Below are positions 1 to 35,525 of a stretch of DNA of 35,525 bases, one piece after another. Within the stretch, counting starts at the first letter, position 1, and every line of letters starts with the position of its first letter. The stretch comes from an uncultured Bdellovibrionales bacterium (GTDB taxonomy: Bacteria > Bdellovibrionota > Bdellovibrionia > Bdellovibrionales > UBA1609): NCBI GenBank assembly GCA_938001965.1, contig CALLBC010000163.1, positions 1 through 35,525 on the forward strand, read 5' to 3'. The position numbers and the translations under genes were made by a program. Below the pieces are notes generated by a model. The model was given only the letters and a program-made list of their open reading frames with translations, was not told where the DNA came from and ran no database searches.

Positions 1-174
1 GTAACAAAGAGAAGTTTGGCATCACAGGAAACAACTCACGGTAAATATAGCTGTTCATTGCTAGGGGATTATCGCCTGGTTTCTGAGTGGTTAGCCCTCA
101 CATGTAATGACAGTGCCAACTATACAGTTAATGTTGTTTACTCAAATCAATTTTTAGTGTGTTGTAAGAAATAA
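1..174 (+). CDS. 3' end of an unidentified protein (5' end outside the window)
   Basis: Frame 1 is open from the first base to a TAA at 172-174, giving 57 codons. The fragment has scattered cysteines (one in CSLLGD, one in LTCND, and a CC pair three residues before the end) and polar, beta-prone segments such as TVNVVYSNQFLVCC. A rho-independent terminator follows about 50 bases later, as expected at the end of a plus-strand transcription unit. The family cannot be recognised from this piece. The cysteines and alternating hydrophobics would suit a secreted protein, but that is a guess. Confidence 0.5.
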   Translation, partial: VTKRSLASQETTHGKYSCSLLGDYRLVSEWLALTCNDSANYTVNVVYSNQFLVCCKK

Positions 175-225
175 AATTATTTTTCACTAGAACTTATTTG
201 TGTTCTTAAGAGTTCAATTATCAAT

Positions 226-268
226 AAGCCGCTACATTTTTCTTTGGAAAGATAAAAGCGGCTTTTTT
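226..268 (+). terminator. Rho-independent terminator after the 5' partial gene
   Basis: The arms AAGCCGCT (226-233) and AGCGGCTT (257-264) pair perfectly. A second small hairpin (TCTTT/AAAGA) sits in the loop, and a run of six T (263-268) follows the right arm. The T-run is on the plus strand, so it terminates the partial upstream gene. Confidence 0.75.
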
Positions 269-287
269 CCTGTACCCATAACTTAAA

Positions 288-316
288 GAGTTTTAACTAA
301 AAATTAGTTAAAACTC
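288..316 (-). terminator. 13-bp perfect inverted repeat over the scoB stop codon, possible weak terminator
   Basis: GAGTTTTAACTAA (288-300) and its exact reverse complement (304-316) are separated by AAA. The right half includes the scoB stop codon and final sense codons. On the minus strand only a short TTT follows the stem and the stem is AT-rich, so a terminator or mRNA 3'-end stabilising role is plausible but not certain. Confidence 0.4.
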
Positions 317-963
317 ATTTCTTTACAATCAGAGCTAATAATACAGCCACCTTCAGTGGCTTTTTGCACATCTTCAGGGTTTAAGCCTGGGGCCACTTCA
401 ATAATTTCAAATTTATTATTGGCAATATTTAACACACCCATGTCAGTAACCACTTTATTAATACAGTTTATGCCTGTGAGTGGTAAGTTACATTTAGTTA
501 AAAGTTTTGAATCACCTTTTTTATTTGTGTGTTTCATGGCAACTATAACTTTTTGAGCACCAGCCACTAAATCCATAGCTCCGCCCATGCCTTTGATCAT
601 TTTTCCAGGGATCATCCAGTTAGCAATACTTCCAGTAATATCCACTTGCATGGCTCCTAACACTGTTAAGTTAACATGCCCGCCACGGATCATGGCAAAG
701 CTTTCTGCGGATGAAAAAAACACAGAGCCTGGCACAGTTGATATAGTTTGTTTGCCGGCATTAATTAAATCTGCGTCTACATTTTCTTTAGTTGGGAATG
801 GGCCCATGCCTAATAAACCATTTTCACTTTGTAAAACCACATCAAAAGAGGGGTCAATAAAGTTGGCCACAAGGGTAGGGATACCAATGCCTAAGTTTAC
901 ATAAAATCCACTTTCCACTTCTTGCGAAATTCTCTGAGCAATTTGATTTCTGTCTAAAGCCAT
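304..963 (-). CDS. scoB: 3-oxoacid CoA-transferase, beta subunit
   Basis: 219 aa, normal length for the B subunit of succinyl-CoA:3-ketoacid (or acetate/acetoacetate) CoA-transferase. With the A subunit it moves CoA between a donor acyl-CoA and acetoacetate in the cytoplasm. The N-terminus shows the GIGIPTLVANF motif, and SENGLLGMGP carries the glutamate (E47) that forms the enzyme-CoA thioester in this family. The gly-rich MIKGMGGAMDLVAGA segment is also typical. The start codon lies 3 bases after the scoA stop, so the two subunits are translated together. Donor specificity (succinyl-CoA or acetyl-CoA) cannot be told from the sequence; the subunit sizes and the neighbouring thiolase fit ketone-body-type metabolism. 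Confidence 0.93.
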   Translation of the reverse strand: MALDRNQIAQRISQEVESGFYVNLGIGIPTLVANFIDPSFDVVLQSENGLLGMGPFPTKENVDADLINAGKQTISTVPGSVFFSSAESFAMIRGGHVNLTVLGAMQVDITGSIANWMIPGKMIKGMGGAMDLVAGAQKVIVAMKHTNKKGDSKLLTKCNLPLTGINCINKVVTDMGVLNIANNKFEIIEVAPGLNPEDVQKATEGGCIISSDCKEMSFN

Positions 964-966
964 TTG

Positions 967-1662
967 TTATCCCTCGCTCAATGTCAGTTGTTCGATGCGT
1001 TTTTCATAGTTTGTGCCTTGGAAAATTCTTTGTACATAAATTCCAGGTGTGTGGATTTCGTCAGGGTTTAATTCACCAGGCTCCACTAAATGCTCAACTT
1101 CAGCCACTGTTATTTTTCCTGCAGTGGCAACCATTGGGTTAAAGTTACGAGCAGTTTTTTTATAAATTAGATTGCCTTTAGTATCGCCTTTCCAAGCTTT
1201 CACAAAAGCAAAGTCACCTTTAATGGCCTTTTCTAAAACATATTTTCTGCCATCAAATTCACGCTCTTCTTTGCCTTCAGCCACAGTGGTTCCAACTCCA
1301 GTTGGCGTGTAAAAGGCGGGAATTCCAGCGCCACCAGCGCGTAGTCTTTCTGAGAGTGTGCCTTGTGGAGCAAACTCAATATCTAGATCGCCATCTAAGT
1401 ATTGCTTTTCAAATAATGCGTTTTCACCTACGTAACTTGAAACCATTTTAATGATTTGACGGCTTTGTAAAAGTAAACCTAAACCAAAATCATCAACGCC
1501 TGCATTATTAGATACACAGGTTAAGTTTTTAACTCCTAACTCTTTAATGGCGGCAATTGAGTTTTCTGGAATTCCACATAACCCAAAGCCTCCCAATAAA
1601 AGAGTCATATTACTTTCTAAGCCTTCAATGGCCTCAGCGGCATTTTTTACAACCTTTCCCAT
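967..1662 (-). CDS. scoA: 3-oxoacid CoA-transferase, alpha subunit
   Basis: 231 aa, typical A subunit. The CoA-transferase signature [10 protein letters not shown] is at residues 24-33. Near the C-terminus the [18 protein letters not shown] region matches the conserved tail of SCOT-type alpha subunits. It works as a hetero-oligomer with ScoB to activate or release acetoacetate. The ATG is immediately next to the thiolase stop codon (no intergenic base) and the gene is followed 3 bases later by scoB, so this is the middle gene of a three-gene operon. In that setting acetoacetyl-CoA made by the transferase would be cleaved by the thiolase to two acetyl-CoA, or the reverse. Confidence 0.93.
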
Positions 1663-2838
1663 TTAAACCCTCTCAATAATAACGGCTACAGCTTCACCAC
1701 CACCGATGCATAAACTGGCTAGTCCATACTTTTTGTCGTGAGTGTGAAGGGCGTGAGTTAATGTTGTAAATATTCTTGCGCCACTAGCACCAATTGGGTG
1801 ACCAAGAGCAACAGCACCACCATTAACATTTACTTTGTCATGAGCAATTTTTAAATCCTTCATGGCAGCCATAGTAACAACACTGAAGGCCTCATTGATT
1901 TCCCAAAGGTCAATGTCATTAGCAGAAAGGCCAGCTTGTGCTAGAGCCTTTTTCATTGCTCCCACTGGGGCTGTAGTAAACCATTTAGGGTCATGGGCAA
2001 AAGTGGCATGAGTTACAATTTTAGCTAAGGGCTGCATGCCTAACTCTTTAATTTTATCTTCGTTGGATAATAGTAAGGCCGAACCACCGTCATTGATTTT
2101 ACTGGCGTTGGCAGCAGTGATAGTACCATCTTTTTCAAAAGCAGCACGTAACTTTGGAACTTTATCAAACTTAGCTTTAGTAGGCTCTTCATCAACACTC
2201 ACTGTAATGTCACCTTTACGGTTAGGAACAATAGTATCTACTAGCTCATTAGCAAATAAGTTTTTTTCCTGTGCTGATTGAGCGCGTTTGTAACTTTCAA
2301 TGGCAAAAGCATCTTGCTCTTCGCGGCTTGCTTTATATTCTTTAACACAAAGTTCGGCGGCGACACCCATATGAAAATTATTATAAGGATCCCAAAGGCC
2401 ATCAACAATCATGGAGTCTTTAATTTCAGTATTACCCATTCTGTAACCACCACGGGATTTTGGTAATAAGTGGGGAGCTAAACTCATATTTTCTTGTCCG
2501 CCGGCAATGGCAACATTAGTATTGCCAAGCTTAATGCTATCTGAGGCCAACATGACAGCCTTCAGCCCTGAGCCACAAACTTTATTTATTGTCATGCAAG
2601 GAACAGAATTTGATAAACCAGCAGATAGGGCCGCTTGTCTAGCAGGGGCTTGTCCAATGCCTGCGGTCAGAACATTACCCATGATGCATTCATCAATATG
2701 GGAAGCATCAATTTTAGCGGCTGCAATTGCACCGCGAATAGCTGTGGCTCCAAGCTCAGGAGCTGGAACAGTGCTTAAGCTGCCTAAAAATGAACCAATT
2801 GGAGTTCTATTTGCGCTAATAATAAATGTATCTTTCAT
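1663..2838 (-). CDS. Acetyl-CoA C-acetyltransferase (thiolase)
   Basis: 391 aa, standard length for a degradative/biosynthetic type II thiolase, which interconverts two acetyl-CoA with acetoacetyl-CoA and CoA. The nucleophilic cysteine is C88 in NKVCGSGLKA. The C-terminal catalytic histidine is H347 in GHPIGASGAR, and the second active-site cysteine is C377 in CIGGGEAVAV. The NEAFSV motif is also present. A Shine-Dalgarno GAGG lies a few bases before the ATG. It is the first gene of the thiolase-scoA-scoB operon and probably supplies or consumes the acetoacetyl-CoA that the transferase handles. The symbol (atoB, thlA or phaA) cannot be decided from sequence alone. Confidence 0.93.
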   Translation of the reverse strand: MKDTFIISANRTPIGSFLGSLSTVPAPELGATAIRGAIAAAKIDASHIDECIMGNVLTAGIGQAPARQAALSAGLSNSVPCMTINKVCGSGLKAVMLASDSIKLGNTNVAIAGGQENMSLAPHLLPKSRGGYRMGNTEIKDSMIVDGLWDPYNNFHMGVAAELCVKEYKASREEQDAFAIESYKRAQSAQEKNLFANELVDTIVPNRKGDITVSVDEEPTKAKFDKVPKLRAAFEKDGTITAANASKINDGGSALLLSNEDKIKELGMQPLAKIVTHATFAHDPKWFTTAPVGAMKKALAQAGLSANDIDLWEINEAFSVVTMAAMKDLKIAHDKVNVNGGAVALGHPIGASGARIFTTLTHALHTHDKKYGLASLCIGGGEAVAVIIERV

Positions 2839-2986
2839 ATTGAACCTCGGTAGTTAAGAGTTAATGAGAGTTTTAACAACATCCCATTGATATGATCAGT
2901 TGGAATTTCAGATATATGTACTATTAAGTCAAGAATATTAGCCTGTTATGGGGTGAGCTATGTGGTGAAATCAACTGTCTTTGTTC

Positions 2987-3013
2987 TTGACCAACCCACT
3001 GAAATGCTACATT
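2987..3013 (+). promoter_or_regulatory. Candidate promoter directly upstream of the histone-like gene
   Basis: TTGACC (2987-2992) and TACATT (3008-3013) are separated by 15 bases. Transcription would begin only a few bases before the ATG at 3023, and no Shine-Dalgarno is visible there, so the mRNA could be leaderless or nearly so. The short spacer lowers confidence. Confidence 0.3.
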
Positions 3014-3022
3014 GTTGCTGAC

Positions 3023-3745
3023 ATGGCTAAAAAGAAGAAAAAATCGAAAAAAAAGACAGTTGAAAAAGCAGCTAAAAAGCCTGCTAAGAAAAAAACAGTT
3101 AAAAAGAAGGCTAAGAAAAAAGTAGCTAAAAAAAAGGCTGTTAAAAAGAAAGCTAAGAAAAAAGTAGTCAAAAAGAAGGTTGCTAAAAAGAAAGCTAAGA
3201 AAAAAAGTATTTCTAAGTCTGTTGTTGCAAAATTAAAAAAAGCTACAGCAAAAATCACTGGTAAAAAAGAAGAGAAGGCTAAAGCCAAAAAGATTAAAGT
3301 TGAAGTTAAAGAGGTTGAACCTATAGAAGAGGTTGATCCTGATGACTTAGGTTTTGAAGAAGAAATTATTTTAACCGATGCTGAAGGGCGCCGTTATTGC
3401 AAAGTGCCTAACTGTGATCAGGTCGGCTTAGTTGAAGGCTACTGTCGATATCATTACTTATTTCACTGGAAACGTATTCAAATACGTAAGAAAATCATAT
3501 CAGAAGGGAAGCTAGACAAGTATATCGAAGAGTTAACAGCAAAATTCCCGTTAAAGTTTATTGATGTATTACGTAAAGACCTTAAGTCTGAAAAAGACTT
3601 TATGATGGCCATTCGTGAATTAGAAATTGATGAAAATATGACTGAAGACAACGCCGACACAGAAGCGGATGATCAGAACTTAATTAATGAGATGCGTGGA
3701 ACTACAGGAAATGAAGGGATGCGTAGTTCGGATGATGATTATTAA
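3023..3745 (+). CDS. Histone H1-like Lys/Ala-rich protein with C-terminal Cys/His (putative zinc) domain
   Basis: 240 aa from the ATG at 3023. A TTG 14 codons upstream would add an unlikely leader. Residues 2-90 are almost entirely Lys, Ala and Val in repeats of the KKKAKKKV type, like histone H1 and bacterial AlgP/Hc-type DNA-compacting tails. An acidic hinge follows (about 97-115), then a folded domain with C126-x4-C131-x9-C141-x2-H144, which looks like a small zinc-binding knuckle, and an amphipathic helical stretch. The C-terminus is acidic and ends DDDY. The basic tail suggests binding to DNA or RNA; the function of the C-terminal domain is unknown to me. No Shine-Dalgarno is visible. 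The gene ends at a terminator shared with the convergent regulator. Confidence 0.8.
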   Translation: MAKKKKKSKKKTVEKAAKKPAKKKTVKKKAKKKVAKKKAVKKKAKKKVVKKKVAKKKAKKKSISKSVVAKLKKATAKITGKKEEKAKAKKIKVEVKEVEPIEEVDPDDLGFEEEIILTDAEGRRYCKVPNCDQVGLVEGYCRYHYLFHWKRIQIRKKIISEGKLDKYIEELTAKFPLKFIDVLRKDLKSEKDFMMAIRELEIDENMTEDNADTEADDQNLINEMRGTTGNEGMRSSDDDY

Positions 3746-3773
3746 TTCATAATTTTTTTAGGAATTTTAAATT

Positions 3774-3807
3774 AAAAAAAAGCACCTTTTAGCAGGTGCT
3801 TTTTTTA
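3774..3807. terminator. Bidirectional rho-independent terminator
   Basis: AGCACC (3781-3786) pairs with GGTGCT (3795-3800). A run of A precedes the stem and a run of seven T follows it, so it works on both strands. It separates the convergent histone-like gene (ends 3745) and the XRE-type regulator (ends 3815). Confidence 0.85.
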
Positions 3808-3814
3808 TATAAAC

Positions 3815-4192
3815 TTAAAATGTATAGTTGCCAACAGCAGTGGCATAATTAGCAGCAGATATTGTCGTTACATTATCTTGCTCATGGTGAACAGCTTTCA
3901 TCTTGTGACCAAGATTAACATCTAATTTAAAGATGTCTCTTAGCTCTGTTTGGGCTGATTCAATAAATAAATCAACAAGCTTGATTTTGTCTTCGTGAGA
4001 CACATTGTATTCACTAAGCATTGTCTTTAATATCTTTAGTGAAGGTAAGCACTGTCCTCTTTCAATATTTGAAATATATTGTGGAGAGTTCACATCGCAG
4101 AGCTTAGATATTTTGGCTTGGCTTAATCCTGATTTTTGTCTTAATTGACTAAGGATTTGTCCTAAGTTTTTTGGGTCTAGTCTGAACTTCAT
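3815..4192 (-). CDS. XRE-family helix-turn-helix transcriptional regulator
   Basis: 125 aa. Residues about 10-65 form a Cro/C1-type helix-turn-helix: LGQILSQLRQKSGLSQAKIS, then a recognition helix region SPQYISNIERG and the usual CLPSLKIL following helix. The remaining 60 residues are helical then polar and match nothing I recognise; they could mediate dimerisation or sense a ligand. A strong Shine-Dalgarno AAGGAG (plus-strand 4198-4203) fixes the start. The gene stands alone between a terminator and a non-coding region that holds the palindrome AGACGTCT (4247-4254), a possible operator. No phage or toxin genes are adjacent, so this is more likely a chromosomal regulator than a prophage repressor. 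Confidence 0.85.
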   Translation of the reverse strand: MKFRLDPKNLGQILSQLRQKSGLSQAKISKLCDVNSPQYISNIERGQCLPSLKILKTMLSEYNVSHEDKIKLVDLFIESAQTELRDIFKLDVNLGHKMKAVHHEQDNVTTISAANYATAVGNYTF

Positions 4193-4346
4193 TGTCGCTC
4201 CTTGCTCTATACTTTGTTAAGTATTGGTATAAAGCCTATAAACTAGAGACGTCTAAAAATGCTAAATGGTCACAATTTAGTAAATAATTATTCTTAATGA
4301 GGGTGTTTTTTTTAATTATTAATTAAAATTAAGCACTTACAGTGCC

Positions 4347-4853
4347 TTATTTATCATCAATTCCCATGAGTTTTTTCATTGTTTCCACATCAGACTTAGA
4401 ATCTTCACCCTGAACTAGACCATCTTCTGTGGTTCCGAGAAGCTTATCGGCCTCAGATTCAAGCTTACTATTGTCTGTTGAATGCTTAAGGTAGACCTCT
4501 TTATTTTCCACATCGTATTTATGCCATTCCTGCGGAAATTCTGTAGTTTGATCGCTTAAAAACTCAGCTAACATTGAGCCTACGCAGTCGATGGCAATAT
4601 GAACTAGAGCCATTACATTGTCTTTGGATTTGTTATAGGCCATAGAGGCCTCAAAATTATCCTGCCTTATTCTGTCTGGAGTATTGACCCCCACTCTAAG
4701 GACCACTTCCTCAGAGTATATTCTACCTTCGGTGATAATGGTTGATGGGCCTAATTGCTTTTTAAAGTTCTCAGTGAAGATATCTTTAATTTGCACCAAA
4801 AGCTCATCTGGCAATGAGGACCATTTTTTTGAATTTTCTAACCTTGGAATCAT
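4347..4853 (-). CDS. Conserved-looking protein of unknown function
   Basis: 168 aa from the ATG at 4853. An open frame runs 43 codons further upstream, but that part is hydrophobic/Cys-rich, spans the miaB promoter region and looks non-coding. The protein has no signal peptide. The first 100 residues look folded (WSSLPDELLVQIKDIFTENF, then a beta-like IITEGRIYSEEVVLRVGV). The C-terminal 50 residues are acidic and probably disordered, with a final helix METMKK-like segment. No Shine-Dalgarno is visible. It is transcribed divergently from miaB. I do not recognise the family. Confidence 0.7.
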   Translation of the reverse strand: MIPRLENSKKWSSLPDELLVQIKDIFTENFKKQLGPSTIITEGRIYSEEVVLRVGVNTPDRIRQDNFEASMAYNKSKDNVMALVHIAIDCVGSMLAEFLSDQTTEFPQEWHKYDVENKEVYLKHSTDNSKLESEADKLLGTTEDGLVQGEDSKSDVETMKKLMGIDDK

Positions 4854-4922
4854 AATGATATGGCTATAGCACAAAATAACTGCACAATGGCATAGTAATG
4901 CAGCGCAATAGCCAGTTATTAG

Positions 4923-4951
4923 TTGAGACCCCTGAAAGGGAAGATTATAGC
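4923..4951 (+). promoter_or_regulatory. Candidate sigma-70 promoter of miaB
   Basis: TTGAGA (4923-4928) and TATAGC (4946-4951) are separated by 17 bases, about 30 bases before the miaB ATG. The placement and spacing are good; the match is moderate. Confidence 0.45.
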
Positions 4952-4981
4952 TAATAAATAACTCTAAGCAGGACTTGGTCA

Positions 4982-6331
4982 ATGAAAGAAAAACATACAG
5001 TGGAAGACGTAAAAAATAAATCAGTCTATGTATCCACCTATGGCTGCCAAATGAATATTAATGATAGTGAAAGAATGTACTCACTTCTTGAGATGGCGAA
5101 CTACACTCCAGTATCCACCCCAGATCAAGCCTCATTAATAATTATTAATTCATGCAGTGTTAGAGAAAAGCCTGTGCATAAGGTGCATTCTGAAGTGGGG
5201 CGCTACAGAAAGTTAAAACAGAAAAATCCAAATTTAAAAATTGGTGTGGCCGGTTGTGTGGCTCAGCAAGAAAAGAAAAAGCTTTTTAAAGATGTCCCTA
5301 ACTTAGATTTTGTTTTTGGACCTGACAATATTGATGAGTTGCCTTCTTTAGTTTCCAGACTAGAGCAAGGCGATGAAAAGTTTGTTTCTGCAAGATTTGA
5401 TCACCAAAAGCCTTATCAAATAGAAACTTTAATTCGTAACCCTGGTGTGGCTTCTTTTGTTAATATAACTAAAGGCTGTGATAATTTTTGCACATTCTGT
5501 GTTGTCCCTTTTACTAGAGGTCGTGAAAGAAGCAGAAATTTAAAAGCTTTAATAACTGATATTAATGCGCTCACTAAAAGGGGAGTAAAAGAAATCACTT
5601 TGCTTGGGCAAAATGTAAACTCTTATAAGTCGGACTGTGGAGTTGGTTTCTCTGGGCTATTAAAAGCTGTTGCTGAGGACACTAATGTTGAAAGGATTCG
5701 CTATACCACAAGTCATCCTAAGGACTTTGACCGTGAGCTTGCTGAAGTTATGCAAAAGTACCGTGAAAAAATTTGTGATTATGTGCATTTGCCAGTTCAA
5801 TCTGGGAATAGTGAAGTTTTAGAGCGAATGAACCGTGGCTATACGAGAGAAGAGTTTATCGATAAAGCCCTAATGATTAAAGAGTGTATTCCTGGAGTGA
5901 GCTTTTCTTCAGACATTATCGTAGGTTTTCCTGGTGAAACTGAAAAACAATTTGAAGACACCTTAACTCTTTTAGATGAAGTACAATTTGATAGTATTTA
6001 CGCTTATAAATACAGTGCAAGGCCTTTTACAAAGGCTGCAAAATTTGAAGATCAACTCACTGAAAAAGAAAAAACAGCTAGGCTACATAAATTATTTGAT
6101 TACCATAATGTGATTGCCACTCGCTTAAGCCGTAAGTTTGTTGGCACAACTTTGAAAGTACTCATTGAAACATTTGATGAGAAAACGGGCCGTGTCATGG
6201 GGCGCTCATCACAAAATAAGGTTGTTCATTGTGTGGGTGATAAAAAGCTAATAGGGCAAACTGTGGATGTAAAAGTTATCCAAGCTTTTGCTCAAACTTT
6301 AAGAGGGGAGCTAGTATCGCAAAAACTATAG
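4982..6331 (+). CDS. miaB: tRNA-2-methylthio-N6-dimethylallyladenosine synthase MiaB
   Basis: 449 aa, the full length of MiaB. This radical-SAM methylthiotransferase converts i6A37 to ms2i6A37 in tRNAs that read codons starting with U. The N-terminal domain has three cluster-binding cysteines: C22 (YGCQMN), C58 (CSVREKP) and C92 (GCVAQQ). The radical-SAM cysteines are C166, C170 and C173 in CDNFCTFC. A TRAM-type RNA-binding domain forms the last 65 residues or so. The sequence YGCQMN with NDSER separates MiaB from the related MtaB and RimO. A weak AGGA Shine-Dalgarno precedes the ATG. The 3' end overlaps the inferred start of the DUF151 gene by 16 bases, which implies co-translation. Confidence 0.95.
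   Translation: MKEKHTVEDVKNKSVYVSTYGCQMNINDSERMYSLLEMANYTPVSTPDQASLIIINSCSVREKPVHKVHSEVGRYRKLKQKNPNLKIGVAGCVAQQEKKKLFKDVPNLDFVFGPDNIDELPSLVSRLEQGDEKFVSARFDHQKPYQIETLIRNPGVASFVNITKGCDNFCTFCVVPFTRGRERSRNLKALITDINALTKRGVKEITLLGQNVNSYKSDCGVGFSGLLKAVAEDTNVERIRYTTSHPKDFDRELAEVMQKYREKICDYVHLPVQSGNSEVLERMNRGYTREEFIDKALMIKECIPGVSFSSDIIVGFPGETEKQFEDTLTLLDEVQFDSIYAYKYSARPFTKAAKFEDQLTEKEKTARLHKLFDYHNVIATRLSRKFVGTTLKVLIETFDEKTGRVMGRSSQNKVVHCVGDKKLIGQTVDVKVIQAFAQTLRGELVSQKL
6301..6310 (+). promoter_or_regulatory. Shine-Dalgarno that points to an ATC start for the DUF151 gene
   Basis: AAGAGGGGAG at 6301-6310 lies inside the 3' end of miaB and ends five bases before an ATC codon at 6316 in the frame of the next gene. 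No ATG, GTG or TTG occurs in that frame between the TAA at 6241 and the GTG at 6388, and that GTG has no comparable ribosome-binding site. Confidence 0.55.
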
Positions 6332-6849
6332 ATTTAAAAAGCATTGCAGGAAGTGATAGCCACTGGGTTGAATTATTCCCGGCGGGTGTGAGTATTGAGG
6401 CCGCAGAATTTGCAAACCCTCATCGACCAGTTATGTTTTTTAAAGATAAAGAAAAAAAGTATGTGCTGCCAGTTTGGTTAAGTCCTGTAGAGGCGGGTAT
6501 TGTGCTTAGTGAAAATAGCCAAAGAATGCCACAAACCTCTCCACATCATTTGACGGCTAAAATATTTGATCAGTTAGGGATAAGCTTAACTCATTGTGTG
6601 TTCACAGAGCTTAAAGGTCATTACCAATATGTAAACTTGCACTTTGAAGGTAATGAAAAAATTAAAATTATTGAAAGCCGTGCTGATCAATCCATATCAA
6701 TGTGTATGAATGCAAAAGCTAAGTTTTATTGCAAAAAAAGCTTTATTCAAGAAAGTAAAGTGCTTGATGCCACCATGTTAGATTTGCCCGGCTACCAAGG
6801 GATGAAATCTAGAATTTCAGACAACTTAAAAAATAAATATTTGAACTAA
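6316..6849 (+). CDS. Bifunctional nuclease (DUF151) family protein, probable ATC start
   Basis: 177 aa if read from ATC 6316; 153 aa from the GTG at 6388. The core matches the BFN/DUF151 pattern: a first strand ELFPAGVSI, then RPVMFFKDKEKKYVLPVWLS (the family's VLPIWIG strand), VEAGIVL, a helix with HHLTAKIFDQLGIS, VFTELKGHYQYVNLHFEG, and IESRADQSISMCMNAKAKFY (the family's DARPSDAIALAL region). Some members cut DNA and RNA; many remain uncharacterised. The first beta strand of the domain lies before the GTG, so that start would truncate the fold, while the upstream start gives the common AKTID-type N-terminus. Pairing with miaB is, as I recall, also seen in other deltaproteobacteria-like genomes. 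No conventional start codon is available. Confidence 0.8.
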   Translation: MAKTIDLKSIAGSDSHWVELFPAGVSIEAAEFANPHRPVMFFKDKEKKYVLPVWLSPVEAGIVLSENSQRMPQTSPHHLTAKIFDQLGISLTHCVFTELKGHYQYVNLHFEGNEKIKIIESRADQSISMCMNAKAKFYCKKSFIQESKVLDATMLDLPGYQGMKSRISDNLKNKYLN

Positions 6850-6857
6850 GTATAGAT

Positions 6858-7274
6858 CTATCGATCAAATATGAAGTTAAACCCACCTGAAAATTTAAAG
6901 TCGCTAATATTTTTATTAACTTCATGATGACCACTTTTTTTGTACATGTTTCCATAGTACATGATTGTATTATTAGCTTTAATATAAGTTCCTTTTAGAG
7001 CTATTGTTGATTTAAAGTTCATAAAACTAGTTTTAAATACTGCATAAAAAATAGTTTCACTGTTAACTTGTTCGCTCCAGAAATTGTCTGTGCTCCAATT
7101 AAACTTTTCTCCACTTAGTTTAACTTCTCCTTGACCTCTGGCTGGAACAGTTAGGGTCACTGACCTGTTAACTAGTTTGCCGTTAGGCATTGTATAAAAT
7201 AGCTCTCCAGAAACCTCACTGGCAAAAGTTGATAAGCTAATTAATAGTGTGGATAAAAAAAGTAAAGTTTTCAT
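6858..7274 (-). CDS. Small secreted protein of unknown function
   Basis: 138 aa from the ATG at 7274. An in-frame ATG four codons earlier is less likely because GGGAG lies between the two and serves as Shine-Dalgarno for the second. The N-terminus is a clear signal peptide (MKTLLFLSTLLISLSTFA, cleavage near SE). The mature part of about 120 residues is rich in aromatic residues and alternating beta strands (GELFYTM, AVFKTSFMNF, TIMYYGNMY), has no cysteine, and ends in a basic/aromatic tail. It is likely a periplasmic or outer-surface beta-sandwich or small barrel. It converges with the DUF151 gene, leaving only eight bases between them. I do not recognise the family. Confidence 0.75.
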   Translation of the reverse strand: MKTLLFLSTLLISLSTFASEVSGELFYTMPNGKLVNRSVTLTVPARGQGEVKLSGEKFNWSTDNFWSEQVNSETIFYAVFKTSFMNFKSTIALKGTYIKANNTIMYYGNMYKKSGHHEVNKNISDFKFSGGFNFIFDR

Positions 7275-7312
7275 AATTTCTCCCATAGTTTTTATCTAAC
7301 ATAACATCAGAA

Positions 7313-7346
7313 TTTAAATTGTTCAAGAGTTCTTGAACAATTTAAA
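7313..7346. repeat. 34-bp near-perfect palindrome, candidate operator
   Basis: TTTAAATTGTTCAAGA (7313-7328) is followed by GT and then the exact reverse complement (7331-7346). It lies about 40 bases upstream of the small secreted-protein gene (minus) and about 150 bases upstream of the carbonic anhydrase-like gene (plus). No T-run follows it, so it does not look like a terminator; the position between divergent genes suits a regulator-binding site. Confidence 0.55.
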
Positions 7347-7442
7347 AGTTATCGAAAACCACGCCTGGACAGGCTTTCTTTATAGTTTTAAATAAATATG
7401 TAAATAATTCCTTAAGCCCTTAATAAAAATAGAACTTTTGAC

Positions 7443-7471
7443 TTGCCATCCCGCGTAAAAAACCTTATAAA
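7443..7471 (+). promoter_or_regulatory. Sigma-70-like promoter of the carbonic anhydrase-like/guaB unit
   Basis: TTGCCA (7443-7448) and TATAAA (7466-7471) are separated by 17 bases, placing the transcription start near 7478, just before the Shine-Dalgarno AAGGA at 7481-7485. Confidence 0.5.
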
Positions 7472-7492
7472 ACTGTCTAAAAGGACTCCAAA

Positions 7493-8020
7493 TTGATTCG
7501 TTCTTTAAACGGCAAAAATCCAATAATTCCAAACTCCAGTTTCATTGCGCCCAGCGCGGACATCATAGGTGATGTGCGATTGGGAGAAAACTCATCCATT
7601 TGGTATCAGTGTGTACTGAGGGGTGATGTTATGCCCATCACAATTGGTAATGATTCTAATATTCAAGATGGCACAATTATTCATGGCACTTGGAAGCAAG
7701 CCGAAGCTATTATTGGCAATAATGTAACAGTGGGGCATAAATGTGTTCTCCATGGTTGTAAGATTGATGACCTGGTTTTAGTGGGTATGGGCAGTGTGGT
7801 TATGGATAATGTACATGTTGAGAAAAACTGCTTTATTGGTGCAGGCTCAGTACTTACTCAAAATAAACATTTTCCTGAAGGCTCCCTAATTATGGGAAGT
7901 CCGGCCCGAGTAGTGAGGCCCTTAAAACAAAAAGAATTAGATTTTTTACCTCAGTCAGCTAAAAATTATATTGAATATAAATCTTGGTACGCCGAAGGCG
8001 CGAAAGAAAGGAGAAAGTAA
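7493..8020 (+). CDS. Gamma-class carbonic anhydrase-like left-handed beta-helix protein
   Basis: 175 aa from a TTG start that has AAGGA seven bases upstream. The protein is a left-handed beta-helix with hexapeptide repeats (IIGDVRLGENSSIW, VTVGHKCVLHGCKI, VLVGMGSVVMDNV). The three metal-binding histidines of the gamma-carbonic anhydrase family are in place: H64, H82 and H87, with the typical five-residue step between the last two, along with R44, D46 and Q58. The C-terminal helix EYKSWYAEGAKERRK closes the fold. Related YrdA/CaiE-like proteins may have other acyl or metal roles, so real CO2-hydrating activity is not assured. The guaB Shine-Dalgarno lies within its last codons, so the two are co-transcribed. 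Confidence 0.85.
   Translation: MIRSLNGKNPIIPNSSFIAPSADIIGDVRLGENSSIWYQCVLRGDVMPITIGNDSNIQDGTIIHGTWKQAEAIIGNNVTVGHKCVLHGCKIDDLVLVGMGSVVMDNVHVEKNCFIGAGSVLTQNKHFPEGSLIMGSPARVVRPLKQKELDFLPQSAKNYIEYKSWYAEGAKERRK
8007..8013 (+). promoter_or_regulatory. Shine-Dalgarno that fixes the guaB start
   Basis: AAAGGAG ends eight bases before the ATG at 8022. It supports this ATG rather than the longer open frame that begins upstream inside the carbonic anhydrase-like gene. Confidence 0.8.
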
Positions 8021-8021
8021 A

Positions 8022-9479
8022 ATGGCTATAATTGGTGATACTGCATTAACTTTTGATGATATTTTATTGGTGCCGAAGTATTCGGAAATAGTCCCATCAC
8101 AGGTTTCTACTAAAACATTTTTTGCCCGAAACACTTATTTAAATATGCCCATTCTGTCGTCAGCTATGGACACAGTAACGGAAAGTAGAACAGCTATTGT
8201 AATGGCACAACTTGGTGGTTTAGGTATAATTCATAAAAACCTAACTATGGAGCACCAAGCCTTTGAAGTTGAAAAAGTTAAAAAATATGAAAGTGGTATG
8301 ATCACAGACCCAATTACAATGCCTCCAACCACCTTGGTGAGTGAAGCCTTAGAGCTAATGAAAAAGTATTCCATTAGTGGTTTTCCAGTAACTGTGAATA
8401 AAAAGTTAGTTGGAATTTTAACAAACCGTGATTTACGTTTTGAAACTAATATTGATCAGCCCATTTCTGAGATCATGACTAAGGACAATTTAGTAACTGC
8501 TCAACTGGGTACAACACTTGAACAGGCAAAAAGCATTTTACAGGTAAACCGAATTGAAAAACTACCAGTAGTTGATGATAATGGAATTTTGAAAGGTTTG
8601 ATTACTATTAAAGATATAATGAAATCGAAAAACTTCCCACAAGCCACTAAAGACTCGCAAGGTCGTTTATTTGTGGGAGCAGCCATTGGTGCTGATGAAG
8701 CTTCAAAAAAACGGGCTGAACTTTTAGTGCAAGCCGGGGTGGACGCTCTTGTTGTTGATACAGCTCATGGCCATTCTAAAAACGTTTTAGAAATGGTTAA
8801 GTATATTCGTGAACAATTTAAAGATGTGATTGTAATTGGTGGTAACGTGGTAACCGCTGAAGCTACGGAAGCTTTAATCGCTCACGGGGCAGATGTTGTA
8901 AAGGTGGGTGTTGGGCCAGGTAGTATTTGTACCACTCGAATTGTTACTGGGATTGGGATGCCACAAATCTCTGCCATTATTAAGTGTTCTGAAGCGGCTA
9001 AAAAATTTGGTAAAACAATTATTGCTGATGGTGGCATTAAATTCTCAGGTGATGTAACCAAAGCTCTGGCTTTAGGTGCTGGCACAGTGATGGTTGGTAG
9101 TTTGTTGGCAGGAAGTGAGGAAAGCCCTGGTGAAACAGTTTTATATCAAGGTCGTACATATAAAGTTTACCGTGGTATGGGAAGTATGGGAGCAATGAAA
9201 GATGGCTCCAAAGATAGATACTTCCAAGGTGATGTGGATGAAAGTGATAAGTTGGTGCCTGAGGGAATTGAGGGGCGAGTTCCATTAATTGGTAGTGCAA
9301 GTTCAATTTTACACCAGCTAGTGGGTGGTCTTCGCTCAGGAATGGGGTATATCGGGGCGGAAAATATTGAAGACTTACAAGAAAAGGCTGAGTTTATAAA
9401 AATTAGTCCGCAAGGATTAAAAGAGTCTCATGTTCATGATGTGAGTATCACCAAAGAAGCACCAAACTATAGAATGTAA
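8022..9479 (+). CDS. guaB: Inosine-5'-monophosphate dehydrogenase
   Basis: 485 aa, full length. It oxidises IMP to XMP with NAD+, the committed step to GMP. The (beta/alpha)8 barrel is interrupted at about residues 95-205 by a pair of CBS domains ([10 protein letters not shown] and [10 protein letters not shown] begin the two halves), which bind adenine/guanine nucleotides as allosteric sensors. The catalytic cysteine is C303 in [13 protein letters not shown]. The flap residues and [10 protein letters not shown] loop are intact. The next gene but for a palindromic spacer is guaA, so both steps from IMP to GMP are adjacent, though the 97-base gap may separate or modulate their expression. Confidence 0.97.
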
Positions 9480-9487
9480 GCTTAATT

Positions 9488-9560
9488 CGTCATCCAGAGG
9501 CTTTAGCCGAAGGATCTCTAGCATACGAAGAAGATTCTTCGCTTAGCTTCGAGAGTGACG
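9488..9560. repeat. Imperfect palindromic intergenic element between guaB and guaA
   Basis: The element opens with CGTCATCC and closes with GAGTGACG, so its ends are inverted (CGTCA/TGACG). Inside, GGATCTCT, GAAGAAGATTCTTCG and AGCTTCGAGAG build further self-complementary segments. It is richer in GC than the surrounding spacers. Ends and internal motifs of this sort resemble the dispersed GTCAT...GAAGATTCTTCGC palindromes found in intergenic regions of many bacteria. Only one good copy is visible here, so membership of a repeat family is not shown. Confidence 0.5.
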
Positions 9561-9576
9561 GTCGTAAAGGGAATAT

Positions 9577-11109
9577 ATGTCAGAAAATAGAGATCAAATA
9601 GTAATTTTAGATTTTGGTTCGCAGTTAACTCAATTAATTGCTAGACGATTGCGCGAAATGGGTGTGTTTAGTGTTTTATTACCTTACTCTGCCGACCTTG
9701 ATGTTATTAAGTCTTATAATCCTAAAGGTATAATTTTAAGTGGTGGACCAAGTTCTGTTCTTGAGAGTGACTCTCCCACAAGAGATGTAAAAGAGCTTTT
9801 GTCCATAGCTCCTCTTTTAGGGATCTGTTACGGCATGCAACTCATTTGCCATCAACTGGGTGGTAAAGTTTCTAAAGCCGATCTTCGCGAATATGGGCAA
9901 AACACAATCACTTGGAATGAAGAGTTACTAGCTGGTGTAAAAGAGCAAAGTGTTTGGATGAGTCATGGTGACTATATTGAAGACATACCCGCTGATTTTA
10001 AATTACTTGCTAGATCAGAGTCTAAGCATATTGCTGTTGTTTCTTCAGATAATATTTTATGTTTTCAATTTCATCCAGAAGTGAACCACACAGAGCGCGG
10101 CGAAGATCTATTAAAGCATTTTTGTTTTAATATGTGTAAGGCCACACCAAATTGGACGGCAGATGGTATAGTTGCTGACTTAAAAAATAAAATTAAGTTA
10201 CAAGTTCCAGATGGAGCGCAAGTGTTATGTGCTCTCAGTGGTGGAGTTGACTCCACTGTTGTTGGTCATTTGTTAACCTCTGTTCTTGGTAAGGATAGAG
10301 TGAAGTGTGTATTTGTAAATAATGGTTTGCTTCGTAAAAATGAATTTGAACAGGTGCAAGAGTTATATAAAGAGCTAGATTTAAATGTAATGGCCGTAGA
10401 TGCTACAAAAGAATTTTTGTCTGAGCTTTCTGGTGTTAGTGATCCTGAAACAAAACGAAAAATTATTGGTAAAGTATTTATTGATGTTTTTAAAAACAGC
10501 ATTAAAGAATTAGGAGAAATTCACTTCTTAGCTCAAGGAACGCTTTACCCAGATGTTATTGAAAGTGTTTCTCCTCGTGGAGAAAGTGTAACTATTAAGT
10601 CTCATCACAATGTTGGTGGCCTACCTAAAGATTTAAACTTAAAGCTTGTGGAGCCCTTAAGGGAGCTTTTCAAAGATGAGGTGCGTAAGATTGGTGAGCA
10701 TTTAGGCATACCGCGCAAGTTCCTGTGGAGGCACCCATTTCCAGGTCCTGGCTTGGCCATTAGGCTCATCGGCGAAATAAACGAGGCTGACTTAGACACA
10801 CTAAGAGAAAGTGATCATATTTACATTAATGAGTTGAAAAATAACAATCTCTACGATGATATATGGCAGGCCTTTTGTGTGCTTTTGCCAGTGAGAACTG
10901 TTGGAGTGCAAGGGGATGCGAGATCCTACGAAAAAGTATTGGCAATTAGAGCTGTGACCTCAAAAGATGGTATGACAGCTGATTGGTTTGATTTTGACGG
11001 GAAGTTTATGCGTAAGCTTTCTAATCGTATCACAAATGAAGTAAAGGGCGTAAATAGAGTGGTTTATGATGTAACAAGTAAGCCACCTGGAACCATTGAA
11101 TGGGAGTAA
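9577..11109 (+). CDS. guaA: GMP synthase (glutamine-hydrolysing)
   Basis: 510 aa, full length. It aminates XMP to GMP using glutamine and ATP. The class I glutamine amidotransferase domain is at residues 1-190 with nucleophile C84 (GICYGMQ) and partners H166 and E168 (FHPEV). The ATP pyrophosphatase domain follows with the P-loop SGGVDS at 221-226. The C-terminal dimerisation domain ends with the invariant PPGTIEWE. AAAGGGA before the ATG is the Shine-Dalgarno. dnaE starts 8 bases after the stop, so guaA and dnaE are likely co-transcribed. Confidence 0.97.
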   Translation: MSENRDQIVILDFGSQLTQLIARRLREMGVFSVLLPYSADLDVIKSYNPKGIILSGGPSSVLESDSPTRDVKELLSIAPLLGICYGMQLICHQLGGKVSKADLREYGQNTITWNEELLAGVKEQSVWMSHGDYIEDIPADFKLLARSESKHIAVVSSDNILCFQFHPEVNHTERGEDLLKHFCFNMCKATPNWTADGIVADLKNKIKLQVPDGAQVLCALSGGVDSTVVGHLLTSVLGKDRVKCVFVNNGLLRKNEFEQVQELYKELDLNVMAVDATKEFLSELSGVSDPETKRKIIGKVFIDVFKNSIKELGEIHFLAQGTLYPDVIESVSPRGESVTIKSHHNVGGLPKDLNLKLVEPLRELFKDEVRKIGEHLGIPRKFLWRHPFPGPGLAIRLIGEINEADLDTLRESDHIYINELKNNNLYDDIWQAFCVLLPVRTVGVQGDARSYEKVLAIRAVTSKDGMTADWFDFDGKFMRKLSNRITNEVKGVNRVVYDVTSKPPGTIEWE

Positions 11110-11117
11110 TTTTTTAA

Positions 11118-14100
11118 ATGAGTTTTGCCCACTTACATGTTCATTCCCAGTATTCATTACTGGAGTCTACAATACGTGCAAAGGATTTAATTGCATCCGC
11201 GGTGGCTGACAATATGCCAGCCGTAGCTTTAACGGATAAAGGCAATATGTTTGGTGCGGTTGAGTTTTACTTAGCCGGAAAAAAAGCAGGCATAAACCCT
11301 ATAATGGGCTTAGAGGTTTTTTTAGCCCCTGAAGGACGATTTCATAAAGGCGGTAAAGATTTTATCCGTAAACACCCAAATACACGTTTAGTACTTCTTG
11401 CTAAAAACTTAAATGGATATAAAAATTTATGTAAAATTAGTTCCACTGGTTATCAAGAAGGTTTTTATTATAAACCTCGTGTCGACTATGAAACTCTAAA
11501 AAACTTTGGTGAAGATATAATTGCACTTTCCGGAAGTGTGATGGGAGATGTTGCATGGTCTCTTTTAAATCAAGGTAAAGACCAGGCTATAGAACGTGCA
11601 CTTAATTTAAATTCTATTTTTAAAGATAACTTTTATTTAGAAATGAATAAAACATCAGTGCCTCAGTGGGATGAAATCAATCCATTTTTAATGGAACTTT
11701 CTAAAGATAAAAATATTCCATTGGTGGCTGCCAATGATGTGCATTACATGGACCCAAAAGATCAATTGGCTCAAGAGGTTTTAATTTGTATTGGTTCCAA
11801 TAGAACCTTACACGATGAATATCGATTTAGGTTGGGTTCTGATCAGTTTTATTTTAAAAACACAAAGCAAATGCGTGAGCTGTTTAGTGATTGCCCCGAG
11901 GCTTGTGATAATACCTTAAAAATTGCTGAACAGTGCAAAGTTGAATTTAAGCTTGAGGACTCTGATGGCAAACCCATTTATCATTTACCATCTTACCCAA
12001 CAAGGGAAGGTCGAAGCTTAAAAGAAGAGATGAAGCATACGGCTTTACAGGGGTTAGAGGCGCGGTTCTTAGAAGCCGAAAAAAGAAATGAACCCATTAC
12101 TGATAAGCAAAAGTATTACGACCGCTTAGATTATGAGTTAAGTGTTATTGAAAAAATGGGCTTTAATGGTTATTTTTTAATTGTACAAGATTTCATTGCT
12201 TGGGCTAAGGAAAACTCTGTTCCTGTGGGGCCTGGTCGTGGATCTGGTGCGGGTTCACTAGTTGCCTATAGTTTATTGATTACCGATTTAGATCCAATGC
12301 CTTACAACTTGATCTTTGAGCGTTTCCTAAATCCAGAGCGTGTATCCATGCCCGATTTTGATATTGACTTTTGCCAAGAAAAGCGTGGTTCAGTGATTGA
12401 CTATGTGACTGAAAAGTATGGGCAAGCCAGTGTGTCTCAAATTATTACCTACGGAAAGTTACAAGCAAGGGCTGCCATTCGTGATGTGGGTCGTGTGTTA
12501 GGAATGACCTATGCCGATGTGGATGTGGTGGCCAAGCTTATCCCTGATAAGTTGGGTATTAATTTAAAAGAAGCTTTAGAGATAGAGCCACGAATGAGGG
12601 AGGCCATGGAGGCTGACCCGCGTGTTAATAGTTTATTAGAAATAGCACAGAATGTTGAAGGCTTAGTAAGACATGCTGGTATTCATGCTGCTGGTGTTAT
12701 TATTGCTGATGGTGAAATTGTAAGTCATGCCCCATTGTACCGTGGTAATGATGGTGAAAACGTTGTTCAGTATGACATGAAGCATTCTGAAAAAATTGGA
12801 TTAATTAAATTTGATTTTCTTGGTTTAAAAACATTAACTCATATTAACGAAGCGTTAAAATTAATTAAGAAAAACAGAAATAAAGTAGTGACCACGCAAG
12901 AGATCTCCCTGAAAGACCCAGGGATTTATGAAATCATGTCTAAGGGGGATACGGCCGGTATTTTCCAGTTTGAGGGCGAGGGAATTACGGACCTAATCAG
13001 AAAGGCGCAGCCAGATTGTTTTGAAGACATTGTTGCCATTAATGCTCTTTATCGTCCAGGTCCAATGGATATGATACCTGATTATTTAAAGCGTAAAAAA
13101 GGGGAGCTTAAGGTTAAGTATGCTTTTCCTGAGCTAGAAGAGATAACCAAGGATACCTTTGGTATTATTGTTTATCAGGAGCAGGTGCAGCTAATTGCCT
13201 CTAAGATTGCAAACTATAGTTTGGGTGAAGCCGATATTTTACGTCGTGCCATGGGTAAAAAAATTGCCGAAGAAATGGCTCGCCAAAAAACAAGGTTTAT
13301 GTCTGGAGCTAAAGAAAACAATCATGACGAGAAAAAAGCTGGTGAGCTTTTTGACAGTATGGCCGAATTTGCAAAGTATGGTTTTAACAAGTCCCATGCC
13401 GCAGCTTACTGTGTGATTGCGGCGCAAACAGCCTTTCTAAAAAACTATTACCCCGTTGAGTTTTTCGCCGCATTGCTAAGTACTGAGATGAACGACACTG
13501 ATAAGGTTGTTAAATATGTTAAAGATGCGCAAAGGCATAATATTAAAGTTAACCCACCTCATATTAATTATTCAGATTACAAGTTTAGTGTAAATGGCGA
13601 AGAGATTTACTTTTCACTAGGAGCCATTAAAGGTGTTGGGCAGGCGGCTGTTGAAGCTATCTTAGAGGCTCGTGAAAAAATGCCTAATAAGAAATTTGAA
13701 AGCTTAGAAGAGTTTTTTACTAATGTTGATTTAAGACGTGTGAATAAAAAAACTGTGGAGTGTTTAATAAAGTCGGGTGGTTTTGCAGGCTTCGGCTTTC
13801 ATCGTTCACAACTTATGGCTGGCTACGCTGATTTTATTGAGAGGTCTGAATCCACTCGTCGAGATACTGAAGTGGGGCAAGTGAGTTTATTCTCCTTAGA
13901 TGAAACCATTGAAGTGAACCAAAAAGTAAGTCTGCCAGACCAGGAGCCCTGGAAGCGTTCCACGAGGTTGGCTTTTGAAAAAGAAGTTTTGGGTTTTTAC
14001 TTGAGTGATCACCCTCTTAAGGGCTTAAGTGATGTTACTAAAATTTGGGCTGATAAGGACATTAAAACACTTAAAGCTATGAATACAAAATCTGTACAAT

Positions 14101-14588
14101 CTGTAATTGGTTTAGTTTCCACCATGCGTGAGATTATTACCAAAAAAGGGACCCGTATGGCCTTTGTTCAGTTGGAAGACCTTTCTGGAACCATGGAATT
14201 AGTTGTTTTTCCAAACGCTTATGCGGAATATGAAATGCATTTGAAGTCTGATAAGCCAGTGATGATAACAGGGCAGTTAGAAGCTGATGAAAATGGAGCT
14301 AAGATATTAGTGGACACAATTGTCTTAGTCGAAAATTTATTGGCAAAAGCTAAAGCCATTAATTTTAGATTAGATTCTGGATGGGAGCCTAGACTAAATG
14401 ATTTAAAGTTAGTTTTACAAAAATATCCTGGTAGTGTTCCTGTAAATATAGATTTTAGTATAGAGTCCCTATCTAAAAAAGTAGGACTTAAATCATTAGA
14501 GCCAAGCACTGTGGGTATATCATTCGAGCTCATGGATAATATGCATAAAGAGTTCGGTGATCTTAAGTTTATATCTTTGCGAGTTTGA
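11118..14588 (+). CDS. dnaE: DNA polymerase III alpha subunit
   Basis: 1156 aa, the length of the DnaE1 replicative polymerase. The N-terminal PHP domain begins with AHLHVHSQYSLLES. The polymerase core has GPGRGSGAGS (371-380) and the catalytic aspartates in PDFDIDF (412-418), with the third expected in KFDFLGLKTL. The helix-hairpin-helix lies in ISYSLGAIKGVG-like sequence near 840, and the C-terminal OB fold is marked by GLVSTMREIITKKGTRMAFV. The GGGAG Shine-Dalgarno overlaps the guaA stop region. The gene has no obvious own promoter and is followed by the envelope pair after 53 bases. No odd or missing catalytic residues were noticed. Confidence 0.97.
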   Translation: MSFAHLHVHSQYSLLESTIRAKDLIASAVADNMPAVALTDKGNMFGAVEFYLAGKKAGINPIMGLEVFLAPEGRFHKGGKDFIRKHPNTRLVLLAKNLNGYKNLCKISSTGYQEGFYYKPRVDYETLKNFGEDIIALSGSVMGDVAWSLLNQGKDQAIERALNLNSIFKDNFYLEMNKTSVPQWDEINPFLMELSKDKNIPLVAANDVHYMDPKDQLAQEVLICIGSNRTLHDEYRFRLGSDQFYFKNTKQMRELFSDCPEACDNTLKIAEQCKVEFKLEDSDGKPIYHLPSYPTREGRSLKEEMKHTALQGLEARFLEAEKRNEPITDKQKYYDRLDYELSVIEKMGFNGYFLIVQDFIAWAKENSVPVGPGRGSGAGSLVAYSLLITDLDPMPYNLIFERFLNPERVSMPDFDIDFCQEKRGSVIDYVTEKYGQASVSQIITYGKLQARAAIRDVGRVLGMTYADVDVVAKLIPDKLGINLKEALEIEPRMREAMEADPRVNSLLEIAQNVEGLVRHAGIHAAGVIIADGEIVSHAPLYRGNDGENVVQYDMKHSEKIGLIKFDFLGLKTLTHINEALKLIKKNRNKVVTTQEISLKDPGIYEIMSKGDTAGIFQFEGEGITDLIRKAQPDCFEDIVAINALYRPGPMDMIPDYLKRKKGELKVKYAFPELEEITKDTFGIIVYQEQVQLIASKIANYSLGEADILRRAMGKKIAEEMARQKTRFMSGAKENNHDEKKAGELFDSMAEFAKYGFNKSHAAAYCVIAAQTAFLKNYYPVEFFAALLSTEMNDTDKVVKYVKDAQRHNIKVNPPHINYSDYKFSVNGEEIYFSLGAIKGVGQAAVEAILEAREKMPNKKFESLEEFFTNVDLRRVNKKTVECLIKSGGFAGFGFHRSQLMAGYADFIERSESTRRDTEVGQVSLFSLDETIEVNQKVSLPDQEPWKRSTRLAFEKEVLGFYLSDHPLKGLSDVTKIWADKDIKTLKAMNTKSVQSVIGLVSTMREIITKKGTRMAFVQLEDLSGTMELVVFPNAYAEYEMHLKSDKPVMITGQLEADENGAKILVDTIVLVENLLAKAKAINFRLDSGWEPRLNDLKLVLQKYPGSVPVNIDFSIESLSKKVGLKSLEPSTVGISFELMDNMHKEFGDLKFISLRV

Positions 14589-14641
14589 TTTTAAAATAAA
14601 CATACATTAATATTTAAGTTGTAGGTCGCAAGGAGGCGCTC

Positions 14642-15802
14642 ATGTTTTTTATTTTTAAGTTATTACTATCGTTCACATTGTTTGCTGAGTCATACACAGA
14701 GATTAAAGATATAAAAGTATCTTCATCAGAAGTGGAGCAATACGATATCAGGAAAGACTTAAATCAAAAGGCCATTCAAAAAGCATCAAATCAAGAGATC
14801 ATGAAGATATTGGGACCTAAAATGTACAAAGCTTATAAAAACAAAATTATTAAAAATATAATACCACAATCTAATAAATACATATCATCTATAACGCCAT
14901 TAAAAATTAATGTGAAGGCTCCAAACTCGATTGGTACTTACTCTATTCGTATGTCCCAGGAAAGTTTGATGTCTTTATTGAGGCAAAACGGAATGTTTTA
15001 TTCGGTGAATACTAGAATGAAAGTTCTTCCCTTGGTTGTCTATAGGGATCAAGTGGATTCTAAAAATTATTTTTGGTGGGGAGGGAATAGCCCTTTTTCC
15101 TCTCGTAGAGGAAAGAGTATTATTAAAAGTTTTCATAGCGCTATGGCCGGAGAATTTAAAAAAGACAAATTTTCAGTGATAACACCAATTAAGAATATGA
15201 CATTCAAAAAAGTACCTGTCGGGCAACAGTTTTTAAAATTAAACTCTGCAGATGTTAAAGCCATAGCCAGGGCTACCGGAGCAAATGTGGTTATTTTCGG
15301 TGAGGTTACTGTGGGGAAGGGCATGATGAAAAATGAAACTTATACCGTGGATTATGATTTAAAAGCTGTACAGGTTGAAGGTATGAAAATCTTGTCCACT
15401 GTTAAAAAAAGTTATACATCTTTGCCAGGTAGTTTTAAAGCTTCAATGAGGCAATTGCTTAGACGTTCTAATAAGAGCATAGTCTCAAAGCTTGAGACTA
15501 ACCTGAAGGAGTTTTGGGGAAGTGGCCATATAGGAGAAAGAACGTATACAATTACACTTAAAGGTAACTTAAAGTACAAGCAGTATAAGTCATTTAAAAA
15601 AGATTTAATTACAAATATTGGTGCTGTAAATAGTATTAATGAAAAAAACTTTAGACCTGGGACTATAGTCTTGGAGTTAAGTTCTCCTTCCAGCCTTAAT
15701 ACTGTTGCTGAAAGGCTTAAAAAGTCTAAGTTTTCTAAATACAAAGTCAATGTAAGCCAAGACTCCAAATCTAGCCTGGAGTTAGATATACAATCTTGGT
15801 AA
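14642..15802 (+). CDS. Secreted protein with a TolB-N/FlgT-middle-like domain
   Basis: 386 aa, with a strong Shine-Dalgarno AAGGAGG just upstream. The N-terminus is a signal peptide (MFFIFKLLLSFTLFA, cleavage before ES). Residues about 120-270 carry the pattern VLPLVVYRD, a basic helix region and ATGANVVIFGEVTVGKG, then alternating strands. This pattern resembles the TolB N-terminal/FlgT middle/CsgG-type anticodon-like fold, often used in envelope assemblies. The last 100 residues (TITLKGNLKYKQYKSFKKDL and following) look like a separate alpha/beta domain. With the lipoprotein that follows it seems to form a two-part system in the periplasm. The flagellar H-ring link is by fold resemblance only; no flagellar genes are near. 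Confidence 0.65.
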   Translation: MFFIFKLLLSFTLFAESYTEIKDIKVSSSEVEQYDIRKDLNQKAIQKASNQEIMKILGPKMYKAYKNKIIKNIIPQSNKYISSITPLKINVKAPNSIGTYSIRMSQESLMSLLRQNGMFYSVNTRMKVLPLVVYRDQVDSKNYFWWGGNSPFSSRRGKSIIKSFHSAMAGEFKKDKFSVITPIKNMTFKKVPVGQQFLKLNSADVKAIARATGANVVIFGEVTVGKGMMKNETYTVDYDLKAVQVEGMKILSTVKKSYTSLPGSFKASMRQLLRRSNKSIVSKLETNLKEFWGSGHIGERTYTITLKGNLKYKQYKSFKKDLITNIGAVNSINEKNFRPGTIVLELSSPSSLNTVAERLKKSKFSKYKVNVSQDSKSSLELDIQSW

Positions 15803-15811
15803 AATGAACCC

Positions 15812-16738
15812 ATGAAAAATTTTATTTTATGTATATTAGTAGGTTTATTATCAACTTCATGTAGTTTAGTAAAGGTTGAGGCGCCTGAATATAGTTCACT
15901 GCCTGTTCGAGATGTTCCATTGACAGCTAGAAAAGGAAATACTTACCTTAAAAAACTACTTGTTTTACCAATTCTTTCTCCGCATATTGGCAGTGAGACC
16001 TTAGCTAAGATTGAAAATAATTTTATTGCTAAGCTTGGAGGCACAGGCTTTTACGATGTTATCATGCCCGCTGAGATTAACCTTAATCCATCCGCTTACA
16101 TAACAAATGAGAATAGATACAATATTGATAAGTTAACCACTGCAGTTAAAAATAGTAATGTTTCAGCCTTTGTAATAGTGATGGTCGAAGATATAAAGTA
16201 TTATAAAGTGGGTGATAAGTTAGGAGTCATAAGGACTATTCAAAATAAATTAGATGCTAAAACGCGAATTGCAATTGTATCTACGGGTACTAAAAGCGAT
16301 ATTTATAAAACATTAAAAGAGTCTTCAGTGGTAATGAGTGACCAACGTACATTCACTAAGCCACATACTGACACTAAGGCCTATGCAGATCCTTATATGG
16401 TTGAATTAGCAGTGACTAACGCTTTAAATGAGGTTGTTCCTGTTGCCCATGAGTCTTTGTCAAATTTAGCTTGGGAAGGAAGGGTTGCTCGTGTTGAGGG
16501 AGAGAAAGTCTTTTTAAATGTTGGCAGAAAGTCCGGTGTACAAATTGGCGATATATTAAAAGTTACTGGTAAAAGTGCTGATGTATTTGATCCACAAAAA
16601 GGGGAGTACATTGGTAAAAGTCCTGGTCGAGTGAAAGGAACTATTGAGGTGCAAAGTTACTTAGGTGAAAATGGTGCAATTGCCGTTATACACTCTGGAG
16701 CTGGTTTTCAAACTAATGATAAAATTGAAGTTTACTAA
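15812..16738 (+). CDS. Lipoprotein with a FlgT C-terminal-like domain
   Basis: 308 aa. The signal peptide ends in the lipobox STSC (C17), so it should be lipid-anchored. Residues about 45-190 repeat the TolB-N/CsgG-like theme (LLVLPILSPHIGSETLAKI; AFVIVMVEDIKYY). The C-terminal 75 residues, EGRVARVEGEKVFLNVGRKS then GVQIGDILKVTG, match the FlgT C-terminal pattern of a small beta barrel that reads 'lnvG..sGv..Gd...v'. It begins nine bases after the previous gene, so the two are an operon. The likely location is the periplasmic face of the outer membrane. I infer a structural or assembly role; an LpoB- or CsgG-type role is also possible. Confidence 0.65.
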   Translation: MKNFILCILVGLLSTSCSLVKVEAPEYSSLPVRDVPLTARKGNTYLKKLLVLPILSPHIGSETLAKIENNFIAKLGGTGFYDVIMPAEINLNPSAYITNENRYNIDKLTTAVKNSNVSAFVIVMVEDIKYYKVGDKLGVIRTIQNKLDAKTRIAIVSTGTKSDIYKTLKESSVVMSDQRTFTKPHTDTKAYADPYMVELAVTNALNEVVPVAHESLSNLAWEGRVARVEGEKVFLNVGRKSGVQIGDILKVTGKSADVFDPQKGEYIGKSPGRVKGTIEVQSYLGENGAIAVIHSGAGFQTNDKIEVY

Positions 16739-16849
16739 AGGTATATTTAGCTTGAAATTGTCACTGTATCTATCTAATACGTATCATTTTTTTAGATTAT
16801 AATTAAGTTTATATTAATCAATTTTGTTTTAGTCTGATACGCAGCCTCC

Positions 16850-16865
16850 AATAGGGGCCTCTATT
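16850..16865. repeat. 16-bp near-perfect palindrome upstream of the giant gene
   Basis: AATAGGGGCCTCTATT has one mismatched pair between its halves. It lies about 150 bases before the giant lipoprotein gene in a 277-base spacer with no other clear signal. It could be an operator or a small RNA hairpin; evidence is limited to symmetry and position. Confidence 0.3.
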
Positions 16866-17003
16866 ATGTAAAGTCCACTCAAGTAGATTTTCTTTTTATA
16901 TCATTATAAGTCATCAATATTAAAGTTGAGTTTCAAGCCTTAAGGATCTAAAGCTTTGGTCTAGCTATTCCGATTAATACCAATAGAAAAATCTATGGTA
17001 CGT

Positions 17004-17009
17004 AAAGGA
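17004..17009 (+). promoter_or_regulatory. Shine-Dalgarno that chooses the giant-gene start
   Basis: AAAGGA ends six bases before the ATG at 17016. Two earlier in-frame ATGs (16995, 17010) lie before or against this site and would disturb the signal peptide, so 17016 is preferred. Confidence 0.7.
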
Positions 17010-17015
17010 ATGAAA

Positions 17016-20000
17016 ATGGTAACAAAAAATTTATTAAGCTTCATGGCTTGCTTCTCATTAATACTTTTCACAGTTTCATGTAAAGATGAGGGTGGAGATG
17101 GAGGAGCTGAAAGCTCTGCTAAAGGCTCTGTGAGTCAGTCTGTAAATACCTTTAATGCTGTGTTACCAGAGTCATTAGAGATAAGTCCTACTAGCATTTC
17201 AAACTTTGTAGTTAGTGATGGAGTTAGTCCAGGGAATTCATCAACCATTTTTGTAGTTAATAACTCTGAAGCTGAGTCGGGGTTGTTTTCTGAGCCTGTG
17301 TACTCTGGCCCGGGAGCCTCTGCATTCCAAACCATAAGTAATACTTGTAATACAAGTATCAGTCCCGGTGGTTTTTGTAGTTTTAGCGTGCAATTCGCAC
17401 CATCAACAAACGGCACCTTTAATGGTGTTGTTACTATAAATTCAGCCAATATGTCTTCAAATATGACAAGCCTATCTGGAGTTGCTAATGGGTTTGGTAC
17501 ATCACCATTATTAACTGGAGTTTGCCCAAGTTCTGTAAATCAGGATGTGGACTATAGCTGCCAATTGGAGTCGAATGACCCTGATGCGGGTGAAACTTAC
17601 ACTTGGTCATTTACAGCTAATAACACCTGTGAGTGGGCGGTTATTAACGACTCTACTGGAGAAATAACTGGATCAGCAAATGATGATCAAGTTGGCAGTT
17701 GTAACTTAGCAGTTAAAGTGAATGATGGCACAGAAGATTCTAATATTGTTGTTAGTCCAGTTGTGGTTTCCAATGTAAAGCCTACACTTGTTATTGCTGG
17801 AGTGAGTTTAGATGAAGATAGTGGTTTAACAGAAATTCATTCTGATAGCGATGTTCAGTCTAACGAAGAAGGTTTTGGTGTTTACAGTATAGAAGTGAGT
17901 GGAGGAGTAGACTGTTCAAGTCATGGACAAGCCAGTATTAATTCTCAAAATGGTTCTATTAACTTTACTCCAAACCCTAACTTTGCAGGACTTTGTAATA
18001 TAACTGTGAAATTTGATGATGGGAATTCAGTTAATAATATAGTAGATTCTCAATTTCAGGTGAGTGTAAACCCAATAAATGATTTGCCGGTAATATCACA
18101 ATCCTGTTCAATGCAGAGTTCTGAGGGACTGAGCTATAATTGTGAACCTACAGTGACGGACAGTGACTCAAATGCATTTACATGGAGTTTTTCTTCAGGG
18201 AACACATGTGATTGGCTTTCAATTAATTCAAACACAGGTGTTATGTCGGGAACGCCAAATGATGACCAGGTTGGTAATTGTACATTAACTTTTAAAGCAA
18301 ATGATGGTTTAGCGGACTCTAATGAGATTAATTTAAATATTAACGTTGAAAACATTGCTCCAACATTAAATATTGCTGATACCTCTATAGATGAAGATTC
18401 AGGGTTAACTGTTATAAGGTCTAATAGTGATGTGCAGTCAAATACAGAAAGATTTGGTGTGTACAGTATTGTGTCTGCAGCAACAAATGATTGTAGCGCC
18501 CATGGTTTGGTTAGTATTAACTCTAATAATGGTGAAGTGAGTTACAAGGTAAATCCAGGTTTTAACGGTTTTTGTAATATAAAAGTTCAATTTGATGATG
18601 AAAATACTGTGAATAATATTGTTAGTAGTGAGTTTATGTTAACAGTAAATCCAGTTAATGATGCGCCAGTTTTAAGTCAAAGCTGTTTAGCGATGGTTAA
18701 TCAGGGCGTAAACTATAACTGTGAGCCCACAGTGACTGATAGTGATTCTAACACTTTTACTTGGAGTTTTGCATCCACCAACACTTGTGATTGGTTGTCT
18801 ATAGATCAAGTGACAGGTGCAATTTCGGGAACTGCCAACGATGATCAGGTTGGAAATTGTAATTTAAGTTTTAAAGTGAGCGATGGTGAACTAAGCTCTA
18901 ATGTTGCATCTATAAGTTTGGAAGCAATTAACCTTGCTCCCACTTTAAGTTTATCAGACACTTCTATTAATGAAGATGCTGTTGGGCAAATAATTAAGTC
19001 TGATGGAGATGTACAGTCTGATACAGAAGGAATGGGAGTTTATAGTTTTATACAGGCATCAAATGATGACTGTAGTTCTGTGGGAACTAAAGAAATTGAT
19101 TCTGCTACGGGTGAAATTAGTTTTGAGGTAAATGCAGGATTTAATGGGTTATGTAAAATTAAAGTTCAATTTGATGATGAAAACAATGCTAATAATTTAG
19201 TGAGCAGCGAGTTTAGCTTAACAGTAAACCCAGTGAATGATGCGCCAGTTTTAAGCCAAAACTGTTTAGCAACAGTAGATCAAGATATGAATTACAATTG
19301 TGCACCATCAGCTAATGATGAGGATGGCGATTCTTTGTTTTGGAGCTTAACTGCTGAAAGTACTTGTGCATGGGCGAGTATTGATAACGGTACCGGGGTA
19401 ATATCTGGCACTCCTAATGACGACCAGGTTGGCAGTTGTCTTTTAGATTTTAATGTAAGTGATGGTAGTTTAGAAGTTTCATCAGGGCCTATTTCTATAG
19501 GCGTAGTTAATAAAAAGCCTGTTCTTGAAATATCAAGTGCCAATTTAGATGAAAACTCTGGCCTTCAAGTTATTAAGTCTGATTTAGATGTTCAATCAAA
19601 CGAAGAAGGCTTTGGAGTTTATAAAATTATTTCCGCTAGTAACGGTGATTGTAGTGCTAATGGAGATGTGCAAATTGATAGCTCTAATGGTGAGATTAGT
19701 TTTAACCCTAGTCTGAACTATAATGGATTATGTAAAGTAAATGTTGAGTTTGACGATCAAAACAGCATAAATAATATTGTTACAGCTGAGTTTGACGTTG
19801 TTGTGAACTCAGTAAATGACGCTCCTGTAATTTCGCAAAACTGTATTGTTGAGATTAATCAAGATTCATTATATAGTTGTGTTCCAAGTGTAACTGATTC
19901 AGATAACACCAGTTTTACTTGGGTCTTATCTAATAATACTAGCTGTGCTTGGTTAAGTATTGATAGTGCTTCAGGAGAGGTCTCAGGAACTCCTAATGAT

Positions 20001-23000
20001 GACCAAGTTGGTATTTGTACATTTGATATCATGGCTAATGATGGGATTGCAGACTCAAACTTATTAAGTGTTGAGTTAGCAGTGAACAATGTTATGCCAA
20101 CGCTTAGTTTATCAAATGTAAGTGTTCAAGAAGATGCCTCTTTGTCTGTGATACAAAGTGACTCTGCAGTAGGGGCCAGTGATGAAGGCTTTGGTAAATA
20201 TAGTCTTATTAACTCAGCCGCAGATGATTGTTCATTAAGTGGCAGTCTGACTATTGATGAAAACAATGGTGAACTTAGTTATAAGCCTGCCGAAAACTAT
20301 ACTGGAATTTGTAATGTTACTGTGCAGTTTAATGATGAAAACTTAGTGGATAACAAAGTCATTGAAGACTTTACGGTTTCTGTTATTAAAGTTAATGATA
20401 CTCCTTTGTTAGCTCAGTCCTGTACTACAGGAGCTGCGCAAGATGGCTTGTATGAGTGTGCTCCAACGGTCATTGATCCAGATTTAAATGACACTCATAC
20501 ATGGTCCTTTGCTGATAATAATAGCTGTAATTGGTTGACTATTAATTCCAGTACAGGAGTAATTACTGGCTCTCCTAATGATGATGAAGTTGGGGGTTGT
20601 AGTTTGCAGTTTTCTGTTAGTGATGGCGGAAGTAGTTCATCTATTGCCGTTGTTAATATTAGCATCGAAAACATAAAGCCAAGTTTAGAAATCAGTGATA
20701 TTGAGATTAATGAAGATTCAGGTTTTTCTGTTATTGCCAGTGACTCTCAAGTTCAATCTAGTGAAGAAGGTTTTGGTAAATATAGCCTGTTAACAGCAGC
20801 AAGCAATGATTGTAAATCTAAAGGCACTGCAAGCATTGATGAAAACTCAGGTGCTATTAGCTATTCACCAAATAGTAATTTTACTGGTGCTTGTAGCTTT
20901 AAAGTTCAATTTGATGATGAAAATAATGTAAATAATATTGTGAGTGCTAACTTTGAATTAATAGTGAAAGGTGTAAATGACTTAGCGACTATTACACATA
21001 GCTGTGGTACAAATATTAAGCAGGATGAAATTTATACTTGTGATCCCAAAGTTAATGATCCTGATAGCTCAGACACTCATATTTGGAGTTTTGCAGGAAC
21101 TAATACTTGCTCTTGGGCAAATATTGATTCAGCCACTGGTAAAATATCTGGCCAGCCAAATGATGATCAAGTAGGAAGTTGTAATTTAGGTTTTAAAGTT
21201 AATGATGGTACTGCTGACTCTCAGCTGTCCATAATTAATGTAGTTATTGAAAATAAATCACCGACCTTAAATATTACTAGTACTGAAATTGATGAAGATT
21301 CAGCTCTTGCAGTTGTGCGCTCAAATTCAGATGTTCAGTCTAGTGAAGAGGGTTTTGGTATTTATTCTTTAGAAAATGCAGGAAGTGCAGACTGCTCTAA
21401 TAAGGGATCATTAAGTATTGATTCTAGCAGTGGAGCTATAAGTTATGCACCTAATCACAACTACAATGGAAGTTGTAAAGTAAAAGTAAAGTTTGATGAT
21501 CAAAATGCAGTGAACAATACTGTAGTCGCTGAATTTTTTATAGATGTGAATGTGGTTAATGACATTCCTGTGCTTAGTGAGAACTGCCCAATTAGTATTA
21601 ATCAAGATCAAAATTATAGCTGTGCTCCAGTTGTGACTGATCCAGACCTTAGTGATAGCCATACCTGGGCTCTAACCAGCGCAAACACTTGTGGTCATTT
21701 AAGCATTAATGGCAACACTGGAGTGATTAGTGGGACTGCTGATGATAATCAGGTTGGAAGTTGTAAGCTTGGTTTTGTGGTTAACGACGGTAAAGCAAGT
21801 TCTTTGCCAAAGTTGATAAATGTTACTGTAAATAATGTTAAACCTACTCTTAATATCAGTGATGCTAGTCTTTCTGAAGACTCTCCATTAACGATCATTA
21901 AGTCTGACTCTGATGTACAAGCCAGTGAAGAAGGCTTTGGAGTTTACAGTTTAGTCCTTGCTGCTGGTACTGATTGTTCAACAAAAGGCCAAGTAGCAAT
22001 TAAGCCTGGTAATGGTGAAATTAGCTATAAGCCTTCTGCAAATTTTGTTGGTTCTTGTAATATTAATGTTTTATTTAACGATGAAAATAGCATTAACAAC
22101 TTTGCAATGAGTCAGTTCAGCGTAGAAGTAAATGACAATAACTCTGCTCCAGTAATAAGCATTGCTTGCTCTAAATCTGTAAAGCAGGATGAGTTGTTTA
22201 GATGCCAACCATCTGTTCAAGATAATAACCCTGAAGATAGTCATATTTGGAGCCTTGCCTCTGGTAATGCATGTAGCTGGGTTAGTATTAATGAACAAAC
22301 TGGATTAGTAACTGGAACGCCTAAAGATTCTGATGTTGGAAGCTGCAAGTTAAGCCTATCGGCTAATGATGGGAGAGTTGACTCTTTAGCTAAGGACTTA
22401 ATTGTAAACGTAATTAATAAAAAACCGATTCTAGTTTTGGCTGATGTGACAATTGATGAAGACTCTGGGCTTAAAGTTATAAAGACTGACAGTGAAGTTC
22501 AGGCCAATGAAGAGGGTGATGGGATATATAGCATTGTAACAGCTAGTACAGCAGACTGTAGTGGCAAGGGTTTAGCTATTATTAATGAAGATAATGGTGA
22601 ATTATCATTTAGGTCTGAAACAGATACTAATGGTACTTGTAATATGGCTATTTCATTTAATGATGGCAACCTTGAAAATAATATTGTTATTAGTCAGTTT
22701 GCTGTTAATATAAAAAATGTAAATGATGCTCCTCTTATATTTGCCACTTGTAAAACGAAAGTTATGCAAGATGAACCTTATGAATGTAAGCCTTCAATTT
22801 TAGATTTAGATAATAATGACAAGCATGGCTGGGCATTTTCAAAAAACAATACTTGTGATTGGTTAACAATCAGTAGCAGTACGGGAGTAATGACTGGTTT
22901 GCCGAATGATAATCAAGTTGGAAATTGTAAGCTAGAGTTCCAGACCTATGACTTAGCTTTATACTCTGAAGTGATTAGTTTTGATATTATTGTTGAGAAT

Positions 23001-26000
23001 ACTTCTCCAACACTAGAAATAGCAAGTGTTGCAGTAGACTTTGGTGAGAACCTAATATTAGAAGATAGTAAAGTGCAAGCGAGTGAAGAGGGTTTTGGCA
23101 AATACTCTTTTGATATTGCAAGTAGTGCTGATTGTCAGGCTAAAGGTATAGCAAGCATTAATGAAGATAACGGAAGTATTCTATTTAAGCCAGAAACAGG
23201 ATTTAGTGGAGAATGTAAGCTAAATGTGATTTTTGATGATCAAAATAGCACTGATAATATTGCTCGTTCTGAGTTTTCTGTATTAATTGGTGAAGATCCA
23301 ACTATTCCAGTTAATACCGCTCCATTCTTTACTTTAGTTCCAACAAGAGACCATGGTTATGGCGGAGGGGAAGTTATTTCAGATATCTCTGCCCAAGAGG
23401 GTAAGGTAGCCAGTGAAGACAACCAAGTTGTAAGTGTAAAAGTGGTTTCATCAAGTAATTTAGCAGTGTTGCCTTTAGAGAATATTAATGTTGTTTGTGA
23501 AGACTTAGGAGATGGTTGTAATGGCTCTGTGAGTGCTAAATCTATAAAGGCGGGTAGTTCAACAATTATACTTGAGGTTTCTGATGGTTCTTTAGTAGGT
23601 CAAGCTTCCTATGAAGTACATTTTGGACAAATCCTTGTTGAAAATATTTACCCAGTTAAAAACTGGAATGAATATGTTAAAAAGACAGGTGTTAACAAGT
23701 TAGATATTGCTGAAGTAGTTCCTTGTGATAATTCAGTAGACAAAAAGTATGCTGACGGCTGTATTCATGCCGGTGAATCAAGAAAAGTTGAGTTATCAGC
23801 GGAAACAAGTTGCTTTGGTTTAACCTTAAAGGATGAATTAGATGTTTGGGAATGGGTTTGTGATGATTCAGGCAGCAATGTGGTCTTTTACACAAGTGGT
23901 CTGCTAGAAGATAAGGGTTTATCTGATATTATAGAAAATAACAAATTTAAATCTAATTCTGTTACGTTATCAAGAGGTTGTGAAGTGTTGGCGAAGTCTG
24001 GTCCAAAAATATGGGATTGGACTAATCCAATTAAGAGACTTCCTAGCAGTAAAAGTGGAGTGGTTCGATTAGCTGAGAAAGGTTCAATCTTTGTTTCAGA
24101 ATCTGATATGACCGGTTATGGTTACAGTATTGAAGCGAATGAAGTTGCTCTTGTTATTGATAAGAGTGACAAGTTTACCTTTGACTCCAGATCTAGAAAT
24201 ACATGTAATCGTAGGACTGGCTCAAGAGGGCGTGCTGATATCACATCTGCCGTTTCTGTTTCAGGCAAAAAGCATCTTTGGATTGAGGGACAATTTAAAT
24301 CTGTTAAATCACGTCGTGTAACAAATATGCTTAATTTGGTAAATATGAGTTATTCGAGGGTGCAAAATGTTGATACAGAGCATACGAAAGATGGAGCCTA
24401 TTATTTAAAAGACTCTCACTCAAACTTTATGCAAAATATAAGATCTAATGCTTGTTATAAGCATGCTGTGCATTTGGATAATTCTAAATATAACTTTATT
24501 TATAATTTAAAAACATCTGAGTGTGGACGTGGTTTAATAGTTGAGAATAATTCAAATAATAATCTATTTATGAAAGGTGTATTAGCCAGTAATGATATAA
24601 TTAGGGGAGACTTCACTCAAGGTCGTGGAATTTTCTTTAAAAATAATTCTGATAATAATAGCTTAGTAAAAATGGCTGTATTGAGTTCTGATAGACATAG
24701 TATTATGTTTGAAAACTCAAATGATCAGAATACATTATCTCATATTACTGTAGCCAATGCTTTGTCAGGTGGTATTACAATTGATTCTAACTCCAATGAA
24801 AATAGTATTTCAAGTGTAGTGGCTATGAATACTGGTAAAGGAATTCATATGACTAACTCGTCTAAGAGGAGTCATTCACAAAATAATAAATTTAATGATA
24901 TTTACTCAGTAGGTAATGGCCGTGATGATGTATCTTTGGAGAAAGTTGCTGGAAACACTTTTCATGGGAATTTATACACAAGCACAAATAGATGTAATAT
25001 TAAAGGTGTCAGTTCAAATGCGGCTGGAATGAATAGCTCTTGCAAAAAAGACGGGCTATCTACTCATGCACATTTTGGTGGGAAAAGTTCTGATATATTT
25101 AAACTATGGTTAGAAGAGTCAAATAAAGAGCCTGTAAATATGGGTAGAGGTTTAGCTTCTGTTGGAGGACATAGTCATCATGGGCATAAAGGTCATGGCA
25201 AAGGTCACTATAGCCATGGTAATGGTCTTGGTAAAGGCCATTATAAGCATAGTCATGGAGATAGTAAGTGTTCTAAATACGGCCATATGAAGCATAAAAA
25301 GTATAGTCATAAAAAGAAGCATAAAAAAGTGGCTTGTGTCCCTAGGCCTAAACATGATCATAAAGATATGTGTGAACACAAAATTAAACATGATCATGGT
25401 AAACATAATGGCCATCATAAAAAAGCAAAAGCTTATGGCTACGGTAAAAAAGTGAAGACCTGTCATGGACATGGGCACGGAAAAGGTAACAAGCATAAAA
25501 ACAAACATCATAAACATAAAAAGAAAGTAGTTTATTGTGATGAAGTTGAAGAAATAGAGGAAGAAGAGGTGTTAATGTGCCTATCTCCAAGAGAAGAGCG
25601 CAGAATTGCTTCTTTGTCAGGGGCATTTAACACAGGGGTAAAGAAATTTACTTCAATCACAGATTGGCATAAGTTTGAAGACTTTTTTGCTGGTTGGCAG
25701 TTTGATGGCGGCAAAGGTCAGCCAGGAGTGAAGCATAGGAGCTCTTGTGACTCTAGTTGGCATAACTGTGTGGCAACATCACTAAAACCTAAAGCTTCAT
25801 TTCAAAACCTAAATGGCGAAGCAGTTATTGGCGAAGCTTGCCCTGCATCTGTTGATCAAAGTAAAAATTATGATGTAGTGATGACTGATAAAATGGAAAC
25901 TCCTTATCATAAAGGAATTGTGGCTGTTGAAAAAATAGGTAACGGGAACGGAATTTGTGAAGTAGGAGAGGTTTGTAATAACCAATATATCGTCAATGCT

Positions 26001-26174
26001 GTTGAAATTATGTTTGATGGCCTTGGTGATGATGATGGGTTGTGTGAAAGTAATGAGAGATGTACTTACGCAAGCACTTTAGGTGCTCATCAAGAGTTTG
26101 GAAGTTATGACAATAAGACTTGTGCTTTTACGGATGGTCGAGTTAAAAATGTTAAAATGTATGTTTATAAATAA
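17016..26174 (+). CDS. Giant lipoprotein-like surface protein: ten Cys-paired Ig-like repeat units, beta-helix, His-rich insert
   Basis: 3052 aa. A signal peptide ends at FTVSC (C22), an atypical lipobox followed by an acidic/Gly linker. Residues about 45-160 form an ASH/choice-of-anchor-like Ig domain. Residues about 161-2091 are ten tandem units of 193-194 aa. Each joins module A (putative-Ig/cadherin-like, with W, 'ISGTPNDDQVG' and DG motifs) to module B ('EDSGL..I.SDSDVQS.EEG.G.YS', 'FDD.N..NN', 'VNDAP'). Each unit has six cysteines: four in A, two in B. A short domain, a parallel beta-helix with N-rich rungs (about 2368-2658), a 125-residue His/Lys/Gly-rich segment (2717-2841) and a Cys-rich C-terminus with GNGICEVGEVC and GDDDGLCESNERC follow. 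It is probably an exported adhesin or sheath protein; its ligand is unknown. Confidence 0.9.
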   Translation: MVTKNLLSFMACFSLILFTVSCKDEGGDGGAESSAKGSVSQSVNTFNAVLPESLEISPTSISNFVVSDGVSPGNSSTIFVVNNSEAESGLFSEPVYSGPGASAFQTISNTCNTSISPGGFCSFSVQFAPSTNGTFNGVVTINSANMSSNMTSLSGVANGFGTSPLLTGVCPSSVNQDVDYSCQLESNDPDAGETYTWSFTANNTCEWAVINDSTGEITGSANDDQVGSCNLAVKVNDGTEDSNIVVSPVVVSNVKPTLVIAGVSLDEDSGLTEIHSDSDVQSNEEGFGVYSIEVSGGVDCSSHGQASINSQNGSINFTPNPNFAGLCNITVKFDDGNSVNNIVDSQFQVSVNPINDLPVISQSCSMQSSEGLSYNCEPTVTDSDSNAFTWSFSSGNTCDWLSINSNTGVMSGTPNDDQVGNCTLTFKANDGLADSNEINLNINVENIAPTLNIADTSIDEDSGLTVIRSNSDVQSNTERFGVYSIVSAATNDCSAHGLVSINSNNGEVSYKVNPGFNGFCNIKVQFDDENTVNNIVSSEFMLTVNPVNDAPVLSQSCLAMVNQGVNYNCEPTVTDSDSNTFTWSFASTNTCDWLSIDQVTGAISGTANDDQVGNCNLSFKVSDGELSSNVASISLEAINLAPTLSLSDTSINEDAVGQIIKSDGDVQSDTEGMGVYSFIQASNDDCSSVGTKEIDSATGEISFEVNAGFNGLCKIKVQFDDENNANNLVSSEFSLTVNPVNDAPVLSQNCLATVDQDMNYNCAPSANDEDGDSLFWSLTAESTCAWASIDNGTGVISGTPNDDQVGSCLLDFNVSDGSLEVSSGPISIGVVNKKPVLEISSANLDENSGLQVIKSDLDVQSNEEGFGVYKIISASNGDCSANGDVQIDSSNGEISFNPSLNYNGLCKVNVEFDDQNSINNIVTAEFDVVVNSVNDAPVISQNCIVEINQDSLYSCVPSVTDSDNTSFTWVLSNNTSCAWLSIDSASGEVSGTPNDDQVGICTFDIMANDGIADSNLLSVELAVNNVMPTLSLSNVSVQEDASLSVIQSDSAVGASDEGFGKYSLINSAADDCSLSGSLTIDENNGELSYKPAENYTGICNVTVQFNDENLVDNKVIEDFTVSVIKVNDTPLLAQSCTTGAAQDGLYECAPTVIDPDLNDTHTWSFADNNSCNWLTINSSTGVITGSPNDDEVGGCSLQFSVSDGGSSSSIAVVNISIENIKPSLEISDIEINEDSGFSVIASDSQVQSSEEGFGKYSLLTAASNDCKSKGTASIDENSGAISYSPNSNFTGACSFKVQFDDENNVNNIVSANFELIVKGVNDLATITHSCGTNIKQDEIYTCDPKVNDPDSSDTHIWSFAGTNTCSWANIDSATGKISGQPNDDQVGSCNLGFKVNDGTADSQLSIINVVIENKSPTLNITSTEIDEDSALAVVRSNSDVQSSEEGFGIYSLENAGSADCSNKGSLSIDSSSGAISYAPNHNYNGSCKVKVKFDDQNAVNNTVVAEFFIDVNVVNDIPVLSENCPISINQDQNYSCAPVVTDPDLSDSHTWALTSANTCGHLSINGNTGVISGTADDNQVGSCKLGFVVNDGKASSLPKLINVTVNNVKPTLNISDASLSEDSPLTIIKSDSDVQASEEGFGVYSLVLAAGTDCSTKGQVAIKPGNGEISYKPSANFVGSCNINVLFNDENSINNFAMSQFSVEVNDNNSAPVISIACSKSVKQDELFRCQPSVQDNNPEDSHIWSLASGNACSWVSINEQTGLVTGTPKDSDVGSCKLSLSANDGRVDSLAKDLIVNVINKKPILVLADVTIDEDSGLKVIKTDSEVQANEEGDGIYSIVTASTADCSGKGLAIINEDNGELSFRSETDTNGTCNMAISFNDGNLENNIVISQFAVNIKNVNDAPLIFATCKTKVMQDEPYECKPSILDLDNNDKHGWAFSKNNTCDWLTISSSTGVMTGLPNDNQVGNCKLEFQTYDLALYSEVISFDIIVENTSPTLEIASVAVDFGENLILEDSKVQASEEGFGKYSFDIASSADCQAKGIASINEDNGSILFKPETGFSGECKLNVIFDDQNSTDNIARSEFSVLIGEDPTIPVNTAPFFTLVPTRDHGYGGGEVISDISAQEGKVASEDNQVVSVKVVSSSNLAVLPLENINVVCEDLGDGCNGSVSAKSIKAGSSTIILEVSDGSLVGQASYEVHFGQILVENIYPVKNWNEYVKKTGVNKLDIAEVVPCDNSVDKKYADGCIHAGESRKVELSAETSCFGLTLKDELDVWEWVCDDSGSNVVFYTSGLLEDKGLSDIIENNKFKSNSVTLSRGCEVLAKSGPKIWDWTNPIKRLPSSKSGVVRLAEKGSIFVSESDMTGYGYSIEANEVALVIDKSDKFTFDSRSRNTCNRRTGSRGRADITSAVSVSGKKHLWIEGQFKSVKSRRVTNMLNLVNMSYSRVQNVDTEHTKDGAYYLKDSHSNFMQNIRSNACYKHAVHLDNSKYNFIYNLKTSECGRGLIVENNSNNNLFMKGVLASNDIIRGDFTQGRGIFFKNNSDNNSLVKMAVLSSDRHSIMFENSNDQNTLSHITVANALSGGITIDSNSNENSISSVVAMNTGKGIHMTNSSKRSHSQNNKFNDIYSVGNGRDDVSLEKVAGNTFHGNLYTSTNRCNIKGVSSNAAGMNSSCKKDGLSTHAHFGGKSSDIFKLWLEESNKEPVNMGRGLASVGGHSHHGHKGHGKGHYSHGNGLGKGHYKHSHGDSKCSKYGHMKHKKYSHKKKHKKVACVPRPKHDHKDMCEHKIKHDHGKHNGHHKKAKAYGYGKKVKTCHGHGHGKGNKHKNKHHKHKKKVVYCDEVEEIEEEEVLMCLSPREERRIASLSGAFNTGVKKFTSITDWHKFEDFFAGWQFDGGKGQPGVKHRSSCDSSWHNCVATSLKPKASFQNLNGEAVIGEACPASVDQSKNYDVVMTDKMETPYHKGIVAVEKIGNGNGICEVGEVCNNQYIVNAVEIMFDGLGDDDGLCESNERCTYASTLGAHQEFGSYDNKTCAFTDGRVKNVKMYVYK
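17500..23290 (+). repeat. Ten tandem 579-583-bp coding repeats
   Basis: Unit starts, taken at the conserved 'S-x-C' strand of module A, are near 17500, 18083, 18664, 19242, 19821, 20400, 20982, 21564, 22146 and 22729. Units differ at many positions but keep length, motifs and six cysteines. Short identical DNA stretches remain, for example AAAGTTCAATTTGATGATG at about 18583, 19163 and 20898. Confidence 0.9.
25164..25538 (+). other. His/Lys/Gly-rich low-complexity domain of the giant protein
   Basis: 125 codons with 29 histidines and 5 cysteines, in runs such as GGHSHHGHKGHGKGHYSHG and HKNKHHKHKKK. It sits between the beta-helix and the C-terminal domain. The composition suggests binding of transition metals or polyanions and clearly departs from the Ser/Asn/Asp-rich remainder of the protein. 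Confidence 0.85.
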
Positions 26175-26175
26175 T

Positions 26176-26209
26176 ATTAGTAGGGTGTTAGTGTCCTGCT
26201 AATTTTAAT
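26176..26209. terminator. Terminator between the giant gene and the convergent RHS operon
   Basis: ATTAGTAGG (26176-26184) pairs with CCTGCTAAT (26195-26203) through nine base pairs including one G-U, followed by TTTTAATTT. It lies right after the giant-gene stop and touches the stop codon of the 91-aa gene on the other strand, so it may serve both. Confidence 0.55.
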
Positions 26210-26480
26210 TTGCACCACCACTGTTACTATCCACAGGAGTGACTATAACTACTCCTTCATTGTGAATTGCGGATATATGACTAATTTCGTCAGCTGCGCT
26301 GGCAGCTAATCCTCTGTGTTCTTCGCAATTTTCAAAATAGCTAAGATTTTTATCGGCTATTGCAGAGCGAAATTCAAAGTTATAGTTTGCTTTCTTGTAA
26401 TCGAGTTGTAAAGAAGAAGTATCAGAGAGTCCAAGAATTGGAAAGATAAAAATAGTTGTAAAAAAAATATATCGTATCAT
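26205..26480 (-). CDS. Small secreted protein, last gene of the RHS operon
   Basis: 91 aa. The N-terminus MIRYIFFTTIFIFPILGLS is a signal peptide (cleavage near DTSS). The mature part of about 70 residues is polar with one cysteine (C52) and ends in a Ser/Gly/Asn tail. It matches no family that I recognise. Its ATG overlaps the stop of the RHS-like gene in an ATGA, and AGGAA precedes it, so translation is coupled. The position after a YD-repeat gene invites comparison with immunity or effector peptides, but nothing in its sequence shows this; a co-secreted partner is equally possible. Confidence 0.7.
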   Translation of the reverse strand: MIRYIFFTTIFIFPILGLSDTSSLQLDYKKANYNFEFRSAIADKNLSYFENCEEHRGLAASAADEISHISAIHNEGVVIVTPVDSNSGGAN

Positions 26481-27880
26481 AAGATTTCCTGAAATACATC
26501 ACTATCAGTGTACAGTTCACCTAAGCCTGTATAAAAACTATTAATATAATTTGTAATAGTGATGTCACTGTTTTTGTCGTTGATAGTATTGATTTTGTGT
26601 AAGTAAACTTTTTTCCCTTTTTTTAAGGTTACAGTTTTAAGCTTTTTATTAGAGTCATAATTGTATCTCAAGAGTCCAGAAGGGCTTTTTATGCCAGAGA
26701 GTAGGTTGTTCTTATAGTTTATTTGATAGCTATTGTGATTTAGACTTGTGATGCGCCTTAGTTTGTTTTTTTGGCCATATTGGAGCACTAGGGAGCTGTT
26801 TTTGCTGTTTGGGTGAATATAAGAAATCTTTGAGATTCTATTGTTTTTGTCATACTGAAAGTTTGCTTTATATTGCTTACTACTATTTTTGACAGTCATT
26901 GTTGATAGGGTGTCTTGATGGTTATAGGCATAGGTTTTTGTTAGGCCATCTTTTTTTACTTTTACAATCTTTCGATTTTTTGGAGAAACAGCAAATAAAT
27001 TTTTATTATATGAGTCTGTGACTTGTAGTATTTCAAATAGATCATTGTACTTCACCAACATTTTATTTTTATGAGTAAAGCCATCTTTACAAGATTTATC
27101 AATAAAAATACTCAAAGAGAGTCCCTTGTTTTTCTGATAAGTATAATTTTCAATACAAAAATCATTTTGTGAAATTTTATAAACAGCTTTATTTTTATTG
27201 TAATAAATGGCTAGGAACTCTCCTTTGTGGTCTATGATCTTGCTAAGTAGAGAGTCTTTATTGTAGTTATAGGAGGTGAACTTTGATTGACTATTTTTTG
27301 AAAGCACAAGGTGTTTGCCTCTATAGCTATACTTTAAAATATTTTTTTTATTATTAAAAATACTGGAAACCAATTTATTTCGTTTAAAGAGTTTAAGTTT
27401 GGTTTTCCCAATTAACAAAGAGATAGATTTTTTTTGCTTTGAAATAAGTACGGTTTGTTGAGAGCTGTAAGGTTTTAGTCCCTTAAGTGCTCCATGCTTG
27501 TTAAAATAAAAGACATCGCCCTTAAGGTTTGTGTAAGTTTTTGAGTTATTTTTACTTATGGCTAAATGGTGCCCTTGAATATACGAAGACTTTTTATTAT
27601 TTTTTATAAAATAAATTTTCTTCATATTGCACTGGTAAATTGTATGATGAGTTTTATTAGTTATAATTTTGTATTCTAAATTTGAACACCAGCCCTTACC
27701 AAATAGCCCTACATTGCTTTCTTGGCTGTTGTAACTTCTCCAAAGTTTAAATTTTACATTCTTTTTATTAATTTCTAAGTCAGTGATGTCTTGATGAAAT
27801 TGACCAGTGGCTAAATTAACGCCAGCTAAACAATAGCTGCAAGAAAGTATCGAGACTATAAGTATTAGTGCTTTAATCAT
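26477..27880 (-). CDS. Secreted short RHS/YD-repeat protein
   Basis: 467 aa with a signal peptide (MIKALILIVSILSCSYCLA, cleavage before GV). Directly after it, GVNLATGQFHQDITDLEI, then LWRSYNS and GLFGKGWCSNLEY, match the domain (DUF6531-like) that starts many RHS/YD proteins. Degenerate YD-type repeats follow: YNYNKDSLLSKIIDHKG, FQYDKNNRISKISYI, LQYGQKNKLRRITSL and YNYDSNKKLKTVTL. It is far shorter than RHS toxin cages, lacks the RHS-core/DPxG junction and ends without a recognisable toxin domain. It is unusually rich in Lys and Asn. It sits between two other secreted proteins, with ATGA overlaps on both sides. The role may be carbohydrate or surface binding. Confidence 0.75.
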   Translation of the reverse strand: MIKALILIVSILSCSYCLAGVNLATGQFHQDITDLEINKKNVKFKLWRSYNSQESNVGLFGKGWCSNLEYKIITNKTHHTIYQCNMKKIYFIKNNKKSSYIQGHHLAISKNNSKTYTNLKGDVFYFNKHGALKGLKPYSSQQTVLISKQKKSISLLIGKTKLKLFKRNKLVSSIFNNKKNILKYSYRGKHLVLSKNSQSKFTSYNYNKDSLLSKIIDHKGEFLAIYYNKNKAVYKISQNDFCIENYTYQKNKGLSLSIFIDKSCKDGFTHKNKMLVKYNDLFEILQVTDSYNKNLFAVSPKNRKIVKVKKDGLTKTYAYNHQDTLSTMTVKNSSKQYKANFQYDKNNRISKISYIHPNSKNSSLVLQYGQKNKLRRITSLNHNSYQINYKNNLLSGIKSPSGLLRYNYDSNKKLKTVTLKKGKKVYLHKINTINDKNSDITITNYINSFYTGLGELYTDSDVFQEIL

Positions 27881-29241
27881 TTAAATGTCCCTGAAAACCC
27901 AAACAGAATCACTCCTTTTCTTTCTTCGTCACTATTTTTGCTAGATATTGCTGAAGCAGTAAATGCAAGATTGTCTACGCCAGCTTGCTTATGTTTAATT
28001 GGTTTCTGTACACTTGCATATATGGCATCTGTTTCATTATCTGAGTTAAGACCACCAATAACTCGTCTGGCGGAATATTTGGTTCCATTAGCATTTTCAC
28101 CTGAGACACCAAAGTTATAGTCAGACTCATCATTAACGGTAAGAAATCCATAAAGCACTAATTCTTTACTTTGCTCATAAGCTCCTGTTACTGTAGCACT
28201 GTATTTTGTTCTGTCATTACTTTTGTTTGTAGCTGTAACTGAAGCCGTGACTAGACTATTATTGTTTCCGGTAGCTGCGGTAAGAGTTGTTGTGCTGCTT
28301 TTTTTTCCGTCAAAATTTTTAGCTAACTTATTTCGTACTGAGAAATATAATTTTTTATTATTTGGTGTAACCTCCAAATTTGTACTGTATGAAATTTTCT
28401 TCCCATTTATTTTTGCCTTACGACTAACTACAAAAGTATTATCTTTAAATTTTACTGCATTTTGATCATTGAGTTTAAGAGAAAGTCTTATTCCTAATGG
28501 ATTTGTTTTTGATTGATCTCCGCCAGCCTTATTAATGGCTTGGTCTATGTCGCTTTCGTCATCATTAGTTCTTCCAGAAGGACGACTTTTGTTAATAACG
28601 CCTTGCTGAAGTTCTGCAAAGCTACCAACTTCTCTGCTATTTCTTAGACATTCTTTTGTTAACCTGGCTCGTTCACTCCTTTGCTCTTTTCTTACCTTTT
28701 CAATTTTTTCAGAACATTCTTTTACTACTTTTTTATATTGAGCCTTATTTTTATTTTGAACACTTCGAACACGTTGTCGACAGTTTTTTGTAATTTGTTT
28801 TTCTTTTGGAGTGGATATTTTTTCACAGCTAATCTCTTCATTGTCATCGCCTGCTTCAATAAGAAAGCTTCGTTGATTACCTGTAAATGAAAGTCCATCA
28901 TTTGTAATGCTCAATGAGCCAAAAACTTCATTTCCATACTCATCATAATATTTCAAGTTAGCTGAGGTTAATTTTACTTCAAATTTAGCTCTTTCTTTTT
29001 TAGTTAACCTTTCAAACTCTGTAGTTAGAGATGATGGTAGTTTAATATTAAACCCTTTTTTGGGACCACATTTACAGTCTTGTGAATTTATGAATGCACT
29101 AATATTTTGGTTAACTTTTAACCCTTGATACTCAGGATTGCCTGATAAGGATTCCATTAGAGTTATATTTGGATTATAAGTTGAGCCGGCCAGTGAATTA
29201 TTTGTAGTGATTAGAAAGCTAAGTAAAAGCCAAAGAGTCAT
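27877..29241 (-). CDS. Secreted beta-rich protein, first gene of the RHS operon
   Basis: 454 aa. The signal peptide is MTLWLLLSFLITTNNSLA, cleavage before GS. The N-terminal 130 residues hold a CKCG motif and beta segments. Residues about 135-215 are highly charged with four cysteines at regular intervals and likely form a helical or coiled-coil hairpin. From about 245 on the sequence alternates polar/hydrophobic strands and ends in FGFSGTFK, suggesting a beta-barrel or beta-helix that could sit in the outer membrane. Its stop overlaps the RHS-like start (ATGA), so it is a likely partner, perhaps anchor or exporter, of that protein. The Shine-Dalgarno is weak. Family unknown. Confidence 0.7.
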   Translation of the reverse strand: MTLWLLLSFLITTNNSLAGSTYNPNITLMESLSGNPEYQGLKVNQNISAFINSQDCKCGPKKGFNIKLPSSLTTEFERLTKKERAKFEVKLTSANLKYYDEYGNEVFGSLSITNDGLSFTGNQRSFLIEAGDDNEEISCEKISTPKEKQITKNCRQRVRSVQNKNKAQYKKVVKECSEKIEKVRKEQRSERARLTKECLRNSREVGSFAELQQGVINKSRPSGRTNDDESDIDQAINKAGGDQSKTNPLGIRLSLKLNDQNAVKFKDNTFVVSRKAKINGKKISYSTNLEVTPNNKKLYFSVRNKLAKNFDGKKSSTTTLTAATGNNNSLVTASVTATNKSNDRTKYSATVTGAYEQSKELVLYGFLTVNDESDYNFGVSGENANGTKYSARRVIGGLNSDNETDAIYASVQKPIKHKQAGVDNLAFTASAISSKNSDEERKGVILFGFSGTFK

Positions 29242-29361
29242 ACTCTATTTTCTAATGTTTTAATATTTATTCCAATCTTTGAAACAAATATGGACTAAAG
29301 TTGCGGCACTATATAAGCTAAGCATTATAATAGTAGGCCACTCCTGGACTATTTTCCGGGC

Positions 29362-31335
29362 TTATTTTTGCTTTCTATAGCTCTCAAACTTACTAATTAT
29401 TTGCTCTGTTATCTCAACTGAAAAGAACATATGTTCTGTATTTTTACTGCTACCAATAACTTCATGAAAAGTAGATTGTCTAGAGCTGAATGGACCATTT
29501 CTAAAAGCGTTACCATCTAGAGACATAACGGCACTGGCTGTTGGAATAAAGCAAGTGTGATAGTTATGCACTCTTAGTCTTTCACGCCAATTTTGGCTAA
29601 GTGCTAAATTTATACCTAACTCAGCTCCCTTGATTATATCAGTAGTTGTGCCACAAGGTATATTATCTTCAGTGCTTTGAACTGTATCTTTATAGGTAAA
29701 ATCATAAGTTCTTGAGCCAGCGAATAGTTGATTTCTGTCTGGGAACTCAAGCCAAGCATAGGACGATATATTACTTCGTCCACGCGGATTAACAAATAAA
29801 CTTAATTTTACTTTATTTGTCTCGCTAGTAGTCACATCAAAATAAGCCGTTTGTTTACTAAGATTTACACCTGTGATAGAGCCATTGGCAATGGCAATAT
29901 TTTTAAAGGTTTTTTTAGGCAATACTGCTGTATCTCTTTTCATTTGAATATACTCTTTTTTATGGAGTCCATTAGGGGCGAGAGTGCTATATACGATTAG
30001 CTCATTTGATGGGATGTTGTTAAAGTAATCGCTTATAAAAGATCCTGATTGTTCTGAAGCCTGTCCTAAAACATTAGCACCCTGAGCAAGAGGTGTTGTG
30101 ACAAAATCCATGTCAAAAATATCATCAATTATGACATTAAAGATTCCTGCCAGACTTGTTTTACTTTTTGCATAAGCAAAAACTTTAGAAATTGCATCTG
30201 GTAAATACTGTAGACCTAAAGGTACATGGGCTCCCAGGTGTGGACTGTCCATAGAAAGGTACAGGTTTACATTATGATCAAACTCTTTTCTTTCAAGTAT
30301 AGTTAAAGCTTTTTTAGCAACCACTCCACCTAAACTAAGCCCCATAAGGTTTATTTTTTCAAAATTTGGATTGCCTTCATAGGGCTTTCTGATTGCATCA
30401 AACCTTTCTATAATTTGAGCCAGTGCTTGAGACTTTTCAACAACTGGTAAAGAGGTGTTAGCTAGGTGCCCAAAGCTTACATATAATACTGAAATGCCAT
30501 TTTTATGTAAGTAATTCAGTAGTGTAGGAAGTTTTGATCCGTCACTTTTAGACTTAGTGAATAACCAATTAAGCTCAAAATCAATACTCTTGCTGGCCAA
30601 TGGGTTATATGGGCTAACTAGAATAAGTGTTCTATTAAGGGGCTCAAGAGTATTGCCAGCTGGGTAAAATTTTGCAATGGCCCCTGCTTTGGTGATGCCT
30701 TTAGATCTTGCATAATCATTAAATAGTGGTGAGTTAACATTGACCTTTTCAAAGCAACCAAGAGCAGCAGTCATAGTTGAAAAGTTAACACAATTTTGAT
30801 TGTTAATCTGAACTGATTTTCTAGAGTTTATGTTATGTAATTTAAAAACTTCTGTAGAAATATGTCGGTCTAATTGCTTATTCCCAGTACAAGTAGTAGT
30901 GGTTGATTCAAGTTTACCCGCACCATCCCCATCTGTATCTATGCATATTTTTTCAGTTAAAGCCTCAATAATTGGTTCAACTAAATTCTCAATTGAAGGT
31001 TTCGGTGGTTGAGTTGTGGGAACACACTTTTTAATTAATCCTGGTCTGCAAGTAGTATTTATAACTTCGGATATTGTTGAGTTTTCAGTATTTTCATTAG
31101 CAGGATTTGTGATTTCATTTTCAATAAAAATAGGTTTAGTCTCATCAGGTAAATGATTTGTTGTATTTGTCTCAGGTGTTATTGCTGTAGGTTCATTATT
31201 TACAATGTTATTATTGCTTGAAACTTCTGATTTTTGATTAATGGCCTGATTTGAAGTAAAGTTAGAATCTCCGCAGGCAACTTGAAGGCCTGTTAATACA
31301 AAAACCACTAAATTTAAAACCGATCTAATTGACAT
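29362..31335 (-). CDS. Exported alpha/beta-hydrolase (lipase-like), probable lipoprotein
   Basis: 657 aa with Shine-Dalgarno AAAGGGA. The signal peptide ends at LQVAC (C21), a weak lipobox, followed by an 80-residue Asn/Thr/Glu-rich linker. A short acidic DTDGDGAG loop near 133-140 may bind calcium. The hydrolase domain spans about 235-650. LILVSPYNPLASKS begins the fold, the nucleophile elbow is GLSLGG with S334, and MDSPHLGAHVP (362-372) is a lipase/PGAP1-like segment. A candidate histidine lies in VHNYHTCFIPTASAV. The substrate could be a lipid or other ester. It is upstream of the RHS operon on the same strand, 120 bases away. No lid or secretion-chaperone gene was seen. Confidence 0.8.
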   Translation of the reverse strand: MSIRSVLNLVVFVLTGLQVACGDSNFTSNQAINQKSEVSSNNNIVNNEPTAITPETNTTNHLPDETKPIFIENEITNPANENTENSTISEVINTTCRPGLIKKCVPTTQPPKPSIENLVEPIIEALTEKICIDTDGDGAGKLESTTTTCTGNKQLDRHISTEVFKLHNINSRKSVQINNQNCVNFSTMTAALGCFEKVNVNSPLFNDYARSKGITKAGAIAKFYPAGNTLEPLNRTLILVSPYNPLASKSIDFELNWLFTKSKSDGSKLPTLLNYLHKNGISVLYVSFGHLANTSLPVVEKSQALAQIIERFDAIRKPYEGNPNFEKINLMGLSLGGVVAKKALTILERKEFDHNVNLYLSMDSPHLGAHVPLGLQYLPDAISKVFAYAKSKTSLAGIFNVIIDDIFDMDFVTTPLAQGANVLGQASEQSGSFISDYFNNIPSNELIVYSTLAPNGLHKKEYIQMKRDTAVLPKKTFKNIAIANGSITGVNLSKQTAYFDVTTSETNKVKLSLFVNPRGRSNISSYAWLEFPDRNQLFAGSRTYDFTYKDTVQSTEDNIPCGTTTDIIKGAELGINLALSQNWRERLRVHNYHTCFIPTASAVMSLDGNAFRNGPFSSRQSTFHEVIGSSKNTEHMFFSVEITEQIISKFESYRKQK

Positions 31336-31442
31336 AAATATCCCTTTCTAATACCCGTAATATTGCTAATTAAGTGCCAATAGCTGTTACTCAAATCAAT
31401 TCTAGTCCAGCTTGAGTGTGTCATCTTGAGAAATGCAAAAAG

Positions 31443-31473
31443 TTGATTGTTAAAATAGTAAAAATTGTATAAT
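31443..31473 (+). promoter_or_regulatory. Candidate promoter of the DinB-family gene
   Basis: A perfect TATAAT lies at 31468-31473. Possible -35 elements are TTGATT (31443-31448, 19-base spacer) or TTGTTA (31447-31452, 15-base spacer). It is about 50 bases upstream of the ATG. The -10 box is good and the -35 is ambiguous. Confidence 0.45.
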
Positions 31474-31521
31474 AAATGAACGTCTCATTTAGAGGCTTGT
31501 TAAGTCTGTGAGGAAATATAA

Positions 31522-32013
31522 ATGGATAATCAAAAACTAGTAAATGATTTTAAAAAGGGTTGGGACTTTGCTCGTCAAATGACAATTGATTTTATTAAGT
31601 CAGTTCCTGAAGAGAAATGGAGTTATAGTCCCCATGAAAAATACTCACCTCTATGTAAGCAGTTTCGCCATATGATATGGGTCTCTGGTTTGTATAGAGA
31701 GGCCTTAGAGCTTGGTAAAGTGAACGATGATTGTTCTAGTAAGAAAGCTCATTATAAAGGTGACCTTACAAGGGAAAGTATTCTTGAAGGTTTTAGAATA
31801 GAAGAAGAAAAAATGAATTACACTTTTAATAAATTAAGTGAGTCTAATTTAGATGAATATTCTGTTAATGCATGGGGATCGGAAATGGGCTTTGCTGAGT
31901 TTGTCACCGTATTAATCCAGCATGAGTCTACTCATCAAGGTCTGTGGTCTTTTTATGCAAAGCTAGGTGAGTTTGAAACTCCGAAAAGCTGGCAAGAGAA
32001 TTGGGGGATTTAG
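31522..32013 (+). CDS. DinB-family putative metal-dependent protein
   Basis: 163 aa, the usual size of DinB/YfiT-like four-helix proteins. The expected metal-binding histidines are H50 (QFRHMIW), H134 and H138 (QHESTHQGLW), arranged as in the family. Many members are thiol- (bacillithiol/mycothiol) transferases or of unknown enzyme activity; the substrate cannot be told here. GAGGAA lies before the ATG. A second small gene overlaps its 3' end, so they may act together. It is a cytoplasmic protein in a region otherwise rich in exported ones. Confidence 0.85.
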   Translation: MDNQKLVNDFKKGWDFARQMTIDFIKSVPEEKWSYSPHEKYSPLCKQFRHMIWVSGLYREALELGKVNDDCSSKKAHYKGDLTRESILEGFRIEEEKMNYTFNKLSESNLDEYSVNAWGSEMGFAEFVTVLIQHESTHQGLWSFYAKLGEFETPKSWQENWGI

Positions 32014-32296
32014 ATGGGGCATTGTAAGCCTGACTGAAGAGTTACAAGATATTAAGGTTCTATTAAAAGAAATTTCTAAGTTTGAAAAAATAAAAGAGAA
32101 AAAAACTGGAACATTTTATTTAAAATCTAAAGGCTTCCTTCACTTTCATTCAAAAGAAAATAAAAGATGGGCTGATATACGTGTTGGACAAAACTGGGGT
32201 GAGCCAGTGGATATAAAATTTAATCCAAGTGCATTGGATAAAAAGAAATTCATGGCTGAAGTTAAAAAGAGATATGATAGTTCTCTGCACGCTTAA
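31967..32296 (+). CDS. Small protein of unknown function overlapping the DinB-family gene; start uncertain
   Basis: Up to 109 aa. The well-formed part starts around LTEELQDIK and contains a conserved-looking core, KKTGTFYLKSKGFLHFHS, then WADIRVGQNW and a basic C-terminal helix. The reading frame has no ATG near this point. GTG 31967 or TTG 31973 would overlap the DinB-family gene by about 45 bases, and ATT codons at 32000 and 32021 are other possibilities. None has a strong Shine-Dalgarno. The core looks like a small alpha/beta domain of a family whose members have the 'FLHFH' motif; function unknown. It converges with the barrel gene, seven bases apart. Confidence 0.65.
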   Translation: MSLKLRKAGKRIGGFRWGIVSLTEELQDIKVLLKEISKFEKIKEKKTGTFYLKSKGFLHFHSKENKRWADIRVGQNWGEPVDIKFNPSALDKKKFMAEVKKRYDSSLHA

Positions 32297-32303
32297 GAAT
32301 ATT

Positions 32304-34109
32304 TTAAAAAATATAATTTAAATAAAGGCCAAGCTTATTTTGAATTAGATTTTGGCGACCATCCACCTTTTGTGTTCCATTACTAAGATTGTAACTGATT
32401 TCAATAAACTGAAGCTGCCAATCCATACCTAACTGAAAGTCTTCGCTAAGAAGGTACTCAATCCTTGTATGGGCGTTGACTCCATAGCCAAACTCTGGTG
32501 AATAACTAAATTTAGAAGTGCTCCCTAGAACTTGAAAAAGTAGGCTTGCATGAGACTGCACCTTAAAATTTTGACTTAACATTTTGTTATAACCAGCGCC
32601 ACCAGATAAGAAGTAGTGACTGCTATCAAGTAGCTCATAAACCGTAGATGGAGCAGGGAAGGAGGCCAATAAAGAAAGGGACTGGTAGAGTAATCCGGCG
32701 CGAGCAAACCAATGATCCTTTTTTGTGTTATAGCCCTTCTCATCAAAAATATAAATTCCTTCAAGGTGAAGCTCCATCCAAGTGTAATCTATAAATATTT
32801 TATCACTAGCCTCTAAGAAAGATCCATTTGAGTAAACAAGCTGACCTTCAATGCCAATCCTTGGCTTAAAATAATGAGCTCCACTGAGGTTAAAACTAAC
32901 ATCGCCATTAGTGGCATGGAATAGTTGATTTCTCTCTACTGCGGCATTGGTAGTACTATTTATATCCTGATCATACCGTGTGAACCTTAAGCCAACCCCA
33001 GCTCTCGCCCATGTTTTGTTCCAATGATGCAGGCTATAGGACCTTTTTCCTTCTTCTCGAAGTTGATCTTTTAAACGTTTAACCTCTTCTTGATGAGTAG
33101 TTTTTTGGTTTTGGATCATGCCTCTTAATTCATTAATTTGATCTTGTAAGTTTGCGTAATTTTGACTATCAGACTTATTCTTGGCCTTGTTTAATTGGTT
33201 TTCAATTTTTTTAGTTTTAATTAAGTTCTTTGTTTTTTCTTGTTGGTATTTTATTTTTTGGTCTCTAAGCTGTTCATTTAATTTTAAACTTTTGAAATAC
33301 TTTTCTTCGTTTGCTTCAAGGCTGTCTAACTTTTTTTGTTGATCGGATTGGCTGAGTGACTTTAGCTCTTCCCCGGAAGGGTCATAAATAACTTTTAAAT
33401 AAAAGGGGTATGAGTAGTTAGTGATCTTAGTTTTATCTTTGTAAGCGATCACTCGCCAGTGATAATCAACGTTGGGAGAAACCTCAATAGGGAAGTCATT
33501 AGTTTTAGAGTAGTAAAACATTCGTCTTTTTGAAGTAAGTCTTATAATTTCAATTTCATATAAAGTTGCATTATCTACGGGTTCCCACTTTAGCAGCACA
33601 GGGTATAAGTGTCTTCTTTCGTTAAATCTAAACTCACCAGGAATTTTAGCCCCTGGACCTCGGGGTAATGAAGGCGTATGTTGGTAAGTATTCTTTTCCC
33701 ATGCAATAGTATTTATTTTATTTTCAGGGGTTTCAGTATTTTTGAAGGAATTATTTATAATATTAATATCATAAAAAGGGCTAAAGCGAGTAACATCCTC
33801 ATTATCTTTTCTACCAACCACCTTCCATGCGTATGGTGCATTGGGCACAAAACTATAAGTGAGTTGATTTGACGCTGTATAATAAATTTTTCTAAAATGC
33901 TTATCTTTTCTGATAATTATAACTTTGTAACTTCTAGCATCAGCAATTTTACTCCACTTTAATTGGGTGGCATGTGTATTAATATTATTATTTTTATCAG
34001 TAGAAATACTTTTAGAAATTAAACTTTTAGGACCATCAGGGAGGGTAGTCTGAGAAAGTGAGTAAAAACTGTAAGTCACAGCGATGAAAACTAAAAAAAG
34101 CTTAATCAT
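32304..34109 (-). CDS. Outer-membrane protein with two fibronectin-like domains, coiled coil and beta-barrel
   Basis: 601 aa. A signal peptide (MIKLFLVFIAVTYSFYSLS) is followed by two similar FN3-like modules at about 25-120 and 165-245. Compare LKWSKIADARSYKVIIIRKD with LKWEPVDNATLYEIEIIRL, each followed by a Y.W.V..... D....S.PFY segment. Residues about 255-360 are charged heptad-like helix (coiled coil). The last 240 residues alternate aromatic and polar residues and end LGLYLNYIF, with the terminal Phe typical of outer-membrane barrels. The modules should lie in the periplasm or outside, with the coiled coil as spacer. No Shine-Dalgarno is visible at the ATG; a promoter lies right upstream. 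Family not recognised. Confidence 0.8.
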   Translation of the reverse strand: MIKLFLVFIAVTYSFYSLSQTTLPDGPKSLISKSISTDKNNNINTHATQLKWSKIADARSYKVIIIRKDKHFRKIYYTASNQLTYSFVPNAPYAWKVVGRKDNEDVTRFSPFYDINIINNSFKNTETPENKINTIAWEKNTYQHTPSLPRGPGAKIPGEFRFNERRHLYPVLLKWEPVDNATLYEIEIIRLTSKRRMFYYSKTNDFPIEVSPNVDYHWRVIAYKDKTKITNYSYPFYLKVIYDPSGEELKSLSQSDQQKKLDSLEANEEKYFKSLKLNEQLRDQKIKYQQEKTKNLIKTKKIENQLNKAKNKSDSQNYANLQDQINELRGMIQNQKTTHQEEVKRLKDQLREEGKRSYSLHHWNKTWARAGVGLRFTRYDQDINSTTNAAVERNQLFHATNGDVSFNLSGAHYFKPRIGIEGQLVYSNGSFLEASDKIFIDYTWMELHLEGIYIFDEKGYNTKKDHWFARAGLLYQSLSLLASFPAPSTVYELLDSSHYFLSGGAGYNKMLSQNFKVQSHASLLFQVLGSTSKFSYSPEFGYGVNAHTRIEYLLSEDFQLGMDWQLQFIEISYNLSNGTQKVDGRQNLIQNKLGLYLNYIF

Positions 34110-34122
34110 ATTACGTAGATTA

Positions 34123-34150
34123 ATTGTAACACACTGTCTAATTTAGCCAA
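34123..34150 (-). promoter_or_regulatory. Candidate promoter of the barrel gene, giving an almost leaderless mRNA
   Basis: On the minus strand, TTGGCT (plus 34145-34150) and TACAAT (plus 34123-34128) are 16 bases apart. The -10 box ends 13 bases before the ATG, so the transcript would carry only about seven untranslated bases, matching the lack of a Shine-Dalgarno. Confidence 0.4.
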
Positions 34151-34202
34151 GTAAATTGAATAAATGTACTGTACTTTAATATATAAATTTTATCACTAAA
34201 GT

Positions 34203-34766
34203 CTAGTAAGGGGCTGTGGGATCTAATCTGTAAATTGGTGCTTCTGTATTTATATTTGCGCCACCAGAAGAGTCTCTTAACCAGGATGTCTTACGCAGTC
34301 CTGTTACAGAGGTGTATCCTGAGTTAGTTTGTTTAATAACTTTAGTGTTAGAGACCCGGGTAAAACTTAACTTTGTAGGTAGATCAACAAATACAACGTC
34401 TGTTGTAAAGTCATCAGTTCCATCGGAGAAATCAATATTTGTTGTTCCTGCAACAGTAGCGGTAAATTTACAATAAATTATGCCTTGTGAGTTAGATTGT
34501 GTACAGTTTACAAAATTAGTTGTATTAATTTGTGGTGTTGCATTCATGAACAAACCTTGGATAGGTTGATTACTTTTACTAAAAACTTGAAGTTTTATTA
34601 CTCCCTGTGAAGTCCCATTTGCAAACTCTATAGTTTTATTTAAAACTTGTGTGTATGGAGCATGCCAGCTACTAATTTTTTTGCTACCAATAATTGTAAC
34701 ATCCTTACTGCAACCAAGAGAAAAAAAGTAAATTAGAATAACAAATAACTTATAAAGTCTAAGCAT
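34203..34766 (-). CDS. Ig-like lipoprotein of unknown function
   Basis: 187 aa. The signal peptide ends in the lipobox SLGC (C19), so it is lipid-anchored. Residues about 45-135 form one bacterial Ig-like (Big/invasin-type) domain with NGTSQGVIKLQVFSKSNQPI, a disulfide-capable pair of cysteines in VNCTQSNSQGIIYCKF and a closing strand DVVFVDLP. The remaining 50 residues are Ser/Thr/Asn-rich with no recognised fold. It may be a short adhesin-like or periplasm-facing protein. A 10-bp palindrome GACTTAAGTC touches the start codon. There is 93-base spacing to the barrel gene and the same strand, so co-regulation is possible. Confidence 0.75.
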   Translation of the reverse strand: MLRLYKLFVILIYFFSLGCSKDVTIIGSKKISSWHAPYTQVLNKTIEFANGTSQGVIKLQVFSKSNQPIQGLFMNATPQINTTNFVNCTQSNSQGIIYCKFTATVAGTTNIDFSDGTDDFTTDVVFVDLPTKLSFTRVSNTKVIKQTNSGYTSVTGLRKTSWLRDSSGGANINTEAPIYRLDPTAPY

Positions 34767-34776
34767 GACTTAAGTC
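34767..34776. repeat. 10-bp perfect palindrome next to the Ig-like lipoprotein start
   Basis: GACTTAAGTC directly adjoins the ATG (minus strand, 34764-34766). It could occlude or form the translation start region, or be chance in AT-rich sequence. No Shine-Dalgarno is visible there. Confidence 0.25.
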
Positions 34777-35009
34777 TTATCGGTTGGATTAAGGTATAGT
34801 TTAAAAATATTTATTAATTTTGTCTTAAATTTAAACACAATAAAAATTAAAAATTTAAAATAAAAAAATATGTCTAATTGTGAGAATTTATTCAAACTTT
34901 TAACTAGTAGGGCGATGGTCTGGCTCTATTTTAGTATAGATTTTTTACACTTTTACTTAAAATTACTCTTGTTTATGCCGATATGTACATGTTCGTAATT
35001 ATTGAACGA

Positions 35010-35525
35010 ATGAAAAAAATTATGATGATAAAAAAATTAAATTTTATATTTATTTTATTACTTATTTTTCCGGCTGCATTTGCAGTGGCCGGGCCGCCTG
35101 CATTTTATTTACAAGGACAACTAATTCGCTCTGACGGAACCTCTGTTGAGTCCCCAGTTGTTAACTTTTCCTTACAAGTTTTATCAACAAATGATGAATG
35201 TTTACTCCTTGAAGAAACTTTCGTTTTAAATATGACTGGGACCTCTGGTATTTTTAATTTAAATCTAGGAAGCGGAACAAATACTGGTGCTGGTGGTTTA
35301 CTTGATGTGAGTCAAGCCATTGATAATTCACTGGGTAATATTACTGGTTTAACATGTGCCAGTGGAACTACTTATGATCCTGCGGCAGGGGACTCAAGGA
35401 AACTAAGAGTTACTTTTGATGAAGGTACGGGGCCAGTGACATTGGCTGAGGATCATGTTTTACAAAGTGTTCCTTATGCTATGTATGCTGGGACTCTAGG
35501 CGGAAAAACTGCAAGTGAGTTTATC
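35010..35525 (+). CDS. Tail-fibre-like exported surface protein, N-terminal part only
   Basis: 172 codons without stop up to the end of the window. An ATG at 34983 is also in frame, but the signal peptide fits best from 35010 (MKKIMMIKKLNFIFILLLIF, cleavage after AAFA). The mature part starts PPAFYLQGQLIRSDGTSV and holds beta strands, a Gly/Thr/Asn loop (GSGTNTGAGG) and, at the edge, VPYAMYAGTLGGKTASEFI. This layout resembles the N-terminus of the very long tail-fibre-domain/cell-wall-anchor-like proteins common in Bdellovibrio relatives, recognised from memory. No Shine-Dalgarno is clear. The rest of the gene is outside the window. Confidence 0.75.
   Translation, partial: MKKIMMIKKLNFIFILLLIFPAAFAVAGPPAFYLQGQLIRSDGTSVESPVVNFSLQVLSTNDECLLLEETFVLNMTGTSGIFNLNLGSGTNTGAGGLLDVSQAIDNSLGNITGLTCASGTTYDPAAGDSRKLRVTFDEGTGPVTLAEDHVLQSVPYAMYAGTLGGKTASEFI

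Follow-up and report, generated by a model that had tools for sequence, protein, structure and literature searches.

Paired cysteines in the cadherin-like repeats of a giant lipoprotein-like protein from an uncultured Bdellovibrionales bacterium and of its relatives in Bdellovibrionota

Background

Rods of cadherin-like or Ig-like domains in Gram-negative bacteria are usually explained by calcium. Among described systems, the extenders of RTX adhesins (AhLap 6xi1, MpIBP and SiiE; PMC7493085) are long tandem beta-sandwich rods that raise a distal domain from a Gram-negative cell and depend on calcium in their linkers; the words cysteine and disulfide are absent from the text of that paper. The giant adhesin of Mobiluncus mulieris (PMC10619420) is a tandem Ig-like rod with intradomain covalent cross-links, which include a disulfide but are mainly ester and isopeptide bonds. 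The MAT fibres of Bdellovibrio (PMC10769870) are surface fibres of a predator with diverse tips, and the main text of that work makes no mention of cadherin, Ig-like or cysteine. Tandem cadherin folds are also found in eukaryotic ectodomains such as CELSR1 (EC1-4, EC4-7) and the protocadherins.

Here we describe a giant ORF from an uncultured Bdellovibrionales bacterium, found in the window, that is, the whole stretch of 35,525 nucleotides analysed (contig CALLBC010000163.1). Its product resembles the RTX extenders in its predicted rod, but it carries an N-terminal lipobox, and Pfam scans detected no RTX family, either over its full length (E<=1) or in its C-terminal 953 aa (E<=0.01), so that it is not classed as an RTX adhesin. 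Its modules belong to other Ig families than those of the M. mulieris protein, which is no Gram-negative lipoprotein. The MAT fibres differ from it in being trimeric and phage-fibre-like; the S74 family was absent from Pfam scans of the giant protein, but some MATs have no S74 either. With the cadherin ectodomains it shares four modules in the same order and, by eye, DxD, DRE-like and NDAP-like motifs at corresponding places; unlike them it has a predicted bacterial lipid anchor and one or two Cys pairs per domain, and identity is 11-20%.

Results and Discussion

Organization of the giant ORF

The ORF occupies positions 16995..26174 of the forward strand, on which all of its features described below lie, and encodes 3059 aa; translation probably starts at an internal ATG, 17010 or 17016. 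The signal peptide (17016..17081) ends in a lipobox, TVS-C29, detected by the pattern for bacterial lipoproteins. This match suggests a lipid anchor and lipoprotein-like export of the product, the latter already claimed in the first-pass annotation. Next come an Ig module of the choice-of-anchor-D/ASH-like type with two Cys (17172..17459; weak profile matches), ten repeat units, a head region (23556..25139), a His/Lys-rich stretch of 155 aa with 29 His, 33 Lys and 6 Cys (25140..25604) and a conserved C-terminal domain with a Cys-containing tail (25605..26171), the tail being common to many beta-helix-like proteins of the phylum. The whole protein has 90 Cys, of which the signal peptide and lipobox account for two; in every other segment the number is even.

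Just upstream, positions 14642-16738 encode two apparently exported proteins, the second with a match to the FlgT C-terminal family below the curated cut-off, while positions 26477-27880 hold a reverse-strand ORF with a DUF6531 (Rhs-related) match. The loci of relatives that were fetched contained nothing matching these neighbour genes, and therefore no operon link is claimed. A 254-aa ORF at 2981-3745 contains Lys-rich tandem repeats (3047-3205), is possibly histone H1-like and has no Pfam match. No RNA families or tRNA were found in the window.

The ten-unit cysteine array

The units follow one another head to tail from 17505 to about 23312, each 579-582 bp (193-194 aa) long: unit 1 (17505..18086), unit 2 (18087..18665), unit 3 (18666..19244), unit 4 (19245..19823), unit 5 (19824..20402), unit 6 (20403..20984), unit 7 (20985..21566), unit 8 (21567..22148), unit 9 (22149..22730) and unit 10 (22731..23312), which forms the most divergent end. 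By Pfam and NCBIfam profiles every unit consists of a four-Cys He_PIG module and, after it, a tandem-95 cadherin-like module with two Cys, in agreement with the split proposed earlier. He_PIG (PF05345) reached 247.7 bits over ten stretches against a gathering cut-off of 24, and the tandem-95 repeat protein family (NF012211) 303.5 bits for the whole protein against a curated cut-off of 90. The first-pass count of six invariant Cys per unit was reproduced exactly: the six columns are filled in all ten units (60/60), there is no extra Cys, and all six are among the 32 invariant columns of the 191 ungapped ones (chance 1.5e-5).

Identity between units averages 47% for amino acids (range 39-62%) and 56% for nucleotides (range 50-68%), and Tandem Repeats Finder, run on the window, did not detect the array; for these reasons we consider the array old, with no fresh duplication. 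That the six Cys are conserved merely through common descent of repeats duplicated recently, and serve no function, is scarcely credible. Duplication and conversion can keep the repeats of one gene alike, and the window units cluster together in the tree, though with weak support; yet the units differ at half of their residues and at 44% of their nucleotides on average with zero Cys lost, and the Cys pattern holds across families of the phylum, so that the relatives contradict this explanation.

At E<=0.001 the unit model found matches in 28 of 141 genomes from the order and in 79 of 369 from the phylum; the weaker ones among them are other cadherin-like repeats. Named loci among the relatives come from Bacteriovorax, Halobacteriovorax and Bdellovibrionaceae, and no match was obtained in two nearly complete genomes from the genus to which the window belongs. 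Among 52 full-length distinct units of relatives, all six Cys are kept in 44, and in six more the number is still six but the fifth Cys is displaced; of the last two, one is without both C1 and C2, and the other has four Cys, all outside the six places. Random loss of single Cys in homologues had been named as a finding that would refute the first reading; losses were instead largely paired, and the reading was not refuted. Module arrangement varies in the phylum: one locus (L048, 8769-10523) has five tandem He_PIG-type modules with four Cys each and no intervening tandem-95 modules, and the fetched part of an 8543-aa ORF in another (L050, genome G046) comprises 47 cadherin-like domains with two Cys in each.

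Predicted fold and disulfide pairing

Units 2 and 3 were modelled together with AlphaFold2 from a 19-row alignment (pLDDT 92, pTM 0.60). Foldseek matched the model to four consecutive cadherin domains of CELSR1 (8d40, E 6.5e-18). VIA-align likewise matched four cadherin domains in a row, with Z 14.4 to 7sz8, where the rmsd of 10.0 over 361 residues is large because domain orientation differs, and Z 10.7 with the Aeromonas RTX extender 6xi1. The predicted consecutive beta-sandwiches are those of a cadherin-fold tandem array and bear out the cadherin-like modules of the first reading. At the sequence level, PDB chains gave no match to the full-length protein at E<=1.

The six Cys of a unit appear to form three disulfides, two in the He_PIG module (C1-C2 and C3-C4) and one in the tandem-95 module (C5-C6). 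In the strand list of the model, the first partner of either pair (C41, C136) precedes strand D by four residues, and the second (C65, C163) occupies the third position of strand F; these matching places suggest that C3-C4 and C5-C6 would be the same bond in two modules, which leaves C1-C2 as an extra bond of He_PIG. The C1-C2 pairing we infer from co-occurrence and elimination. Cys columns 7 and 19 are both filled in 81 domains, while 8 domains have just one of the two (phi 0.94); for columns 42 and 66 the corresponding figures are 119 and 15 (phi 0.91). Besides, three DsbA matches in the genome exceed the cut-off: one is close to a DsbB gene, and another shares a 420-aa frame with a VKOR domain, as a VKOR-DsbA fusion. 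Paired loss in relatives, matching strand places and Dsb genes all favour the three disulfides per unit predicted at first.

Two other uses of the Cys were considered. As ligands of a metal (Zn or Cu), the four Cys of a He_PIG module could form one site, and metal binding would also accord with the His-rich stretch and with the head, whose NosD match is to a family with a copper-binding annotation. However, the two lone Cys of each tandem-95 module would make a poor site, pair places vary by lineage with no other conserved ligand, the His-rich stretch is absent from relatives and periplasmic oxidases are encoded in the genome, all of which renders metal binding by the Cys improbable. Bonds between neighbouring chains or domains, giving a cross-linked bundle or layer, are if anything a little less probable still: Cys are very numerous and packing between domains is uncertain in the model, but the even count already applies at the level of a single domain, He_PIG and tandem-95 stretches that consist of one domain retain their own pairs, and the members of a pair co-occur inside one domain.

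Intradomain disulfides, the reading that we prefer, do not support the very stiff covalent rod that the first-pass annotation had envisaged. With the predicted bonds inside domains the linkers would stay free, so the disulfides alone would not stiffen the rod, and domain orientation is uncertain in the two-unit model (pTM 0.60). Stiffness would then have to come from the linkers, possibly with calcium. The rod is acidic (275 D/E vs 72 K/R), which suggests calcium, and conserved acidic and Asn positions stand at plausible calcium places in the units; putative sites may lie at the inter-domain linkers. A cadherin domain is about 4-4.5 nm long, so the rod of about 20 cadherin-fold domains would perhaps measure 80-90 nm if straight.

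Paired cysteines across Bdellovibrionota

Non-overlapping domains were counted, since iterated models cross-hit the A and B modules. In 62 Bdellovibrionota proteins, 499 cadherin-like domains had no Cys in 51 cases, two in 356, three in 3 and four in 89; thus 445 of 499 have two or four, and only 3 have an odd number, against about 49% odd counts under a Poisson distribution with the same mean, although the domains are mutually related and their counts therefore not independent. Two of the odd domains are real (L039, 649-735, and L088, 434-535), and the third is a boundary effect. Most proteins show the trait either throughout or not at all: Cys occur in every domain of 55 proteins, in none of 5, and 2 are mixed. 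Five same-phylum cadherin-like repeat proteins (L092, L094, L095, L104 and L105) are Cys-free or nearly so.

Because the first search model contained Cys, a second set of loci was fetched with a Cys-neutral tandem-95 family model and scored with Cys-masked models. Its Bdellovibrionota domains had two Cys in 137 cases, none in 30 and an odd number in 0; some proteins are common to both sets, which are thus not fully independent. Controls, all plasmid loci found by protein search in Pseudomonadota, Bacillota and Cyanobacteriota, share the He_PIG and tandem-95 families, but showed 0 Cys in 130 domains of 12 loci, and with Cys-masked models 125 of 126 domains were Cys-free. In these plasmids, then, Cys are as scarce in ordinary bacterial cadherin-like repeats as the first-pass annotation had supposed. 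By contrast, the combination seen in the giant protein, which had been judged unusual, is not peculiar to it, one or two Cys pairs per cadherin-like domain being common in the phylum.

Judged from sequence counts, the paired-Cys trait is phylum-wide in Bdellovibrionota; even counts and paired keeping or loss are what disulfide-stapled repeats would show, with the two real exceptions given above. Pair positions differ between lineages, and some of the lineage-specific ones would fit both sides of the D-E hairpin. We lean towards the broader view that cadherin-like surface rods of Bdellovibrionota have one or two disulfides in nearly every domain, at lineage-specific positions, as a Gram-negative, Dsb-dependent counterpart of the isopeptide-stapled adhesins of Gram-positive bacteria. 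No description of the trait in Bdellovibrionota was found in the open-licence literature.

Head, tail and proposed role

The head has a Pfam NosD match (E 2e-7; right-handed beta-helix type, at about 24318-24809) and a weaker Beta_helix match, which suggest that it is beta-helix-like; AlphaFold2 from the single sequence gave pLDDT 35. A 1266-aa relative (L047) combines a head and tail of similar type with three units, which shows that the length of the rod varies; it lacks the His/Lys-rich stretch, for which metal binding is possible. The C-terminal parts of other relatives differ. Head and tail (23556-26171) are part of a wider Bdellovibrionota family with matches in 48 of 369 genomes. Its members, such as those at L171-L179, include many lipoprotein-like proteins with varied N-terminal parts and a beta-helix-like region, and their conserved C-terminal tail reads GDDDGLCESNE.C...GAYQGHG.

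We propose, with a probability of about 75%, that the protein is a lipid-anchored surface rod with intradomain disulfides that presents a beta-helix-like binding head. After export, DsbA-type oxidases would form one or two intradomain disulfides per domain in the periplasm, about 30 in the rod of ten He_PIG and tandem-95 pairs. These bonds may protect single domains against unfolding and proteolysis, while calcium in the linkers may supply rigidity. The rod would keep the head and the conserved tail away from the membrane, and the head would most likely bind prey, surfaces or polysaccharide. It probably points outward; RTX adhesins and giant Ig-like adhesins carry their heads in this way by other chemistries (PMC7493085, PMC10619420). 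We infer the bonds and their pairing, the calcium, and the surface location, length and adhesive role of the rod; what the analysis shows is the array, its invariant and largely pairwise conserved Cys, a predicted fold, Dsb genes in the genome and the profile match of the head.

A role of the disulfide-stapled rod within the envelope, as a periplasmic scaffold or spacer rather than a surface adhesin, would agree with an N-terminal lipobox as the only such feature seen, with no known surface-export signal identified in the protein, and with the periplasmic location of NosD-type proteins. We hold it to be unlikely, since a rod of about 80 nm would be too long to span the periplasm, proteins of comparable architecture in other bacteria act as surface adhesins (PMC7493085, PMC10619420) and heads vary between relatives, as expected of binding tips.

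Conclusions

If the phylum-wide rule of paired Cys is true, a group to which well-known predators belong uses the Dsb pathway for covalent stabilisation of its surface rods. Oxidative folding and surface recognition would then be linked in a way that can be tested, and the even Cys count per domain would be a simple sequence mark for finding and annotating such rods.
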